A stretch of 64,000 nucleotides of DNA, taken from NCBI GenBank assembly GCA_958296445.1, contig OY282565.1:2063570-2127569 (forward strand), written 5' to 3'. The stretch is from an uncultured Dehalococcoidia bacterium. Its GTDB lineage: Bacteria > Chloroflexota > Dehalococcoidia > Lucifugimonadales > UBA3495. The notes under the pieces were generated by a model. It was not told where the DNA came from and did not search any database. It worked only from the letters and a program-made list of their open reading frames with translations. Shown in pieces: positions 1-64,000 of the stretch. A program made the translations under genes and the position numbers. Position 1 is the stretch's first letter. Each line of letters opens with the position of its first letter.

Positions 1-1492
1 GGGCCAAGGCGTAGCCCATCATACAGGTAGCGGTAAATTCGTCATAGGAACCGGGAAAGTCCAGCACTTGAGGCAGCAGCCCGGATTGACGCTGCAACCG
101 GCCCAGCGACTCCATCAACCGCACATACATCGCCATTACCGCCGGGCGGGCGGCGTGGCCTTGGGGCAGATAGGTTAGCGTTTCGGCCAGGCCCAGAGCG
201 GCGAACCCGTTGCCCCGGCCCCAATAAAAGGGGGCGGAGCGGCAGTGCCAGAACAGCCCGCTTTCCTGCTGGATGTTTCCGTCCAGCAGAAAGGCCGTAA
301 GCAATTCCAGGTAGCGGCCTTCGCCGGTAAGCTGGAAGGCGCGGCCCAGCAGCGCCCCGGCCATAAACATATCCTCGGTGCGAAAGTCCGGGTCGCAGGG
401 GGGCGGCGCTTCCCCCGGCGGGGCGGGCCGGAAACGGTTGGCGGCGTCAATTATCAGGTTGGCATAGCGGGCGTCGCTAGTGGCGATGGCAAGTTCATCG
501 CCCCACACCACCGAGGCCAGGGCCGAGGCCGCCAGCCCCTCGCCGAATCCGCCCGGCCCGGATGCGCCGTCAACGAAATCGCGGAGCAAAGCGGTGATTT
601 CGGGGCGCGGGTCAACGCTGGCCGGGTCAAGCTGGGCCAAGCGCAGCCGCCCACTGACGGGAACGCCCTGGGTGTAGACTATGGGGTCAAAGGAATGGCC
701 GTAGACCCTAGCAAGGATGCGGCCCACTTCGGCCCGGCTGCGACTGCGGCGGGCGGACAAGGCCCGGCGGGCGTCCGACGGCCCCAGCAACGCCGGATTT
801 TGCTGGCCTGACTGCCGGATTACGCCGAACAGCCGGCTAAGCTCGCGGGAAAGCTGTTCGCCGTAGGCAGTGAGACGCAGGCCGGGAATGGTTCCCAACC
901 CCTCCGGGAAACCGTCGCCCAAAGCCGCCAAAAGGCTGTCATCCTCTATTTCGCGGGCGGCCAGCGCCGGGGCCAAGTGGCGGGCGGCGGCGTTGCATTC
1001 CCAACGGACGGAGCCCTCGCCCGCCTGCACTTCCAGCACCAGGTCGGGGGCCTGAAAGCAAATCCAGCGCCACAGATAGCGCTTTTCCGGGTCCAGTTCG
1101 TCGAAATAGAAATTGCCTTCGGGGGGATAGCCCCGCGACGGGTTGCCGCCCGCGCCGTTGCCCGGCCCCAAGTCCAGACGCAAGCCGTCGGGGTTGGCGC
1201 AAGGCACGGCGCTGAGGGCGATGCGCAAGGCCAAGGCGTCGCCGCCGCCCGCGTACAGCTCCAGGGCGTGCAACGCCGTGTCCACATCGGCGGCGCGGCC
1301 CGACAACCCGCCCAGCAACAGGATACGCGCCCTGGCAGTGTCGGGTGCATAGGCGTGGCGGTCCAGCAACGCGGGAATGGGCGTCAGCGAGCGGGTCACG
1401 CCGCAGGCCGTGCGGCTCCAGAACCCCGGACGGGCCAGCGCCAGCGTATCCAGCGCCTCCCGGACGCCCCGCTCGCTGCCGGAATTAGCCAC
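1..1492 (-). CDS. GH88/GH105-type unsaturated glycuronyl hydrolase with degenerate M14-like N-terminal region (partial)
   Basis: The gene runs off the left edge, so the C-terminus is missing; 497 residues are visible. GTG at 1492 is the likely start, just after the TAA (1498-1500) of the upstream hydrolase. The C-terminal half resembles (alpha/alpha)6-barrel unsaturated glucuronyl/rhamnogalacturonyl hydrolases: a TEDMFMAG segment near residue 373 with a probable catalytic Asp, YWGRGNGF at about 423, then QVLDFPGSYDEFTAT. These enzymes hydrolyse the unsaturated sugar left by polysaccharide lyases. The N-terminal part (about 50-160) recalls an M14 carboxypeptidase core (PCANPDGL, NPSRGYPPEG, DLVLEVQAG), but the usual zinc ligands (HxxE and the late His) are not visible; the late His position reads Gln. 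Family call is fairly secure; substrate is unknown. Confidence 0.72.
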   Translation of the reverse strand, partial: MANSGSERGVREALDTLALARPGFWSRTACGVTRSLTPIPALLDRHAYAPDTARARILLLGGLSGRAADVDTALHALELYAGGGDALALRIALSAVPCANPDGLRLDLGPGNGAGGNPSRGYPPEGNFYFDELDPEKRYLWRWICFQAPDLVLEVQAGEGSVRWECNAAARHLAPALAAREIEDDSLLAALGDGFPEGLGTIPGLRLTAYGEQLSRELSRLFGVIRQSGQQNPALLGPSDARRALSARRSRSRAEVGRILARVYGHSFDPIVYTQGVPVSGRLRLAQLDPASVDPRPEITALLRDFVDGASGPGGFGEGLAASALASVVWGDELAIATSDARYANLIIDAANRFRPAPPGEAPPPCDPDFRTEDMFMAGALLGRAFQLTGEGRYLELLTAFLLDGNIQQESGLFWHCRSAPFYWGRGNGFAALGLAETLTYLPQGHAARPAVMAMYVRLMESLGRLQRQSGLLPQVLDFPGSYDEFTATCMMGYALA

Positions 1493-1497
1493 GGCGG

Positions 1498-2271
1498 TTA
1501 TGACTCCCGCGGCTTTTGCACTAAGTCAACGTTGACCGTGCGGGCCGCGCTTACGGTGAAAGTCAAAGAAGCCGTGCCGCCGCCCTCGGTGCTGTTCATC
1601 ACCTCAATGTTGGCCGGGCCGTGCAGGTAGAGGATTTCATCGCCCTCCACCCGGAAGGGGCGGTCGTGGCCGGGGTAAAAGACGTTGGAAGACGCCACCA
1701 TCTTTTCGACGCTGGCATGGGCGTCCTCGGTATCCCAGAAAATGTTGTAGGGGATGCCTCGCGCCACCGTGCCGCTCTCCGGCATTGCGTCGCCCGCAAT
1801 CAGCACCTTTTCGCCGTCTATGTCGGCCAGCACGCTCATGTGGCCTTTGGTATGGCCCGGCGTTTCCAGCACGGTCACGCCCTCGACGATGGTATCGCCT
1901 TCGGACACGACTTCCACCTTCATATTGCGCATCATATCGGCCATGCCCGCCGCCACCGCCAAGTCCCAGCGGTTGGGATTGCGGGCGTAGTCAATCTCGG
2001 TGGGGTTGACCAGCACCCGGGCATTGCGGAACAAGTCGGTGTTCTGACAATGATCCCAGTGCATATGGGTGAGGATAACGATGTCAATGTCATCGGTGGT
2101 CAAGCCCATCCCGGTAAGCGCCCGGTACAGAAAGGGGCGGCGGGACGAGGGGCCGGTGTCTATCAGTATGTTGTGGCTGCCCACCCGCAGCAGCGAGTTG
2201 GTGGAGTAGCCGAAAGACCCCTGATCGGTGTTGAGGGCGAATCCGTAGGTAAGAACGTCCAGCGTTGCCAT
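1498..2271 (-). CDS. Metallo-beta-lactamase-fold hydrolase, N-acyl-homoserine-lactonase-like
   Basis: 257 residues, with ATG at 2271 behind AGGAG. The binuclear metal site is complete: THMHWDHCQN (HxHxDH) near residue 70, the His of TPGHTKGHM near 140, the Asp of IAGDAM near 160, and the last His in YPGHDRP near 200. Overall layout matches the AiiA/AttM-like lactonase branch, which opens lactone rings; other substrates such as quorum-sensing mimics or polysaccharide-derived lactones are possible. It is followed within 6 bp by the GH88/105-type gene and preceded by the flavin oxidoreductase gene, so a three-gene catabolic operon is likely. Activity on homoserine lactones is not demonstrated by sequence. 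Confidence 0.85.
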   Translation of the reverse strand: MATLDVLTYGFALNTDQGSFGYSTNSLLRVGSHNILIDTGPSSRRPFLYRALTGMGLTTDDIDIVILTHMHWDHCQNTDLFRNARVLVNPTEIDYARNPNRWDLAVAAGMADMMRNMKVEVVSEGDTIVEGVTVLETPGHTKGHMSVLADIDGEKVLIAGDAMPESGTVARGIPYNIFWDTEDAHASVEKMVASSNVFYPGHDRPFRVEGDEILYLHGPANIEVMNSTEGGGTASLTFTVSAARTVNVDLVQKPRES

Positions 2272-2299
2272 GCGATTGCTCCTGTGTTCTGAATCCCTG

Positions 2300-3412
2300 C
2301 TACCGGAAATTGGGCATCACTTTCTCGGAGAACAGTTGCAACGAACCGGAAATCTGGTCGTAGGACAGCCCGCCCGCGTCCAGGTAGCTTATAAAGTGGG
2401 TTACGTGGTTTTCCTCCAGTTCCTTGATGGCCGCGGTCACCTTCTCCGGGCTGCCGATGGCGGCCATCCCTTCCTTGCCGCGCTGGGCCACTAGGTCGGG
2501 TTCGATAAACGGGTCTTGGACATAATGCTCGTAGCTGCGCACCCCGGAGGCCCGCACCACGTCGGACAGCGGACGGCGCAGGAAGTCGCCCATATCGCCC
2601 GCCCATTGCAGCCGGGGAGTGAGCAAGTCTACGGCTTCTTCGTCGGTAGGCGACACGTAGACATTGCGGACGGCGGCGACTTCGATGTCCTCCGGGGCCG
2701 CGCCCTCTTCCAGCATCCGGCGGCGGTAGAGGTTTATCAGGTTCTGGTCGGAATCGGGCGAGGCCGGGAAAAAGCTGCTGCCCACGGTGAACAGCCCCCA
2801 GCGGTTGCGAACCGCAATCTCCACCGACTCAGGGCTGTGGGTGACCGCCATAAATATGGGCGGGTGGGGCTGCTGCACCGGCTTGGGGATAACCCGCACT
2901 TCCGGGAAGCTGAAATAGTCGCCCCGGTAGGCGAAAGTGTCTTCCGTCCAGGCGCGGACGGCGATGTCCATTCCCTCAACGAAGCGGTCGCGGGACTCGG
3001 CAATGTCTAGGCCGTAGATGTCGAACTCCCGCTTCTGATAGCCGCGCCCGGCTCCGACAATCAGACGCCCCCGGCTGAGAATGTCCAGCGTCGCCAAGTC
3101 TTGGGCCAGGCGCAACGGGGCGTGCCACGGCACGATGGTGCAGGCCACGCCCACCTTGACGCGCCGGGTTCGGGCGGCGATGGCGGCCAGCATACTATGG
3201 GGAGAGCTGATGATGCTGTGTTCGCTGAAAGCGTGTTCGGCAATCCACACCGAATCGAAGCCCAGCTCTTCGGCGAGTTCCGCGCCGCGCAGAATATCCT
3301 CGTACACCTCAACATCGGTGCGGGATACCGGGTTGGGGTTGACCTTGCTCTCGTCGGCGTATTGTTCGTGCAACTGCGGGCGCTGGCCCACAAAGAAGGC
3401 TCCGAACTGCAT
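2300..3412 (-). CDS. LLM-class (luciferase-like) flavin-dependent oxidoreductase
   Basis: 370 residues, start ATG 3412 with GGAGAG 8 bases upstream. It opens with the beta-strand MQFGAFFVG typical of the bacterial luciferase TIM barrel, followed by the family markers FDSVWIAEHAF, RVKVGVACTIVPWHAPLRLA and RLIVGAGRGYQKREFD. The product is expected to be a cytosolic FMNH2-dependent monooxygenase or F420-type oxidoreductase acting on an organic substrate. Such enzymes are expanded in SAR202-type Chloroflexota (known from the group). It is 28 bp upstream of the lactonase-like gene on the same strand. The exact substrate and cofactor (FMN or F420) cannot be told. Confidence 0.88.
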   Translation of the reverse strand: MQFGAFFVGQRPQLHEQYADESKVNPNPVSRTDVEVYEDILRGAELAEELGFDSVWIAEHAFSEHSIISSPHSMLAAIAARTRRVKVGVACTIVPWHAPLRLAQDLATLDILSRGRLIVGAGRGYQKREFDIYGLDIAESRDRFVEGMDIAVRAWTEDTFAYRGDYFSFPEVRVIPKPVQQPHPPIFMAVTHSPESVEIAVRNRWGLFTVGSSFFPASPDSDQNLINLYRRRMLEEGAAPEDIEVAAVRNVYVSPTDEEAVDLLTPRLQWAGDMGDFLRRPLSDVVRASGVRSYEHYVQDPFIEPDLVAQRGKEGMAAIGSPEKVTAAIKELEENHVTHFISYLDAGGLSYDQISGSLQLFSEKVMPNFR

Positions 3413-3509
3413 AGCTTAACTCTCCGTTCCGTCTGGGCTTGTGGAACGCGCCACCCTGCCCCTCTCTTTAGGATAGAGCGGGCGGGATGGCGGGCGGATA
3501 GAGCGGGAA

Positions 3510-3968
3510 TTACGCCGAGCCTTCCAGTTGAGCGTAAACCCGGCGCATATAGGCCCCGGAGTCGTTTTCCACGTCGGTGAACCAGCGCAGCAACGAGCGG
3601 GTCAGCGCGTCCACCGAATCGTCGTCCGTCGCGGCCTCGTAGCGCTCGCGGACGGTGGGCTTGGGGGCGCTGGCCGTGGCCTCGCGCAGCCAGGCGATTT
3701 TTTCCACGTCGGTCATATCCGACGACAACACCCGCATCCGCTCGGCAAAAACCGGGTCGTCCTTATCGTCTCCGGCGAATCCCAGCTCGCGGATGCGCCG
3801 CTCAAATATCTGCCCGTGGCTGTCTTCCCGCTCCGCCACCATAGTCAGGCAGCCCCGCAGGTCGGAGTCGGGCGTCGTGTCGGCCCATGCCTTTAGGAAC
3901 AGGCCGGCGCGATGCTCCTGCAAGCGAATGTCGTTGAGCAGGTCAATGTATTCGGGCTTATCCGGCAT
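3510..3968 (-). CDS. Ferritin-like (rubrerythrin-fold) small protein
   Basis: 152 residues, ATG 3968 preceded by GAGG. The N-terminal helix pair contains LLNDIRLQEHRAGLF and CLTMVAEREDSHGQIF, i.e. E-x-x-H type metal ligands on two helices as in the ferritin-like superfamily. The second half (about 80-150) is helical and acidic, without a recognisable second ExxH pair, so the di-iron site may be incomplete. It stands alone, divergent from the acyl-CoA dehydrogenase gene and 97 bp upstream of the flavin oxidoreductase start. The role may be metal or peroxide handling; this is inference. Confidence 0.6.
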   Translation of the reverse strand: MPDKPEYIDLLNDIRLQEHRAGLFLKAWADTTPDSDLRGCLTMVAEREDSHGQIFERRIRELGFAGDDKDDPVFAERMRVLSSDMTDVEKIAWLREATASAPKPTVRERYEAATDDDSVDALTRSLLRWFTDVENDSGAYMRRVYAQLEGSA

Positions 3969-4049
3969 TGCGATACCTCACGAAACAAAGCGTTTTGCGG
4001 GCGAGTTTAGTGCGCCGCCGGTAGGGTGTCAAACTTTGCCCCCGGCCCG

Positions 4050-4058
4050 TGCTAAAAT
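4050..4058 (+). promoter_or_regulatory. Extended -10 promoter for the acyl-CoA dehydrogenase gene
   Basis: TGC-TAAAAT lies about 50 bp before the TTG start at 4107. No good -35 is present, but the TG dinucleotide one base before the hexamer is the extended -10 pattern. Confidence 0.45.
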
Positions 4059-4106
4059 GCCGTCAAAAATTCCGGCCAAGATTCCGGCTTGGGTTCTGGA
4101 GTAGTT

Positions 4107-5285
4107 TTGCCTCAGCTAAACGAAGCGCAGCGCGGAATGATAGCCGCCATCCGGGAGTTCGTCCGCCGGGAGGTGAACCCGGTGGCGCAGGAAATGGAGC
4201 GAGCCGACGCCTACCCCTTCGAGCTGGTGGAGCGGATGAAGGAGCTGGGGCTTTTCGGCGCAGTCATTCCCGAGGAGTACGGCGGGCTGGAGCTGGACGT
4301 CGCTTCCTACGCCCTAGTCATAGAGGAGATTTGCCGGGGCTGGATGAGCCTCAGCGGAATACTCAATTCGCACCTCATAATGGCCTATATGGTCGCCACC
4401 CACGGAACAAGGGAGCAAAAGGAGCGGTTTCTTCCGCTGATGGCTACCGGCGAAAAGCGGGGCGGCATCTGCATCACCGAACCCAACGCGGGCAGCGACG
4501 TCCAGGCCATCGAAACCCGGGCCATCCGCGACGGCGACGAATACGTCGTCAACGGAACCAAGAGCCTGATTACCAACGGGCGGCACGGCAACACCTTCGC
4601 CCTGGTCGCCAAGAGCGACCCGGACGCCGACCCGCCCCGGCGCGGCATCAGCATTTTCATAGCCGAGAAAGGGCCGGGATTCAACGTGGTGCGGGATGTC
4701 CCCAAGCTGGGCTATAAAGGCGTGGACACCTGCGAGCTGTCTTTCGACGATTACCGCGTATCCGGCGGCAATCTGGTGGGCGCCGAGGAAGGCAAGGGGT
4801 TCTACCAGATTATGAGCGGGCTGGAGCTGGGCCGCATCAACGTTGCCGCCCGCTGCCTCGGCGTGGCCCGGGCCGCGCTGGAGGAATCCACCCGCTACGC
4901 CCGCCAGCGCCGGACCTTCGGCAAGCCCATCGGCGAGCATCAGAGCATACAAATAATGCTGGCCAACATGGCCACCCAGATACAGGCGGCCCACTTGATG
5001 GTGCTGCACGCCGCCAACAAGAAAGACCGGGGCGAGCGGGCCGATATGGAAGCGGGCATGGCGAAGCTGTTCGCCAGCGAGATGTGTATGCAGGTAGCCA
5101 CCGACGCCCTGCGAATCCACGGCGGCTACGGCTACACCCAAGACCTGCCCGTAGAGCGCCACTTCCGCGACGCCCCCCTGATGATGATTGGCGAAGGCAC
5201 CAACGAAATCCAGCGCCTAGTAATCGCCCGCCACCTGCTCAACAACTACCCCACCGGCGATTTCCTGTACGAGGCGGGGCTGTAG
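4107..5285 (+). CDS. Acyl-CoA dehydrogenase
   Basis: 392 residues from TTG 4107, chosen because GGAG sits at 4098-4101; an upstream in-frame TTG at 4089 lacks a ribosome-binding site. The fold is classical: an N-terminal helical domain, the beta domain with the FAD/substrate signature ICITEPNAGSDVQ (about 125), the C-terminal helical domain with RRTFGKPIGEHQ, and the catalytic-base region MMIGEGTNEIQRL (about 365). It performs flavin-dependent alpha,beta-dehydrogenation of an acyl-CoA, passing electrons to ETF. The nearby CoA-transferase and MmgE/PrpD genes suggest a carboxylic-acid degradation module. Chain-length preference is not readable. Confidence 0.95.
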   Translation: MPQLNEAQRGMIAAIREFVRREVNPVAQEMERADAYPFELVERMKELGLFGAVIPEEYGGLELDVASYALVIEEICRGWMSLSGILNSHLIMAYMVATHGTREQKERFLPLMATGEKRGGICITEPNAGSDVQAIETRAIRDGDEYVVNGTKSLITNGRHGNTFALVAKSDPDADPPRRGISIFIAEKGPGFNVVRDVPKLGYKGVDTCELSFDDYRVSGGNLVGAEEGKGFYQIMSGLELGRINVAARCLGVARAALEESTRYARQRRTFGKPIGEHQSIQIMLANMATQIQAAHLMVLHAANKKDRGERADMEAGMAKLFASEMCMQVATDALRIHGGYGYTQDLPVERHFRDAPLMMIGEGTNEIQRLVIARHLLNNYPTGDFLYEAGL

Positions 5286-5291
5286 ACAAAT

Positions 5292-5582
5292 ATGATGTAT
5301 AATCCCCGAAAACGGCAGGAAATCAACTACGAATACACCCGGCACGCCAAACGCAGACAGCAAGAGCAGGACGCCGGACTAGCCGAAGTCGCCCTGACGG
5401 TAGAGAACGGCGCACTAATCGAAGTGAGAGGGAACAAGGGTTCGCGGACGCGGGTGTTCAGGGCGGGCTATACCCATCAAGACGTATATTACCCTGACAA
5501 AGAGCTGAGAGTAGTATACGCAATGGAGAAAGATTCGGTTGTCGTAGTTACTATAGTGACGCGATACGGCCGGTTTGAGTGA
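5292..5582 (+). CDS. DUF4258-family protein, toxin-like partner of the next gene
   Basis: 96 residues, start ATG 5292 (or 5295) only a few bases after the acyl-CoA dehydrogenase stop, with no clear Shine-Dalgarno. Shows the DUF4258 pattern: YTRHAKRRQQEQD at the start (His followed by basic residues), a central strand with basic residues (RTRVFRAGY), and the C-terminal strand VVVVTIVTRYGRF. DUF4258 proteins have a small RelE/BrnT-like fold and often sit before a DUF2283 gene, as here. Local GC is visibly lower than in the neighbours, which fits a laterally moved cassette. Toxicity is inferred only from genomic context. Confidence 0.72.
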   Translation: MMYNPRKRQEINYEYTRHAKRRQQEQDAGLAEVALTVENGALIEVRGNKGSRTRVFRAGYTHQDVYYPDKELRVVYAMEKDSVVVVTIVTRYGRFE

Positions 5583-5589
5583 GGCGAAA

Positions 5590-6081
5590 GTGAAGATTAC
5601 TTATGACCCTTGGGCGGACGCAGTGTATTTCCACATCGGAGGGCCTGAAAAGGGAATTGTTGATTTCGCCGACGTAGACGGTGATGCCTTCATTCATTTC
5701 GACCCGGATAACCGGATTGTCGCCCTGGAAGTCTTGGCTGCTTCCCAAAGGCTCAATCTTGATTTCCTTCTGTCGGAGATAACGCTCCTAGAGGGCAAAG
5801 ATTATATAACCTGGCGAAAGCTACAGGTGGCTCTCTGGCGGCGCAAGCAAGCCGATCAACCAGTCATCGCCGGCGATGAGGGGGAAAAATACTGGATTTC
5901 CAAGGTGGAAAATCACGCCGTTACTTTTATCACGGAATCATCGTCAACGCCGGTCACAGTTTCCGAGCAAGAATTGGACAACCCGGATCTTGCCGCCCAC
6001 AAGAAGCTGGCGCGAGGCGAACTGGTAGAAGCTCTTTGGGAGCTGGGCCACTATCATTCCGACCCGGCAGACCCGGTCTAA
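5590..6081 (+). CDS. DUF2283-family protein with C-terminal extension
   Basis: 163 residues from GTG 5590, which has TGAGG 5 bases upstream overlapping the stop of the preceding gene; TTG 5575 is an alternative. The first 60 residues match DUF2283: KITYDPWADAVYFHIGG, then VDFADVDGDAFIHFD and IVALEVLAASQRL. The remaining ~100 residues are an extra domain of unknown type ending in ELVEALWELGHYH. It is the downstream member of a DUF4258-DUF2283 pair; the second such pair in this window (12919-13449) has the same order. The putative antitoxin role is inference. Confidence 0.72.
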   Translation: MKITYDPWADAVYFHIGGPEKGIVDFADVDGDAFIHFDPDNRIVALEVLAASQRLNLDFLLSEITLLEGKDYITWRKLQVALWRRKQADQPVIAGDEGEKYWISKVENHAVTFITESSSTPVTVSEQELDNPDLAAHKKLARGELVEALWELGHYHSDPADPV

Positions 6082-6102
6082 ACATCAGGGAGGTTTACCA
6101 TA

Positions 6103-7500
6103 ATGGTGCAGACCAACAACGAAAGCGGCATCACCCGCGCCCTAAGCAGCTTCGCGGCGGGGCTGGAATACGAAGACCTTTCGCCGGAGGCGGTGGACTG
6201 GGCCAAGTATCTCTGCCTAGACTTCGCCGGGGTTACAATCAACGGCTCCACCACCGGCTCGGCCCGCGCCGTGGTGGACGCCCTGCAACGGCTGGGACGC
6301 CCCGGCCCGTCGGCCATCGTAGGCACGCCCCATCGCGTACTGCCCGAGTATGCCTCAATGGCCAACGGCGTCGCCTTCCACAGCATCGAAATGGACGACG
6401 TGAACAACGAAGCGTCGCTCCATCCGGGCGTGGTGGCCTTCCCTACCGCCCTCTCGATGGCCGACCTGGCGCAGGTTTCGGGCAAGGACTTTATCGCCGC
6501 CGTGGTCGCGGGATACGACGTCATCGTGCGGCTGGGCCGGGCGTTGCAGCCGGCCGAGCATTACGGGCGGGGCTTTCACCCCACGGGAACCTGCGGGGCC
6601 TTCGGCGCGGCGGTAGTGGCCGGGCGGCTGCTGGGGTTGCAGGGCGATGACTTCATTCACGCCCTAGGCATCGCGGGCAGCCAGACCGCCGGCAGCATGG
6701 AATACTTGGCGCAAGGGGCCTGGACTAAACGCCTGCATCCCGGCTGGGCGTCCCACAGCGGTTCTTGGGCCGCGCTGCTGGCCCGCTCCGGCTACACCGG
6801 CCCCACTACCATCCTTGAGGGGCGCGATGGATTCCTGCAAGCCTATTCCGGCAACCCCGACCCGTCGCAGATACTCGACGACTTGGGCGGGGAATTTCTG
6901 ATTACCCGCACCGGCATCAAACCTCACGCCTGCTGCCGCTACAAGCAGGGGCCAATAGACTGCCTCATCGAGCTACGCAACGCCCACAGCCTGCAAGCCG
7001 AAGACGTCGAGGAAGTGACCGTTGGCGTCCTGAGCGGCGGTTTCAAGCTGGTGGCGTCCCCGGAGGAAGACAAGGCCAACCCCCGAACCGTGGTGGATAT
7101 GCAGTTCTCTATGCCCTTCGGCGCCGCGGTGGCCTTGTCCTATGGCCGCGCCTCGCTGTCGGAGTACGCCGACGGAGTGCCGGAACGCCCGGAAATCCGC
7201 CGCCTTATGCCGCGGGTCAAGTGCGTGACCGACCCGGAACTGGACGCCCACTTCCCCCGCGAGTTCCGCGCCTGGGCCGAAGTCGCCGCCACCGACGGAC
7301 GCCGCCTGCGCAGCGACATCCGCTACCCCAAGGGCGACCCGGAAAACGCCCTGTCCTGGGACGAAATGAAGGAGAAGTTCACCGCCCTGACCGCCCCGGT
7401 AATCAGCCCGCAGCGCCAGCAGGAAATCATCGCCGCCGTCGAATCCCTGGAGCGGATGGCAGACGCGCGGGAACTGGCCGCCCTGCTGTCTGCGGAATAG
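6103..7500 (+). CDS. MmgE/PrpD-family protein (2-methylcitrate dehydratase-like)
   Basis: 465 residues, ATG 6103 behind GGGAGG. Family features in order: an N-terminal all-helical domain with YLCLDFAGVTINGS, the MANGVAFHSIEMDDV region, HPTGTCGAFGAAVVAGRLLGL near 165, KRLHPGWASHSGSWAALLA near 205, and the C-terminal lid domain. PrpD-type enzymes dehydrate 2-methylcitrate; many paralogues act on other hydroxy-acids, and no prpB/prpC lies nearby, so the substrate is open. Its stop is 9 bp before the CoA-transferase start, so both are co-transcribed. Confidence 0.9.
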   Translation: MVQTNNESGITRALSSFAAGLEYEDLSPEAVDWAKYLCLDFAGVTINGSTTGSARAVVDALQRLGRPGPSAIVGTPHRVLPEYASMANGVAFHSIEMDDVNNEASLHPGVVAFPTALSMADLAQVSGKDFIAAVVAGYDVIVRLGRALQPAEHYGRGFHPTGTCGAFGAAVVAGRLLGLQGDDFIHALGIAGSQTAGSMEYLAQGAWTKRLHPGWASHSGSWAALLARSGYTGPTTILEGRDGFLQAYSGNPDPSQILDDLGGEFLITRTGIKPHACCRYKQGPIDCLIELRNAHSLQAEDVEEVTVGVLSGGFKLVASPEEDKANPRTVVDMQFSMPFGAAVALSYGRASLSEYADGVPERPEIRRLMPRVKCVTDPELDAHFPREFRAWAEVAATDGRRLRSDIRYPKGDPENALSWDEMKEKFTALTAPVISPQRQQEIIAAVESLERMADARELAALLSAE

Positions 7501-7508
7501 ACCGCCCT

Positions 7509-8729
7509 ATGACACCGCTGGCGCCGCTGACGCCGCCATTGCAGGGCGTCCGCATCCTCGAAATGTCCCAGGCCATCGCCGGGCCGGTAGCGGCGCGGAC
7601 GCTGGGCGACCTAGGCGCAGAGGTGATTAAGATAGAGTCGCCCGGCGCCGGGGATATGTCGCGGCGCATCGGCCCCCACTTCTTGGACGGCGAAAGCGCC
7701 TATTATCTGAACTTCAACCGCAACAAGAAAAGCGTCACGCTGGATTTGCGGACGCCCCAAGGCCGGGAAGTCTGCCACCGGCTGGTAGCAGTGTCCGACG
7801 TGGTGCTTGACGCCTTCCGCCCCTCGGCACTGGAGCGGCTGGGGCTGGATTACCCGTCGCTGCGGGCGGTCAACCCGTCCATCATCGCCTGCTCCCTGTC
7901 GGCCTTCGGGCAGGATGGGCCGTACCGGGAGCGGCCCGGCTTCGACGGCATCGTGCAGGCTATGGGCGGCGGTATGAGCGTCACCGGCAACCCCGGGCAG
8001 CCCCCGGTGTTTATGGGCTTTCCGGTGGGCGATATGGTAGGCGGCTACGTGGCGGCCCTCAGCATCGCCTCGGCCCTCTACGGGCGCAAAACCACCGGCG
8101 AGGGGCGCCGTCTGGACATTTCGCTGCTCGATGTGCAGATTGCCCTACAGGCCCACTTGGGCCAGTTCTACCTAGTATCCGGCGAAGTGCCGGGGCCGAT
8201 CGGCTCCGGCCACCCTTCCAACCTGCCGGTGGGCGCCTACCAGTGCGCCGACGGCAAATACCTGCAAGTCCACTGCGCCAGCCAAGAATTCGCTATGAAA
8301 ACCCTGCGGATGATGTCCGGCGAAATCGGGCCGCTGCGCGGAATGGACGCCGACCCCCGCTTTACCACCGCGCCCGCCCGCATCGAAAACCGGGCGGCCC
8401 TAGAGGAAGCCTTAAGCATCGGCTTCCGCTCCAAGCCCCGCCCCGAATGGGAGCGACTGCTACTGAAATGGGACGTGCCAGGCGGCCCGGTAAACAACAT
8501 CGCCGAGGCGCTGTCCGACCCTCAAGTGCAGCTCCGCAATATGGTGGTGGAAATAGACCACCCCACCGCCGGAACCTACCGCACCGCCGGCAGCCCCATC
8601 AAAACCGGCAGCCCCGAAACCTTCGCCCCCCCGCCAACCCTAGGCCAAAACACCGCCGAGGTGCTAACCGGGCTGCTAGGCTACAGCAACGCAGAAGTGG
8701 CGGCCCTGCGGCAGGCCGGGGCGGTTTAG
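7509..8729 (+). CDS. CaiB/BaiF (family III) CoA-transferase
   Basis: 406 residues from ATG 7509; upstream in-frame sequence belongs to the previous gene. It begins with the family hallmark VRILEMSQAIAGPVAARTLGDLGAEVIKIE and GDMSRRIGP, followed by NRNKKSVTLDLRTPQG. The Asp in the VLDAF/D-region around 80-170 is expected to form the acyl-enzyme anhydride. These enzymes move CoA between carboxylic acids in the cytosol, activating substrates for degradation. Location directly after the MmgE/PrpD gene suggests activation of the acid made or used by that enzyme. Donor and acceptor are not identifiable. Confidence 0.93.
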   Translation: MTPLAPLTPPLQGVRILEMSQAIAGPVAARTLGDLGAEVIKIESPGAGDMSRRIGPHFLDGESAYYLNFNRNKKSVTLDLRTPQGREVCHRLVAVSDVVLDAFRPSALERLGLDYPSLRAVNPSIIACSLSAFGQDGPYRERPGFDGIVQAMGGGMSVTGNPGQPPVFMGFPVGDMVGGYVAALSIASALYGRKTTGEGRRLDISLLDVQIALQAHLGQFYLVSGEVPGPIGSGHPSNLPVGAYQCADGKYLQVHCASQEFAMKTLRMMSGEIGPLRGMDADPRFTTAPARIENRAALEEALSIGFRSKPRPEWERLLLKWDVPGGPVNNIAEALSDPQVQLRNMVVEIDHPTAGTYRTAGSPIKTGSPETFAPPPTLGQNTAEVLTGLLGYSNAEVAALRQAGAV

Positions 8730-8845
8730 GCAGTGTTCGCAATGTATTACGTCAACAATTTATGCCAGTTGACACAATTTCTAGCGCATATACCGTGGAC
8801 AAGAATGGCAAAACTAAATACGGCACTGAACCGTAGGCGCAACCA

Positions 8846-9592
8846 CTAAATATCCAAGCCCAAGTTCATTGCCATGCGAATGTCTTGCATATACCCAATT
8901 TCGTCACCTAATTTTCTACGGGCAGATCCTCTAACGAAGTAAGCCTGGGCAATGTTTGGATCAATAAGTATTGCCATGTCGCAATTTACAATAGCTTGTC
9001 TCCAGTCTCCTTTTAAGGAATACGCACGTCCTCTACTCGAGTAGGCCGCCGCAAGATCTGGGTCAAGTCGAATGGCAATATCATAGTCGGCTATAGCACG
9101 GTCCTGCTCGCCTTTGCGAGAATATGCTACACCTCGATTTACATACGCAGTCGTATCTTTGGGGTTGATGCGGAGAATGGAGTCGAAACTCGAAATGGCT
9201 AGGTCATAATCGCCTTTTTCTGCATAGGATAGACCTCGCCAAAAATAGGCAGCAGTATCATCAGGTCTGAGACTGAGAACAGTGTCAAAATCTGATATAG
9301 CGTGATCGTACTGCTTTATATAGAAATAGGACATTCCTCGAAAAATGTAGGGACCGCCAAATTGAGGGTTGAGGAAAATAGCGATATCGAAATCAGCTAT
9401 AGCTCGCTCGTAATCGCCTGCAAAATGATACGAAGACCCTCTCGAAAAGTATGCTACCAAGTGATCAGGAGCCATAGAAATGACCATGTCGTAGTTGGCA
9501 ATCGCAGAGTCATAATCTCCCCTTTGATGATGTGCCAATCCTCGCCGCATACAGGCGTCTATGCCATCGAATCCCCTTATCGGCTCACGCAT
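8846..9592 (-). CDS. Tetratricopeptide (TPR) repeat protein
   Basis: 248 residues from ATG 9592, selected because AAGGAG lies 7 bases upstream. It consists almost wholly of about seven 34-residue TPR units of the type AYFWRGLSYAEKGDYDLA-ISSFD, beginning at residue ~10. There is no signal peptide or membrane segment, so it is probably a cytosolic scaffold. The gene and the 116 bp downstream are distinctly AT-rich compared with the flanking genes, and codons differ, suggesting acquisition by transfer. TPR proteins of this Sel1-free, tandem 34-mer kind mediate protein-protein contacts; no partner can be named. Confidence 0.88.
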   Translation of the reverse strand: MREPIRGFDGIDACMRRGLAHHQRGDYDSAIANYDMVISMAPDHLVAYFSRGSSYHFAGDYERAIADFDIAIFLNPQFGGPYIFRGMSYFYIKQYDHAISDFDTVLSLRPDDTAAYFWRGLSYAEKGDYDLAISSFDSILRINPKDTTAYVNRGVAYSRKGEQDRAIADYDIAIRLDPDLAAAYSSRGRAYSLKGDWRQAIVNCDMAILIDPNIAQAYFVRGSARRKLGDEIGYMQDIRMAMNLGLDI

Positions 9593-9680
9593 CGCAATTC
9601 TCCTTGAAATCACTCAGTAAGAAATCGTAGTCGTTAGCTTGGACGGCTTCTATTCGGCCAGCCGCCCAAGCCATAGTATA

Positions 9681-11123
9681 CTACACCGACGTCTGCCCCA
9701 CCACCCGCGGCGCCACCCGGCGCGACAGCCAGCGGCCGTCGCCCGAATCGCCCAGCAACTCGCCGCCGCGCACTATCACCTTGCCGCGCAGCATCGTCAT
9801 TACCGGGTAGCCGTCGCACTGGAAGCCGTCCCAGATGGAGTAGTCGGAATCGGCGTGGAGTTCGTCCACCGTTATAGTCTTTTTCAGGTTGGGGTCGAAA
9901 ATTACGATGTCGGCGTCGCTGCCTGGGGCTATGGCGCCCTTCTGCGGGTACATACCGAGGATTTTGGCGGCGTTGGTGGATGTTATAGCGGCGAACCGCT
10001 CTAGGCCGATGCGCCCGGGGGACACCAGTTTGGTGTAGGTGACCGGCATACGGGTTTCGATGCCGTTGTGACCGCCGCAAAGGGTTCGGATGGTTTCGCC
10101 GGCCAGCTTGACGTTCTTGTAGGTTGTCCACTCGTCGGTGGCGGTGGTGCAGATGGGGCCGTCCACTAGGCCCTGCTGGAGCGCGTCGCGGTCGTCGGAA
10201 AACTTGATGGCCGGGTAGGTGTGGATGGCTAGGCCGTCGGGCTTCAGGTAATCGTCGCAGGTGAACTCTAGGTAGTTGTGCAGTGCCTCGCCGTAGACCG
10301 GCAGTTGGGCGGCGCGGGCCTCGGCGATGGCCGCCACGCCCTCTTTGGCCGTGGTGTGGACGAAATAGATGCCGGTTTCGGTGCTTTGGGCCAGCCGCGT
10401 TACCTTGCGAAAAGAGATGTCCTCAGAGATGTTGTTGTGGGCCAGGTGCAGGTTGGAGCCGTGGTCGCGGCCTTCCCGCTCCAGCTTGTCTTCCATATAG
10501 GTTACGATGTCGTCCTCTTCGGCGTGAACCGCCATAATGCCGCCGTGCCGGCCCACTTCCTGGAAAATCTCCCACAGATGGCCCATAGGAACGCGGGCGT
10601 GAAAGGTGGTGAAAATCTTGAAACTGGCGACGCCCGACTGAATCGCCTCGCCGATTTCGCCCAAAGTGCTGGGCGGGATGGCGCCGGCGAGGATGTAGTG
10701 AAAGGTGTAGTCGGTGAAAGAATGGCCCCGGAAAATATCGCGCCGCGTTTCGATTTGGCCCATAATCGGGTCGGATGGCGGAACGGCGCCCGGGGTCAGG
10801 GGCAAGGCGCCCGCGAAATCCACGTAGGTGGTCACGCCCCCAAAGGCGGCGGCGCGGCTGGCCGCTTCCGGCGGCTGGGTGAAAACGCCGGTATCGCCGC
10901 CCGCCCAATAGTCCGGCACCGGAACGTTGATATGCGCGTGGGGTTCGATGCCGCCGGGCAAGACAATCATCCCGGTGGCGTCTATGATTTCTGCCGCGCC
11001 CACATCGTCCAACGCCCCGGGCGAGGCCACCGCCGCAATCCGCTCCCCCATAATCCCGACGTCCATAAGGCCCGCGCCTTCCGGCGCGACAACTGTGCCA
11101 TTGCGGATAATCGTGTCCAACAT
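9681..11123 (-). CDS. Dihydropyrimidinase/hydantoinase-family amidohydrolase
   Basis: 480 residues, ATG 11123 preceded by GGAGG. Metal-binding layout of the cyclic-amidohydrolase family is intact: GGIEPHAHINVP (HxH) near 60, GVASFKIFTTF with the Lys expected to be carbamylated near 165, MAVHAEEDD near 195, IYFVHTTAKEG near 250, and TTATDEWTT with the last metal Asp near 330. The enzyme would open the ring of hydantoins or dihydropyrimidines. Position 2 of the first motif (PHAH rather than DxHxH) fits hydantoinase-like members. It is separated from the next minus-strand gene by a perfect hairpin at 11185-11214. Confidence 0.9.
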   Translation of the reverse strand: MLDTIIRNGTVVAPEGAGLMDVGIMGERIAAVASPGALDDVGAAEIIDATGMIVLPGGIEPHAHINVPVPDYWAGGDTGVFTQPPEAASRAAAFGGVTTYVDFAGALPLTPGAVPPSDPIMGQIETRRDIFRGHSFTDYTFHYILAGAIPPSTLGEIGEAIQSGVASFKIFTTFHARVPMGHLWEIFQEVGRHGGIMAVHAEEDDIVTYMEDKLEREGRDHGSNLHLAHNNISEDISFRKVTRLAQSTETGIYFVHTTAKEGVAAIAEARAAQLPVYGEALHNYLEFTCDDYLKPDGLAIHTYPAIKFSDDRDALQQGLVDGPICTTATDEWTTYKNVKLAGETIRTLCGGHNGIETRMPVTYTKLVSPGRIGLERFAAITSTNAAKILGMYPQKGAIAPGSDADIVIFDPNLKKTITVDELHADSDYSIWDGFQCDGYPVMTMLRGKVIVRGGELLGDSGDGRWLSRRVAPRVVGQTSV

Positions 11124-11184
11124 AGCCGCCTCCGGTTCGTTTTTGATTGCCCCTTTCGGCCCTGTGCTATCCCTATAATATGGT

Positions 11185-11214
11185 TCAGGGGCGGGTTTGG
11201 AAACCCGCCCCTGA
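11185..11214 (-). terminator. Perfect 14-bp hairpin between the hydantoinase and alpha/beta hydrolase genes
   Basis: TCAGGGGCGGGTTT pairs perfectly with AAACCCGCCCCTGA across a GG centre. It lies directly after the alpha/beta hydrolase stop (11233) on the minus strand and before the hydantoinase gene. A strong U-run is lacking, so it may be an intergenic palindromic repeat that also acts as a terminator. Confidence 0.5.
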
Positions 11215-11232
11215 GCGTAGCATCCTCCGCCT

Positions 11233-11955
11233 CTAGGCCGCGGTTAGCGTTATTTCCTCGGCCAGCGTTGCCGGAATCCAGGCCGACAGCAGCGTTTCCA
11301 GCTCATCGCGGCATTCCTCCAAGCGGTGCTCCGCGCCGTCGTACAGCACCAGCTCTTTGGGTTCCTGCGCCCACTGGTATATCTGCTGGGCGCAGGAAAA
11401 GGGCAGCCGGGTGTCGGCCTTGCCGTGAACCACCAGCAGCTTGCGGGGGGCCACCTGCCCGGCCATGCCCGCCCCGTAGGTCTGGGGCGACAGCGACACC
11501 ACGCCTTTGATGTGGGGGCTGGTAGCGCCCGCCGCGATGACCACCGCGCCGCCGAAGGAATGGCCCACAACCACCACCGGCCCGTAGCCCTTTTCTTGGC
11601 AGTATTCCACCCCGGCCAGCAAGTCCAAGACGCACTCCAGCAAATCGTTGGGAAAGCGGTAATCCAGCCGCAGCGAGGTTATCCCCTGTTGCGTCAACTG
11701 CTCCGACAGCCGGGCGTAGGTTCCCGGGCCGGGGCCGCCGAAGCCGCCCCGAGCGCCGCAGACCCAGATGACGGCGCGGCCGCCGTCACCGGCCGCGCCC
11801 CCGGCGCGATGTACGATTCCGCGAAACTCGCCCCGGTTGGTGTGAAACTTTAGACCCGCGCCGGTATCGCCGTCGGGCAGGGGCGCGTCGCTCACCCGCA
11901 GCAGCTTGATGAGGTCGGCGGCGGATTCCGGTTTTTGGCCCGGAGCTGCGCTCAT
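11233..11955 (-). CDS. Alpha/beta hydrolase (dienelactone hydrolase-like)
   Basis: 240 residues from ATG 11955, chosen because AGGAG sits 5-6 bases upstream; an in-frame ATG at 11985 lacks one. The nucleophile elbow is VVGHSFGGAVVIAAG (GxSxG) near residue 115; LLVVHGKADTRLPF supplies the likely acid Asp near 175, and YDGAEHRLEECRDEL the His near 205. No signal peptide. Probably a cytosolic esterase or related hydrolase; the substrate is unknown. A long inverted repeat (11983-12044) lies just upstream. Confidence 0.82.
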   Translation of the reverse strand: MSAAPGQKPESAADLIKLLRVSDAPLPDGDTGAGLKFHTNRGEFRGIVHRAGGAAGDGGRAVIWVCGARGGFGGPGPGTYARLSEQLTQQGITSLRLDYRFPNDLLECVLDLLAGVEYCQEKGYGPVVVVGHSFGGAVVIAAGATSPHIKGVVSLSPQTYGAGMAGQVAPRKLLVVHGKADTRLPFSCAQQIYQWAQEPKELVLYDGAEHRLEECRDELETLLSAWIPATLAEEITLTAA

Positions 11956-11982
11956 TATATCTCCTGCTGAAACAGTGTTTAA

Positions 11983-12044
11983 CATAAGATTCAGCTTGCC
12001 GATAAAACCCGCGATTCAGCCTTGAAAGCCCGCTAAATCTTATG
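11983..12044 (-). repeat. Long inverted repeat upstream of alpha/beta hydrolase
   Basis: CATAAGATTCAGC at 11983-11995 pairs with GCTAAATCTTATG at 12032-12044 (13 bp, one G-U). The 36-bp centre is also partly self-complementary. It falls in the leader of the 11955 gene and after the stop of the 12922 gene, so it could be a terminator, an attenuator-like leader or a small palindromic element. Confidence 0.5.
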
Positions 12045-12082
12045 CCGAGTTATTTGCCTTTCGCAATCACTGTTTGGGCTGA

Positions 12083-12922
12083 TTAACCAAGAAAGTCGGC
12101 CAGTGCTGCGATAAAGCCGTCCGGGTTGTCCTCAAACACCATGTGGGCTGCGTTGTCCACGTGAACCAGCCTTCCGTCGGCCAGCGTTTCCACCATCCGC
12201 TCGGCGACGCCCAGGCCCAGAGTGTCGGTCTCGGAGCCGCGCACAATCAGGGTGGGGCAAGTCACCTTGCTCAGGGGCGTCCACAAGTCGGGGGGCGGGG
12301 CGCCGGTGCCGTTGCGCCGCTGCTCGCGTATCTCCGGGTCATAACGCCAGCCGAGCTTGCCGTTGGGCAGCTCCCTAGTCTGGTAGGTCAGCCTGCGGCG
12401 CATAACCGCCTCAGAGGCGAATCGGTTCTGCCCGTTCACGTGCCGGAATGCATCCTCGAAACTGTCGAACTCCTCGGGAACTTCCACCACCTCGCGGGTG
12501 ATACGGGCCGACCCTTCGGGGGCGATTTCCGGGCCGATGTCTACGATGACCAGATTGTCCAGCTTTTCGGCGTTGCGCCCGGCGAAGGCCATGCTGTTGC
12601 GCCCGCCCATCGAGTGGCCGATGAGAGTGAATTTCTCCAGCCCCAGGGCGTAGCAGAACTCCTCCAGATCTGCCACGAAAGCGTCGGTGGAGTAATCGCC
12701 GCGGGCCGCCCAGTCGGTTTCGCCGCGGCCCCGCTGGTCCAGGGCCAGCACGTGATAATCGGAGCAGAAGCGGGCCGAAACATCGTCCCACGAATGGCAG
12801 TGCCCCCGCAGCCCGTGGAGCAGCAACATCACCGGCTTCCCTACCGTCCCCCAGTCCAGGTAGTGAATGTTCATCCCGTTGACCGTAATCATCGTATCCG
12901 TGGGTTGCAGCGTGGTGGTCAT
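12083..12922 (-). CDS. Alpha/beta hydrolase (haloalkane-dehalogenase/epoxide-hydrolase-like group)
   Basis: 279 residues, ATG 12922 with GGAGG upstream inside the end of the DUF2283 gene; the start overlaps that gene's TGA as ATGA. HGLRGHCHSWDDV gives the oxyanion-hole region (about 37), LIGHSMGGRNSMAFA the GxSxG nucleophile (about 103), LIVRGSETDTL the acid Asp and VDNAAHMVFEDNP the catalytic His near the C-terminus. With a Ser nucleophile, esterase or C-C hydrolase chemistry is more likely than dehalogenation. Coupling to the DUF4258/DUF2283 pair looks accidental but is tight. Confidence 0.87.
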   Translation of the reverse strand: MTTTLQPTDTMITVNGMNIHYLDWGTVGKPVMLLLHGLRGHCHSWDDVSARFCSDYHVLALDQRGRGETDWAARGDYSTDAFVADLEEFCYALGLEKFTLIGHSMGGRNSMAFAGRNAEKLDNLVIVDIGPEIAPEGSARITREVVEVPEEFDSFEDAFRHVNGQNRFASEAVMRRRLTYQTRELPNGKLGWRYDPEIREQRRNGTGAPPPDLWTPLSKVTCPTLIVRGSETDTLGLGVAERMVETLADGRLVHVDNAAHMVFEDNPDGFIAALADFLG

Positions 12923-13200
12923 ATTGTCGCCTCCTGTGGATTTGATTGGACGCTAACGCTACTGCCGGAAACCTGCTCGGCCAAGGCCGACGCCTTGGAT
13001 TTGGTCGCCTGATGCAAAGCAACGCTCACCATGGACAAGTCGGTAAACTTGCTGGCATCCATTATCTCAAAGGCGGTGATTTGGTCGTCATAGTCGAAGT
13101 CAACTATCACCCCCGGCAGCACCTCCTGGGATTCTTTCACTTTCCTGGAGTCGAACTCGATGGTAATGATGTCCACGTCCGCGTCGTAGGCTACTCGCAT
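12919..13200 (-). CDS. DUF2283-family protein (antitoxin-like)
   Basis: 93 residues from ATG 13200 with GAGG 6 bases upstream; a TTG at 13206 is less likely. MRVAYDADVDIITIEFD, PGVIVDFDYDDQITAFEIMDAS is the DUF2283 core, followed by a short tail. It comes 19 bp after a DUF4258 gene on the same strand, reproducing the order of the pair at 5292-6081, and overlaps the next gene by 4 bp. Confidence 0.75.
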   Translation of the reverse strand: MRVAYDADVDIITIEFDSRKVKESQEVLPGVIVDFDYDDQITAFEIMDASKFTDLSMVSVALHQATKSKASALAEQVSGSSVSVQSNPQEATI

Positions 13201-13224
13201 CGTCAACCTCGTTTTTTGGATTAG

Positions 13225-13449
13225 CTAAGGTCGGAACCGTCCGTCCACAAATGCAGTGATGATAGTTTCTCCGTCAGTGTCAATTACGACTCTGACATAG
13301 TGCCGGTATTCGGCTATGTAAGCCCAATATCTGGTCCGGCCATCATTCTGCACCTGTATCCGCGCCGGATTATTTACTACCGACTCAGCTTGAGCAAGGG
13401 TAATGTCTCGCTTGGAACGTTCCCTGATGTAATGCTCGGAAAATATCAC
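13225..13449 (-). CDS. DUF4258-family protein (toxin-like)
   Basis: 74 residues from GTG 13449. The pattern SEHYIRERSKRDITLAQAES-(x)n-RTRYWAYIAEYRHYVRVVID-(x)n-IITAFVDGRF matches DUF4258: conserved His and Arg near the start, a basic mid-strand, and an aromatic-rich C-terminus. No strong Shine-Dalgarno. Local GC is lower than in the neighbouring cobI and hydrolase genes. Its partner is the DUF2283 gene immediately downstream. Confidence 0.75.
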   Translation of the reverse strand: MIFSEHYIRERSKRDITLAQAESVVNNPARIQVQNDGRTRYWAYIAEYRHYVRVVIDTDGETIITAFVDGRFRP

Positions 13450-13472
13450 GCTTCTCTCTGCGCTTCAGTGTT

Positions 13473-14179
13473 CTACCGCTTGATTATCAGCAACGAAAAG
13501 TAGTCCAAATCCTCGGCGGTGAGCTTGCTTATGTCGTGGATTACCCTCTCGCTGGCCGTGCTGGCCTGGCGGACGTAGATGGCATGGCCGGCCAGTCCCA
13601 GACTTTCCAGATTGGCTAGGGCCCGCATCAGGTTGTGGTCAATCTCCATCAGCACGATGGTATCGTAGTTGGTGATGGCTTCGCGCAGGTCGTCTATGCC
13701 GTAGACCGCCGGCAGGATGGCGAGGCGCTGCCCCTGGCTTACCAGCGGCACGCCGGAACTGGCCGCCGCCGCCATAACCGACGGAACCCCCGGCACCACC
13801 TCGACGGTCAGGCCGTCTATCGCCTCGGCCCCTATATGCTCAATCAAGTGGGGAAACTCGCTGTACAGCATCGGATCGCCCTCGGTGATAAAGGCCACAT
13901 CGTGCCCCTCGCGCAACAGGGCGCCGATGCGGGCGGCCGCTTCCCGCCAAGTGGCCGGGTCTACCGGCGAATCGTCGGCGGGAATGGAAACCGGCAGGGT
14001 TGTTACCCCGCCCGACAGCAGTTCCCGCACTACGCCCAAGGCATAGCTGGGAGCGCCGTTGTCCAACTGCGTGTAGCAGACAACGCCCACCTTTTCCAGC
14101 AGCCGCATTGCCCGGATGGTGAGCAGCTCCGGGTCGCCGGGGCCTACGCCCACGCCGTAAAACCGGCCGGGGGCGGGCA

Positions 14180-14180
<1 letters not shown>
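13473..14180 (-). CDS. cobI: Precorrin-2 C20-methyltransferase (CobI/CbiL)
   Basis: 235 residues. Shows the tetrapyrrole methylase fold: FYGVGVGPGDPELLTIRAMRL at the N-terminus (SAM-binding P-loop), AFITEGDPMLYSEFPHL, and VVPGVPSVMAAAASSGVPLV. This combination is typical of CobI/CbiL, which methylates C20 of (cobalt-)precorrin-2 in cobalamin synthesis using S-adenosylmethionine. Start ATG 14180 overlaps the leuS stop as TAATG, so the two are translationally coupled. No other cobalamin gene is in the window. A different member of the same family (e.g. CobM) is less likely given length and N-terminus. Confidence 0.85.
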
Positions 14181-16675
<2,495 letters not shown>

Positions 16676-16710
16676 CGAACTGTCACCTCAAATCGGCTGC
16701 GCGCCCCCAG

Positions 16711-16719
16711 ATTATACCA
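16711..16719 (-). promoter_or_regulatory. Extended -10 promoter of leuS
   Basis: On the minus strand the sequence reads TGG-TATAAT, a perfect -10 with the extended TG motif, 36 bp before the leuS ATG. No convincing -35. Confidence 0.55.
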
Positions 16720-16799
16720 GCATAACCCCCTTTCCTGCCCGCCATATCCCCTTATACCCCGGCGGCCCGATTGACAGGGCCGGGAGGCGATTCTAAAAT

Positions 16800-16860
16800 T
16801 CCGCTCAATCCCGCTGGCCGGGGAACAACCCCAACCCTCTCCCGGAGGGAAAGGGAATTA
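16800..16860. repeat. Interspersed CCCTCTCCCGGAGGGA palindrome between divergent leuS and trkH
   Basis: Contains CAACCCTCTCCCGGAGGGAAAGGG. Related G/C-rich units occur at 21697-21875, 35858-35895, within 49605-49665 and within 52030-52075, so this is one member of a dispersed family. Confidence 0.5.
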
Positions 16861-16879
16861 CGCGCCGGAGCCTTTCAGT

Positions 16880-18337
16880 TTGGCCGCTAACCGGGGACGC
16901 CGGCCCATAGACGCCATCATCCGGCTGCCCCGGCGCCGCGAGGTCTCCCAGACCATCCGGCGGGATGAATCGCCGCGCCGCCCCCGGCGGCTCTTGGGCG
17001 TCTCCGGCCTGCTCATCGGCGGTTTTACGCTGCTGATAAGCGTTGGCGCAATCCTGCTGTCCCTACCCATCGCCGCCAACTCCGGCCAGTTCACCCCGCT
17101 GGAAACCGCCTACTTCACCGCCATATCCGCCGTGACCGTAACCGGGCATACGGTAGTAAGCACCCCCGACTTCTGGGCCCCCTTCGGCCAGGCCGTCATT
17201 TTCGCCCTTATGACCATCGGCGGGCTGGGCTTTATGGTTATCAGCACCTTTCTGCTGCTGGCCCTCGGCGACCGCACCACCATACAGCAACGGGCGATAA
17301 CCCGCGGGATGATGAGCGATACCGCAGGCGTCAATCAGATGCGGGTCATCCGCTCCTTCGGGCGCAACGTCATTGTCATCGTGCTGTTGATCTACTTGGG
17401 CGGGTCGCTGATTTTTTTCACCCAGATCAACGGGCTGGACGGAATTGGGCAGGGGCGTTCCTACTGGTATTCCGTATTCCTTTCGGTGTCATCTTTCAAC
17501 AACGCCGGATTCAACATCATACCCGAAGCGGCCTCGGGCAACGCGGCCCGGTTCGCCTCCAACCCCATCGTGCTGGCGACGATGACCGCTATGATGGCCT
17601 TGGGTGGCCTAGGCTGGGTGATGATGGTGGACGTTTGGCGGCGGCGGCGGTTCGCCCGCTTTTCCCTAGACACCAAGCTGGTGGTGGTCAGCAGCCTAGG
17701 ACTGTGGCTGCTGGGCGCGGCGATTCTGGGGCTGTCCGAGTTCACCAACGACGACACTATGGGGCCGATGGGATGGGCGGATCGCATCGTCAACACAGCC
17801 TTTCTGACCGTAAGCGGGCGCACCGCCGGTTTCAGCACCATAGACTTCGGGCAAGTAGCGGACGCCACGGGAATGACCTTTACCGCGCTAATGTACATTG
17901 GCGGCGCCCCCGGTTCGGTGGCCGGGGGCATCAAGGTAGTGACCTTCGCCGTCATCATCGCCGCCGTGGTATCGTCGCTGCGCAGCCGCTCTCACACCGA
18001 GGCTTTCGGGCGGGAGATTCCCCAGCCCCAAGTACACCGGGCGCTGTCCGTCGCCGTTCTGGGAGTGGTCATTGTCTTTGTCGCCGCGATGGCGCTCATA
18101 TCGCTGGAGCCGGAAACGCGCTTTCTTTCCCTGCTTTTCGACATAGTTTCGGCGTTAGGCACCGTCGGGGCCACCACCGGAATCGTGCCGGAGCTGGGCT
18201 TGCCCGCCCAGACGGTATTTATGGCCGCAATGTTCGTCGGCCGGATGGGGCCGCTGGTTCTGGCCCTGGCTTTAGCCCCCAAAGAGGATGAAGTCGTTTT
18301 ATACCGTTTCGCCCAAGAAAAGGTTAGAATAGGCTAA
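16880..18337 (+). CDS. trkH: TrkH/KtrB-type potassium uptake channel subunit
   Basis: 485 residues from TTG 16880, with GGAG 9 bases upstream. After a basic cytosolic N-terminus of about 35 residues there are about ten hydrophobic segments in four pore repeats. Filter-like glycines are visible: AVTVTGHTVVSTPDF, VSSFNNAGFNI, SGRTAGFSTIDFG and ALGTVGATTG. The K+ selectivity loops are near residues 87, 205, 320 and 430. It forms the membrane pore of a Trk/Ktr system gated by cytosolic TrkA/KtrA rings; the downstream genes supply such subunits. Confidence 0.93.
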   Translation: MAANRGRRPIDAIIRLPRRREVSQTIRRDESPRRPRRLLGVSGLLIGGFTLLISVGAILLSLPIAANSGQFTPLETAYFTAISAVTVTGHTVVSTPDFWAPFGQAVIFALMTIGGLGFMVISTFLLLALGDRTTIQQRAITRGMMSDTAGVNQMRVIRSFGRNVIVIVLLIYLGGSLIFFTQINGLDGIGQGRSYWYSVFLSVSSFNNAGFNIIPEAASGNAARFASNPIVLATMTAMMALGGLGWVMMVDVWRRRRFARFSLDTKLVVVSSLGLWLLGAAILGLSEFTNDDTMGPMGWADRIVNTAFLTVSGRTAGFSTIDFGQVADATGMTFTALMYIGGAPGSVAGGIKVVTFAVIIAAVVSSLRSRSHTEAFGREIPQPQVHRALSVAVLGVVIVFVAAMALISLEPETRFLSLLFDIVSALGTVGATTGIVPELGLPAQTVFMAAMFVGRMGPLVLALALAPKEDEVVLYRFAQEKVRIG

Positions 18338-18357
18338 GACTTGTACGGAGGCGCAGG

Positions 18358-19071
18358 GTGAACAAGCAGGTTTGCGTCATCGGGCTGGGGCGTTTCGGCT
18401 CCACTATGGCGCGTGAGATTTACCAGAGCGGCCACGACGTGCTGGCGATAGACGCCGACGAGGCCCGGATTCAAGAGCAGTTGGGCTATGTCACCTACGC
18501 GGTGCGGGCCGACGCCACCAACGAATCGGTGCTGCGGGAGCTGGACATTCCCGACTATGACGTGGCCGTAGTGGCCCTAGGCGGCGACCACGTGCAGGCC
18601 AGCGTCGGCGTGACCGTGCTGCTAAAAAGCCTAGGCGTTCCAATGATTATCGCCCGCGCCGCCGATGACCTGCACGGCGAAACCCTAGGGCGCATCGGCG
18701 CCGACCGGGTGATTTTCCCCGAAGCCGAAAACGCCCGCCGCGTCGCCCGGCTGGAATTTACCCCCGGACTGATGGACTATATGCCCATCCTGACCGACTA
18801 CGGCATAAGCAAAATCCGCCCCCCGGAAGGGCTGCTCCACAAAACGCTGGAAGCCGCCGGGCTGTCCGGCGCCGGCGACCGGCACGGCATATCGGTGCTG
18901 GCTATCCGGCGGGGGCGGACGTCTTTCCTCCACCCGTCCAAAGACGAGGTGCTGCAACCCGGCGACGTGCTTATTCTGGCCGCCACCAACGAGCAGTTAA
19001 GCAAGCTGCCCGAAATCGCCAAGCGTCTGGCCGCCGCCGCCGACCCCCAGCCCGCCCGCAGAAGGGCCTAG
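18358..19071 (+). CDS. trkA: TrkA/KtrA-type potassium channel regulatory subunit
   Basis: 237 residues from GTG 18358, with GGAGG about 10 bases upstream. An RCK N-domain with the Rossmann motif VIGLGRFGSTMAREIYQSGHDVLAIDAD, DATNESVLREL and VVALGGDHVQAS is followed by a TrkA-C domain (about 140-220). It binds NAD(H)/ATP and gates TrkH. The gene starts 20 bp after trkH, so the pair is co-expressed. Confidence 0.92.
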   Translation: MNKQVCVIGLGRFGSTMAREIYQSGHDVLAIDADEARIQEQLGYVTYAVRADATNESVLRELDIPDYDVAVVALGGDHVQASVGVTVLLKSLGVPMIIARAADDLHGETLGRIGADRVIFPEAENARRVARLEFTPGLMDYMPILTDYGISKIRPPEGLLHKTLEAAGLSGAGDRHGISVLAIRRGRTSFLHPSKDEVLQPGDVLILAATNEQLSKLPEIAKRLAAAADPQPARRRA

Positions 19072-19109
19072 CCTGCTCAAAAATCCCCGGTTGTCCGGCG
19101 CAATTAGGC

Positions 19110-19138
19110 TAGTCACAACATTGCGGCGCCCCTATAAT
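19110..19138 (+). promoter_or_regulatory. Predicted sigma-70 promoter for the usp gene
   Basis: TAGTCA at 19110-19115 and TATAAT at 19133-19138 are separated by 17 bp, about 90 bp before the usp start. Confidence 0.5.
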
Positions 19139-19230
19139 CCCTCGCAGATTTGGGGCGCCCTCCTTAAATTACCGGCGTCCCGCCCCGCAATCTCAATCTT
19201 GCCGGCGCAGTGGTGCCGGTACAGTGGTGG

Positions 19231-19692
19231 ATGATGAGCCAGCGGGTCAATAACATCCTCGTTCCGGTAAATGACTCGCCCCACAGCGAGCGTGCCTTTC
19301 GATGGGCCTGCCACGTGGCCCGGAAAAACAAAGCCCAGCTCCACGTCATCCACGTGATTGAAGTGCCGCTGTCCCTGTCCCTAGAAGCGGAAATCACCGA
19401 GGACGTAGACCGGGCCGAAGAACTGCTCTCCCGTTACGAGCGCATCGCCCACGAGGAAAAGTACCGCGGGCTGGCAGCCGGGTGCCTGCGGGCCCGCCAG
19501 GCCGGGTCCGCCATCGTCCGGGAAGCGGAATTCAAAAAAGCGGAAATGGTGGTCGTCGGCATTCCCTACCACCACAGCCTAGGGCAGTGCAGTATGGGCG
19601 CCGCCGCGTCCTACATCTTTCAGTACGCTTCCTGCCAAGTGCTGCTGTGGCGCGACACCGCCCCCGCAATGGCGGCGGCGCCGGGAGCGTGA
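19231..19692 (+). CDS. Universal stress protein (UspA family)
   Basis: 153 residues from ATG 19231; a GTG at 19210 would add seven unlikely residues. Begins with NNILVPVNDSPHSERAFRWA, the beta1-alpha1 of the Usp fold, and contains EMVVVGIPYHHSLGQCSMGAAASYIFQYASCQVLL at the C-terminus, corresponding to the GxxG-9x-G(S/T) nucleotide loop but with changes (GIPYHHSLGQCSMG), so ATP binding may be altered. Located between the two groups of TrkA-type genes, it may sense nucleotides for the potassium system. Confidence 0.85.
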   Translation: MMSQRVNNILVPVNDSPHSERAFRWACHVARKNKAQLHVIHVIEVPLSLSLEAEITEDVDRAEELLSRYERIAHEEKYRGLAAGCLRARQAGSAIVREAEFKKAEMVVVGIPYHHSLGQCSMGAAASYIFQYASCQVLLWRDTAPAMAAAPGA

Positions 19693-19698
19693 GCGCCA

Positions 19699-20118
19699 GT
19701 GCGGACGCTGATCTACGGGTGCGGCCAGCTCGCCGCCAGCGCCGTCCGGGAACTGGCCCCCACTCTGCTGGAAAAAGACGGGGACGCGCAAATCACCGTG
19801 CTGGGCAAAGAACGCAGCCAACTGGAGCGGCTGAGCGGCTATCCCGGCGTGTCGGTGGTGATGATCTCCGAGCCGGTGATGCAGGATTACCTGCTGGACG
19901 CCGGCATCAGCCAAGCCGACGCTTTCCTCGCGCTGTCCACCGACGACCATGAAAATCTGCTCCTGGCCCAAGTCGCCCGGCAGATGTTCAACGTCTCCCA
20001 CGTCGTCTGTCACGTGGAAAATCCTCAGTTGCAGGTTTTGTACACCGCCCTAGGGCTGAACGTGGTAGGCTATTCTCGGGGAATCCTGCAAGACATCCGC
20101 CAAGTGATCGATGCCTGA
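19699..20118 (+). CDS. Stand-alone RCK/TrkA-N domain protein
   Basis: 139 residues from GTG 19699, 7 bp after usp. Single Rossmann domain: VRTLIYGCGQLAASAVREL, then MISEPVMQDYLLDAGISQADAFLALSTDDHENLLLAQVARQMF and the closing GLNVVGYSRGILQDI. It lacks a TrkA-C domain. Together with the following 219-residue protein it resembles a full-length two-lobed TrkA split into two genes. It probably forms part of the gating ring for TrkH. Confidence 0.85.
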   Translation: MRTLIYGCGQLAASAVRELAPTLLEKDGDAQITVLGKERSQLERLSGYPGVSVVMISEPVMQDYLLDAGISQADAFLALSTDDHENLLLAQVARQMFNVSHVVCHVENPQLQVLYTALGLNVVGYSRGILQDIRQVIDA

Positions 20119-20172
20119 TAAAAACGGCAAAGGCGGCAAAACCGGCTATCCGGGTTCAGGGCGGACGGGGCG

Positions 20173-20832
20173 ATGTTTATAATAATCGTCGGGTGCAGCG
20201 AGGCCGGATACTACCTTGCCCGGGCGCTGGTGACCAGCGGCCACGAGGTAGCCGTTATCGAGCGCGACCTGGCCCGCTACCAACTGCTCACCGAAAGCCT
20301 AGGGCTAATCGCGCTACTGGGCGACGGCGCGGATACCGACGTGTTGCGGCAGGCGGGCGCGGAGCGGGCGGACGTGGTAGTGGCCTTGACCGGCGCCGAC
20401 GCCACCAATATGGTAATCTGCCAAACCGTGCGGCAAATTTTCCGCACCCCCCGCACCATAACCCTAGTGAAAGACCCCAAAAATGAGCCGATATTCGAGG
20501 AGCTGGGCATTGACGTAGTGGTCAACTGGATTCACTTGGCCCTAACCGCCCTAGAGGAAGGCGTGCCGGGCCACCCATTGCGCCACCTGATGACCCTGCG
20601 GCAGCCCGGAATGGAGCTGGTATGCGTATCCGTGCCGCCCGGGGCCGACATTGTAGGCAAGCGGCTGGCCGAGGTTCACCTTCCGCCCAACAACTTTATT
20701 TCCCTGATTGTCAAGAAAGGACGCGCCGATTTGCCCTCCGGCAACTCCTTGGTGGAAGCTGAGGATGAACTCATCGCCGTCACCTCCAGCGGCGACGAAC
20801 AGCTACTCTACGACATCCTTACCGGAGTCTGA
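20173..20832 (+). CDS. TrkA-family potassium uptake protein (TrkA-N plus TrkA-C)
   Basis: 219 residues, ATG 20173. RCK-N domain: MFIIIVGCSEAGYYLARALVTSGHEVAVIERD, GDGADTDVLRQAG, VALTGADATNMVICQ; TrkA-C domain from about 135 (LVCVSVPPGADIVGKRLAEVHLP through AVTSSGDEQLLYDIL). The third TrkA-type gene in the cluster; it ends 2 bp before pheA. Confidence 0.92.
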   Translation: MFIIIVGCSEAGYYLARALVTSGHEVAVIERDLARYQLLTESLGLIALLGDGADTDVLRQAGAERADVVVALTGADATNMVICQTVRQIFRTPRTITLVKDPKNEPIFEELGIDVVVNWIHLALTALEEGVPGHPLRHLMTLRQPGMELVCVSVPPGADIVGKRLAEVHLPPNNFISLIVKKGRADLPSGNSLVEAEDELIAVTSSGDEQLLYDILTGV

Positions 20833-20834
20833 AC

Positions 20835-21662
20835 GTGGCCCGGACACTAGCATTCTTGGGGCCCTCCGGCACCTACACCGAGGAAGCGGCCCTGCTCTAT
20901 GACCCCGAAGCCGAGCTGCGGCCCTACCCCAGCATCTCCGCCGTCGGGCAGGCCGTAGCCGCCGGCCAGGCCGGGCAGGGCGTCGCCCCCATCGAAAACA
21001 GCATCGAGGGTTCGGTGAACTTCACCCTCGACCTGCTGGTAAGCGAAAACTCCCTGCTAATCCGCTACGAAATCGTGCTGCCCATCGAGCATTACCTGAT
21101 GGGCAAACCCGGCACGCGGCTGGAGGAAGTCGAGGTGGTGTATTCCCACCCGCAGGCCCTGGCCCAGTGCCGCGAATACTTGGAGCGCAACTTCGCCAAC
21201 GCGGCCCGGTCGGCATCCCTCAGCACCGCCCAGGCCGTAGGCGACGCCATGAGCAGCGACGCCCCCTCGGCGGCCATCGCGCCCCTGCGTTCCGCCGCGC
21301 TGTACAACGCCGAAATACTGGACTCCGGGATTCAGGACATCGCCGCCAACGCCACCCGCTTCGTGGTTCTCTCCCACTCCGACCACGAGCCAACGGGCAA
21401 CGACAAGACTTCCCTGTTTTTCACCTTCGCCCAAGATTTGCCGGGGCAGTTGTACGCAGTGATAGGCGAGTTCGCCCGGCGGGAAATCAATCTGGCGAAA
21501 ATCGAATCGCGCCCCACCAAGCAGTCATTGGGCCAGTACGTGTTTTTCATTGACTGCGACGGCCACCGCGAAGATCCGATGATGCGCGAAGCCATCCAGT
21601 CCATAAGAGGCCGGGTAAGCTCCCTCCGGGTGCTGGGTTCCTATCCCAAGTGGCTACCCTAG
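20835..21662 (+). CDS. pheA: Prephenate dehydratase
   Basis: 275 residues from GTG 20835. Catalytic domain: TLAFLGPSGTYTEEAALL at the start, APIENSIEGSVNFTLDLL near 55, and the essential TRF motif in NATRFVVL near 175. The C-terminal ACT domain (from about 195) contains GQLYAVIGEFARREINLAKIESRP, the Phe-binding ESRP motif. It converts prephenate to phenylpyruvate and is probably feedback-inhibited by phenylalanine. It is a monofunctional form without chorismate mutase. Confidence 0.96.
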   Translation: MARTLAFLGPSGTYTEEAALLYDPEAELRPYPSISAVGQAVAAGQAGQGVAPIENSIEGSVNFTLDLLVSENSLLIRYEIVLPIEHYLMGKPGTRLEEVEVVYSHPQALAQCREYLERNFANAARSASLSTAQAVGDAMSSDAPSAAIAPLRSAALYNAEILDSGIQDIAANATRFVVLSHSDHEPTGNDKTSLFFTFAQDLPGQLYAVIGEFARREINLAKIESRPTKQSLGQYVFFIDCDGHREDPMMREAIQSIRGRVSSLRVLGSYPKWLP

Positions 21663-21696
21663 CCCATCCCCGCCTGCCCCCCTCCCCCTCTGCATA

Positions 21697-21875
21697 ACCC
21701 CCCCCACCGGGGAATGGTCAAGCCCGCACAACTCCCTCCCCCACCGGGGGATAGTCAAGCCCGCACAACCACCTCCCCCACCGGGGGAGGGTCAGGCCCG
21801 CACAACCACCTCCCCCACCGGGAGAGGGTCAGGCCCGCACAACCACCTCCCCCACCGGGGGAGGGTTAGGGTGGG
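21697..21875. repeat. About 4.5 tandem copies of a ~37-bp G/C-rich repeat
   Basis: Units contain CCCCCACCGGGGGAGGGTCA followed by GGCCCGCACAACCACCT. Unit starts near 21703, 21740, 21777, 21814 and 21850. The core is a self-complementary CCCCACCGGGGGAGG hairpin. There are no unique spacers, so it is not a CRISPR array. Confidence 0.8.
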
Positions 21876-21900
21876 GGCGTCCTAGGGGCGTCCCCCTCGC

Positions 21901-21925
21901 AAGACAAAGAAAACCGGCCCTCCCC
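21901..21925 (-). terminator. Rho-independent terminator of the candidate RNA
   Basis: The G/C-rich 8-bp arm GGAGGGCC is followed on the minus strand by GGTTTTCTTTGTCTT. The matching arm lies at 21984-21991. Confidence 0.55.
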
Positions 21926-22134
21926 ATAGCTTCTCCGCGCCGCCGCACCACACGACCCACAACCAAAGACCCGGAGTAGTAGAGGAGGGCCGTTTTAGGC
22001 CGGACTTCGTGATTCCCCCGTCGGCGGAACGCTCCCGCCGCCGTAAGCTAGGCTCAAGGAAACGAAGCCCCGGACCGTCAACCTGAAGGCTGCCCGGCAA
22101 CCCTGCCACCGCAACAGCCAGCCCTTAAAACTTG
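21901..22134 (-). ncRNA. Candidate structured non-coding RNA (~230 nt), unknown family
   Basis: No ORF fits this gap between two convergent genes. On the minus strand it starts about 7 nt after a TTGACA-17-TAAAAT promoter. It ends in a hairpin made by 21984-21991 (GGCCCTCC on the transcript) and 21916-21923 (GGAGGGCC), followed by GGTTTTCTTTGTCTT. Inside, CTTCGT...ACGAAG closes a 9-bp stem that continues as TTCC/GGAA and encloses a CGGCGG/CCGCCG hairpin at about 22021-22043; GGCAGGGTTGCC forms another near 22100. I could not match it to tmRNA, RNase P, SRP RNA or 6S RNA. A protein-independent RNA is inferred from promoter, structure and terminator. Confidence 0.62.
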
Positions 22135-22140
22135 GTTGGA

Positions 22141-22169
22141 ATTTTATACTACGCATAGGTTTATGTCAA
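22141..22169 (-). promoter_or_regulatory. Consensus sigma-70 promoter of the candidate RNA
   Basis: On the minus strand TTGACA (22164-22169) and TAAAAT (22141-22146) are 17 bp apart, one of the best promoters in the window. It sits in an AT-rich patch right after the stop of the giant membrane-protein gene and faces away from it, towards no protein gene. Confidence 0.75.
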
Positions 22170-22178
22170 GGGTTTATT

Positions 22179-25100
22179 TTAGGGAAATTCCATCTGGAAA
22201 ATCGCCGTCCCCTCGTTCTGGTAGACCTTCCTCAGCGTCCCCGATTCCGCCATCGCCTCAAACTTCGCCAGCCCCTCCGCCGGGTAGTTCAGCCGCTCCA
22301 GTTCCCCCACCACCACGTAGGACACGCCGTAGCGTCTCAGCACTTCAACGGCTGTGGCAATGTCGGCGGTTTCGTAGGCCAGCCGGACGTGGCGGGCCCG
22401 CTCGCCCACCTGCTCCCGATAGCCGAACCGCTGCTGTATCTGATGCCACGGCCAGCCGATGACCGTAGGCAGACCGGTATAGATGGCGATGCGGCTGCCC
22501 CAGCGGTACTGATCCATGTGGGCCTCCAGCACCACCGCCGAACCCTCCGCGTTGTCCTGCAACCAGCGGATGGCGTGATAATCCCACACCAGCGGGAACC
22601 GCTCATCCAGCTCCCAATGTTCCGCCGCGGCCATATACGCCGTCCCGTCCAGTGTCGGCGGCAAATCGTTAAAGCGGTCAGCCAGCCGGTCGCGGGTTCC
22701 CAGCGCGGTGTAGATTAGCGAGCCGCCCACCAGCAGCGCCAAGACCAGCAGCCATACCGCCGCCGCGCCGGTTCCCATCCTTTTGTTTCCATATTTTGCC
22801 GACGAAAACCGGAAAGAACCCAGCCGCCACAGCATATATGCGGCGGCCACCGCCATAAAAACCCAGACCTCCAGATAATACTTGAACAGCGTATTCATCC
22901 GGCCAATGTCGCCTTCCACGGTAACGAAGTCAACGCCGATGATGACAAGCCCCGCCATAACCACCATCGCCAGTGCCACCGCCTCATAAGGGCGCGACGG
23001 CTCCGGGGTTCGCAGCGTGCGCCACCCGGCCACGACCGCCAGCGACAGCAGGGCCAGTGCCAGCAGCGCAGTCCAGTATCCCAGAATCCCCAGCAGGATA
23101 CCGGCGGCAAGAAACAGGGCCAGCAACAAGCGCAGCCATCGCATCTCCGGCGGCAGCCCCCTTTCCGTCCCTTCCCGCGTAGGGAAAAGAAAGGCGGGCC
23201 GGACGCTCCGGGCCAGAACCGCCAAGTCGCGGCGCGTCCGCGCAATCAGATACGTGACGATGATGAACAGAAACAGGCCGTGAATCCCCAAGAAGCGGTC
23301 AACGGGCGTCCGCCACCTTGACGCATCCAGCCCGCTGTTAAAAGTTTCGTAATACTGGTGAAAAGGCCAGAAAGACAGCAGGCTGACCGCCACTATCCCC
23401 GCGCTCAGCCCGGCGAAAAGCGCCAGCTTGCGCCGCGGGCTGCCGCGGGTGAACAGCGCGGCAATCCCGGTGAAACCCAGGGTCAGAATCACGTATGACG
23501 GATAATCCCAACTGTTGATGGCCCACAAAGCGCCCAAGGCCACCGCCAGCGTCAAGGCAACGGCAACCAGCCATCCGATCCCCGCCCGCCCACTTCGATA
23601 ATGACGCAGGCCGGCCACTAAGCACAGCCCCAGCCCCAACGCCAGCAGCGTAAAGGGAATAACCATCATGTGAGCGTGCAAGTCGGCAAACAGGAATGTA
23701 AAAAAGGGAAACTCGGTAATGTGCCACGATGACCCGGCATCGCCCGGTATGAAATCGGGCAGCCAAAAAGCCAGCAACGGCGGCTCAAAGCTGTCTAGGG
23801 GCGGAATCATCCGGCTGCTGCGCCAGAAGTCGAATCCGGGCCATGCCGCCCCTTGCGCCACTTGCCCCCACACCCCTTGAACGATTTGCACAATGCCGTC
23901 AAGGTTGCCGATAACCGCCGTAAACAGCGCGGCGGCAAGACCGCAGAATACGGGAGACAGCCCCCCCCGCCTTTTATTACCCCCGGAGAACACAGAGAGC
24001 GCAGAGCTTTTTTTGCCTTTCGCTACTCCCCCTTTATTATCCGGGGTTGCCCGTCTTATCCCGGCTCGCCGCACTCCGGCGGCTAGGTTGTAGCCCAAAG
24101 AGAACGCCCCGGTCACAGTCAACGCGAAAAACAGCGGCACGGCCAGATTGAACGCCGTCGTCGGCACAATGGCCGCCACCCGCATCACCGAAGCAACAAC
24201 AAAGTAACCCCAATAGTAGTAATTCAGATACCCCCCGGCGAACCACGGGTCATAGGGCGGCAGCGTCGCGGAACGAAAAACGGCGGTTAGATATGACAGC
24301 TCCATCGGCTTTTCGCCGCCCCGGTAGGGATGCCACAAATCGGGGTTGAACCACCGAACCGCCACGAAAGCCAGAAAAGCCGCCAGAAACAATGCCTCGC
24401 TACCGACCAGCAGCCGCCACCGCGTCCGCGTGAACTCCCACATTTCTTTATACAGGGGCGGCCGCCGGACGAACCACAGGGCAGCCCCGGAAGCCGCCGC
24501 CACCGCCGCCATCCCCGCGTATACCGCGCCGCGGGAAAAGTCGGCCCACCCCAGCGACACCACCAGCCAGGCCCCGTAGCACACCGCCAGCAGCCCCAGA
24601 ATCCGGGCCAGCAAAATCCCCCGGTCGGCCAAGGGGCGAAAAACGAAAAAGGCCAGAGGCAGGGCAAGCAGGTATATCAGCTCCACAACCAGCAGCCAAA
24701 CCAGCACCGGCGCCTTATTCGTCCACCCGTCGCGGTCTGCGATGTCGCTGTAGGTGCCGCCCCCGCGATGCTTCGCCAGCGCCTCGGGCGACAGCATCAA
24801 GGCGCCCGACGATGACGGCCCTTCCCTTTGTATGGGCAGGGGCGATTCCAGCATCCCCCGGAGGCGGGGTTCGTCTAGGCGGCCGGCGTTTCGGAATACT
24901 AGAACCCGGGGATGGTCATAGCCCACCACGCTGCCGTCGGCATAGCCCAGATTAAGGGTAAAACCGGCGTCCGGGGGCGGGATTTCCGGTGCGGGGCTTT
25001 CCAGCCCGGCCCGCCCCAGCGCATCGTCCCGGAATACCACGCCGCCTAGGGATGGGTAGCTGGTGAACTCCCGGTGCAGCCTATAGCCCAACTGCCCGGA

Positions 25101-26804
25101 AAACAGCAGCCGGTAATAATTGTTGCTGTAGGGAAACCGCTCCGGGTCCCTGGCCGCGCTGGCATAAGGCCGCTGGCTGTAGAAAATCAGGTAGTCGGAA
25201 CGGGCCAGACGCCCGGCCAGCGTCCGCATTTTCGCCTGCGTATCGCGCTCGTACAGCGGGAACTGCCAAGTTTCGTATCTATAAAGGCCCGGCAGCCACT
25301 CGTCCCAATGATTGTCCATCACGATAGGCGAACTCGACGGAACTTCGGCAAGAATCCATCGTGAGGCCGCCAGCCCCGGATGTTCCCGGGCGTATACCCG
25401 CTGGAAAGCGAGGGAGTAGAACGCGGCGCCAAAGACAACGAAAACCGCCAGCCCCGCCGCCGCAATAATCAACCCTTTTCTAATTTTCTTTCTGAGAGAG
25501 GGCGTAAGCCTGTCCCTGAGCTTGACCAAAGGCGCGGGCCATCCGGCGGCGTTCAGCCCGCGGGCTTTGTCTATCTGCCAGAGCATCATCCGCGCCGCCA
25601 GCAGTATCATCACCGGCATCAGCGGGAAAAAGTAACGCAGGAAACGCACCTCGAAACTTTCCAGAAACAGCAGGCTGGGAATCACCCAAGCCAGCAGCAA
25701 CAGGTCGGCCCGAAGCTGACGCCGCTCCAACGCCGCCAGCGCAAGGGTGAACGGCAGGGCCAGCCAAACCATCGTGCCCAGCGGCAAGCCCAGCCCCCAT
25801 ACCGCCGTCTGCTTTATCTGGTAAAGGAACGACGGGGTATCCACGTACTGAGTGGTAAAGGGCCACAGCCCGGCATTGCGGGCCATCCGCGTCTGCGCCA
25901 GCACATCGCCCACGAAAGCCCCAATGTCTATAAAAGCATACGGCGTAGTGACAAAGAAAACGGCCACCGCCACCGCCCCGGCCAAAAGGATGTGACCGGC
26001 GATTTTCTGGATGATTTCCGGCGTGACGTCCTTCCAGCGCCCCCCGGCCTCGTCCAGCGCAAGATAGGCATAGCCCAGAGCCAATGGAGCCAGCAGCGGC
26101 AGCACATTCACCTTGGGCGACAAGGCCAGCCCCAGCATCAGACCCAGCAGCGCCGAGTCCCGCAGCCGCCTTTTCTGAACCATCCGCAACATAGCCCAGA
26201 TACTGGCGAGGGTGAGCAGCACGGTAAAGGTTTCCGGCCGGTAAAAGTGGCTGTGCTGAACGTGAATCACCGCCAGCGCCGTAAGCCCGGCGGCCAGCAG
26301 CCCCACGTTCCGGCCATAAAGCCGACGGCCCAGCGCAAACACCAGCAGCACCGAACCCACGTCGGCCAGCGCGGACAAGGCGCGGCCCACATACCGCATT
26401 TCCAGCCCGCCCACGTCGGTGAAAAGTTCAATCACCGACCGGAAAAACACCAGAACGTAAATCAGGATGCTGCCCAGCGGGAACCAGTGCGGATTGAGCG
26501 GGCTGCGCTCAGCGTCGAAAAAGGCGCGAAGCCCCCCCAATCCCGGCTCCGCTCGCGGCTGCTCGGCGACATACCCGCAAGTCGAGGCGCCGGGATCATC
26601 GGCCAGCAGGCGATACATACAATCGGCGCGAAAGTAGATGTCCCGCTCATCGGGGTGAAAACCGAAGCCCTCATCCCAGTTGAGGCCGTGAAGCCGCAAC
26701 GCCAGCGCGACCACCACGATGCCCGCCAACACAAAAAACGGCCAGGAAACCCGGCCGTTCAAGGTTAATCCGCCTTTGCTCAAACTATTCAACACAGAGA
26801 CCAC
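22179..26804 (-). CDS. Giant membrane protein: ArnT/PMT-like glycosyltransferase fused to YYY/DUF2298 domain
   Basis: 1541 residues from GTG 26804; the start lies in a repeat, so a TTG slightly downstream is possible. The N-terminal ~750 residues have the GT-C layout: LRLHGLNWDEGFGFHPDERD (acidic catalytic-type loop after the first membrane segment) and about ten hydrophobic segments plus a periplasmic domain. The C-terminal part carries GGYLNYYYWGYFVVASVMRV, the YYY signature of the Chloroflexota/archaeal DUF2298 family, and FPFFTFLFADLHAHMM. It probably transfers a polyprenyl-linked sugar outside the membrane. The stretch at 23965-24075 (about 35 residues with GGNKRRGG) looks like in-frame repeat insertion. 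The product is certain as a membrane protein; activity is inferred. Confidence 0.85.
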   Translation of the reverse strand: MVSVLNSLSKGGLTLNGRVSWPFFVLAGIVVVALALRLHGLNWDEGFGFHPDERDIYFRADCMYRLLADDPGASTCGYVAEQPRAEPGLGGLRAFFDAERSPLNPHWFPLGSILIYVLVFFRSVIELFTDVGGLEMRYVGRALSALADVGSVLLVFALGRRLYGRNVGLLAAGLTALAVIHVQHSHFYRPETFTVLLTLASIWAMLRMVQKRRLRDSALLGLMLGLALSPKVNVLPLLAPLALGYAYLALDEAGGRWKDVTPEIIQKIAGHILLAGAVAVAVFFVTTPYAFIDIGAFVGDVLAQTRMARNAGLWPFTTQYVDTPSFLYQIKQTAVWGLGLPLGTMVWLALPFTLALAALERRQLRADLLLLAWVIPSLLFLESFEVRFLRYFFPLMPVMILLAARMMLWQIDKARGLNAAGWPAPLVKLRDRLTPSLRKKIRKGLIIAAAGLAVFVVFGAAFYSLAFQRVYAREHPGLAASRWILAEVPSSSPIVMDNHWDEWLPGLYRYETWQFPLYERDTQAKMRTLAGRLARSDYLIFYSQRPYASAARDPERFPYSNNYYRLLFSGQLGYRLHREFTSYPSLGGVVFRDDALGRAGLESPAPEIPPPDAGFTLNLGYADGSVVGYDHPRVLVFRNAGRLDEPRLRGMLESPLPIQREGPSSSGALMLSPEALAKHRGGGTYSDIADRDGWTNKAPVLVWLLVVELIYLLALPLAFFVFRPLADRGILLARILGLLAVCYGAWLVVSLGWADFSRGAVYAGMAAVAAASGAALWFVRRPPLYKEMWEFTRTRWRLLVGSEALFLAAFLAFVAVRWFNPDLWHPYRGGEKPMELSYLTAVFRSATLPPYDPWFAGGYLNYYYWGYFVVASVMRVAAIVPTTAFNLAVPLFFALTVTGAFSLGYNLAAGVRRAGIRRATPDNKGGVAKGKKSSALSVFSGGNKRRGGLSPVFCGLAAALFTAVIGNLDGIVQIVQGVWGQVAQGAAWPGFDFWRSSRMIPPLDSFEPPLLAFWLPDFIPGDAGSSWHITEFPFFTFLFADLHAHMMVIPFTLLALGLGLCLVAGLRHYRSGRAGIGWLVAVALTLAVALGALWAINSWDYPSYVILTLGFTGIAALFTRGSPRRKLALFAGLSAGIVAVSLLSFWPFHQYYETFNSGLDASRWRTPVDRFLGIHGLFLFIIVTYLIARTRRDLAVLARSVRPAFLFPTREGTERGLPPEMRWLRLLLALFLAAGILLGILGYWTALLALALLSLAVVAGWRTLRTPEPSRPYEAVALAMVVMAGLVIIGVDFVTVEGDIGRMNTLFKYYLEVWVFMAVAAAYMLWRLGSFRFSSAKYGNKRMGTGAAAVWLLVLALLVGGSLIYTALGTRDRLADRFNDLPPTLDGTAYMAAAEHWELDERFPLVWDYHAIRWLQDNAEGSAVVLEAHMDQYRWGSRIAIYTGLPTVIGWPWHQIQQRFGYREQVGERARHVRLAYETADIATAVEVLRRYGVSYVVVGELERLNYPAEGLAKFEAMAESGTLRKVYQNEGTAIFQMEFP
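23978..24015. repeat. CGCAGAG-family repeat embedded in the giant membrane-protein gene
   Basis: GGAGAACACAGAGAGCGCAGAG matches the intergenic repeats near 26789, 33836, 45845 and 54706, but here it is read as protein (part of a Ser/Lys/Gly-rich loop). Confidence 0.55.
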
Positions 26805-26842
26805 GGAATACTAATGCCTTTTCCTGCGGTCTCTGTGCCGAA
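26789..26842. repeat. CGCAGAG-family palindromic repeat
   Basis: ACACAGAGACC at the left end pairs with GGTCTCTGTG at the right. It covers the start region of the giant membrane-protein gene. Confidence 0.6.
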
Positions 26843-26852
26843 TACCCGGCGG

Positions 26853-27866
26853 CTAGATGCCCTTCTCGCTCATCATCGCCGCCAAGTCGGCGGTGCGGCA
26901 GGAATAGCCCCATTCGTTGTCGTACCAGCCCATAATCTTGACCATCCGGTCGGCCATTACGATGGTGGAAAGGGCGTCGAAAATGCAACTGTGCGGGTTG
27001 CCCCGGAAGTCGGAGCTGACCAGCGGCTCGTCGCAGTATTCCACAATGCCCTGAAGTTCGTTCTCCGCCGCCCGCTGGAAAGCCGCGTTGACGTCGGCCA
27101 CCGTCACGTCGTGGGCCACCTGCGCCGTGAAGTCGGTGATGGAGCCGGTGGCCGTCGGCACCCGGAAGGCCATCCCGTGCAGCTTGCCGTTCAGTTCGGG
27201 CAGCACCAGCCCCACGGCCCGGGCCGCGCCGGTGCTGGTGGGGATAATGTTCATCGCCGCCGCCCGCGCCCGGCGCAGGTCGCCATGCCGCTGGTCCAGA
27301 ATGGCCTGGTCGTTAGTGTAAGAGTGGATGGTGGACATCAGCCCATGCTCCACCACAAACTGGTCGTGCAACACCTTGACCATCGGCGCAAAGCAGTTGG
27401 TGGTGCAGGAAGCGTTGGATACGATAGTATGCTTGTCGGCGTCATACAGGTGGTCATTGACCCCGAACACCAGCGTCAGGTCTTCGCCCCGGGCCGGCGC
27501 GGATATGATGACCTTCTTGGCGCCGCCCTTCAGATGGCCGGATGCCTTGTCGGCGTCGGTGAATATGCCGGTAGACTCCACCACCAAGTCAACGCCCATT
27601 TCGCCCCAAGGAATAGCCGCCGGGTCCCGCTCGGAAAAAACCTTGATGCTGCGGCCGTCCACCACTAGGTCGCCGTTATTGGCCTCCACCTTGCCCGGAT
27701 AGCCGCCGTAGTTAGTGTCGTACTTGAGCAGGTGGGCGTTGGTCTGGGCGTCGGTAAGGTCATTAACCGCCGCCACTTCCACCTTGCCCTCGTTGCGCTC
27801 CTGATTCGCCCGAAGCACCAGCCTGCCGATTCGCCCAAAGCCGTTGATTCCGATGCGCGTTACCAT
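26853..27866 (-). CDS. gap: Glyceraldehyde-3-phosphate dehydrogenase, type I
   Basis: 337 residues from ATG 27866, with AGAGG upstream; the in-frame TTG 27872 is discarded. TRIGINGFGRIGRLVLRA is the NAD-binding motif, ISAPARGEDLTLVFGVN follows, and the active site SNASCTTNCFAPMVKVL carries the catalytic Cys near 155; the C-terminal WYDNEWGYSCRTADL is typical. It oxidises glyceraldehyde-3-phosphate to 1,3-bisphosphoglycerate in cytosolic glycolysis/gluconeogenesis. eno is encoded nearby on the same strand. Confidence 0.97.
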   Translation of the reverse strand: MVTRIGINGFGRIGRLVLRANQERNEGKVEVAAVNDLTDAQTNAHLLKYDTNYGGYPGKVEANNGDLVVDGRSIKVFSERDPAAIPWGEMGVDLVVESTGIFTDADKASGHLKGGAKKVIISAPARGEDLTLVFGVNDHLYDADKHTIVSNASCTTNCFAPMVKVLHDQFVVEHGLMSTIHSYTNDQAILDQRHGDLRRARAAAMNIIPTSTGAARAVGLVLPELNGKLHGMAFRVPTATGSITDFTAQVAHDVTVADVNAAFQRAAENELQGIVEYCDEPLVSSDFRGNPHSCIFDALSTIVMADRMVKIMGWYDNEWGYSCRTADLAAMMSEKGI

Positions 27867-27928
27867 AAGCAACCTCTGCGATTTCCGAGTAGTTTCGTTT
27901 GACGCTCTTGCCTGTACCGGATTACCTA

Positions 27929-28375
27929 TCAGGATACCGCCCCGGTTTTCGCTTTCCGCCCCTGGAGATATGGCAATAGCAGTTGACCTGCATTTTTCAG
28001 GGTAAAGCCCACCGCCCGCCCCAATTCGTTGCAGTGCGCGGTTAGACCATCAGCTACATCTTGGTTATGGGCCACAGGTTCCCGGTTGCTGACCAGAATC
28101 AGCGTATCCGTTTCATCGCAGTAGGAAACCGACAGCTCCCCGTCGCAAACTACGCCTTGCGATGCCTCCCCGTTCAGGTACAGCGTCAGCATTAAGGCTG
28201 CGTCCAACAAATCGAAACCGACACACTGGCGCCTGTCCTTTTCGGCATAGAAACCCGTGAAAAAGCTATTACGGGTTACACTATAGCCGCCCCCCTTAGC
28301 CTGAGCCCCATTGCCTATAGCCAGGAGGTCGCCTTCCTCGGCATAGGACACCAACAAATTTTTAGGTTCGCTCAT
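27929..28375 (-). CDS. Protein with two tandem DUF2283-like units (antitoxin-like)
   Basis: 148 residues. Two similar halves are visible: LLVSYAEEGDLLAIGNG-(x)n-GFDLLDAALMLTLYL (4-65) and LSVSYCDETDTLILVSN-(x)n-VGFTLKNAGQLLLPYL (80-140). Each resembles a DUF2283 unit (VSYDxxxDxLxI plus a closing hydrophobic helix). Its start overlaps the stop of the preceding small gene by 4 bp, the arrangement of a toxin-antitoxin pair. Assignment is by pattern only. GC is lower than in the flanking gap and eno genes. Confidence 0.5.
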   Translation of the reverse strand: MSEPKNLLVSYAEEGDLLAIGNGAQAKGGGYSVTRNSFFTGFYAEKDRRQCVGFDLLDAALMLTLYLNGEASQGVVCDGELSVSYCDETDTLILVSNREPVAHNQDVADGLTAHCNELGRAVGFTLKNAGQLLLPYLQGRKAKTGAVS

Positions 28376-28689
28376 TCTATTGCTCTACGAGTGTCGTCTT
28401 TGTATGCTGAAAGCACCGCAAGCCCGTTGCGGTTTTCGACCACAACCACTTTCATCCACCAGACATCCGCCCCAGTCTCTCGAATCCGGCCCCATACAAT
28501 ATAACGCTCCGGGCCGACCGTCTCTGTATATTCCGCGTTTTCCAAGACGAACCTGATACGCTCATCCGTCGCCTCGGAATGGCCTATCGGGTAGGCGATA
28601 GCTCTTCTCTGTAGGAAGTGGGGCGTGTGCCGGTAGAATTTCCCGTTGGCAAATACTCCAGCCCCTTCCAACGGCTGTTCCTCTGCCAT
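28372..28689 (-). CDS. Small protein, DUF4258/barnase-like toxin candidate
   Basis: 105 residues, ATG 28689 only 4 bp after the eno stop. FYRHTPHFLQRR and RIRFVLENAEYTETVGPERYIVWGRI, then WWMKVVVVENRNGLAVLSAY recall the strand pattern of DUF4258/BECR-fold toxins (His near the N-terminus, Arg on the mid strands, aromatic C-terminus). With the overlapping downstream gene it forms a two-gene cassette placed between eno and gap. Function is a hypothesis. Confidence 0.45.
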   Translation of the reverse strand: MAEEQPLEGAGVFANGKFYRHTPHFLQRRAIAYPIGHSEATDERIRFVLENAEYTETVGPERYIVWGRIRETGADVWWMKVVVVENRNGLAVLSAYKDDTRRAIE

Positions 28690-28693
28690 TCTA

Positions 28694-30025
<1,332 letters not shown>

Positions 30026-30041
30026 ACCCTCCCCCTGATTC

Positions 30042-30137
30042 ACCGCAGAGTGCCCGGAAAAATCCCGGGGAAAACCCCGGAATAAACCAAGAAAATTACC
30101 GGAAAATCTCTGCGCCCTCTGTATACTCTGCGGTTAA
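30042..30137. repeat. CGCAGAG-family long palindromic repeat
   Basis: Outer arms ACCGCAGAGTG and TATACTCTGCGGT face each other; an inner CCCGGGGAAAACCCCGG hairpin sits between. It fills the gap between eno and the LOG-like gene and supplies the latter's stop codon. Confidence 0.7.
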
Positions 30138-30625
30138 TTATCCGTGCGCGACCGGGCGGCGGCGATGGCTTTCTCCACGGCGTCCGCCGGGCTGTCGGCG
30201 CGGATGATGCGGTCCTGGATCGGCGTCCCTTCCCCGGTGGCGGTGAGCGGCCAAGTATTCAGCCCGACCACCGGAATGCGGGCGTCCAGGGCATAGGCAA
30301 TCTCGCACAGCGTCCCGAAAGCCCCGCCCACGGCGATAACCGACGCCCCGGTATGCACCACGATAACATTGCGGGAGTACCCCATCGTAGTGACAATAGG
30401 AATATCCACATAGCGGTTGGCCTCGGTGGACTGGCGGCCCGGCAGGATGCCGATGGTCGAGCCGCCCTCGGACTTGGCCCCCCGGCACACCGCCTCCATC
30501 ACCCCGCTCAGCCCGCCGCAGACTACCGTTACGCCGTGCCGGGCCAGTTCCCGCCCTACGCCCTCGCCCAGCTCGATAAGTTCACTATGCGGGGGATTGC
30601 TGCTGCCGATAACGGCGATAATCAT
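30134..30625 (-). CDS. LOG-like nucleotide-binding protein (TIGR00725 group)
   Basis: 163 residues, ATG 30625. Rossmann-like start MIIAVIGSSNPP, GVTVVCGGLSGVMEAVCRGAKSEGGSTIGILPG (the GGxxGxM loop) and VIAVGGAFGTLCEIAYAL (the PGGxGTxxE-type loop, here GGAFGTLCE). It belongs to the lysine-decarboxylase-like/LOG superfamily whose members cleave nucleotide 5'-monophosphates; the TIGR00725 branch has no assigned role. Lies at the end of the nuo transcription unit. Confidence 0.8.
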   Translation of the reverse strand: MIIAVIGSSNPPHSELIELGEGVGRELARHGVTVVCGGLSGVMEAVCRGAKSEGGSTIGILPGRQSTEANRYVDIPIVTTMGYSRNVIVVHTGASVIAVGGAFGTLCEIAYALDARIPVVGLNTWPLTATGEGTPIQDRIIRADSPADAVEKAIAAARSRTDN

Positions 30626-30650
30626 AGCTTCCTTCGTTTAATGCAGGCGG

Positions 30651-32264
30651 CTAACTCAGGATGGCCTTGCTTGCCGCTTCGATGGTGTCCAGCAACGGGG
30701 ATGGATAGACGCCAATCCAGAACACGGCCAGCAGCCCGGCCCCCAGCACCGCGATAACCGTCACCGAAGGGCGGCGGCCCAAGGCCGGGTGAGTCTCGAA
30801 CTGCGCCGCTCCGTAGCGGCGGGCCGGCGCCGGTTCGTCGCCTTCGCCCGACTCGTTATGCCCGGCGCCCTGCTCGCCGTGTTCCGCGTCCACGTGTTCG
30901 TAGCCGTAGCCGTGACCGTAAGCCGGTTCCCCCTCCGCCGGTTCAATGTACATCTGCCGGACTACCTGCAAATAGTAGTACAGCGAGACCAGGCTGGCGA
31001 AAACCGCAAGACCGGCCAGCCACAGGAAACCCTCATCGGCCACGGCGGTGAACAGGTAGAACTTGATGGCGAATCCGGCGAATATGGGCAGCCCGGCCAG
31101 CGAGAACATACCGATGGCGATTGAGGCCGCCAAAAACGGCTGCGTCCCGCCCAGCCCGGCCAAGTCGGACATCATTTCCTTGCCCGTCATATTGAAAAAG
31201 GAAATCAGCCCGCCGAACACCACAAAGTTGGTCGCCGAGTACCCCACCAGATACAGCATCACCCCGTTGGACGGCAGGTTGGAATCCAGCGACAGCGCCG
31301 CCACCCCGGCCAAGATAAACCCGCTGTGGCCGATGCTGGAGTAGGCCATCAGCCGTTTCAGGTTGCGTTGGGCCAGCGCCACCAGATTGCCCACCAGCAT
31401 CGTAACCGCCGCCAGCACCGCCAGAATCAACTGCCACTGCTCCCAGCGGTCGCCCACCGGCACGAACCCCTCCGCCGCCAGCCGCAGCACCAGCGCGAAT
31501 GCCGCCGCCTTGGAGCCGATGGACAAGTAGGCGGTGATCGGGTAGGGCGCCCCTTCGTAAACGTCCGGCGCCCACATATGGAAAGGCACCGCCGCCACCT
31601 TGAAGCCCAGACCCACCAGAATCAGGGCCACGCCCACCCACAGCGACGGGCTAACCGCCCCGGTATCGGGAATGGCGGCCAGCCCGGCGGCAATCGCCTC
31701 AAACTTGGTCACCCCCAGCACGCCGTACACCATACTGACGCCGTAAAGCAGTATGGCGGAGCTGAACGCCCCGATGATTATGTACTTCAGCCCGCTCTCA
31801 TTGGACTTGGCGTTATCCCGGGCATAAGCGGCCAGCACATAGAGGCTGAAACTCAGCAACTCCAGAGCGATATAGGCCGTCAGCAGCTCCCGCGACTGGG
31901 CCATCACATTCATTCCCAGCACCGAGAACAGCACTATCCCGTAAAATTCGCCCTGATGCTCCAGCCGCTCGCTTACGAAATCCATGGAACTCAGGATGAT
32001 AAACACCCCGATGACCATAAACAGCACCTTGAACCAGAGAGAGAAGTCGTCCACCGCCAGCAGCCCGTTGTACAGCGTCTCCTCGACGCCCCACAGCATA
32101 ATCACCGACACGGCAATCAGCGCCAGCAGCCCGGCGACGGACAGCCAGCCCAGCCAGTGCTTGCGGCCTTCCGGCAGCACCAGGTCTGCCGCAAACACCA
32201 AGAACGCCAGCCCGGCCAAGGCGAACTCCGGCGTAAGCAAGTCGAGATTTGCGGTTAGCGGCAC
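30651..32264 (-). CDS. nuoN: NADH-quinone oxidoreductase subunit N
   Basis: 537 residues. Antiporter-like membrane subunit with about 14 membrane segments; LLSFSLYVLAAYARD, AAVPFHMWAPDVYEGAP with the proton-path residues, AQRNLKRLMAYSSIGHSGF and AGLPIFAGFAIKFYLF are typical. Residues ~440-490 form an unusual His-, Gly- and Glu-rich loop (nucleotides 30785-30945) before the last membrane segment. Last gene of the operon, starting 7 bp after nuoM. Confidence 0.95.
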   Translation of the reverse strand: MPLTANLDLLTPEFALAGLAFLVFAADLVLPEGRKHWLGWLSVAGLLALIAVSVIMLWGVEETLYNGLLAVDDFSLWFKVLFMVIGVFIILSSMDFVSERLEHQGEFYGIVLFSVLGMNVMAQSRELLTAYIALELLSFSLYVLAAYARDNAKSNESGLKYIIIGAFSSAILLYGVSMVYGVLGVTKFEAIAAGLAAIPDTGAVSPSLWVGVALILVGLGFKVAAVPFHMWAPDVYEGAPYPITAYLSIGSKAAAFALVLRLAAEGFVPVGDRWEQWQLILAVLAAVTMLVGNLVALAQRNLKRLMAYSSIGHSGFILAGVAALSLDSNLPSNGVMLYLVGYSATNFVVFGGLISFFNMTGKEMMSDLAGLGGTQPFLAASIAIGMFSLAGLPIFAGFAIKFYLFTAVADEGFLWLAGLAVFASLVSLYYYLQVVRQMYIEPAEGEPAYGHGYGYEHVDAEHGEQGAGHNESGEGDEPAPARRYGAAQFETHPALGRRPSVTVIAVLGAGLLAVFWIGVYPSPLLDTIEAASKAILS

Positions 32265-32270
32265 GGTTCC

Positions 32271-33818
32271 CTAAACCCCCGGAATGGTGGTGACGCTGAC
32301 GTTTATAACCCGCATCAGCGGCTCCGGCCAGATACCTACAAAGATTATCACCAGCACGAAAGCGCCGGCCACCGACTTTTCCAGAACCCCGGCGTCGGTC
32401 AGTCCCTCGGCCCACCCCGCCTTTGTTTCCCCATCCGTAGAGGTGAGAGAGAGCGGGGGAGTGCCGTAGAAAGTGCGGGCCAGCAGCCGCAGGATGTATA
32501 CCGCAGTGATCGCGGCCCCGATAACGGCCAGAACCGCCAGCGGCAGGTAGGTGCGGAAGGCCCCGGTGAACACCATAAACTCGGCGATAAACCCGCTCAT
32601 CCCCGGCAGTCCCAAAGAACACAGCCCGGCTATGACAAAGAAAAAGCTGGTAACGCCCATCCGCCCGAACAGCCCGTTCAGCACGTTGATGTCGCGGATG
32701 TGCGTCCGGTCGTATATCGCCCCCACCAGCGCGAACATCAGGGCGGTCATTATCCCGTGAGAGAACATCTGCAACACCGCCCCGCCCATCCCGATACGGT
32801 CCAGGGTGGCAATGCCCATCAGCACATAACCCATGTGACTGACGCTGGAATAGCCGATGATGTACTTCAAGTCCTGCTGCGACATCGCCGACACTGCGCC
32901 GTACAGCACGTTAACCGTTCCCAGCGCAATCAGAACCGGCATCCAGTTTTCCGCCCCTTCCGGCAACAGGAAAATCCCGACCCGGATAATGCCGTAGGCC
33001 CCCAGCTTCATCAGCACCCCGGCGTGAAGCATAGAAACCGCCGTAGGCGCGGCCACGTGTCCGTCGGGCGACCAGGTATGGAAGGGCCACAGACCGGCCA
33101 GCGAGCCGAACCCCACCATAAACAGCGGGAAAACCAGCGTCTGGAAAGTGCTGTCGAACCGCCCGTTCTCCGCCATCCGGGCCAGCCCCTCCAGCGAAAA
33201 CGTGCCGCCGCCCTGTCCCGACGCCTCGGCGTACACCGCCAGAATCCCCACCCAGATAAGGATGCTTCCCGCCACCAAGAAAAGAATCAGCTTCATCGCG
33301 CCGTATTCTTTGGTTCGCAGGAAAGTGCCAAAATCGGTGCTGCTGCCCCACACCCCGATGAGCAGATACATCGGCAGCACTGCCAGCTCGTAGAAAAAGA
33401 ACAGGAAAAACAGGTCGCGCACCGCGAACACGCCATACACCCCGGCCGCCAGAGCCAGCAGCAGCACGAAAAACTCGCGGGTGCGGTAGGTAATGTTCTG
33501 CGAAATCACCACCCCGCCCATAAGCACAATGCCGTTGAGCAGCAACAGCGGGGCCGCGATTCCGTCTATGCCCAGCGCCAGGCTGATGTCCATCGGCCCG
33601 GGAAGCCAGTCATAGGTTCGGATAAACTGGAACCCGCCGGCCTGATAATCGTACCGGGCGAATATCAGCACCGACAGGGCCAGCGATATAGCCCCGATAA
33701 ACAGCGCGAAGTACCACGAATCCCTAGGCCGGTCGCCGGGCATAAGCATCATCAGCCCGGCCCCGGCCAGCGGCACCAGAATCAGCAGCAGCAGCGCAAC
33801 GCTGTCGAAGTTGCTCAC
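32271..33818 (-). CDS. nuoM: NADH-quinone oxidoreductase subunit M
   Basis: 515 residues, ~14 membrane segments. DLFFLFFFYELAVLPMYLLIGVWG contains the conserved Glu; FHTWSPDGHVAAPTAVSMLHAGVLMKLGAYGI and YSSVSHMGYVLMGI are NuoM hallmarks, and LPGMSGFIAEF lies near 410. It pumps protons in the membrane arm. Confidence 0.97.
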   Translation of the reverse strand: MSNFDSVALLLLILVPLAGAGLMMLMPGDRPRDSWYFALFIGAISLALSVLIFARYDYQAGGFQFIRTYDWLPGPMDISLALGIDGIAAPLLLLNGIVLMGGVVISQNITYRTREFFVLLLALAAGVYGVFAVRDLFFLFFFYELAVLPMYLLIGVWGSSTDFGTFLRTKEYGAMKLILFLVAGSILIWVGILAVYAEASGQGGGTFSLEGLARMAENGRFDSTFQTLVFPLFMVGFGSLAGLWPFHTWSPDGHVAAPTAVSMLHAGVLMKLGAYGIIRVGIFLLPEGAENWMPVLIALGTVNVLYGAVSAMSQQDLKYIIGYSSVSHMGYVLMGIATLDRIGMGGAVLQMFSHGIMTALMFALVGAIYDRTHIRDINVLNGLFGRMGVTSFFFVIAGLCSLGLPGMSGFIAEFMVFTGAFRTYLPLAVLAVIGAAITAVYILRLLARTFYGTPPLSLTSTDGETKAGWAEGLTDAGVLEKSVAGAFVLVIIFVGIWPEPLMRVINVSVTTIPGV

Positions 33819-33835
33819 GCCCGCCGCTCCGTCTT

Positions 33836-33900
33836 AAACGCAGAGGATACACAGGGATTATTTCGATCCCTCTGCGCCAAACTCTGCGCCCTATGCGTTG
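33836..33900. repeat. CGCAGAG-family palindromic repeat between nuoL and nuoM
   Basis: AACGCAGAGGATACACAGGGAT pairs in part with ATCCCTCTGCGCC and with the outer GCGCCCTATGCGTT. It is the largest gap inside the second half of the nuo operon. Confidence 0.65.
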
Positions 33901-33909
33901 AAATTTTTT

Positions 33910-35844
33910 TCACGCGGTTATCAGCCACCAGAAAATGCCTAATGCCACCACCCCCAGCGTCATCGCCAGAGCGTAGCTGTACAGATGCCCGGTCACGTGC
34001 AGCCGCAGGGCCACGCCCAGCCGCCGCACCGTGTCCGCCGGGCCGTTGATTCCTATATCGTTGACGATAGCCCTATCGAAAAAGGCGACGAACCCGGCGA
34101 AAACCAGCACCACCCGGTCAATCGTCCACTGGTAGATTTCGTCGAAGTAATACTTGTTCTCCACCACCCGCAGCAACGGCGCGAACCGCCGCCGGGCGGA
34201 TTCAAGAGAAATGCTGCCCCGCTCATAAACCATCCAAGTAAAAACAAACGCCCCCACCGCCATCACTCCCGACAGTATCCCAATCCACCAAGTGAACTCA
34301 AACCCGTGTCCCTCGTGGAAAAACACGAAGTAGCCGAACCCGCCGAAAGCCCCCGGCCAGTTGAAGCTGATAAACCCGAACCCCACCGCCAGAATCGCCA
34401 GCAAGGCCAGCGGCACAGTCATAACCGGCGGCGATTCGTGGGTATGCTCCAGCTCCTGCGGCAGCTTGCCAAAGAACGTTGCGAACAGCGCCCGGCCCAT
34501 ATACAACGCGCTGAGCAGGGCCGTTATCAGGGCGAACACGATGAACGCCGGATTGCGCCCCTGACTTACCGCTTGCAGTATTTCGTCCTTGCTCCAGAAC
34601 CCGGCCAGAATGGGTATTCCGCCCAGCGACATCGCCCCGATGGCGAACACCAGCGTAGTCAGCGGCATCACCTTACGCAGACCGCCCAGCCGGGAAATTT
34701 CCTGCTCCTCGGTGCTGTGAATCACGCTGCCCGCCCCCAAAAACAGCAGCGCCTTGGCAAACCCGTGGGCCAACAGATGGAATATGGCGGCGGTATAGCC
34801 GAATGCCCCCAGCGACAGCATCATCAGCCCCAAATGGCTGACCGTGGAGTAGGCCAGTATTCTCTTAATGTCGGTCGCCACCAGCGCAATAGTAGACGTC
34901 ACCAGCGCCGTAACCAGCCCCACAATAGCCACTACCAGCAGCGGCGTCGCGTTATATGCTTCAAACAGCGGGAAAGCCCGGGCCACCAGAAACACCCCGG
35001 CCACCACCATAGTAGCGGCGTGAATCAACGCGCTTACCGGCGTCGGCCCCTCCATAGCGTCGGGCAGCCACACGTGAAAGGGAATCTGCGCCGACTTGCC
35101 CATAGCCCCCAAGAACAGCAACAGGGCGGCGGCGATGGTCACCCCCTCGCCCATAGTTCCGGCCTGAACCGCAGCAAAGGCGTCGGTCATGCTGAAAGTG
35201 CCGACCTCCCGCCACAGCAGCAGGATGCCCACCAGCAGCCCCACGTCGCCGATGCGGGTGACGATAAACGCCTTCTTGGCCGCCTCCCGCGCCGCCGGCC
35301 GCTCATGCCAGAAGCCGATCAGCAGATAGGAGCAGACGCCCACCAGCTCCCAGGCCACATAGAGCAAGAGGAAGCTGTCGGCCAAGATGATGGTCAGCAT
35401 CGAAGCGGCGAACAGCGCATGAACCGCGAAGTACCAGTTGATTCGCGGGTCGCCGTGCATATACCCCAAGGAATAAATCTGCACCATCAGGGCGACAAAA
35501 GTAACCAGCCCCAGCATAGCGATGGTAAGCGGGTCAACGAAAAACCCCCAAGTCAATGCCACGCTGCCGTCCAACCCCGGCAGCCCGGCGTTAAACCAAG
35601 TGCGCTCGTAGTTGCAGGTCAAGGCTTCGGTTCCGGCGGCGACATAGCAGGATTCCGTCCCCGCCGAAGCGTCCATCCACCCCAGCAACGCAATCCAGAA
35701 AAACGCGAACCCGGCGCCAATGGCCGCAATGGACAGTACCGCGCCCCCCGGAACCCTGGACAGGGCGGTCAGCCGGCCGCCCGCCAGCACAATAACCGGC
35801 GCGACGGCAAAGCTGAACACCGGAATGAGCCAGGCCCACTGCAT
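33910..35844 (-). CDS. nuoL: NADH-quinone oxidoreductase subunit L
   Basis: 644 residues with ~16 membrane segments plus the long lateral helix at the C-terminus (VENKYYFDEIYQWTIDRVVL). Motifs: LYVAWELVGVCSYLLIGFWHERPAA, IPFHVWLPDAMEGPTPVSALIHAATMV, AYSTVSHLGLMML, GGIPILAGFWSKDEIL. The distal proton pump of complex I. Confidence 0.97.
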   Translation of the reverse strand: MQWAWLIPVFSFAVAPVIVLAGGRLTALSRVPGGAVLSIAAIGAGFAFFWIALLGWMDASAGTESCYVAAGTEALTCNYERTWFNAGLPGLDGSVALTWGFFVDPLTIAMLGLVTFVALMVQIYSLGYMHGDPRINWYFAVHALFAASMLTIILADSFLLLYVAWELVGVCSYLLIGFWHERPAAREAAKKAFIVTRIGDVGLLVGILLLWREVGTFSMTDAFAAVQAGTMGEGVTIAAALLLFLGAMGKSAQIPFHVWLPDAMEGPTPVSALIHAATMVVAGVFLVARAFPLFEAYNATPLLVVAIVGLVTALVTSTIALVATDIKRILAYSTVSHLGLMMLSLGAFGYTAAIFHLLAHGFAKALLFLGAGSVIHSTEEQEISRLGGLRKVMPLTTLVFAIGAMSLGGIPILAGFWSKDEILQAVSQGRNPAFIVFALITALLSALYMGRALFATFFGKLPQELEHTHESPPVMTVPLALLAILAVGFGFISFNWPGAFGGFGYFVFFHEGHGFEFTWWIGILSGVMAVGAFVFTWMVYERGSISLESARRRFAPLLRVVENKYYFDEIYQWTIDRVVLVFAGFVAFFDRAIVNDIGINGPADTVRRLGVALRLHVTGHLYSYALAMTLGVVALGIFWWLITA

Positions 35845-35857
35845 CAGGCAGCTACCA

Positions 35858-35895
35858 ACATTCCCCTCCCCCTAATGGGAAGGGTTGGGGTGGCC
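35858..35895. repeat. CCCTCCCCnnnGGGAAGGG interspersed palindrome between nuoK and nuoL
   Basis: CCCCTCCCCCTAATGGGAAG followed by GGTTGGGGTGG belongs to the same dispersed family as 16800-16860. Confidence 0.45.
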
Positions 35896-35929
35896 GTGAA
35901 CCGCAGCAAAAAAATCCGCACTAAGGTTT

Positions 35930-36250
35930 CTACCATTTCATCAAGTCAATTTCGTCCACGTTTACCGTGGAGCGGTTGCGGTACATCCGCAGGACTATCG
36001 CCAACGCCAAACCCACCTCGGCCGCGGCTACGGTTATGATGAAAATTGCGATAAGCTGCCCGTCGAACCGGCTGAAACTGCCAAAGCCCTCCATGTGGGC
36101 CGCCGCCGCAATCAGGTTGATGTTGACCGCGTTCAGCATCAGCTCAATGGACATCAGGATAAGCACCGCGCTGCGCCGGGCCAGCACCCCGTACAGCCCG
36201 ATAACGAAAAGAGCGGCGCTCAAGAGCTGAAACCAGACCAAATCAACCAC
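35930..36250 (-). CDS. nuoK: NADH-quinone oxidoreductase subunit K
   Basis: 106 residues, three membrane segments. [34 protein letters not shown] carries the two conserved membrane Glu ([10 protein letters not shown] and the later [11 protein letters not shown]). Starts 4 bp after the nuoJ stop. Confidence 0.96.
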
Positions 36251-36253
36251 GGC

Positions 36254-36742
36254 CTAGTTCTCCCCCGGCCCGGAGCGGGCAATGATTATGGCCCCGATAA
36301 GCGCCACCAGCAACACCAGCGAGGCAATCTCGAATGGGACGGCCCAAGTGGTGAACAGCGATTGCGCTATGCCGGTGAACGCCGCGTTTTTCGCCTCGGT
36401 GTCCTGTACCGCGTTAATCAGGAACGCCGGAACCAGCACGGCCAGCAACCCCAGCGCCGCCACCGCCGCCAGCGGCCACTGCCGGTTGTCCGAAGTGCGC
36501 GGGTATTCCGCGCTGCGGGTGAGCATAATGGCGAACACCAGCACGATAACGATCGCCCCGCCGTAAATCAGAACCTGCACCAGCGCCAGAAACTCGGCGT
36601 ACACCAGCAGGTAAACGCCCGCCACCGCCACCAGCGAAACCAGCAGCGCCAGCGCCGCGTGCACCACGTTGCGCGTAGCCACCACCGCCAGCCCGCCGCC
36701 CAGCGTAACCACCGCCAGCGCTATGAACAAAACCCAGGCCAT
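36254..36742 (-). CDS. nuoJ: NADH-quinone oxidoreductase subunit J
   Basis: 162 residues from ATG 36742; the longer in-frame extension overlaps nuoI and is rejected. Five membrane segments with NVVHAALALLVSLVAVAGVYLL, EFLALVQVLIYGGAIVIVLVFAIML (Tyr/Gly-rich helix 3) and a final VLLVALIGAIIIA. The start lies 7 bp after the nuoI stop. Confidence 0.94.
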   Translation of the reverse strand: MAWVLFIALAVVTLGGGLAVVATRNVVHAALALLVSLVAVAGVYLLVYAEFLALVQVLIYGGAIVIVLVFAIMLTRSAEYPRTSDNRQWPLAAVAALGLLAVLVPAFLINAVQDTEAKNAAFTGIAQSLFTTWAVPFEIASLVLLVALIGAIIIARSGPGEN

Positions 36743-36749
36743 CGCTTGC

Positions 36750-37259
36750 TTATTTCCCTCGCTTAGTCGGCGGAACCCAGTCCGTTTCTTTCTGATGCTT
36801 GTAGCCCAGCTCCAGCAGCACCGGGAGATCCACCCGGTCGCCGTTGCGGACATAGGTGCTCATTTCGTGTTCGTGGGACATCACGATGGCGTCGAAGTTG
36901 CACCACTCGACACAAATTCCGCACAGTATACACCGATTCAGGTTTATCTCGAAGCTGTCAACGATTTTCCGTCGGCTGCTTTTCCCCTCGGCCTGCAACG
37001 GATTGTCCTTCATCGTCGAGGACATACATTGCGTCGGGCAGTGGCGGATACACACCATGCAACTGGTGCAGTAAGGCTCCCCCACCCCCTCGTCCCAAGT
37101 CAAGGCCGGAAAGCCCATAAAGCGGGGCTGCACCGGCGTGGGGGCCTCCTCCCGCTGCAACAGGTTGCCGGTCGCCGGATACTGCCGCGTAACCGGCTCC
37201 CGCAGCCCCTTGGCCGACGAAAGCAGGGTTATGAACATCCCTTTAATGCTGTTTAGCAT
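36750..37259 (-). CDS. nuoI: NADH-quinone oxidoreductase subunit I (2x[4Fe-4S])
   Basis: 169 residues. Two complete ferredoxin motifs, CTSCMVCIRHCP (about 63) and CILCGICVEWCN (about 110), bind clusters N6a and N6b that pass electrons to NuoB. The N-terminal amphipathic helix anchors it to NuoH. With no NuoE/F/G encoded here, an external donor such as ferredoxin may deliver electrons to these clusters (inference). Confidence 0.97.
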   Translation of the reverse strand: MLNSIKGMFITLLSSAKGLREPVTRQYPATGNLLQREEAPTPVQPRFMGFPALTWDEGVGEPYCTSCMVCIRHCPTQCMSSTMKDNPLQAEGKSSRRKIVDSFEINLNRCILCGICVEWCNFDAIVMSHEHEMSTYVRNGDRVDLPVLLELGYKHQKETDWVPPTKRGK

Positions 37260-37332
37260 AGCGTCCCGCTCCTAGCTTAACCGCAGATAACCCGGATGGC
37301 CCATAGCGGTATTCGGATTTTCCCGCAAACCC

Positions 37333-38490
37333 TCATCCCCTCCGCGTTCTCTCCGCCCGATTCCTTCGGGCGGCCATAAGCTCTTCCTGCCGCGCCTGGA
37401 TTCTCTTCTTGGTCTGCGCCACCCGGCTGGCCGGCCCGGCCATCCGGCGGTAAATGGCATAGCCCACCCATACCAGCCCGGCCAAGGACATCAGCGTCAG
37501 CGACCAGGCCGGCCACCCGTAGAACTGATAGATGGCTGTCATCACCACCGTCAGGAAAGACAGCGGAACCGCAACCTTCCACGCGAAAGCCATCAACTGG
37601 TCAATCCGCAGCCTCGGGAATGTCCCCCGTATCCACACAATAACCAGTATCACCAGATACACCTTGAACAGAAACCAGATAACGGCCAGATAGCCCGCCA
37701 ACTCCACGCCCGGAAACTGCCACCCCCCAAAAAACAGCAGCACGGTCAAGGCGGCGATGGCAAATGTGTTGATGTATTCCGCCAAGAAAAACAGCGACCA
37801 GTGGGCCCCGCTGTACTCCACGAAAGGCCCGCCCACGATTTCCGACTCGGCGAAATATATGTCAAAGGGCGTCCGTCCCACCTCGGCCAGCCCGGCGATG
37901 AAAAACACCACCAACCCCAAAGGCTGCACCAGCACAAAGGGGTAGCTGCTCTGCTGCGCCACGATTTCTCGCATATCCAGCGACTGCGCCAGCATCGCCA
38001 CCGACACCGCCACCATAATAATCGGAATTTCGTAGCTGACCAGTTGGGCCGCCGCCCGCAGCCCGCCCAGGGTGCCGTACTTGTTGGCCGACCCCCACCC
38101 CGCCAGCACCAGCCCCAGTATCCCAATAACGGAAAAGGCGATGATGTAGAAAAGCCCCAAGTCCAGGTTCTTGATAACCGCGTCCTGAGCGCCGGGGATG
38201 GTCACCCAAATCATAAAGGCCGACAGCATCACGATAAGCGGGGCGCCCCAGAATATCGCCTTTTCCGACGACGACGGGATGATGTCTTCCTTGATTATCA
38301 GCTTGATCCCGTCGGCCACCGGCTGCAACAGCCCCATCGGGCCGCTGCGGGTAGGCCCCAGCCGCCGCTGCAACCGCCCCAACGCCTTGCGCTCCAGCCA
38401 GGTCAGCGACAGCACCACCACCGACAGCGCATTGAACATTATGAACAGGCTCAGCAGAATCCAGCCGAGGTCGGCCCAGCTTATGAGCAT
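37333..38490 (-). CDS. nuoH: NADH-quinone oxidoreductase subunit H
   Basis: 385 residues, eight membrane segments. TWLERKALGRLQRRLGPTRSGPMGLLQPVADGIKLIIKEDI (long conserved loop facing the quinone cavity, quoted in part) and AEVGRTPFDIYFAESEIVGG are diagnostic. The C-terminal ~60 residues (MAGPASRVAQTKKRIQARQ onward) form an Arg/Lys-rich extension not usual in NuoH. Confidence 0.96.
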   Translation of the reverse strand: MLISWADLGWILLSLFIMFNALSVVVLSLTWLERKALGRLQRRLGPTRSGPMGLLQPVADGIKLIIKEDIIPSSSEKAIFWGAPLIVMLSAFMIWVTIPGAQDAVIKNLDLGLFYIIAFSVIGILGLVLAGWGSANKYGTLGGLRAAAQLVSYEIPIIMVAVSVAMLAQSLDMREIVAQQSSYPFVLVQPLGLVVFFIAGLAEVGRTPFDIYFAESEIVGGPFVEYSGAHWSLFFLAEYINTFAIAALTVLLFFGGWQFPGVELAGYLAVIWFLFKVYLVILVIVWIRGTFPRLRIDQLMAFAWKVAVPLSFLTVVMTAIYQFYGWPAWSLTLMSLAGLVWVGYAIYRRMAGPASRVAQTKKRIQARQEELMAARRNRAERTRRG

Positions 38491-38563
38491 TAACCTTTCC
38501 CCCCTTTAATCCCGGCCCAAAGGGGGCGGCGGATCGGGGAGCGCTGCGGCGTCAAACCCGGCA

Positions 38564-39736
38564 TCAGCGGTCAACCTCGCCCATCACAATGTCCAGAGAA
38601 CCCAAAATCACCACCGAGTCGGCCACCCAAGTATTTATGAGCATAAGGCGGATGGCGGAAAGGTTGCAGAAAGAGGGCGGACGCACCTTAAGACGGTAAG
38701 GCCGGTCGCTTCCGTCGCTAACCAGATAAACCCCAATCTCGCCCCGGGGATTCTCGGCCCGCACATAAACCTCGCCGGCCGGCGGGCGAACCAGCCGCCG
38801 CCCCAGCGAGGACAGCACATTGCCCTCTGCCGGCATCTGCTCCATCGCCTGCTCGATAATGCTCAACGATTCGTAACACTCCTGAACCCGCAGGTAATAA
38901 CGGTCCCAGCAGTCGCCGTCCAGCCCGGTAGGCACATTAAAATCAAAGCGGTCATAGAGCGAATAGGGCGCGGCCTTGCGAACGTCGTACTCCACCCCCG
39001 AGGCCCGCAGGCAAGGGCCCGTCAGCCCGTAGTCAATGGCGTCTTCCGCCGTAACCGGGGAAATATCCTTCAGCCGGGCCAAGAAAATCTCGTTGAAACT
39101 GAGCAGCTTGTCCGACTCTTCCAAGTCTTCCCGAATCTGCGGCATAAGCTCCCGCAGGCGGGGCATAAAATCTTCCGGCACATCTTCCTTGAGGCCGCCG
39201 ATGCGGAAATAATTATGCATCATCCGCGCCCCGGACACCGCCTCGAAAAGCGCCTGGATGCGCTCCCGGCCCCGGAAACAGAACATCGAAGGCGTCATCG
39301 CCCCGGCGTCCAGCCCCATAGTGGCGATAAACAGCAGGTGACTGGCAATACGGTTCAGTTCGCAGAGAATCACCCGCAGGTACTCCGCCCGTTCCGGCAC
39401 CTCCAGCCCCATCAACCGCTCGACGGCGCGGACATACACGTGTTCGTTGTTGAAGTTGGCGATGTAGTCCAGCCGGTCGAACAGCGTAATAACCTGATGA
39501 TACTGCTCGCCCTCGCACAGCTTCTCCGAGCCGCGATGCAGATAGCCGATATGGGGCACGATGTCAACGATCTTCTCGCCGTCAACCCACAGCACCATAC
39601 GGAAAACGCCATGCGTCGAGGGATGCTGCGGCCCCATATTGAGCAGCATTTCCACCGGCTCCCCGCTCACCGGCCTAGCTTGCGCGGCGCCGGAATCCAA
39701 CGGCGGGGCGGTCACGTTTCTCGCGGCATCAGCCAT
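38564..39736 (-). CDS. nuoD: NADH-quinone oxidoreductase subunit D
   Basis: 390 residues from ATG 39736; an alternative ATG at 39796 would add 20 residues of poor similarity. MGPQHPSTHGVFRMVLWVDGEKI and PHIGYLHRGSEKL are at the N-terminus; the [NiFe]-hydrogenase-derived fold lacks the metal Cys as in other NuoD. The C-terminus ends SLDIVMGEVDR. It forms the quinone pocket with NuoB. Separated from nuoC by two HicB-like genes. Confidence 0.95.
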   Translation of the reverse strand: MADAARNVTAPPLDSGAAQARPVSGEPVEMLLNMGPQHPSTHGVFRMVLWVDGEKIVDIVPHIGYLHRGSEKLCEGEQYHQVITLFDRLDYIANFNNEHVYVRAVERLMGLEVPERAEYLRVILCELNRIASHLLFIATMGLDAGAMTPSMFCFRGRERIQALFEAVSGARMMHNYFRIGGLKEDVPEDFMPRLRELMPQIREDLEESDKLLSFNEIFLARLKDISPVTAEDAIDYGLTGPCLRASGVEYDVRKAAPYSLYDRFDFNVPTGLDGDCWDRYYLRVQECYESLSIIEQAMEQMPAEGNVLSSLGRRLVRPPAGEVYVRAENPRGEIGVYLVSDGSDRPYRLKVRPPSFCNLSAIRLMLINTWVADSVVILGSLDIVMGEVDR

Positions 39737-39821
39737 TTTCGGAATCAGCCCTCGCTTTTTTTCCTTGCCCGGAGTCCCGTGGAGTCCCGGAGTCATTGAT
39801 ACCGGATAATCGGGGATTCTC

Positions 39822-40106
39822 TCAAAGAATCACTATGTCCGGCCCTTTTACCGGCTTGAGTTCGTTGCTTATCCAGATTCCGTCATCGTCGTCAAAGTAA
39901 AACCCGGCCTCGATTAACGCCTCGTCCAACGCGCCCAGCGCGTCGCAATCTTCCAGATAATCCGCCACCTGCTGGCGGAGCGCATCCCGGGCCCCCTGCG
40001 GGGTGTCCCCGAAAGCCGTAATCAGCAGCTCCGGGCAAACCGCCTGAAACCCCTCCCCCGCCCTCGATTCCAGAGTCTGGTAAACAATCCTGTCTTTCAC
40101 TGTCAA
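39822..40106 (-). CDS. HicB-like protein (second of a tandem pair inside the nuo operon)
   Basis: 94 residues from TTG 40106 (overlaps the previous stop as TTGA) or GTG 40100. IVYQTLESRAGEGFQAVCPELLITAFGDTPQGARDALRQQVADYL matches the HicB N-domain: strand, GFQAVCPEL, then GDTPQGARDALRQQV helix. It lacks the ribbon-helix-helix DNA-binding tail of true HicB antitoxins and no hicA is beside it. It may be an orphan HicB-fold regulator. Confidence 0.65.
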   Translation of the reverse strand: MTVKDRIVYQTLESRAGEGFQAVCPELLITAFGDTPQGARDALRQQVADYLEDCDALGALDEALIEAGFYFDDDDGIWISNELKPVKGPDIVIL

Positions 40107-40405
40107 TTTCCGGGCGCCCCGTCATCCTCGCCGGGGGCGAACTCCAGTTGCAGCTCGGTGTCATCGTCAATTCCCGGGAAACCGGCCGCCGCCAATGTCC
40201 CAGCCATGCTTTCGGCGCAATCGTGGCTGGAAATCCAGCCCAGCATAGCCTGAATCAGCTCTTCCTGCGCCGCTTCGGGCGACTCCCCCCAAGCCTCCAG
40301 CAAAGGGCCGCTGACGCTTTCAATCCGGGCGACATACCCCCGCCCTTCCACAGATGGGGGAGCTGCCTGCTCCACCCGCGCAGTCAATATCAATATATCC
40401 GGCAT
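40103..40405 (-). CDS. HicB-like protein (first of a tandem pair inside the nuo operon)
   Basis: 100 residues, ATG 40405. ILTARVEQAAPPSVEGRGYVARIESVSGPLLEAWGESPEAAQEELIQAMLGW has the HicB pattern (GYVARIESVSG then GESPEAAQEEL). Acidic C-terminal tail (DDDTELQLEFAPGEDD). Starts 24 bp after the nuoC stop and overlaps the following HicB-like gene by 4 bp, so both are translated with the complex I genes. Confidence 0.62.
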   Translation of the reverse strand: MPDILILTARVEQAAPPSVEGRGYVARIESVSGPLLEAWGESPEAAQEELIQAMLGWISSHDCAESMAGTLAAAGFPGIDDDTELQLEFAPGEDDGAPGN

Positions 40406-40428
40406 CCCTTGCCAAGCTCAGAACGGGC

Positions 40429-41118
40429 TTAAAACTCGCGGTATTCGTAGAAAGGAAATTCCTTGCGCCCCGGATACCCCTCGAAGCCGTCATACAGCAA
40501 CAGGGGCGACAGGTCGGGATGTCCGGCAAACCGTATGCCAAACATATCGTGCGCTTCCCGCTCATACCAGTCGGCGGCCCGCCACACCCCCGCCACCGAC
40601 GGAACCACCGGGTCTGCGTAGGGGGCTTCCGTCTTCAGCACTAGCGTGCCTTCCGGCTCCAGCGATTGCAACACATAAAACACCTCGAACACGCCCACCG
40701 GCCCCGGCTCATCCCCCTCTCCCTCGGCAGGCTCAGACGCAACGTCCGGGCCTTCCCCGTTCCCCGACCCGGAATCACGGGAGATAGTCCGTTCCGGGTA
40801 ATCAACCGCGCTCAGGCACAGCAACATTTTGGCCCCGACACGCTCATCGTCTTTCACCGCCCGGCAAACCTCCAGCGTATGCCGACGGTCAAACCGCAAC
40901 CGGGGGATGCCGCTGCCTTCGCCTTGAATCGGCAGGTCTGGCCGCGGGCCGTAGTCGCGCAATAACTCCAGGGCGGAGTCCAGCAGGGCGCGGGCATCCG
41001 CGCTAAGGGAACTCAGGTCCGGCCCCTCCGGTTCATCATTCGCCCCGGCTGCCGGGGCAGTCTCAGGATGTTCTTCATTCGGCATATTCAGCTTTAACGC
41101 ATCCTTCGACAAGCTCAA
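40429..41118 (-). CDS. nuoC: NADH-quinone oxidoreductase subunit C
   Basis: 229 residues from 41118 (ATG 41085, MPNEEHPE, is an alternative). The core from about 75 has MLLCLSAVDYPE, FEVFYVLQSL, and the signature WYEREAHDMFGIRFAGHPDLSPLLLYDGFEGYPGRKEFP (quoted in part). An acidic Gly/Glu-rich insertion lies near residues 110-140, absent from usual NuoC, and the first residues SLSKDALKL derive from a dispersed repeat. Binds NuoD. Confidence 0.93.
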   Translation of the reverse strand: MSLSKDALKLNMPNEEHPETAPAAGANDEPEGPDLSSLSADARALLDSALELLRDYGPRPDLPIQGEGSGIPRLRFDRRHTLEVCRAVKDDERVGAKMLLCLSAVDYPERTISRDSGSGNGEGPDVASEPAEGEGDEPGPVGVFEVFYVLQSLEPEGTLVLKTEAPYADPVVPSVAGVWRAADWYEREAHDMFGIRFAGHPDLSPLLLYDGFEGYPGRKEFPFYEYREF

Positions 41119-41184
41119 ACGGACGGTTAGCGCAGGAGCGCACGGCGGCGCATCCTTAAGGCGTTTCTCCGGCCGCCGCCGGGG

Positions 41185-41745
41185 TTAGCCCCTATTGGGC
41201 TGCATGATTTTTTCCTGAAGTTTCAGAATCCCGTAAAGCAGCGCCTCCGGGCGGGGCGGGCAGCCGGGAACATACACATCCACCGGCACGATATGGTCAA
41301 CGCCCATCACCACCGAATAAGAGCGGTAATAAGGGCCGCCGTTGGTGGCGCAGCTCCCCATAGCGATGACCCACTTGGGTTCCGGCATCTGCTCATACAG
41401 CAAACGGATGGGTTCCGCCATTTTCTTGACCACCGTGCCGGCCACAATCATCACGTCCGACTGCCGCGGCGAGGGCCAAGTCACCACCCCGAAGCGGTCA
41501 AAATCGTGATGGGCCATATAGGTGGAAATCATCTCAATGGCGCAACAGGCCAGCCCGAAACTCAGCGTCCACAAAGACGACTTGCGGGCCATAGCGAAAA
41601 GCTGGTCGGTGCTGGTGGTGATGACGCCGGGCGCCCGCGCCCCCACCGTCTGGTCAAACAGGCTGGGGCCGGGCTGATTGCCCGTTCCCAACTGTATCGA
41701 AAAGGGCCCCTCGGGCGCGCTCAAACCGGGGTTTATTTCTGCCAT
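41185..41745 (-). CDS. nuoB: NADH-quinone oxidoreductase subunit B
   Basis: 186 residues, overlapping nuoA by 13 bp. [17 protein letters not shown] supplies the tandem Cys, [12 protein letters not shown] and [12 protein letters not shown] the other two ligands of cluster N2. It delivers electrons to quinone. The N-terminal ~35 residues are Pro/Gly-rich. Confidence 0.97.
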
Positions 41746-42137
41746 TCAAGAACCCCCTTGCGCCAGGCGTAGACGATAGCGAAGGCCAACACCGCCAAGA
41801 ACAGCAGCATGGCATAGAAAGGCAAAGAGTTGGAGTTCGTGACCTGCTCTTGCAGGAATATCACCGCCCACGGAAACAGGAACACCGCTTCCACGTCGAA
41901 TATCAGGAACAGGATGGCAAAGACGTAGAACCGGACGTTGATGTTTGACCAGATATAAGGCGTGGCCGGAATCCCGCACTCATAGGTGGTCAGCTTGACT
42001 TCCGACTTCCGCCGCGCGGAAAGAAACTGCGACGCGCTGAACATACCGATGATGGCCACCGTGGCGATAAACGCCGAAAGTGCCACCGCCGTCCAGTTCT
42101 CAGTAAAAATTTCCGGGTTGAAAACGTCAAGCAACAT
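41733..42137 (-). CDS. nuoA: NADH-quinone oxidoreductase subunit A
   Basis: 134 residues, three membrane segments. [44 protein letters not shown] contains the family signature ([21 protein letters not shown]). First gene of the operon, about 80 nt after its predicted transcription start. Confidence 0.96.
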
Positions 42138-42224
42138 AGCGATAAAGGCCGTTCAGCCTCCGAAACGCCAACCCCAAAAGGGCAGCCCGTTCCGTCCCAA
42201 AATACCCACTTGTCGGCGCACGGG

Positions 42225-42253
42225 ACTATACCACCGGGCTACGAGGGTGTCAA
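42225..42253 (-). promoter_or_regulatory. Sigma-70 promoter of the nuo operon
   Basis: On the minus strand TTGACA (42248-42253) and TATAGT (42225-42230) are separated by exactly 17 bp, about 88 bp before nuoA. Confidence 0.8.
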
Positions 42254-42269
42254 TTGAGGCCATTATGCG

Positions 42270-42594
42270 CTCCAACCACCTTACCGGCCGGGGCAACCAC
42301 TAAGGATTGCCCCTACATTTCGGCCTACCCCGACAGTAGGGGCGCCCCCTTGTGGGCGCCCCCGTGTGCTCCGCACCTTACCGGCCAGGGCAACCCTTGT
42401 GGTTGCCCTGGCTACATTTCGGCCTACCCCGACAGTAAGGGCGCCCCTTGTGGGAGCCCCCGTGTGCTCCAACCACCTTACCGGCCGGGGCAACCACAAG
42501 GGTTGCCCCTACATTTCGGCATATCCCAACAGTAGGGGCGCCCCTTGTGGGCGCCCCCGTGTGCTCCGCGCCTACCGGCCGGGGCAACCGTGTG
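42270..42594. repeat. 3.3 tandem copies of a ~98-bp repeat built from two hairpins
   Basis: Unit starts are 42270, 42369, 42467 and 42564 (last partial). Each unit has CGGGGCAACCACnnnGGTTGCCCC and AGTAGGGGCGCCCCTTGTGG, both followed by complementary arms, joined by TACATTTCGGCCTACCCCGA. Divergence between units is mostly compensated inside the stems. No variable spacers, so not a CRISPR. Confidence 0.85.
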
Positions 42595-43788
42595 CTAACT
42601 GCCGGTTTGCGCCCACCGCAACTCCGTTGACGAAACATCCCGCCGGAACTCAGCTTCGGGAATCCCGTCAAACATCGGCGCAAAACCGGCGGGAACATCC
42701 ACGTCGGCCAGCGTCTTGAAGCTGCCACCGTCCAGCCGCCCGGCCACCAAAAATTTGGCGCCCCCGGCCATCATTTCGGCCAGAGCCAGCAGCATCGCCC
42801 CCTCGCCGCCGTAGTAGCGCGGGGCCACCAGCCGCACCGCCGTATCCCACCCCAGCAGGAAAGTGGTTCGGGGGAAAAGGGCCGCCTTCTTCTGAAAAGT
42901 TTCCGCGCGGGTCAACGCCACCGTATCCCCCGGGCCGAACCGGGCCAGCCGCCCCAGTATTTCGGCCTTTTCCAGCGGCGGCTTATCCACGTTAGTCACC
43001 GACAACTCAAAGCCTGCCCGCACCCCGACCAGCTCAGGATGCGCGGATTGGGCGGATTGGGCGGCGTCCATCAACTCCCGGTGGCCGGTATGCAGAGGAT
43101 TAAAGGAACCCGGCAGCAACGCCCCAGGCACGGCGCCTTCCGCTTCCATACCGCCATCGGGACGGCGCACCACCCATCGGACATCCCCGGCCAGCAGTCG
43201 CTCCAGCGGTTCAGGATGCGCGATGCGCTCCACCTCTAGCGAATCCCCTACGGTAAGCCCCAGAAAAGGCCCTACCCCGACAGACGAAACAATGTCCAGC
43301 CCGGAAAATTCGGACAAGGCCAGCACGATGAGGCGGCTCACCACGTCCTCCTCTCCCGCCCGGTCGCGCAGCCCCTTATGGAAAGTGAGCGACCAAGTAG
43401 CCACGCCATCAGCGTCATAAGCCGCCACGAAAGCCCGATGCTCGCCCCGCTTGGGCCGGTCGGTGGCGATGGTGGCGGCGCAGGCCAGCCCCACGGCGGG
43501 CGAGTCGTCCTCAAGCTGGGCGCTGGCCCGCCGAAAGGCCCGGCGGGCCATCTGCCGGGCCGTTTCCGCCGCCGCCGACTGCGCCGGCTCAAACCCCAGA
43601 AAATCCCGCATCGCCAGCCGCCCGTAGGGAACCACCACTTCCAATATCGTGCGCGACGCCCCGCTCACGCCCAGCAGCCAAGCCACCGCCTGCGTACCCG
43701 CCCCCGACACCGCCAGCGCCGTCTTATGCGGCGCAGCATGAAGCCCCTCAATATGGGGACGCATAGTTTCCATCATAGTTTCCGCCAT
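42595..43788 (-). CDS. CinA/PncC-like domain fused to a NadD-type nucleotidyltransferase
   Basis: 397 residues; ATG 43788 or one of several close in-frame ATGs. Residues ~20-165 resemble CinA-C/PncC nicotinamide-nucleotide amidase: AVSGAGTQAVAWLLGVSGASRTILEVVVPYG matches the SGGGS/PGAS region, and FLGFEPAQSAA and ATIATDRPKRGEHRAFVA follow. Residues ~225-390 are a cytidylyltransferase-like Rossmann domain with PGSFNPLHTGHRELMDAA (HxGH) and a late SSTELR. One chain could therefore deamidate NMN and adenylylate the product, but the nucleotidyl acceptor is unproven. Confidence 0.7.
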   Translation of the reverse strand: MAETMMETMRPHIEGLHAAPHKTALAVSGAGTQAVAWLLGVSGASRTILEVVVPYGRLAMRDFLGFEPAQSAAAETARQMARRAFRRASAQLEDDSPAVGLACAATIATDRPKRGEHRAFVAAYDADGVATWSLTFHKGLRDRAGEEDVVSRLIVLALSEFSGLDIVSSVGVGPFLGLTVGDSLEVERIAHPEPLERLLAGDVRWVVRRPDGGMEAEGAVPGALLPGSFNPLHTGHRELMDAAQSAQSAHPELVGVRAGFELSVTNVDKPPLEKAEILGRLARFGPGDTVALTRAETFQKKAALFPRTTFLLGWDTAVRLVAPRYYGGEGAMLLALAEMMAGGAKFLVAGRLDGGSFKTLADVDVPAGFAPMFDGIPEAEFRRDVSSTELRWAQTGS

Positions 43789-43804
43789 CAGGCTTGCGCT
43801 CCTA

Positions 43805-43832
43805 GATTCCCGCGCAGGCGGGAATAACGGGT
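43805..43832. repeat. Interspersed TTCCCGCnnnnGCGGGAA palindrome
   Basis: ATTCCCGCGCAGGCGGGAAT. Related copies lie at 52849-52875 and 63952-63974. Confidence 0.6.
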
Positions 43833-43878
43833 ATTAAACGCAGAAATTATTCTGATTCCCCGGCGCCCTCTGCGTTAA
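43833..43878. repeat. CGCAGAG-family repeat overlapping the end of the flavin reductase-like gene
   Basis: TTAAACGCAGAAATTATTCTGA then CGCCCTCTGCGTTAAA form facing arms. The last residues of the flanking gene (NAEGAGESE) are translated from it. Confidence 0.6.
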
Positions 43879-44458
43879 AAAAACCGCCCCGAATCGCCCC
43901 GCGTTTAATGCCCGACATATTGGCGCGGGAAAAAGCGACTTCGGCGGCCTGTTTCTCGTTCCAGGCCCGCATCCAGTCTTCAGGAATGCGCTGGCGGGCG
44001 TCGCGCCACCAAAGGGGCTGGCCGGGACTGACCGTGCAGCCGTCCACCACCTCGGCCAGAAAGCAGGTCATATCCCCGCCGTCCATAGCGTTGACCACCC
44101 GGCAATCCAGCCACCCCCAGCAGTCGGCCAGCAACGGACTGCCCGTTGCCCCGGCCGCGTATTCCCACCCGTCCAGCTTCCTGCCATCGCGCCCCGATAC
44201 CAGCCCGAAGGCTTTAATCCAGTCCAGTTGTTCCGCCCTAGGAAAATTCAGAGCAAAAGCCCCACTGCCCATAATCATATCGTGGCTATGATTCGTCCTG
44301 TATATCTGCGCCACCACCCGGGGCCGCTCGGCAACAATAGACGCGCCGCCGATGGAAACGCAAATCTGCGCGTTATCCTGCCCCCGCCAACGGCTGGACA
44401 CCGCAACGATGGGAGACCAGAGATTGCCCATTACGGGCGCAATTTTGCCATAGTCCAT
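43847..44458 (-). CDS. Flavin reductase-like FMN-binding protein
   Basis: 203 residues from ATG 44458, preferred because further upstream the frame crosses a dispersed GTAGGGGC hairpin. MDYGKIAPVMGNLWSPIVAVSSRW, VSIGGASIVAERPRVVAQI, and SGAFALNFPRAEQLDWIKAFG fit the split-barrel flavin reductase family. The C-terminus has been extended by reading into a repeat. It may supply FMNH2 to luciferase-like monooxygenases such as the one at 2300; this is inference. Confidence 0.72.
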   Translation of the reverse strand: MDYGKIAPVMGNLWSPIVAVSSRWRGQDNAQICVSIGGASIVAERPRVVAQIYRTNHSHDMIMGSGAFALNFPRAEQLDWIKAFGLVSGRDGRKLDGWEYAAGATGSPLLADCWGWLDCRVVNAMDGGDMTCFLAEVVDGCTVSPGQPLWWRDARQRIPEDWMRAWNEKQAAEVAFSRANMSGIKRGAIRGGFFNAEGAGESE

Positions 44459-44559
44459 ATCTTCAGCCCCGCGCTCCCATATCCCCGCCAAGCATAACCC
44501 GTCGCCGTCAAGTTTGCCAACGAAACGCCACCCACTAGCGAACCAAGCATCCCCATCCC

Positions 44560-44588
44560 CGTAGGGGCGCACAGCCGTGCGCCCTCGC
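44560..44588. repeat. Interspersed GTAGGGGCGCACAGCC hairpin
   Basis: GTAGGGGCGCAC-AGCC-GTGCGCCC, the same unit as 61012-61038. Confidence 0.6.
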
Positions 44589-44626
44589 CCCGCCCGTGCG
44601 CCGCCCACCCATATACGGAGCGGCAA

Positions 44627-45772
44627 CTACCAGTCGGGCGAGTGGTCGCTGGCTTCGTTATAGGTAAGGCGCTGCTGGTTGGCGCCGTCCGCGTCCATAA
44701 CGAATATCTCGCTTCCCGAGCTCGCCGCCGGGCCGTGCAGTTGGGAAACGAAAGCGATTCGGTTGCCGTCCGGCGACCATACCGGCTGAGAGTCTTCCGC
44801 CTCGTTCATAGTCAACCGTTGCGGTGGGCCGCTTTCGTCCGTGTCTAAAACGTAAATCTCCGGGTTGCCGTCGCGGTCGGATACAAAGGCCAATACGTCG
44901 CCGTCCGGCGCCCACGCCGGGGAGTGGTCGGCCTCCGGCGATGCCGCCAGCGGCTCCGCTTTCACCCGCCCCCGCCAGCCGTCATCATCTTGAGGCCGCA
45001 ACAGATATACGTCGCGGTTGCCGTCAACGTTACGCACGAAAGCTATGGCGTCCCCGTCCGGCGACCATACCGGGGAAAGGTCATCCCCCTCGGTTAGCTG
45101 CACCAGATTCACGCCGGCCGGATTCCGAAGCCACAGCCCCTGCGTTTCTTTCTGTTGCCCGGACGTTTGTTGCCCGGACGATTGTTGCGATGATGGCCCG
45201 GCCCGGCGGGAAAAGACCAGCCATTGGCCGTCCGGCGACCAGTCGCCCAAGAACTCATCGGTGTCGCCGGAAGTAACCCGAACCGGAGCCGACGCCTGCC
45301 CGGAATCACCATCCAGCGACGACACATAAACGTCGGAATGGCCGTCCACGTCCGAAACGTAGGCCACCCGGTCGCCGTCCGGGTTCCAGTGGGGCGAATC
45401 CTCGTTGCCGTCCGAGGAAGTGAGCCGGATAACCGCATCCTCCCCGTCGCCGCTCGCCACCCTGATGTCTAGGTTGCCCGACTCGCTGGACACAAAAGCG
45501 ATTCGCCTGCCGTCCGGCGACCACCGCGGGCTGGTCTCCGCCGACGACGGGCGGGCGGTTATCTGCGCGGGCGTCGGCGGGCCGGAATCGGGGTCAACCA
45601 CGTATATCTCGGCGTTCCCGTCAACCTCGGAAACATACGCCACCCCTTGCCCCGAACCGCCCAAGGGATTACAACCGCCCAAAGCCGCTATGACCGTTAT
45701 CGCCGCCATCAGAACCAGTACCCGCCGCATAACCCGCATCATCCCCATCCGCCGCCCAAACATAACAAGCAT
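44627..45772 (-). CDS. TolB-like beta-propeller lipoprotein (PD40/WD40-like repeats)
   Basis: 381 residues; the exact start among several ATGs (45772-45730) is unclear. A lipoprotein signal peptide ends in IAALGGC (lipobox Cys near 34). Then seven TolB-type blades of the form W-SPDGRRIAFVSxxxGNxDIYV follow, each about 45 residues. No TolB N-terminal domain, so it is a surface-attached propeller of unknown ligand. Confidence 0.85.
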   Translation of the reverse strand: MLVMFGRRMGMMRVMRRVLVLMAAITVIAALGGCNPLGGSGQGVAYVSEVDGNAEIYVVDPDSGPPTPAQITARPSSAETSPRWSPDGRRIAFVSSESGNLDIRVASGDGEDAVIRLTSSDGNEDSPHWNPDGDRVAYVSDVDGHSDVYVSSLDGDSGQASAPVRVTSGDTDEFLGDWSPDGQWLVFSRRAGPSSQQSSGQQTSGQQKETQGLWLRNPAGVNLVQLTEGDDLSPVWSPDGDAIAFVRNVDGNRDVYLLRPQDDDGWRGRVKAEPLAASPEADHSPAWAPDGDVLAFVSDRDGNPEIYVLDTDESGPPQRLTMNEAEDSQPVWSPDGNRIAFVSQLHGPAASSGSEIFVMDADGANQQRLTYNEASDHSPDW

Positions 45773-45844
45773 TATAGCCGGGCCGGAAAGCGGGCTTACA
45801 GGCTTAAGGGACGCCGGGATTGGGCAATTTACCCGCGCCGGGGA

Positions 45845-45922
45845 TTAAACGCAGCGGGCGCAGCGATTATTTTTGATTCCCCGACGCCCTCTGCGTTATA
45901 CTCTGCCCGCTCTGTGTTGAAA
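45845..45922. repeat. CGCAGAG-family repeat upstream of the amidohydrolase gene
   Basis: TTAAACGCAGCGGGCGCAGCG and CGCCCTCTGCGTTATACTC face one another, with an outer CTCTGTGTTGA. It lies between divergent genes. Confidence 0.65.
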
Positions 45923-45944
45923 AACCCGAAGGGGAGGAATTGCG

Positions 45945-47201
45945 GTGAAAGCGTTAGTCGGGGCGACTCTGATAGACGGCGCCGGCGGCCCCCCGCTGGC
46001 CGACTCCGCCGTGCTGCTGGACGGGGAACGAATCCTAGCCGTAGGGCCGCGCGGCGCGGTGGACATCCCGCCGCAAGCCGAGGAAGTAGACCTTACCGGC
46101 CTGACCCTGCTGCCCGGCCTGATTGACACCCACGACCACTTGGCCGACAAAAACTACAGCCTGCTGTCCCGCTGGGAAATCGAGGAACCGGCGTCCCTGG
46201 CCCACCTGAAAACCGCCAAAGCCATCGAGGACTCCCTAGCCGCGGGCTACACCACCATCCGCGACGCGGGCGGGCTGGACGCCGGATTCAAGCAGGCCAT
46301 CGCCGAAGGCTTGCTGTCCGGCCCGCGCCTGCTCACCGCCGTATCCATCATTTCCCCCACTGGCGGCATCGGCGACCGGGTTGCCCCCTCCGGCCACCGC
46401 ACGGCCTACGCCAACGACCCTATGCGCCCCGTCGCCGTCGCCAACGGGCCGCAGGCCGTCCGCAATATAGTGCGCGAAATGGTGCGCGTAGGGGCCGACG
46501 TGCTGAAGTTCGCCACCACCGGCGGGGCCAGTTCCCGGCAGGGCCACGGCCCAATGGACATGGCTTTCGGCCCCGATGAAGTCAAAGCGCTGGTGGACGA
46601 AGCCCGCGCCCACGAAAAGCTGACTATGTGCCACGCCCTAGGCGGGCCGGGCCTGCGAATGTGCATCGAAGCCGGGGTTGGCTCCGTCGAGCATGGCTGC
46701 TACTTGGCCGACGACCCCGACCTGCTGAAAATGATGGCCGACAACAACACCTTTTTCACGCCGACTTTCGAGGTCTACGAGTTCCACTCCACCATCAGCG
46801 CCCCCCACATCAAAGCCCGCGCCGAAACCCTGTTCCACACCCACCAAGAAAGCCTGCACCGCGCCCTAGAAGCCGGAACCAAAATCACCGCCGGCACCGA
46901 CGCGGGCGGCTTCGTCCACGGCGACAACGCCCGAGAAATCGAGCTGATGGTAGAGCGCGGCCTAACCCCCATGCAGGCCATCCAGACCGCCACCGGCTGG
47001 GCCGCCGAATGCATCGGCCTAGGCAAAGAAATCGGCACAATCGAAAAAGGCAAGCAAGCCGACCTCCTAGCCATAGCCGGCGACCCCCTAAAAAACATAG
47101 CTGTCCTCCGCAACAAAACCGCCATCAAGCTGGTAATGAAAGGCGGCGCCCCCTACATAAACAACCTCCCAACCCCAGCCCCGGCCGCCGCCGCCGGGTA
47201 G
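45945..47201 (+). CDS. Amidohydrolase (imidazolonepropionase-like/prolidase-like family)
   Basis: 418 residues from GTG 45945 with GGGGAGGA upstream. Metal site: TLLPGLIDTHDHLADKNY (HxH as HDH) near 63, DVLKFATTGG with the bridging Lys near 185, MCHALGGPGLRMCIEAGVGSVEHG near 225-255, and GTDAGGFVHGD with the metal Asp near 320. The family includes Xaa-Pro dipeptidases and imidazolonepropionases; the product is a cytosolic metal-dependent hydrolase of undetermined substrate. Confidence 0.9.
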   Translation: MKALVGATLIDGAGGPPLADSAVLLDGERILAVGPRGAVDIPPQAEEVDLTGLTLLPGLIDTHDHLADKNYSLLSRWEIEEPASLAHLKTAKAIEDSLAAGYTTIRDAGGLDAGFKQAIAEGLLSGPRLLTAVSIISPTGGIGDRVAPSGHRTAYANDPMRPVAVANGPQAVRNIVREMVRVGADVLKFATTGGASSRQGHGPMDMAFGPDEVKALVDEARAHEKLTMCHALGGPGLRMCIEAGVGSVEHGCYLADDPDLLKMMADNNTFFTPTFEVYEFHSTISAPHIKARAETLFHTHQESLHRALEAGTKITAGTDAGGFVHGDNAREIELMVERGLTPMQAIQTATGWAAECIGLGKEIGTIEKGKQADLLAIAGDPLKNIAVLRNKTAIKLVMKGGAPYINNLPTPAPAAAAG

Positions 47202-47310
47202 GGGCAACCCCTGCGGGGCGCCCAGGCCACCGGGCAGGGGCGCACCTTGCAGACGCCCAGGCCAATCTGGTAGGGGCAACCCTTGTGGTTGCCCCTTACC
47301 CGCCCACAAG
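47202..47310. repeat. Cluster of GTAGGGGCAACC-type hairpin repeats
   Basis: Contains GGTAGGGGCAACCCTTGTGG followed by TTGCCCCTTACC and two related imperfect units. Same family as the units inside 42270-42594. Confidence 0.6.
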
Positions 47311-47348
47311 GGTTCCCCACAAAATCCCCTTTTTCACAGCCAGAAACA

Positions 47349-47356
47349 CTATCCCC
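47349..47356. repeat. 8-bp target-site duplication, left copy
   Basis: CTATCCCC directly abuts the outer end of element copy 1; the complement GGGGATAG abuts the outer end of copy 2 at 56842-56849. Confidence 0.8.
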
Positions 47357-47649
47357 GGTTCTGTTCCATTTGCTGGGTAGTTGGCATTAAGCGATTGTAG
47401 CTGAAGGCAGGTGATTAGGTATGTTTCAGGCAAAAGCTAAAAGGTGGGCCGCAGAGGGCTGTTTGTACTGCTGGCTTTACGTGACTTCCTGCGAGCCTTA
47501 TGGCGGTATGCTCAGCCATTGGCTACGGCATTTTATACGCGGGGTTAAGCCGATGCCGGTTCGGTTAGACCGTAACGGCAAGCATAGTGTGGTGGCCTGC
47601 AACTGTGCGGGCTGTCTAGGAAAAGCTACCCAGCAAATGGAACAGAACC
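47357..47649 (+). mobile_element. 293-bp element with perfect 24-bp terminal inverted repeats, copy 1
   Basis: The first 24 bp (47357-47380, beginning GGTTCTGTTCCATTTGC) are the exact reverse complement of the last 24 (47626-47649). The inner 245 bp encode the Cys-rich reading frame from 47421. Copy 2 at 56850-57142 is in opposite orientation and appears identical. Its right end touches the truncated nuclease gene. The 8-bp duplication and GG-starting inverted repeats are compatible with ISL3-like or other 8-bp-duplicating transposons, but no transposase is present, so this is a non-autonomous element. Confidence 0.88.
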
Positions 47650-47753
47650 CATTGACTCTATGCTGGAGGCGGTGGATACCGACCGCTACCGGCGGCAGGT
47701 GGCCGTTCTGTACTACCGCCGCGCCGGGCGTCGGCGCTCGGTCAACCGGCTGA
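47421..47753 (+). CDS. Cys-rich small ORF of the 293-bp element, read through into flank
   Basis: The first 76 codons lie inside the element: MFQAKAKRWAAEGCLYCWLY, later VACNCAGCLGK, with CxxC and CxCxxC spacings that could bind metal. The remaining codons are out-of-frame sequence from the truncated nuclease gene. An identical 76-codon segment occurs in copy 2. No known family recognised; it may be a remnant of a transposase zinc-binding N-terminus or not translated at all. Confidence 0.35.
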   Translation: MFQAKAKRWAAEGCLYCWLYVTSCEPYGGMLSHWLRHFIRGVKPMPVRLDRNGKHSVVACNCAGCLGKATQQMEQNPLTLCWRRWIPTATGGRWPFCTTAAPGVGARSTG

Positions 47754-48019
47754 TGGTGGAGCAGGGGCTGGCCCGCTGGTACAGCAATTATGGCGGGCAG
47801 GATTTGGGGCTGGAGCAGGCGGAGCGGGCGGCCCGCCGCCGCCGTCGGGGGGTCTGGTCAACCCGGCAATCCGTGGCGCCGTGGGAACACCGGCGGGGGC
47901 GGCGGCAAGCGGCGGCGGCGCGGCGCAGGCGGGCCGGGTGCCTGAAGTGGGTTGTGCTGGGGGTGGGGGTGGCGGCCGCGGTGGCGGCGCTGGTGGCGTT
48001 AGGGTTTTTGCCGCCGTGA
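47650..48019 (+). pseudogene. 5'-truncated copy of tail-anchored thermonuclease gene
   Basis: From ATGCTGGAGGCGGTGG (47660) onward it matches the 3' two-thirds of the intact nuclease gene at 57588-58130 with a few substitutions. The N-terminal part including the RLFGIDAPE active-site segment is missing, replaced by the 293-bp element. The C-terminal membrane anchor is retained. Unlikely to make an active nuclease. Confidence 0.85.
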
Positions 48020-48023
48020 CGGA

Positions 48024-48884
48024 TTAACTTTCGTTTGTGCGGGTGTGGTGCGTTGTGCGGGTGTGGTGAAAGATTAGCTGTCCGGCATAACCGGCGTATT
48101 TGCCGAAGTAATCTTGGGCTTGTTTCTGCGAACCGGAAAAGCCCATTTGTATCAACCCCCGCGCTATGTGCCGGTCAACGGGGAAGGCGTCCGTCTTGTC
48201 CAGTGAAAAGAGGGCGACGCAGTTGGCGATTTTGTCGCCGACGCCGTTCAAGTTTTTTAGTTCCTTGACTACTTCGGAGCAGGATGGGTTTTCCGCTAGA
48301 GCTGTTAGATTCAAGCTGCCGTCGCACACCATTTGCGCGGCTGATTTGACGCGGAATCCGAGTGTCGGTATTCCTTTGATTAGCGCGTTCAGTTCGTCCT
48401 CGTCGGCCGCGGCCAAGTCTGTTGGCGTTGGGAAAGTGTGCCGGATACAGTCGCCAAGACGCAGTTCCTTGCCCCATTTTTCCGACAAGTTTTCCATTGA
48501 CTCGCTTATGCGCTGAACGCTGTTGGTGGCCGAACAAATGTAGGAAATCAGGCACTCCCACGGTTCTTGGCGCATTAGCCGCAGACCTTTGTGTTGCTTT
48601 GTTAGCCCCGTCATTTGGGAATCGCGGCTGATGCTATGGCGCATTTCGTTATAGCTGCCATCAAGCCGGAAGTAGCTGCGCAGCATTTCCGCTACGGCGT
48701 TATCCGGGCCGGGGGCGCACTTGAACTCCAATTGCTTGTCGCTGGTTTGGCTGATGTGGATTAGTTGTCCGCGGATGACGCCGCTCCGGCAGCCAGTTTT
48801 TTTATCTTTTTGCCAGCGGAAGGCTTGCCCGGCGTCCAAAGTGAGGTTGAGGTTAAAGGGCTGTGCATCCGTCTCAAGTTTCAT
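48024..48884 (-). CDS. OGG1-like 8-oxoguanine DNA glycosylase/AP lyase (second of tandem paralogues)
   Basis: 286 residues from ATG 48884, which overlaps the upstream stop as ATGA. N-terminal domain with LDAGQAFRWQKD, central helix LRLMRQEPWECLISYICSATNSVQRI, and the HhH-GPD core LNGVGDKIANCVALFSLDKTDAFPVDRHIARG with the catalytic Lys and Asp. It excises oxidised purines. The 3' 440 bp are duplicated at 57143-57583. GC is lower than in its neighbours. The C-terminal HTRTTHHTRTNES contains an 18-bp tandem duplication absent from the duplicate. Confidence 0.88.
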   Translation of the reverse strand: MKLETDAQPFNLNLTLDAGQAFRWQKDKKTGCRSGVIRGQLIHISQTSDKQLEFKCAPGPDNAVAEMLRSYFRLDGSYNEMRHSISRDSQMTGLTKQHKGLRLMRQEPWECLISYICSATNSVQRISESMENLSEKWGKELRLGDCIRHTFPTPTDLAAADEDELNALIKGIPTLGFRVKSAAQMVCDGSLNLTALAENPSCSEVVKELKNLNGVGDKIANCVALFSLDKTDAFPVDRHIARGLIQMGFSGSQKQAQDYFGKYAGYAGQLIFHHTRTTHHTRTNES

Positions 48885-49798
48885 CTGCCATCCCCTTGCA
48901 ACTTTCGTTCTTTCAGGCGGCGTCCGTGGAACAGGTATTGGTTGGCGTAGCCGGCGTATTGGCCGAAGTAGGTTTGCGCCCATTGCAGGAGGGCGCGGTT
49001 GGTGGGGGTTTTTTGGTTGGGGAAGTACCATTCGGCTAGGGCGCGGCGCACCCAGACGTCTATGGGGAAGGCTTGTAGCTTTTCTAGGGACATCAGGGCG
49101 ATGCAGTCGGCGATTTTGTCTCCGATGCCTTTTAGGGCCATCAGCTCCGCTTTGACTTCGGGGTAGGGGGCGGTTGTCAGGTAGTCTAAGTCTAGGCGTT
49201 TTTCGGCGACGGCTAGGGCGGCTTGGTGGACGTAGGGGGCGCGGAAGCCCAGCTTTAGTTGCCGCAGTTCCAGTTCGCCGGCTTCGGCTAGGTCGGCGGG
49301 GGTTGGGAATGTGGAGCGGCGGTGGCCGTTGAGCGTCAGGGGCGAGCCGAATTGGTCGGACATACGCTCCATATTACGGTGGATGGTTTCGATGTTGGAG
49401 TTGGCGGAGCAGATAAAGGCTATCAGGCATTCCCATGGTTCTTGGCGCAGCACGCGGAGGCCGGGGTGGCGTTCTACTTGGGCGGCCACGTTGGAGTCGC
49501 CGTTTATTTCCGCGTAGATGGCCTCGATGTTGTCGTCCAGCCGCAGGTGCTCGCGGATTCGGGGGGCCATTGCTTCCGGGGGCGATGGGGCGGAATGGAA
49601 TTCTAGGGATGCGCTCACCCCGGCCGCTTTCCCGGAGGGAGAGGGGGGGGTGTGCTGGCGGATAAGCACTAGGTCGCCGCGCAGGACGCCGCTGCACCAC
49701 TCGCCTTGGCGTTTCCAGCGGTGGGCTTGGCCGCCTAGGAGGCTGGCTTCCAAGTCTAGGGGCTGGCGGATTTCAAGAAAGGCGGATGCTGCCGCCAC
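48881..49798 (-). CDS. OGG1-like 8-oxoguanine DNA glycosylase/AP lyase (first of tandem paralogues)
   Basis: 305 residues from GTG 49798, overlapping the end of dinG by 26 bp. LLGGQAHRWKRQGEW, LRVLRQEPWECLIAFICSANSNIETIH and LKGIGDKIADCIALMSLEKLQAFPIDVWVRR give the OGG1 domain order with catalytic Lys and Asp. A Pro/Ser/Gly stretch (TPPSPSGKAAGVSA, near 55) derives from a dispersed repeat read in frame. It forms an operon with dinG and the second glycosylase. Confidence 0.88.
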   Translation of the reverse strand: MAAASAFLEIRQPLDLEASLLGGQAHRWKRQGEWCSGVLRGDLVLIRQHTPPSPSGKAAGVSASLEFHSAPSPPEAMAPRIREHLRLDDNIEAIYAEINGDSNVAAQVERHPGLRVLRQEPWECLIAFICSANSNIETIHRNMERMSDQFGSPLTLNGHRRSTFPTPADLAEAGELELRQLKLGFRAPYVHQAALAVAEKRLDLDYLTTAPYPEVKAELMALKGIGDKIADCIALMSLEKLQAFPIDVWVRRALAEWYFPNQKTPTNRALLQWAQTYFGQYAGYANQYLFHGRRLKERKLQGDGR

Positions 49799-52709
49799 GG
49801 CGTCCCCCTTCCAGCCAGCCGGCTGCCAGAGGCCCTACGTTGCCGGTGAGGCAGGGCGTGTGGCGGCAGGGGGGCATTGAGTTCTGAAAGGAGCGCCCGT
49901 AGCCGTGGGTGATGATTCTGGAATCCAGCACCACTATGTTGCCGCGGTCGTCTTTGTTGCGAATCAGACGCCCGATGCCTTGCCGGAAACGCAGCACGGC
50001 GTTGGGGATGGAGTATTCGTTGAAGGGGTCATCGTAGAGACGGGAACGGGACTGCACGATGGGGTCGGTAGGCACCTGAAAGGGCAGGCGGGCAATGACT
50101 AGGGCTTTCAGCAGGCCGGAGGGGGGGTCTATGCCTTCCCAGAAACTGGCGGTTCCCAATAGCACGCTGCGGGGTTCCTCGAGGAAAGCGGACATCAGGT
50201 AGGGGGCGGAACCGTCCACGCCCTGGGCCAGCACCGGGATGCCGTGGGGCTCCAGTTGGGGGCGCAGGCGCTGGGCTACCGCCCGCAGGGACGAGTGGGA
50301 GGTGAACAGGGCCAGAGTCCGGCCGTCCAGGGCCTGGCCTAGCTGGGCCAGGACTCCGCTGATCGCGTTCACGTAGCCGTTGGCGTTGGGCTGCGGCATA
50401 TCCTCGGGGATGAGGGCCTGGGCGGCCCTTTCGTAATCGAAGGGCGAACCTACCAGCAGTTCGTCGGCGTTTTTGGTGACGCCGACGCGCCGCTTTAGGT
50501 ACTCGAAATCGCCGTTGGCGCTGAGGGTTGCACTGGTCAGCACCACGCAGTCTTTTTCGTCGAACAGCTTTTCCGACAGGATGCCGCTTACGTCCAGCGG
50601 GGCGGAATGGAGGGACAGGGCGTTTTGGGACGGGTTGACGTTGAGCCAGTGGATGGATTCCTGGGCGGTTTCGGCGTCGGCGCCTAGGATGGACTTGAGG
50701 CGGATTGCCAGAGACTCTAGGTTTTCCGACAGGGCGGCGGCTTCCACCAGCAGGGCGGGCTGGGCGGACGCGGCGGAGTCTAGGAAATTCCGCAGGTGGG
50801 CGACGGCGTTGCAGGCTTGGATTAGCCGGGCGTCTAGGTTTTCCCAAGCCAGATACAGCTCGCCCCAGGCCGGGGAGTTGCGGATTTCGGGGGTGATGAG
50901 GAGCTGGTTCTGTTCGCCTTGGTCGCGTTTGCGGCCCCGGCGCTGGGCGGAGTGGAGGAGTTCCACGGCGCCGAACAGCCGTTCCCAAGACTCGCGCAGG
51001 CGCGGCCCCTCGGATTCCACCGCCGACATCGCGTTTTGGCCTAGGTTGAGGGCCGCTGTGTCCGACCCTTCGGCGGCTAGGGTTTGGCGCACGTCTGCGG
51101 CTAGGCGGCCAACCGGCTCCCAGGCGCGTTCTAGGTCGCCTTGGGACAGCTCAAAACCGAACTGGCTAGTGGCGGCGTCTTCCAAGTGGTGGGCTTCGTC
51201 TATGATGACGTTCCGGTATTCGGGGATCAGGCCGCTGCCGAAGGCTAGGTCGGCCATCAGCAGGGCGTGGTTGACTACGATGATGTGGGCCTGCTCGGCC
51301 CGTTGCCGGGCGGCCCGCAGGAAGCAGGGGCGGTCGCCGTTGGGCGAGGCCCGCATATCTAGGCAGAAGCCCTTTTCCCCGGCTGAGATGTGGCTCCAGG
51401 TTGCGGCGTCGCGTCCCAGCAGGTTGATTTCGCTGCGGTCGCCCGATTCGGTGTCTTGTAGCCATACCGAGGTTTTGGCGAGGAGTTTGGCGTCTTCCAC
51501 CGACAGCGATTCGCTGCGGGATAGCTGGCTCCAGCGGCGCAGGCAGAGGTAGTTGGCCCGCCCTTTGAGCAGGGCTACTTTTAGGGCGCCGGGTTCGAGC
51601 ATTCCCGATTGCTCCAGAACGTTTTGCAGGGCGGGAATGTCCTTGCCGGTAAGCTGTTCCTGTAGGTTGATGGTGTTGGTGGATACTACTACCCGCTGGC
51701 CGGTGGAGATGGCGAAAAGGGCCGCCGGAAGCAGGTAGGCCAGCGATTTGCCTACGCCGGTGCCGCCCTCGATTATCAGGTGCCGCCCGCCGTAGATGGC
51801 GCTTGTGACCGCATCGAGCATTTCTTCCTGTTCCGGGCGATGCTCGAAGCCGCCGAAGGCTTGGGCGAAGGGGCCGTTTGGGCCGAGCATACCGGGAATC
51901 CGCTCTTTGTCGGCGTCTTTCCCGTTGGCGCCGCTCTGGCCGGGCTTTTCCGGCTTCGGGGCGGGATGGATGGGGGCGATCCGCTGGGATAGTTTCTCGA
52001 GGTTCAGGCCCGATGGCCCGGTTTGTACCCCCCTGGTATTCCCCCCCTCGGGGGGGGAGTGAGGGGGGGGTGTCTGGGCGGCGGCTAGGCCGGACAGCGC
52101 GGGGTACAGGGGCCAGTTGCTGCGCCGGGCCAAGTCGGTGACGTAGGCCAGTAGCCCGGCGTCCTGCCCGGCGGCGATGCGGAGCAGCCTTACAAAGAGT
52201 TCCTTATGGGCTAGGGCGTCGTGTATGGCGCGGTGGCTGCGCTGGTCTCTTTTGCTTTGCTCCATCTGGATGCCGAGGTCGCTAATCAGCCGGGACAGGG
52301 AGTAGCGGGTCTGCGAGGGCAGGAAGACGGTAGCCAGCTCCAGGGTATCGTAGGCGGGGTTGATAAGGGTCAGGCCGTGGGACGACAGAAAGCCCAAGTC
52401 GAACTGCACGCTGTGGCCGATTATCGGGTCGTTCCCGATAAATTCGGCTAGGTTGTCGCGTATCTGGGGGAAAGACGGGGCGCGGCGGATGTCTTGGGGG
52501 GTGATGCCGGTGTAGCGCTGGATGAAATCGGGAATATCGCGGCCCGGGTTGATAAAGGTTTGGTAGGTGTCCAGCACTTCGTCGCCCCGGAACCGCACTG
52601 CGCCGACTTCTAGGATGGCGTCGGTGTCGGACTTCAGGCCGGTGGTTTCCAAGTCAATGGAAACGCAGGTTTGTTCCAAGGGAGAAAGTAAACGCTGAGT
52701 CGAGGTCAT
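49773..52709 (-). CDS. dinG: DnaQ-like exonuclease/DinG helicase fusion
   Basis: 978 residues from ATG 52709; upstream in-frame sequence contains a VIPAKAGIR repeat artefact and is not coding. Residues ~15-180 are a DEDDh exonuclease (SIDLETTGLKSD, IGHSVQFDLGFL, HRAIHDALAH). Then an XPD-type helicase: EGGTGVGKSLAYLLPA (Walker A), VIIDEAHHLEDA (DEAH), LGTASFWEGIDPPSG and RFRQGIGRLIRN. Only three Cys are visible in the iron-sulfur region (NYLC, GFC, RPC), so cluster binding is doubtful. A Pro/Gly linker near residue 220 comes from a repeat. Role in DNA repair. Confidence 0.92.
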   Translation of the reverse strand: MTSTQRLLSPLEQTCVSIDLETTGLKSDTDAILEVGAVRFRGDEVLDTYQTFINPGRDIPDFIQRYTGITPQDIRRAPSFPQIRDNLAEFIGNDPIIGHSVQFDLGFLSSHGLTLINPAYDTLELATVFLPSQTRYSLSRLISDLGIQMEQSKRDQRSHRAIHDALAHKELFVRLLRIAAGQDAGLLAYVTDLARRSNWPLYPALSGLAAAQTPPPHSPPEGGNTRGVQTGPSGLNLEKLSQRIAPIHPAPKPEKPGQSGANGKDADKERIPGMLGPNGPFAQAFGGFEHRPEQEEMLDAVTSAIYGGRHLIIEGGTGVGKSLAYLLPAALFAISTGQRVVVSTNTINLQEQLTGKDIPALQNVLEQSGMLEPGALKVALLKGRANYLCLRRWSQLSRSESLSVEDAKLLAKTSVWLQDTESGDRSEINLLGRDAATWSHISAGEKGFCLDMRASPNGDRPCFLRAARQRAEQAHIIVVNHALLMADLAFGSGLIPEYRNVIIDEAHHLEDAATSQFGFELSQGDLERAWEPVGRLAADVRQTLAAEGSDTAALNLGQNAMSAVESEGPRLRESWERLFGAVELLHSAQRRGRKRDQGEQNQLLITPEIRNSPAWGELYLAWENLDARLIQACNAVAHLRNFLDSAASAQPALLVEAAALSENLESLAIRLKSILGADAETAQESIHWLNVNPSQNALSLHSAPLDVSGILSEKLFDEKDCVVLTSATLSANGDFEYLKRRVGVTKNADELLVGSPFDYERAAQALIPEDMPQPNANGYVNAISGVLAQLGQALDGRTLALFTSHSSLRAVAQRLRPQLEPHGIPVLAQGVDGSAPYLMSAFLEEPRSVLLGTASFWEGIDPPSGLLKALVIARLPFQVPTDPIVQSRSRLYDDPFNEYSIPNAVLRFRQGIGRLIRNKDDRGNIVVLDSRIITHGYGRSFQNSMPPCRHTPCLTGNVGPLAAGWLEGGRRGGSIRLS

Positions 52710-52848
52710 CACACCCCCATCCTGGCCCTGCGGCTTTGCGGCGCGGGGCAAGGGGAGTTTAGCACGGACGCTGCCGGGGTTCGAGGGCGGGATGTCATAA
52801 GTTGGGGGTTTTCCATAACGGGACGCCTTGGGCGTTGTAAGGGCAATG

Positions 52849-52875
52849 CGGATTCCCGCCTTTGCGGGAATGACG
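52849..52875. repeat. Interspersed TTCCCGCCTTTGCGGGAA palindrome
   Basis: GATTCCCGCCTTTGCGGGAA, related to those at 43805 and 63952. Located between dinG and the nitronate monooxygenase gene. Confidence 0.65.
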
Positions 52876-52896
52876 GGCGGGAAAGGAATCGGCCAA

Positions 52897-53880
52897 TCAG
52901 GGCCGTTCCTGGAGTCTTTCCGGCAGGCCGCGCAGGATGTCCTCGGCTTGCTGGCAGATGCCTTGCACCACTTCCCCGGCCGGGCGTATGGCGTGGATTT
53001 GGCCGGCGCCCTGCCCCATATACACCGATGCCAGTTCCGGGTTGTGTTGGGCGCGGGCTTGGGCGACGTCCGAGGCCAGCTCCTCACGGCGGGCTAGAAT
53101 ATCCGCGTCTTTCCCGTGCCATTGTCGCACCATTTCGTTGCGGTAAACCCGGCCGGCTATCCCGTCGGGCCAGGGGTCGTTGCCCAGCAGGTCATAGAGC
53201 CGGGTGTAGACGGTATCTTGGCCCCCTGAGAGCAGGATTTGCTCCTTAAAGGCTTGGGGGACTTCCACGGCTTCCGGGGTGGTTAATAGGGCGGTGCCTA
53301 GGGATGCGCCTTCGGCTCCGGCGGCCAATGCTCCGGCCAAGGCGCGGCCGGTGGTGATGCCCCCGGCGGCCAGCACCGGGACGTGGGGGAACCTATCTAC
53401 CAGCTCGACCAGCAGGGGCAGGAGGTTCATTTCGCCGGTATGCCCGCCGGCTTCGTTGCCTTGGGCCAGCAGTACGTCGGCCCCGGCGTCTAGGGCCAAC
53501 TGCGCGGCTTCCGGTGATTGCACTTGGCAGATAGTAAGGGCTCCGGCGTCTTTGGCCCGGGCCAGCCAGGGGCGCGGGTCGGCGAAGGAAAATATCACTA
53601 CCGGCGCTTGTTCCGCTAGGGCAATCTCAAAGTTCTGCGGGTTGGCATCAAGCAAGTGGGTTATAAAGCCGACGCCGAAAGGTTGGGCGGTTTGGGCGCG
53701 GATAAATTCTAGCTGCTGCCGGAACCAGTCCGGGCCGAAAGCGTTGCTGCCGCCAAAGGTTCCCAACCCCCCGGCCAGCGAAACGGCCGCGGCCAATTCG
53801 CCGCCGCTGTGATTGCTCATAGGGGCGGACATTAGCGGGTAGTCTAGGTTTAGCAAGTGGGTAAAGCGGGTTGGCAGCAT
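52897..53880 (-). CDS. Nitronate monooxygenase (2-nitropropane dioxygenase-like)
   Basis: 327 residues. TIM barrel with FMN site: YPLMSAPMSNHSGGELAAAVSLAGGLGTFGG, GADVLLAQGNEAGGHTGE (catalytic His in AGGHTG) and VPVLAAGGITTGRALAGALAAGAEGASLGTALL (phosphate loop; quoted in part). Uses FMN and O2 to oxidise nitronates, or acts as an enoyl reductase in related members. Opens the minus-strand run towards dinG. Confidence 0.9.
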   Translation of the reverse strand: MLPTRFTHLLNLDYPLMSAPMSNHSGGELAAAVSLAGGLGTFGGSNAFGPDWFRQQLEFIRAQTAQPFGVGFITHLLDANPQNFEIALAEQAPVVIFSFADPRPWLARAKDAGALTICQVQSPEAAQLALDAGADVLLAQGNEAGGHTGEMNLLPLLVELVDRFPHVPVLAAGGITTGRALAGALAAGAEGASLGTALLTTPEAVEVPQAFKEQILLSGGQDTVYTRLYDLLGNDPWPDGIAGRVYRNEMVRQWHGKDADILARREELASDVAQARAQHNPELASVYMGQGAGQIHAIRPAGEVVQGICQQAEDILRGLPERLQERP

Positions 53881-53914
53881 AACGGGCTTTTCCTTTATCT
53901 ATATGATGCGCGGG

Positions 53915-54613
53915 TTAGGCGGAATAGCGGCGGATGGCGCCGTGGCGCAGGCCCACTACCGGGTGGTATTGGCCGGAATGGAGGGCTTTCAGGAATTCGG
54001 CTTCGGTGGTTATTTCGTCGTGAAACTCGGTTACGAACTTGCCTAGGCCGTGGAGGGAATGGGCGTCGCTGCCGCCGGTTACGGGCAGGTTGAGCAGTCC
54101 GGCGACTTTGAGGGCGAAGTCGTTTTCGCGGTCTATGGTGCCGCCGTTGGCGACTTCTACGGCGTCGGCCAGCTTGAACACGGGATGCTCTAGGGCTTCC
54201 TCGGGGGCGTTGGGCAGTTCGTCGGGCACTGACTGGTAAATCAGGGCGCGGGAGCGGTTGCCGTTGCCGCTCAGGACGCCGCGGAAGGGATGGGCGGTGA
54301 TGACGAATCCCCCGGCGGCGGTGGCGGCCCGGCGCAGTTCGGCGGCCTTGTTGAAACCGGGCTGGTAGCGGTCGAGGCCGAAGGCCAGCATATGGCCCAT
54401 ATCGGTTTCGACTTCCATAGCCCGTATCAGGACGACGCTGTGGAGGGCGGCGAATTTCTGAAACTCGTGGCGGTCCCACGGCCCGGCGTGTTCGGTGATG
54501 CAAAGGCCGCGCAGCCCCAGCCGGTCGGCTTCCAGCACCATATCTTCGGGGGTGAGGCTGCTGTCGCTGCTGCCTTTGGTGGTGTGTATGTGCAGGTCAA
54601 AGAGTCGGGCCAT
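53915..54613 (-). CDS. PHP-domain metal-dependent phosphoesterase
   Basis: 232 residues. FDLHIHTTKGSSDSSLTPEDM (HxH metal motif), GLRGLCITEHAGPWD, VLIRAMEVETDMGHMLAFG, FVITAHPFRG and NLPVTGGSDAHSLHGLG supply the ordered metal ligands of the PHP family. Probably a phosphatase or nuclease of small substrates; not a polymerase PHP. Confidence 0.87.
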   Translation of the reverse strand: MARLFDLHIHTTKGSSDSSLTPEDMVLEADRLGLRGLCITEHAGPWDRHEFQKFAALHSVVLIRAMEVETDMGHMLAFGLDRYQPGFNKAAELRRAATAAGGFVITAHPFRGVLSGNGNRSRALIYQSVPDELPNAPEEALEHPVFKLADAVEVANGGTIDRENDFALKVAGLLNLPVTGGSDAHSLHGLGKFVTEFHDEITTEAEFLKALHSGQYHPVVGLRHGAIRRYSA

Positions 54614-54705
54614 AGGGGTAATGCCACCTCACTCGGGACTGGGTCCGGGGGACTGGGTTAAGTCTAGGGGTTGCTACGATTTCCGTCAACGGCTGTTTTC
54701 CGGGG

Positions 54706-54750
54706 ATTAACCGCAGAGGGCACAGAGGGAGCAGAGATTTTTTTGATTTT
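54706..54750. repeat. CGCAGAG-family repeat
   Basis: ATTAACCGCAGAGGGCACAG followed by AGGGAGCAGAGA, a run of three GCAGAG-type heptads without the opposing arm. Confidence 0.6.
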
Positions 54751-54772
54751 CTTTGGGGTTACTATGGTCTGC

Positions 54773-55267
54773 TTAAGGCCGGGGTGGTTGGGCCATTGCT
54801 TCGGCTAGGGCCGGGAAGCGGGATAGGGGCAGGACTTGGCCGGTCTGTTCGTAGTGGCCTATCAGCTCGCGCAGGTCGTCGGGTACGCGGCGGGTGGTTT
54901 CGGTGGCGGCGTCGTAGCCTACGTATACTGCCTGGATGGTGGTTAGCAGCAGCTCCGGGCTGGGGCGGTACAGCTCCAGATCCATAATCAGGCTGGTGTT
55001 GCCGATGCTGGATACGCGGACATAGGCTTGGATGATTTCGTCCACGCGGGCCGGGGCCTTGAATTCTAGTGTGGTCTTGACTATCACCAAGTCGAAGTAG
55101 CCCGATTGGGGCAGGCGGTAGATGCCGATGCCTAAGTTGCGGTAATACTCGGCCTGGGCCACTTCTAGGTAGCCTAGATAGGCGCCGTTGAATACGATGC
55201 CTTGGGCGTCGCCTTCCATCCAGCGCACGCGAAACTCGGTTCGGAACTTGAAATCGGCTTTGGGCAT
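54773..55267 (-). CDS. Acyl-CoA thioesterase (YbgC/4HBT hotdog family)
   Basis: 164 residues. EFRVRWMEGDAQGIVFNGAYLGYLEVAQAEYYR carries the 4HBT catalytic-type D in GDAQGIVF, with FEL-strands LVIVKTTLEFKAPARVDEIIQAYVRV. Hydrolyses acyl-CoA in the cytosol. Fits the carboxylic-acid metabolism of the region. Confidence 0.9.
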   Translation of the reverse strand: MPKADFKFRTEFRVRWMEGDAQGIVFNGAYLGYLEVAQAEYYRNLGIGIYRLPQSGYFDLVIVKTTLEFKAPARVDEIIQAYVRVSSIGNTSLIMDLELYRPSPELLLTTIQAVYVGYDAATETTRRVPDDLRELIGHYEQTGQVLPLSRFPALAEAMAQPPRP

Positions 55268-55280
55268 ATTTCTCCCTAGA

Positions 55281-55312
55281 TAACCTTAAGAGGGCGCAGA
55301 GGTTTTTCTGAT
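55281..55312. repeat. CGCAGAG-family repeat (short)
   Basis: AACCTTAAGAGGGCGCAGAG, a single-arm member between thioesterase and trmD. Confidence 0.5.
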
Positions 55313-55331
55313 GTATCGGGGCGTTCCGGGG

Positions 55332-56072
55332 TTAGGCGGTATAGCCCAATTGGGCTAGGTAGTCGAGGTCTTCGGGGGTTAGGGGGGCGGTTTTGAGCAG
55401 GTCGGGACGTCGGGCTAGGGTGCGCTCTAGGGACTGGCGGCGGCGCCAGCGCTGGATTTCGGCGTGGTGGCCCGACAGCAGGACGGCGGGGGTTGCCATT
55501 TCGCGGTATTCGGCGGGGCGGGTGTAGAGCGGATGCTGCAACAGTCCGGTGGTGATGGAGTCGTTGGCGTGGGACGGGCCGGCGACGCCGGGGAGCAGGC
55601 GGGTAACGGCGTCTATGATGAGCATAGCTGGCAGTTCGCCGCCGGTGAGGATGTAATCGCCGACGCTTATCTGCCGGGTTGCCAGCCCCTCGGCGATGCG
55701 CTCGTCCACTCCGGCGTAGTGGCCGCAGATGAGGGCGATGGCGGGGGCGCGGGCCAGTTCCTCTACCACGGATTGGGTAAGCAGCTCGCCTTGGGGGGTG
55801 AGCAGGATTAGCGGGATGGCGGCGCGTTCTGCGGCGTTGTAGCCGGACAGGGCGGCTTCGGCGGCCTCGAACACCGGCTCCGGCTTCATCACCATGCCGT
55901 GGCCGCCGCCGAACTGGTAATCGTCGGCGGTGCCGTGGGCGTCGTGGGTGTAGTCGCGGATGTCGGTGACCTCGACGGCGACCCGCCCCTGCTGGGCCGC
56001 CCGCGCTACGATGCTGAACTGCGTGGGCTGGCCGAAGGCTTCAGGAAAGAGGGTGAGGACGTGAAAGCGCAT
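55332..56072 (-). CDS. trmD: tRNA (guanine-N1-)-methyltransferase
   Basis: 246 residues from ATG 56072. A longer in-frame extension to 56312 is rejected because it translates a dispersed repeat (CHSERSEESR). MRFHVLTLFPEAF, DYQFGGGHGMVMKPEPVFEA, LICGHYAGVDERI and ISVGDYILTGGELPAMLIIDAVTRLLPGV are TrmD trefoil-knot signatures. Methylates G37 of tRNAs with S-adenosylmethionine. Confidence 0.96.
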   Translation of the reverse strand: MRFHVLTLFPEAFGQPTQFSIVARAAQQGRVAVEVTDIRDYTHDAHGTADDYQFGGGHGMVMKPEPVFEAAEAALSGYNAAERAAIPLILLTPQGELLTQSVVEELARAPAIALICGHYAGVDERIAEGLATRQISVGDYILTGGELPAMLIIDAVTRLLPGVAGPSHANDSITTGLLQHPLYTRPAEYREMATPAVLLSGHHAEIQRWRRRQSLERTLARRPDLLKTAPLTPEDLDYLAQLGYTA

Positions 56073-56195
56073 GGGGGTATGATAGCAGGAAACGCTGTCC
56101 TGTGTGGCGGCGGCGTTTGGGGACGTGAGAGGGTTGGGAGATTCCCCTTTGTTGCTCTGCCCTTTTGCCACGCTGGGCGAAACGACAAGGTTTTG

Positions 56196-56300
56196 CCGCC
56201 CAAGCCGGGATTCTTCGCTTCGCTCAGAATGACAGAGGGGCGGAATGACAGAGGGGCGGAATGACAGAGGGCGAGAATGACGGGGGGCGAGAATGACAGA
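56196..56300. repeat. Dispersed CGCTTCGCTCAGAATGACA-type repeat with short tandem GGCGGAATGACAGAGG units
   Basis: About five 15-18 bp units of GAATGACAGAGGGGCG follow GGATTCTTCGCTTCGCTCAG. A common bacterial interspersed sequence. Confidence 0.6.
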
Positions 56301-56754
56301 TTCCGCTGGCAAAGCGCGGGGTGTTTGGCGGGGCGGTCTAGTGACGGCAGGCTATGCTGGCGTGTTATGCGCGGTTCATTTTACGGTTGGAGCGGGATTG
56401 CTGGTTAATCCGGTTGCGTTGCCGCTGGTACTGTTCAGAGTTTGGGCTGTGGCTTACGCGGGGGCTTTGCCGGGCTGCATCGGGGGACGGCGGCGGGTGG
56501 GCGTCGCGGCTCTGGCGGTGTCGGCGGCGGGTATTGCTTTGGCGGCGGGCATCGAAAGTACGGGGTTGGATTCCGAGGTTCAGGCGGCGTTGTTGCTTCC
56601 GTGGTGGCTGGTTTTTATTGCCGTTGCCGTTTGGGGCGAAATCGAGTTGAGAAATACGAATCCGAAGCTGCGTCCGGTGTTGGCGATAGTGGCGTTGCCT
56701 TTGCTTGCGGGGCTGCTGGGGCTGGTGTATGTTGGCGCGGTTTGTTTTAGCTAG
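56293..56754 (+). CDS. Small hypothetical membrane protein
   Basis: 153 residues with four predicted hydrophobic segments (about 18-40, 45-62, 70-90, 125-150). No family recognised. It begins inside the repeat upstream of trmD and is divergent from it. Coding is plausible from length, but the start and function are uncertain. Confidence 0.45.
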   Translation: MTDSAGKARGVWRGGLVTAGYAGVLCAVHFTVGAGLLVNPVALPLVLFRVWAVAYAGALPGCIGGRRRVGVAALAVSAAGIALAAGIESTGLDSEVQAALLLPWWLVFIAVAVWGEIELRNTNPKLRPVLAIVALPLLAGLLGLVYVGAVCFS

Positions 56755-56841
56755 ATTGAGGCGCGGGCCGGAAGGATAACTTTGACGGTGCTCCGGTTGG
56801 CGTTCCGGCGGGCCATCTGACCCCTGTGCGCTGGCGTATAT

Positions 56842-56849
56842 GGGGATAG
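56842..56849. repeat. 8-bp target-site duplication, right copy (inverted)
   Basis: GGGGATAG, the reverse complement of the octamer at 47349-47356, touching the outer end of copy 2. Confidence 0.8.
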
Positions 56850-57142
56850 GGTTCTGTTCCATTTGCTGGGTAGCTTTTCCTAGACAGCCCGCACAGTTGC
56901 AGGCCACCACACTATGCTTGCCGTTACGGTCTAACCGAACCGGCATCGGCTTAACCCCGCGTATAAAATGCCGTAGCCAATGGCTGAGCATACCGCCATA
57001 AGGCTCGCAGGAAGTCACGTAAAGCCAGCAGTACAAACAGCCCTCTGCGGCCCACCTTTTAGCTTTTGCCTGAAACATACCTAATCACCTGCCTTCAGCT
57101 ACAATCGCTTAATGCCAACTACCCAGCAAATGGAACAGAACC
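56850..57142 (-). mobile_element. 293-bp element with perfect 24-bp terminal inverted repeats, copy 2
   Basis: Same length and apparently the same sequence as 47357-47649 but inverted. Its inner end directly touches the truncated glycosylase gene at 57143; its outer end carries the 8-bp octamer. The Cys-rich frame lies on the minus strand from 57078. Confidence 0.88.
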
Positions 57143-57583
57143 GAAAAATGGGGCAAGGAACTGCGTCTTGAAAACTGCGCCCGGCACACTTTCCCAACGC
57201 CAACAGACTTGGCCGCGGCCGACGAGGGCGAATTGAACGCGCTAATCAAAGGAATACCGACACTCGGATTCCGCGTTAAATCAGCCGCGCAAATGGTGTG
57301 CGACGGCACCTTGAATCTAACAGCCCTAGCGGAAAACCCATCCTGCTCCGAAGTAGTCAAGGAACTAAAAGACTTGAACGGCGTCGGCGACAAAATCGCC
57401 AACTGCGTAGCCCTCTTTTCGCTGGACAAGACCGATGCCTTCCCCGTTGACCGGCACATAGCGCGGGGGTTGATACAAATGGGCTTTTCCGGTTCGCAGA
57501 AACAAGCCCAAGATTACTTCGGCAAATACGCCGGTTACGCCGGACAGCTAATCTATCACCACACCCGCAAAAACGAAAGTTAA
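57143..57583 (+). pseudogene. 5'-truncated copy of OGG1-like glycosylase gene
   Basis: Begins GAAAAATGGGGCAAGG exactly at the element boundary, corresponding to position 48482 of the intact gene, and continues in frame to TAA 57581. It keeps the HhH-GPD motif (NGVGDKIANC, PVDRH) but lacks the N-terminal domain and the first half of the core. Substitutions relative to 48024-48482 are few. Confidence 0.85.
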
Positions 57584-57587
57584 TCCG

Positions 57588-58130
57588 TCACGGCGGCAAA
57601 AACCCTAACGCCACCAGCGCAGCCACCGCGGCCCCTATCCCCACCCCCAGCACAACCCACTTCAGGCACCCGGCCCGCCTGCGCCGCGCCGCCGCCGACT
57701 GCCGCCGCCCCCGCCGGTGTTCCCACGGCGCCACGGATCGCCGCGTTGACCAGACGCCCCGGCGGCGGCGGCGGGCCGCCCGCTCCGCCTGCTCCAGCCC
57801 CAAATCCTGCCCGCCATAATTGCTGTACCAGCGGGCCAGCCCCTGCTCCACCATCAGCCGGTTGACCGAACGCCGCCGCCCGGAACGGCGGTAGTAAAGA
57901 ACGGCCACCTGCCGCCGGTAACGGTCGGTATCCACCGCCTCCAGCATCAGGTCGTTTCTGCCCGCCACCAGCCGCCGCAGATACTCGCGGGCTTCAGCCC
58001 CGTACTGCTGGTCGCTTTCCGGCGCGTCTATGCCGAACAGCCGCACCCGCAGCTCCCCGCCGGGGCGCGAACCCCGCTGACGCACAATCAGCGAATCGCC
58101 ATCCTGAACCGCTACAACCTCAACCCGCAC
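57588..58130 (-). CDS. Thermonuclease (SNase-like) with C-terminal membrane anchor
   Basis: 180 residues from GTG 58130. Nuclease core: VVAVQDGDSLIV, VRLFGIDAPESDQQYGAEAREYLRRL with the active-site Arg, Asp and Glu, and VDTDRYRRQVAVLYY with the second catalytic Arg. Residues 115-150 are very Arg-rich (nucleic-acid binding), and residues 155-178 form one hydrophobic segment, so the enzyme is likely tail-anchored with the nuclease in the cytosol. No N-terminal signal peptide. Confidence 0.85.
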   Translation of the reverse strand: MRVEVVAVQDGDSLIVRQRGSRPGGELRVRLFGIDAPESDQQYGAEAREYLRRLVAGRNDLMLEAVDTDRYRRQVAVLYYRRSGRRRSVNRLMVEQGLARWYSNYGGQDLGLEQAERAARRRRRGVWSTRRSVAPWEHRRGRRQSAAARRRRAGCLKWVVLGVGIGAAVAALVALGFLPP

Positions 58131-58169
58131 ACCGACAACCTAAAGCAAGCCCTGGCCGCTAATCCCCGG

Positions 58170-59210
58170 TCACCCCTGGGTCAGCAACAGCTTGCCGAAA
58201 AAGCTGGTCGCCTCCATCGCCTGATGCGCGGCGGCGGCCTCGGACAGCGGAAAGGCGCGGTCTACCACCGGGCGAACAGCCCCCCGGTTCAGCATTTCCG
58301 TAATCTGCCGCATATCCTCTTTCGTCCCCATATAAACGCCGTAAACTTCCTTCTGCTGGCTGAACAGCAGGCCCAGATGCAGCTCCGCCCGCAAGCCCGT
58401 GGTCGCGCCGCAGATGCCGTAACGCCCGCCGGGACGCAGCGACGCAAAGGCCGGGCCAAAGAAATCCGCCCCCACGTGGTCAACCACGCAGTCTACCCCC
58501 GCCCCGCCGGTAATCTCCCGCACCCGCTGGCGGATGTCCTCCTCGGTATAGTTAATCACTTCGTCGGCGCCCAGCTCCCGCGCCTTGCCCGCCTTTTCGG
58601 CAGTGCTGGTAGTGGCGATGACCCGCGCCCCGATGACGTCTTTCGCCATCTGAATCGCCGCCGTGCCTACCCCCGCCGACGCCGACAGCACCAGCACGGT
58701 CTGCCAGGGCTTAAGTTGCAGCCGCCGCGCCAGCATATTCCAAACCGGCAAATAGGTAGTGGGAATCGCGGCGGCCTGCTCGTAGCCCACCCCGTCGGCA
58801 ATAACGTGGACATTAGCCGCCGGTACGCTCAAGTATTCCGCATAACTGCCGTCCAACGCGCTGCCCAAGAACTGAGAACGGCGGCACAAGTCATCCTGCC
58901 CCGAAAGGCAGGCCGGGCATTGCTGGCACGACAGCCGGGGGTTAATCACCACCCGGTCGCCTTCCCTCAGCCCCCCCGCGCCTGGCCCGACGGCCGCCAC
59001 TTCCCCGGCGCAGTCGCCGCCCAAAATCAGCGGCGGCGGAAACTGCCGCTCCAGCCCCCGGTCGCCCGCCCGGGTATAAAGGTCAAGCCGGTTCAGGGCC
59101 GTCGCCCGCACCCGCACCTTTACCTGCCCCGCCGCAACCTCCGGTTCAGGACGCTCGCCGAAAGTAAGCACTTCGGGGCCGCCGTGCGCCTCAATATAAA
59201 CCGCCTGCAT
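58170..59210 (-). CDS. Zinc-type MDR alcohol dehydrogenase/quinone oxidoreductase-like protein
   Basis: 346 residues, ATG 59210 behind GGAGG. LILGGDCAGEVAAVGPGA, the structural zinc loop INPRLSCQQCPACLSGQDDLC (4 Cys), SASAGVGTAAIQMAKDVIGARVIAT (NADPH-binding), ELGADEVINYTEEDI. Substrate could be a quinone, enone or alcohol. The catalytic zinc Cys of classic ADH is replaced (NRLDLYTRAG), favouring the quinone oxidoreductase branch. Confidence 0.9.
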   Translation of the reverse strand: MQAVYIEAHGGPEVLTFGERPEPEVAAGQVKVRVRATALNRLDLYTRAGDRGLERQFPPPLILGGDCAGEVAAVGPGAGGLREGDRVVINPRLSCQQCPACLSGQDDLCRRSQFLGSALDGSYAEYLSVPAANVHVIADGVGYEQAAAIPTTYLPVWNMLARRLQLKPWQTVLVLSASAGVGTAAIQMAKDVIGARVIATTSTAEKAGKARELGADEVINYTEEDIRQRVREITGGAGVDCVVDHVGADFFGPAFASLRPGGRYGICGATTGLRAELHLGLLFSQQKEVYGVYMGTKEDMRQITEMLNRGAVRPVVDRAFPLSEAAAAHQAMEATSFFGKLLLTQG

Positions 59211-59239
59211 TGATCTTCGCCTCCTGTTGTTTCCTTTTC

Positions 59240-59330
59240 AACTCAGAGCGAGCAGAGGATTCAGTTTCCTAACCCGAATCTAATCCCTGCGCCCTCTGCC
59301 GATTCTCCCCGTTCTCTGCGCTAAATACCC
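59240..59330. repeat. CGCAGAG-family palindromic repeat
   Basis: CTCAGAGCGAGCAGAGG faces CTGCGCCCTCTGCC and GTTCTCTGCGCTAAA. Confidence 0.6.
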
Positions 59331-59346
59331 GCAAATACCCGCAATG

Positions 59347-59571
59347 TCAGGGGCGGCGGCCATAAAAGCAGTCATCGCAGAGAAACACGATAGCCAGCGC
59401 GTCTTCGTGGCTGCCGATGCGCCCGCACTGAGGCGTCAGCGACTCTTGACTCCACGGCTGATGAAACTTGCCCCCGCACATCTGGCAGGATGTTTCGTTG
59501 AAGCCGTCCAGAGCGTCGCCGCAGATAACGCAGGATTCCATTTCGCCTTGTTCCACTGGCAGTTCAGCCAT
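59347..59571 (-). CDS. Small zinc-ribbon protein
   Basis: 74 residues, ATG 59571. CVICGDALD, CQMCGGKFHQP, then PQCGRIG and FLCDDCFYGRRP: several Cys pairs suited to one or two zinc sites, with a His in the second knuckle. Resembles RING/treble-clef-like small proteins but no family is certain. It starts 44 bp after the cca stop on the same strand, so it may be co-transcribed. Confidence 0.6.
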   Translation of the reverse strand: MAELPVEQGEMESCVICGDALDGFNETSCQMCGGKFHQPWSQESLTPQCGRIGSHEDALAIVFLCDDCFYGRRP

Positions 59572-59615
59572 CGTTCACCCTGAGCTTGCCAAATAAAGTA
59601 TTCGCAAAATCCGCA

Positions 59616-60944
59616 TCATTCTCCCCCGCCCTGCGGGATAGGGGCGGCGCGGGCGCGGCCCAGCAGCGCCCGCGCCAGAGCCGTCTCCTCGTCCCTGCTG
59701 TTCACCGCGCCGTCCAGCCGGGCGTCGCGCAGCCGGGCCAAAATTTCGCCCACCAACGGCCCTTCCGTAACGCCCATATCCAGCAACGCCCCGCCCGACA
59801 ATTCCGGCTTCACCAGCCGCAGCTCCCCGGCATACCGGCGCAGGGCCGCGGCCACCACCGGGTCGGCGGTAAGGGCGGCCCAAGCCGAAACCGCCGCCAA
59901 CTCCCGCCCCGCCAGCATCCGCGCCAATTCCGACGGCTTACCGGCGCAGGCCCGTATCTGCGGCTCCGATTCCCTCAATTCAATGGTATCACGGGAAAGC
60001 GCGGCCCGCCGCCCCGACAAGCGCAGCCGACGAATCACTCCCTCCCCTTCAACCGCACTCAAGGGGCTGAACAGCGCGGCTAAACATTCATCCGGCCCCA
60101 CCATTTCCCCCTCTAATTCCCCATCACAGGCAAGGGCAGCCAGCCGCCCCAATCCGGCCCCATGCTTGCCAAGCGACGGATGCAACCCGGCCAGTACCCC
60201 CAGTTCCGCCGCCCGCTGCAACGGCGCAACGGGGTTCGCCTCGTCCAAAATTCGCTCCAGCTCGTGCCGCCAGCGGTCGCCGCTAACCGCATCCATACAC
60301 CCTTTCGCAACCGCCCCGTCCATCGCCGACATCGTAGCCCGGTCAATGCGAAAGCCAAACCGCTGCTCATAGCGCACCGCCCGCAGCAGCCGCGTCGGAT
60401 CGTCAACAAAGCTCCGGGGATGCAGAACCCGGACAATCCCGGCCCTCAAATCATCCAACCCGCCCAGCGGGTCGAGCAACCCCCCTTCCGCCCCCTCCCC
60501 CGTAGCCGTCAGAGGCAAAGCCATCGCGTTAATCGAAAAGTCGCGCCGCGCCAAGTCATCGCCGATGCTGCCCGGCGTAACGCGGGGCAGTTGCCCCGGC
60601 CGCGGGTAGCTTTCACGGCGGGCAGTCACCAAATCAATGCGCCCGCCATCCTTAGCGCAGGAATCAAAAGCGACGGTCGCCGTGCCAAAGCGGGCGTGCG
60701 CCGTAACCCGCACATCCCGAGAGCATCCCCCGGCCAGCCGCTCCGCCACCCTGCGGGCCAGCCCCGGCGCATCCCCTTCCACCGCAAAATCCAAATCCAG
60801 CAACGGCCAGCCCAGCAACGCGTCCCGCACCGGCCCGCCAACCAGATACACCGCCAACCCGCTTTCCCCGGCCACTTGCCGGACAACCTCAAACGCCCGG
60901 CCCTGCCCGCCGTCAAGACCGGCAGCCAACAAATCGGCGGACAA
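59616..60944 (-). CDS. cca: CCA tRNA nucleotidyltransferase/poly(A) polymerase family
   Basis: 442 residues from TTG 60944. YLVGGPVRDALLGWPLLDLDFAVEGD is the class II nucleotidyltransferase signature; DDLARRDFSINAMAL and FVDDPTRLLRAVRYEQRFGFRI follow; C-terminal helical domain without an HD motif. It adds or repairs CCA at tRNA 3' ends. A poly(A) polymerase or A-adding enzyme is possible. Confidence 0.9.
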   Translation of the reverse strand: MSADLLAAGLDGGQGRAFEVVRQVAGESGLAVYLVGGPVRDALLGWPLLDLDFAVEGDAPGLARRVAERLAGGCSRDVRVTAHARFGTATVAFDSCAKDGGRIDLVTARRESYPRPGQLPRVTPGSIGDDLARRDFSINAMALPLTATGEGAEGGLLDPLGGLDDLRAGIVRVLHPRSFVDDPTRLLRAVRYEQRFGFRIDRATMSAMDGAVAKGCMDAVSGDRWRHELERILDEANPVAPLQRAAELGVLAGLHPSLGKHGAGLGRLAALACDGELEGEMVGPDECLAALFSPLSAVEGEGVIRRLRLSGRRAALSRDTIELRESEPQIRACAGKPSELARMLAGRELAAVSAWAALTADPVVAAALRRYAGELRLVKPELSGGALLDMGVTEGPLVGEILARLRDARLDGAVNSRDEETALARALLGRARAAPIPQGGGE

Positions 60945-60973
60945 AGATTCACAGGCAAGAATCGCCGTAAAAA

Positions 60974-61078
60974 ACCCCCATAAACCCGCAAAAAAGACTA
61001 CCCCGAACCCCGTAGGGGCGCACAGCCGTGCGCCCTACCCCCGGAACCCCCATAAACCCGCAAAACAAGACTACGCCG
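60974..61078. repeat. GTAGGGGC hairpin flanked by ~32-bp direct repeats; rest of the 60945-61260 gap
   Basis: ACCCCCATAAACCCGCAAAA at 60974 recurs at 61046, each followed by AAGACTAC, on either side of the 27-bp hairpin at 61012-61038. The gap otherwise holds the two divergent promoters. Confidence 0.65.
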
Positions 61079-61086
61079 GAGCAAAA

Positions 61087-61095
61087 ATTATAGCA
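61087..61095 (-). promoter_or_regulatory. Extended -10 promoter of cca
   Basis: TGC-TATAAT on the minus strand, about 145 bp before the cca start; no clear -35. Confidence 0.45.
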
Positions 61096-61164
61096 CAGCC
61101 CCTCCTTAATCCGGGAAATTCACCAATCCCCCTCAACATCCCCAATCCCGCTTACAACGCAACT

Positions 61165-61193
61165 TTGACAACCGGCAAGGGCATAGCTAAAAT
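61165..61193 (+). promoter_or_regulatory. Consensus sigma-70 promoter of the UGA-containing DsbA-like gene
   Basis: TTGACA (61165-61170) and TAAAAT (61188-61193) are exactly 17 bp apart, placing the start of transcription near 61200. Confidence 0.75.
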
Positions 61194-61260
61194 TCAGGGC
61201 AAGCGCCGCCCATCCCGGAACCACGCAAGGGCGGACGCCAAAACCGGCAGGAGGCATATA

Positions 61261-61887
61261 ATGGCCGAGGCTGAGTTCACCAGCTACTACGATTTCCGTT
61301 GACCCTTTGTCTACAATGCCAACATGTGGTTGGCAAAGGTTCGGGAGCTGACCGGCAACCCCATCGAGGTTGACTGGCAGCCCTTCTCCCTGTCCCAAGT
61401 CAACAACAAGGACGGCGACAACGTCTGGGAACGCCCCGACGTCATAACCGGCTCCGACCCCATCCTCCTGGCCCACAAGGCCGGGCTGGCCGTCAAGCGG
61501 CAGGGCAAAGACGCTTTCGAGGCGTACTTTATGGCCCTGCTAAAGGCCCGCCACGAGGACAAGGCCGACCTGAACGACCAGGCTGTCATAGACGCGGCCG
61601 GCGACGCCGCCGGAATTGACATGGCCCGCTTCCGGGAAGACATCTCCGACCCCGACCTGATGCGGGAGCTGGGCGATAGCCACACCAAGGCGGTGGAAGA
61701 GTACGGCGCTTTCGGCGTGCCTACCTTCGTCTTCGACAGCGGCAACTTCGCCTTCCTCAAAATGTTCATCCCCCCCGATGAACAGGCCGTGGAAATCTAC
61801 GACAACCTGATGACTTCGATGAGCCAGTTCGCCCACGTCGGGGAGTTCAAGCGCCCCCAGCCGCCCTGGCCCCATGGCGTCATCTAA
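61261..61887 (+). CDS. DsbA/FrnE-like thioredoxin-fold protein with in-frame UGA: probable selenoprotein
   Basis: 208 residues if UGA 61300-61302 (codon 14) is read as selenocysteine. ATG 61261 has AGGAGG 6 bases upstream. EFTSYYDFR-U-PFVYNANMWL corresponds to the first strand and active-site helix of the DsbA family, whose members carry CPxxY here; the frame then continues uninterrupted through VDWQPFSLSQVNNKDG and the cis-Pro loop FGVPTFVFDSG near residue 160. A 7-bp stem (61317-61323 with 61329-61335) with loop AUGUG begins 14 nt after UGA, 21 nt from UGA to loop, as expected for a bacterial SECIS. No selA/B/C/D in the window. A nonsense mutation or sequence error is the alternative. The gene overlaps rnc by 14 bp. 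Confidence 0.78.
61317..61335 (+). promoter_or_regulatory. Putative bacterial SECIS element
   Basis: UGCCAAC-AUGUG-GUUGGCA, a perfect 7-bp stem with a 5-nt loop containing GU, starting 14 nt after the in-frame UGA. The loop does not have G in the first two positions, so it departs from one published consensus rule. Confidence 0.6.
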
Positions 61888-62791
61888 GCCCCCTGTCATC
61901 GGTTCCCCGCCTTCCCATCCCCCCCAACGGGGCGGACGGGAAGACGGGGCCTCTCTGCTGGGGTTCCGCTTTCGGGATCCCGGCCTTTTCCGTCGCGCCC
62001 TAGTCCACCGCTCCTATTGCAACGAGCATAACCTAGACGCCACCGAGTCCTATGAACGCCTAGAGTTTCTAGGCGACGCCGTGCTAGAGCTCACCGTCTC
62101 CGCCCACCTCTATCGCCAGCTCCCCGACGCCGACGAAGGGCAGTTGACCAAAGCCCGCGCGTCGCTGGTGCAGGGCGAAACCCTAGCCCAGGTAGCCCGC
62201 CGCTGGGGCCTAGACGAGCTGCTGGTAGTCGGGCGCGGCGTCGAAGCCTCCGGCGGGCGCAACCAAGACTCCGTTCTAGCCGCCGCCGCCGAAGCCGTCA
62301 TAGCCGCAGTCTACCTCGACCAAGGATTAGAAGCGGCCCGCGAGTTCATCACCGTCAATATGATTGACGAAATGGCAGCCGTCACCCTAAGCCTATCCAA
62401 AGGCGGCACGCCGCCGGAAAACCCCAAATCCCGCTTGCAGGAATACCTGCAAGGGCAGGGACGGCCCGCCCCAACCTACCGGCTGGCCCACCGCCAAGGC
62501 CCCGACCACAACCCGGTGTTCAGCGTCGAGGCAGTATCCAACGGCGAAATAATCGGCGAAGGGCAAGGCGGCAAAAAGTCGGACGCAGAACGCGCCGCCG
62601 CCGCCGCCGCCCTAACCGCCCTAACAACCCGCGCCGAACCCGACAAAAACCCGCCCCCGGCCCAATCCCCACCAGCCCCACGCCGTGACGCCCAGCCGCC
62701 CGCGCCCGCCGCCGGCGAACCCGCGCCGCCCCCACACACCGGCCGCGCCCCCCGGTTCCTGCGGCGGCTAGGCTTGGGAAAGCGCAGTTAG
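61874..62791 (+). CDS. rnc: Ribonuclease III with C-terminal extension
   Basis: 305 residues, ATG 61874 overlapping the DsbA-like gene. YERLEFLGDAVLEL is the RNase III signature (catalytic Asp/Glu), EAVIAAVYLDQG the second acidic site, and a double-stranded-RNA-binding domain (PKSRLQEYLQ...SDAERAAAAAALTAL) follows. A ~60-residue Pro/Ala-rich tail ending in basic residues is extra. TLSLSKGGTPPEN between domains resembles a dispersed repeat read in frame. Confidence 0.95.
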   Translation: MASSKPPVIGSPPSHPPQRGGREDGASLLGFRFRDPGLFRRALVHRSYCNEHNLDATESYERLEFLGDAVLELTVSAHLYRQLPDADEGQLTKARASLVQGETLAQVARRWGLDELLVVGRGVEASGGRNQDSVLAAAAEAVIAAVYLDQGLEAAREFITVNMIDEMAAVTLSLSKGGTPPENPKSRLQEYLQGQGRPAPTYRLAHRQGPDHNPVFSVEAVSNGEIIGEGQGGKKSDAERAAAAAALTALTTRAEPDKNPPPAQSPPAPRRDAQPPAPAAGEPAPPPHTGRAPRFLRRLGLGKRS

Positions 62792-62851
62792 CTTGTCTTG
62801 CAAGCCACGGCGGGATAGACTTTTCTACACCATCCAACCCGGCGGTGCCTA

Positions 62852-63808
62852 ATGCTGCGACTGTTCCGGCGCAACCGGCAAGAAGAAATCAAGGCCACCC
62901 AGCAGGCAGTCAAACCCAGCCGCGACCGCTGGTTTGGCCGCATTGCCAACCTGCTCCGCTCCTCCCGGCTGGACGATTCCGTATGGGATGAAATAGAGGA
63001 AATCCTCATTTCCGCCGACGTCGGCGTGGATACCTCCCTGCGCCTCATCGAGCGGCTGAAACAGCAGGTGCGGCAGGAACGCCTTAATTCCCCCGAAGCA
63101 GTCACCGATGCGCTGAAACAGGCATTGACCCAAGACCTAGCAACATCCGGGGAAGAAACCGACATAGATGTATCCCACGGCCCCGGCCGCCCCTACGTAA
63201 TCCTCATGGTAGGAGTCAACGGGGTCGGCAAAACCACCAGCATCGGCAAGCTGGCCCATCATTTCACCCAGTCGGGCCGCAAAGTGATTCTAGGCGCGGG
63301 CGACACCTTTCGCGCCGCCGCCGCCGAGCAGTTGGAAATCCTAGGCCAGCGCGTAGGAGTCGACGTCATCCGCCACACGGCGGGGGCCGACCCCGGCGCA
63401 GTGGCCTACGACGCTTATCAGGCCAGCAAATCCCGGGGAGCCGACATCTTAATTTTCGACACCGCCGGCCGGCTGCACACCAAATCCAATCTTATGGAAG
63501 AACTGCGAAAGATTCACCGCGTGCTGAAACGGCAGGATTCCGCCGCCCCCCACGAGGTGATTCTAACCCTAGACGCCACCACCGGACACAACGGCCTAGC
63601 CCAGGCCAAATCCTTCCGCGAAGCCGTAGACTGCACCGGCATCTTTCTAGCCAAGCTAGACGGCACAGCCCGCGGCGGCATAGTCCTAGCCATCAAACAA
63701 GAACTCCAAGTCCCTATCCTGTTCATAGGCACCGGCGAGGGAATGGCCGACATAGCCCCCTTCAACGCCGACGACTTCGTGGAAGCCCTCCTTGAGCCGG
63801 TTCCCTAA
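62852..63808 (+). CDS. ftsY: Signal recognition particle receptor FtsY
   Basis: 318 residues, 60 bp after rnc. N-terminal four-helix domain, then the SRP GTPase: MVGVNGVGKTTSIGKLAHHF (P-loop), GAGDTFRAAAAEQLEIL, IFDTAGRLHTKSNLMEEL, LTLDATTGHNGL, LAKLDGTARGGIVLAI and GTGEGMADIAPF. No acidic membrane-targeting A domain, as in many FtsY. Receives ribosome-SRP complexes at the membrane. Confidence 0.97.
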   Translation: MLRLFRRNRQEEIKATQQAVKPSRDRWFGRIANLLRSSRLDDSVWDEIEEILISADVGVDTSLRLIERLKQQVRQERLNSPEAVTDALKQALTQDLATSGEETDIDVSHGPGRPYVILMVGVNGVGKTTSIGKLAHHFTQSGRKVILGAGDTFRAAAAEQLEILGQRVGVDVIRHTAGADPGAVAYDAYQASKSRGADILIFDTAGRLHTKSNLMEELRKIHRVLKRQDSAAPHEVILTLDATTGHNGLAQAKSFREAVDCTGIFLAKLDGTARGGIVLAIKQELQVPILFIGTGEGMADIAPFNADDFVEALLEPVP

Positions 63809-64000
63809 CCCGCCCGCCACTCCCGGAACCCCCCTTCCTTTCGGGAATCACCTACCTTGCCGTCCACCATTCCGCCAACCCCGTCATCCCGGCCAACCCT
63901 ATAATTCCCGCCAACCCGTCATTCCGGTCAACCCCGGATTCCCGCCAACTCCGTCATTCCAGCGCAGGCGGGAATGAAAAAAGAGGGCCGCGCCACAGCG
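63809..64000. repeat. Intergenic array of degenerate CGTCATTCCCGCCAACCC units
   Basis: At least five irregular units of TTCC(C/G)GCCAACCCCGTCAT, ending in the palindrome TTCCAGCGCAGGCGGGAA at 63952-63974. No gene is seen to the window edge. Confidence 0.55.

Follow-up and report, generated by a model that had tools for sequence, protein, structure and literature searches.

This locus raises the question of whether the single in-frame TGA of an otherwise open reading frame is a stop, an error or a codon for selenocysteine (Sec). The frame lies in a window of 64,000 nucleotides, by which we mean the whole stretch of DNA analysed. It contains no stop other than this TGA at codon 14 and is preceded by a Shine-Dalgarno sequence and promoter-like hexamers (Table 1). 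A sequence-only reading of the window had claimed these elements and proposed a likely selenoprotein. On re-reading, the frame with its one TGA was exact, and so, at the level of the sequence, were the Shine-Dalgarno sequence and both hexamers. Read-through gives a product of 208 residues, MAEAEFTSYYDFR-U-PFVYNANMW..., with zero Cys and with the motif DFRUPFV around Sec14. By comparison of sequences, the gene very probably encodes a selenoprotein with Sec at UGA 14, and translation of this UGA as Sec in the cell is very likely. The conservation of the UGA, the sel genes, a hairpin and Cys in outgroups all support the original proposal.

Table 1. Positions, within the window, of the predicted Sec gene, its signals and the gene that follows it
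Feature	Position	Strand	Remarks
Promoter-like TTGACA-17-TAAAAT	61165..61193	+	From sequence; TTGACA 61165-61170, TAAAAT 61188-61193, spacer 17 nt
Shine-Dalgarno AGGAGG	61249..61254	+	From sequence; 6 nt before ATG
Predicted Sec-containing DsbA-fold gene	61261..61887	+	208 residues, Sec14; ATG 61261-61263, stop TAA 61885-61887
UGA codon, predicted to be read as Sec (residue 14)	61300..61302	+	Catalytic Cys position
Bacterial SECIS-like hairpin	61317..61335	+	7-bp stem 61317-61323 (UGCCAAC) / 61329-61335 (GUUGGCA); 5-nt loop 61324-61328 (AUGUG); constraint and covariation
rnc (RNase III)	61874..62791	+	TIGR02191, 234.6 bits; downstream of the Sec gene

The strongest argument comes from the relatives. 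An order-level sample of 59 genomes, which ranged from the order down to closer relatives and counted the genome of the window itself, yielded a full-length homologue in 47, and the codon at the site is TGA in 46 of these 47 orthologues and TGT (Cys) in one (G042). A wider survey covered 400 genomes of the phylum and 80 named loci. Over its 196 homologue loci, drawn from partly overlapping sets, the site is TGA in 136, TGT or TGC in 60, and nothing else. The UGA is thus common to other genomes of the clade, Cys is found in outgroups, and homologues that lack the TGA all have Cys there, as had been claimed in calling this the position of a catalytic Cys. The named loci all belong to Chloroflexota, being SAR202, Dehalococcoidia or records labelled just Chloroflexi; the guess of a SAR202-like Chloroflexota host was therefore right, the nearest named relatives being SAR202/Dehalococcoidia. 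The closest of the named loci, in Chloroflexi bacterium SB0662_bin_29, is 91% identical. Against the nearest relative, the whole frame gives a dN/dS of 0.067 at a dS of 0.73. The residues on either side of the TGA are invariant or almost invariant. At their own ends, the Sec genes of the named loci (L069-L148) carry TAA or TAG in nearly all cases and TGA only in L136, L139 and L147.

The gene order is conserved as well. In the window, rnc follows the Sec gene directly and, counted from its first possible ATG, shares 14 nt with the end of that gene. In 80 of the 80 named loci rnc lies directly downstream of the Sec (once Cys) gene, its first possible start in many of them either showing the same 14-nt overlap or falling within 30 nt; ftsY, cca and a dehydrogenase gene are also nearby in many. 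Such an arrangement could mean that the decoding of UGA is mainly a regulatory device: at low selenium, translation would stop at codon 14, less of the overlapping rnc would be expressed, and the enzyme would be of secondary importance. The constant gene pair and the frequent overlap are what one would expect of such a switch, yet the protein is under strong purifying selection, its active-site residues are conserved, and the rnc starts are only putative. Moreover, the pair does not need Sec, since the same arrangement is kept where homologues in the order have Cys (L140, L172 and L173). We consider a mainly regulatory role very improbable. Improbable, too, is a translational coupling of Sec gene and rnc as a fixed pair in SAR202, by which selenium supply, acting through the decoding of UGA 14, would tune RNase III and hence RNA processing, or, alternatively, a one-selenol enzyme that would work with RNase III in RNA-related redox control. 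Within 1.5 kb of the homologues from other classes, no rnc was seen.

The possibility that the TGA is a real stop in a pseudogene, or a wrong base due to a sequencing or assembly error, could not have been dismissed from a single genome; an internal ATG at 61324, downstream of the TGA, opens an ORF of 187 residues. The recurrence of the identical TGA in dozens of genomes, each assembled separately, the low dN/dS across the entire frame and the (nearly) invariant residues on both flanks leave next to no room for it; the earlier claim that the gene is not decaying is borne out by the same 46 of 47 orthologues and the same dN/dS. The internal ATG has a practical side: gene finders that halt at the UGA or start from an internal ATG would miss the active site.

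The selenoprotein reading further implies that the cell can make and insert Sec, and its genome encodes what is needed for this. It contains selB, selA (536 bits), selD (376 bits) and a tRNA-Sec (67.9 bits) with the anticodon UCA and the anticodon loop CUUCAAA. A search for selA, selB, selD and the tRNA had been put forward as a check by the sequence-only reading, and all of them were found. The selD gene (L047; G000:C1:1386245-1387165, minus strand) itself carries one TGA in frame, where selD usually has Sec or Cys (SHCAGUAAK), and is a second selenoprotein gene of the same genome. In the order-level sample, selA exceeds the cut-off in 52 of 59 genomes; it was undetected in six TGA-bearing MAGs that are incomplete (G009, G014, G018, G024, G029 and G058; completeness 56-87%). 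Its presence was further tested in 71 homologue-bearing genomes, which partly overlap the earlier sample. Six of them lack selA (G153, G156, G185, G260, G268 and G272; completeness 89-97%), and all six have Cys at the site. Cys at the site does not require the loss of selA, because many Cys genomes possess it. In a metagenome study of sponges, most of the symbiont bins were noted to have SelA and SelB (PMC5649159), and three SAR202 bins of that study (22, 87 and 16) fall among the named loci considered here.

This complete machinery also bears on the idea that UGA has been reassigned in the lineage, or is read through as another residue such as Trp. The frame is indeed open across the UGA, as such an idea would demand, but orthologues carry a single internal TGA, homologues without TGA have Cys at the site and never Trp, and neighbouring genes end in TGA; the chance of a reassignment is very small. 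The genetic code is standard, because the neighbouring cca and dehydrogenase genes terminate in TGA; the claim that TGA is an ordinary stop elsewhere proved true for their ends and for the two sites that had been cited. A scan of the window by codon usage revealed no convincing further gene with an in-frame TGA besides the Sec gene; one weak and unconvincing candidate appeared at position 54230 (plus strand). In short, the conserved TGA/Cys site, the dN/dS and the normal TGA stops led us to reject a pseudogene, a sequencing error and a reassigned code alike.

A bacterial Sec codon should be followed by a SECIS element, and the proposed hairpin starts 14 nt after the UGA, with a distance of 21 nt from UGA to loop. 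The perfect 7-bp stem claimed at this place is exact, and the stem-loop is conserved in relatives. Its significance emerges from comparison. In a control, the codons downstream of the site were swapped for synonymous ones and the folding was compared with that of the natural sequence. The natural Sec sequences fold better than their controls: this gene scores a z of −2.65 and 86 distinct Sec genes a mean of −1.64, which does not amount to 86 independent tests because the sequences are related; 60 Cys genes average −0.02, i.e., they show no constraint. The stem also covaries. Among 81 Sec genes, 35 cells are doubly changed and still paired, versus 11.9 in shuffles (0 of 500 shuffles as high), and by covariation score the register of the stem tops every slid register. 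The consensus core of the Sec genes is CAGCC-GUGU-GGCUG, and the register of the lower stem differs between sub-clades. Folding of the single sequence, taken as the 43 nt that follow the UGA, yields an insignificant z of −0.68 and a different best structure. The hairpin is therefore carried by the comparative test, the fold of a single sequence being weak evidence.

Published SECIS criteria ask for a stem of 4-16 bp, a loop of 3-9 nt, a distance of 16-37 nt from the UGA and an MFE of −7.5 or lower. The hairpin lies within these bounds with 7 bp, 5 nt, 21 nt and −9.2 kcal/mol. We do not use these generic criteria as evidence, because Cys genes pass them too when the best of many sub-windows is taken, and Sec and Cys genes are not separated by them. 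A further criterion, a G within the first two nucleotides of the loop, is not seen here, the loop AUGUG beginning with AU; many relatives with the loop GUGU do have it. It is not a strict condition, since, according to a review of the model, some SECIS elements depart from it. No Rfam family matches the hairpin.

The mixture of Sec and Cys in the family has a history. A quick tree of 120 homologues, with the Sec/Cys site masked, requires 10 Sec/Cys changes, of which at least eight are forced by well supported branches. As read from this tree, the family has seen about 10 exchanges between Sec and Cys, direction aside. Other classes of the phylum have Sec lineages of their own; among these, one locus has the Sec form DYLUPWCY, i.e., UxxC (L202), and another, from a Rv2466c-type branch, has DPIUPWAW, i.e., UPWA (L209). 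Because the catalytic residue has switched repeatedly between Sec and Cys on an otherwise Cys-poor scaffold, and lineages of the survey that lack selA have Cys, nature provides a clean series in which to ask what is gained by Sec. In the order itself, a selenoenzyme is maintained throughout a whole group of uncultured ocean and sponge bacteria.

What kind of enzyme this may be is suggested by its fold. Pfam assigns the product to DSBA (PF01323; 1.1e-17, 64.9 bits versus a gathering cut-off of 25.6) and to the Rv2466c-like family (PF22234; 7e-9, 36.5 bits versus a gathering cut-off of 27). The AlphaFold2 model is a confident DsbA-type thioredoxin fold with the helical insert (pLDDT 92.3, pTM 0.87). 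In it the first long helix (15-31) begins right behind Sec14, which occupies the place of the nucleophilic Cys of relatives. A conserved FGVPT forms the putative cis-Pro-type loop. The CxxC or UxxC redox pair of canonical DsbA/FrnE is absent: the motif is UPFV, with Val17 at the second position. Likewise, 110 of the 136 Sec homologues contain no Cys at all. The chemistry would then be that of a single selenol, because Val occupies the second position and most Sec homologues are free of Cys. The position of Sec, the machinery, the hairpin and the single chalcogen residue are established by comparison at the sequence level; that the protein acts as a one-selenol (UxxV) reductase has about an even chance of being correct.

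The sequence of events would be as follows. SelB and Sec-tRNA(UCA) would decode UGA 14 as Sec, guided by the hairpin downstream, and the product would be a selenoprotein of the cytosol that belongs to the DsbA/Rv2466c-like superfamily of thioredoxin folds. The selenolate of Sec14 would attack a substrate that is oxidised or electrophilic. The selenenyl adduct so formed would be resolved by an external thiol, the part played by mycothiol for Cys19 in the mycobacterial Rv2466c. A search of this genome for MshC, as an indication of mycothiol as the partner, gave two hits of 302 and 231 bits, below the cut-off of 485; both look CysRS-like by eye. The second CysRS-like gene (L219; G000:C1:1961700-1964000, minus strand) has a frame that, again by eye, continues into an apparent glycosyltransferase start.

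Among known proteins, DR2335 of Deinococcus radiodurans (PDB 7dk9, 7dka) is the best match by sequence (4.6e-18) and also the best structural match of the model in the PDB (E 1.7e-12, TM about 0.77), with Rv2466c next. Its Cys24 aligns with Sec14, the difference being Cys there and Sec here. Members of the DR2335 group in Deinococcus are described as DsbA-like with a single Cys (PMC8945050). Rv2466c, or Mrx2 (PDB 5xur, 4zil, 4nxi; PF22234), has the same fold and the nucleophile Cys19 at the place of Sec14. In Rv2466c, Cys19 works with mycothiol and Cys22 makes an inactive disulfide (PMC11841060); the Sec protein, in contrast, has Val17 in place of this second active-site Cys. DrFrnE (DR_0659), a cytoplasmic protein (PMC8945050), shares the DsbA-like fold but has a CxxC and a C-terminal CxxxxC, neither of which occurs in the Sec protein. 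The original DsbA/FrnE-like assignment is to be refined in that DR2335 and Rv2466c are nearer to the family than FrnE is.

The sequence-only reading had also called a Sec-containing member of this branch notable, which has to be toned down, as UxxV and DxxUP DsbA-like selenoproteins are already catalogued. The Global Ocean Sampling survey lists DsbA 1 and 2 (UxxC) and DsbA 3 (UxxV, five sequences), the latter without a taxon in the text (PMC2398784). Compared by motif only, "DsbA 3" (pfam01323; Zhang and Gladyshev 2008) is of the same Pfam family and has the UxxV motif. A 2026 review (PMC13188914) lists a "DsbA-like protein form 2" (PF01323, DxxUP, MDP6049977.1) and refers it to a 2016 survey. 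D-F-R-U-P fits DxxUP exactly, again in a comparison by motif only; the alternative name of form 2, crotonase/enoyl-CoA hydratase, does not fit the Sec protein. In the open-access papers searched we found no account that links the family with SAR202/Chloroflexota, with rnc or with a repeated exchange of Sec and Cys. The lineage-wide fixation, the absence of other Cys and the fixed place by the RNase III gene appear to be undescribed; the gene itself, judged by its motif, falls within a type of predicted selenoprotein that is already known.
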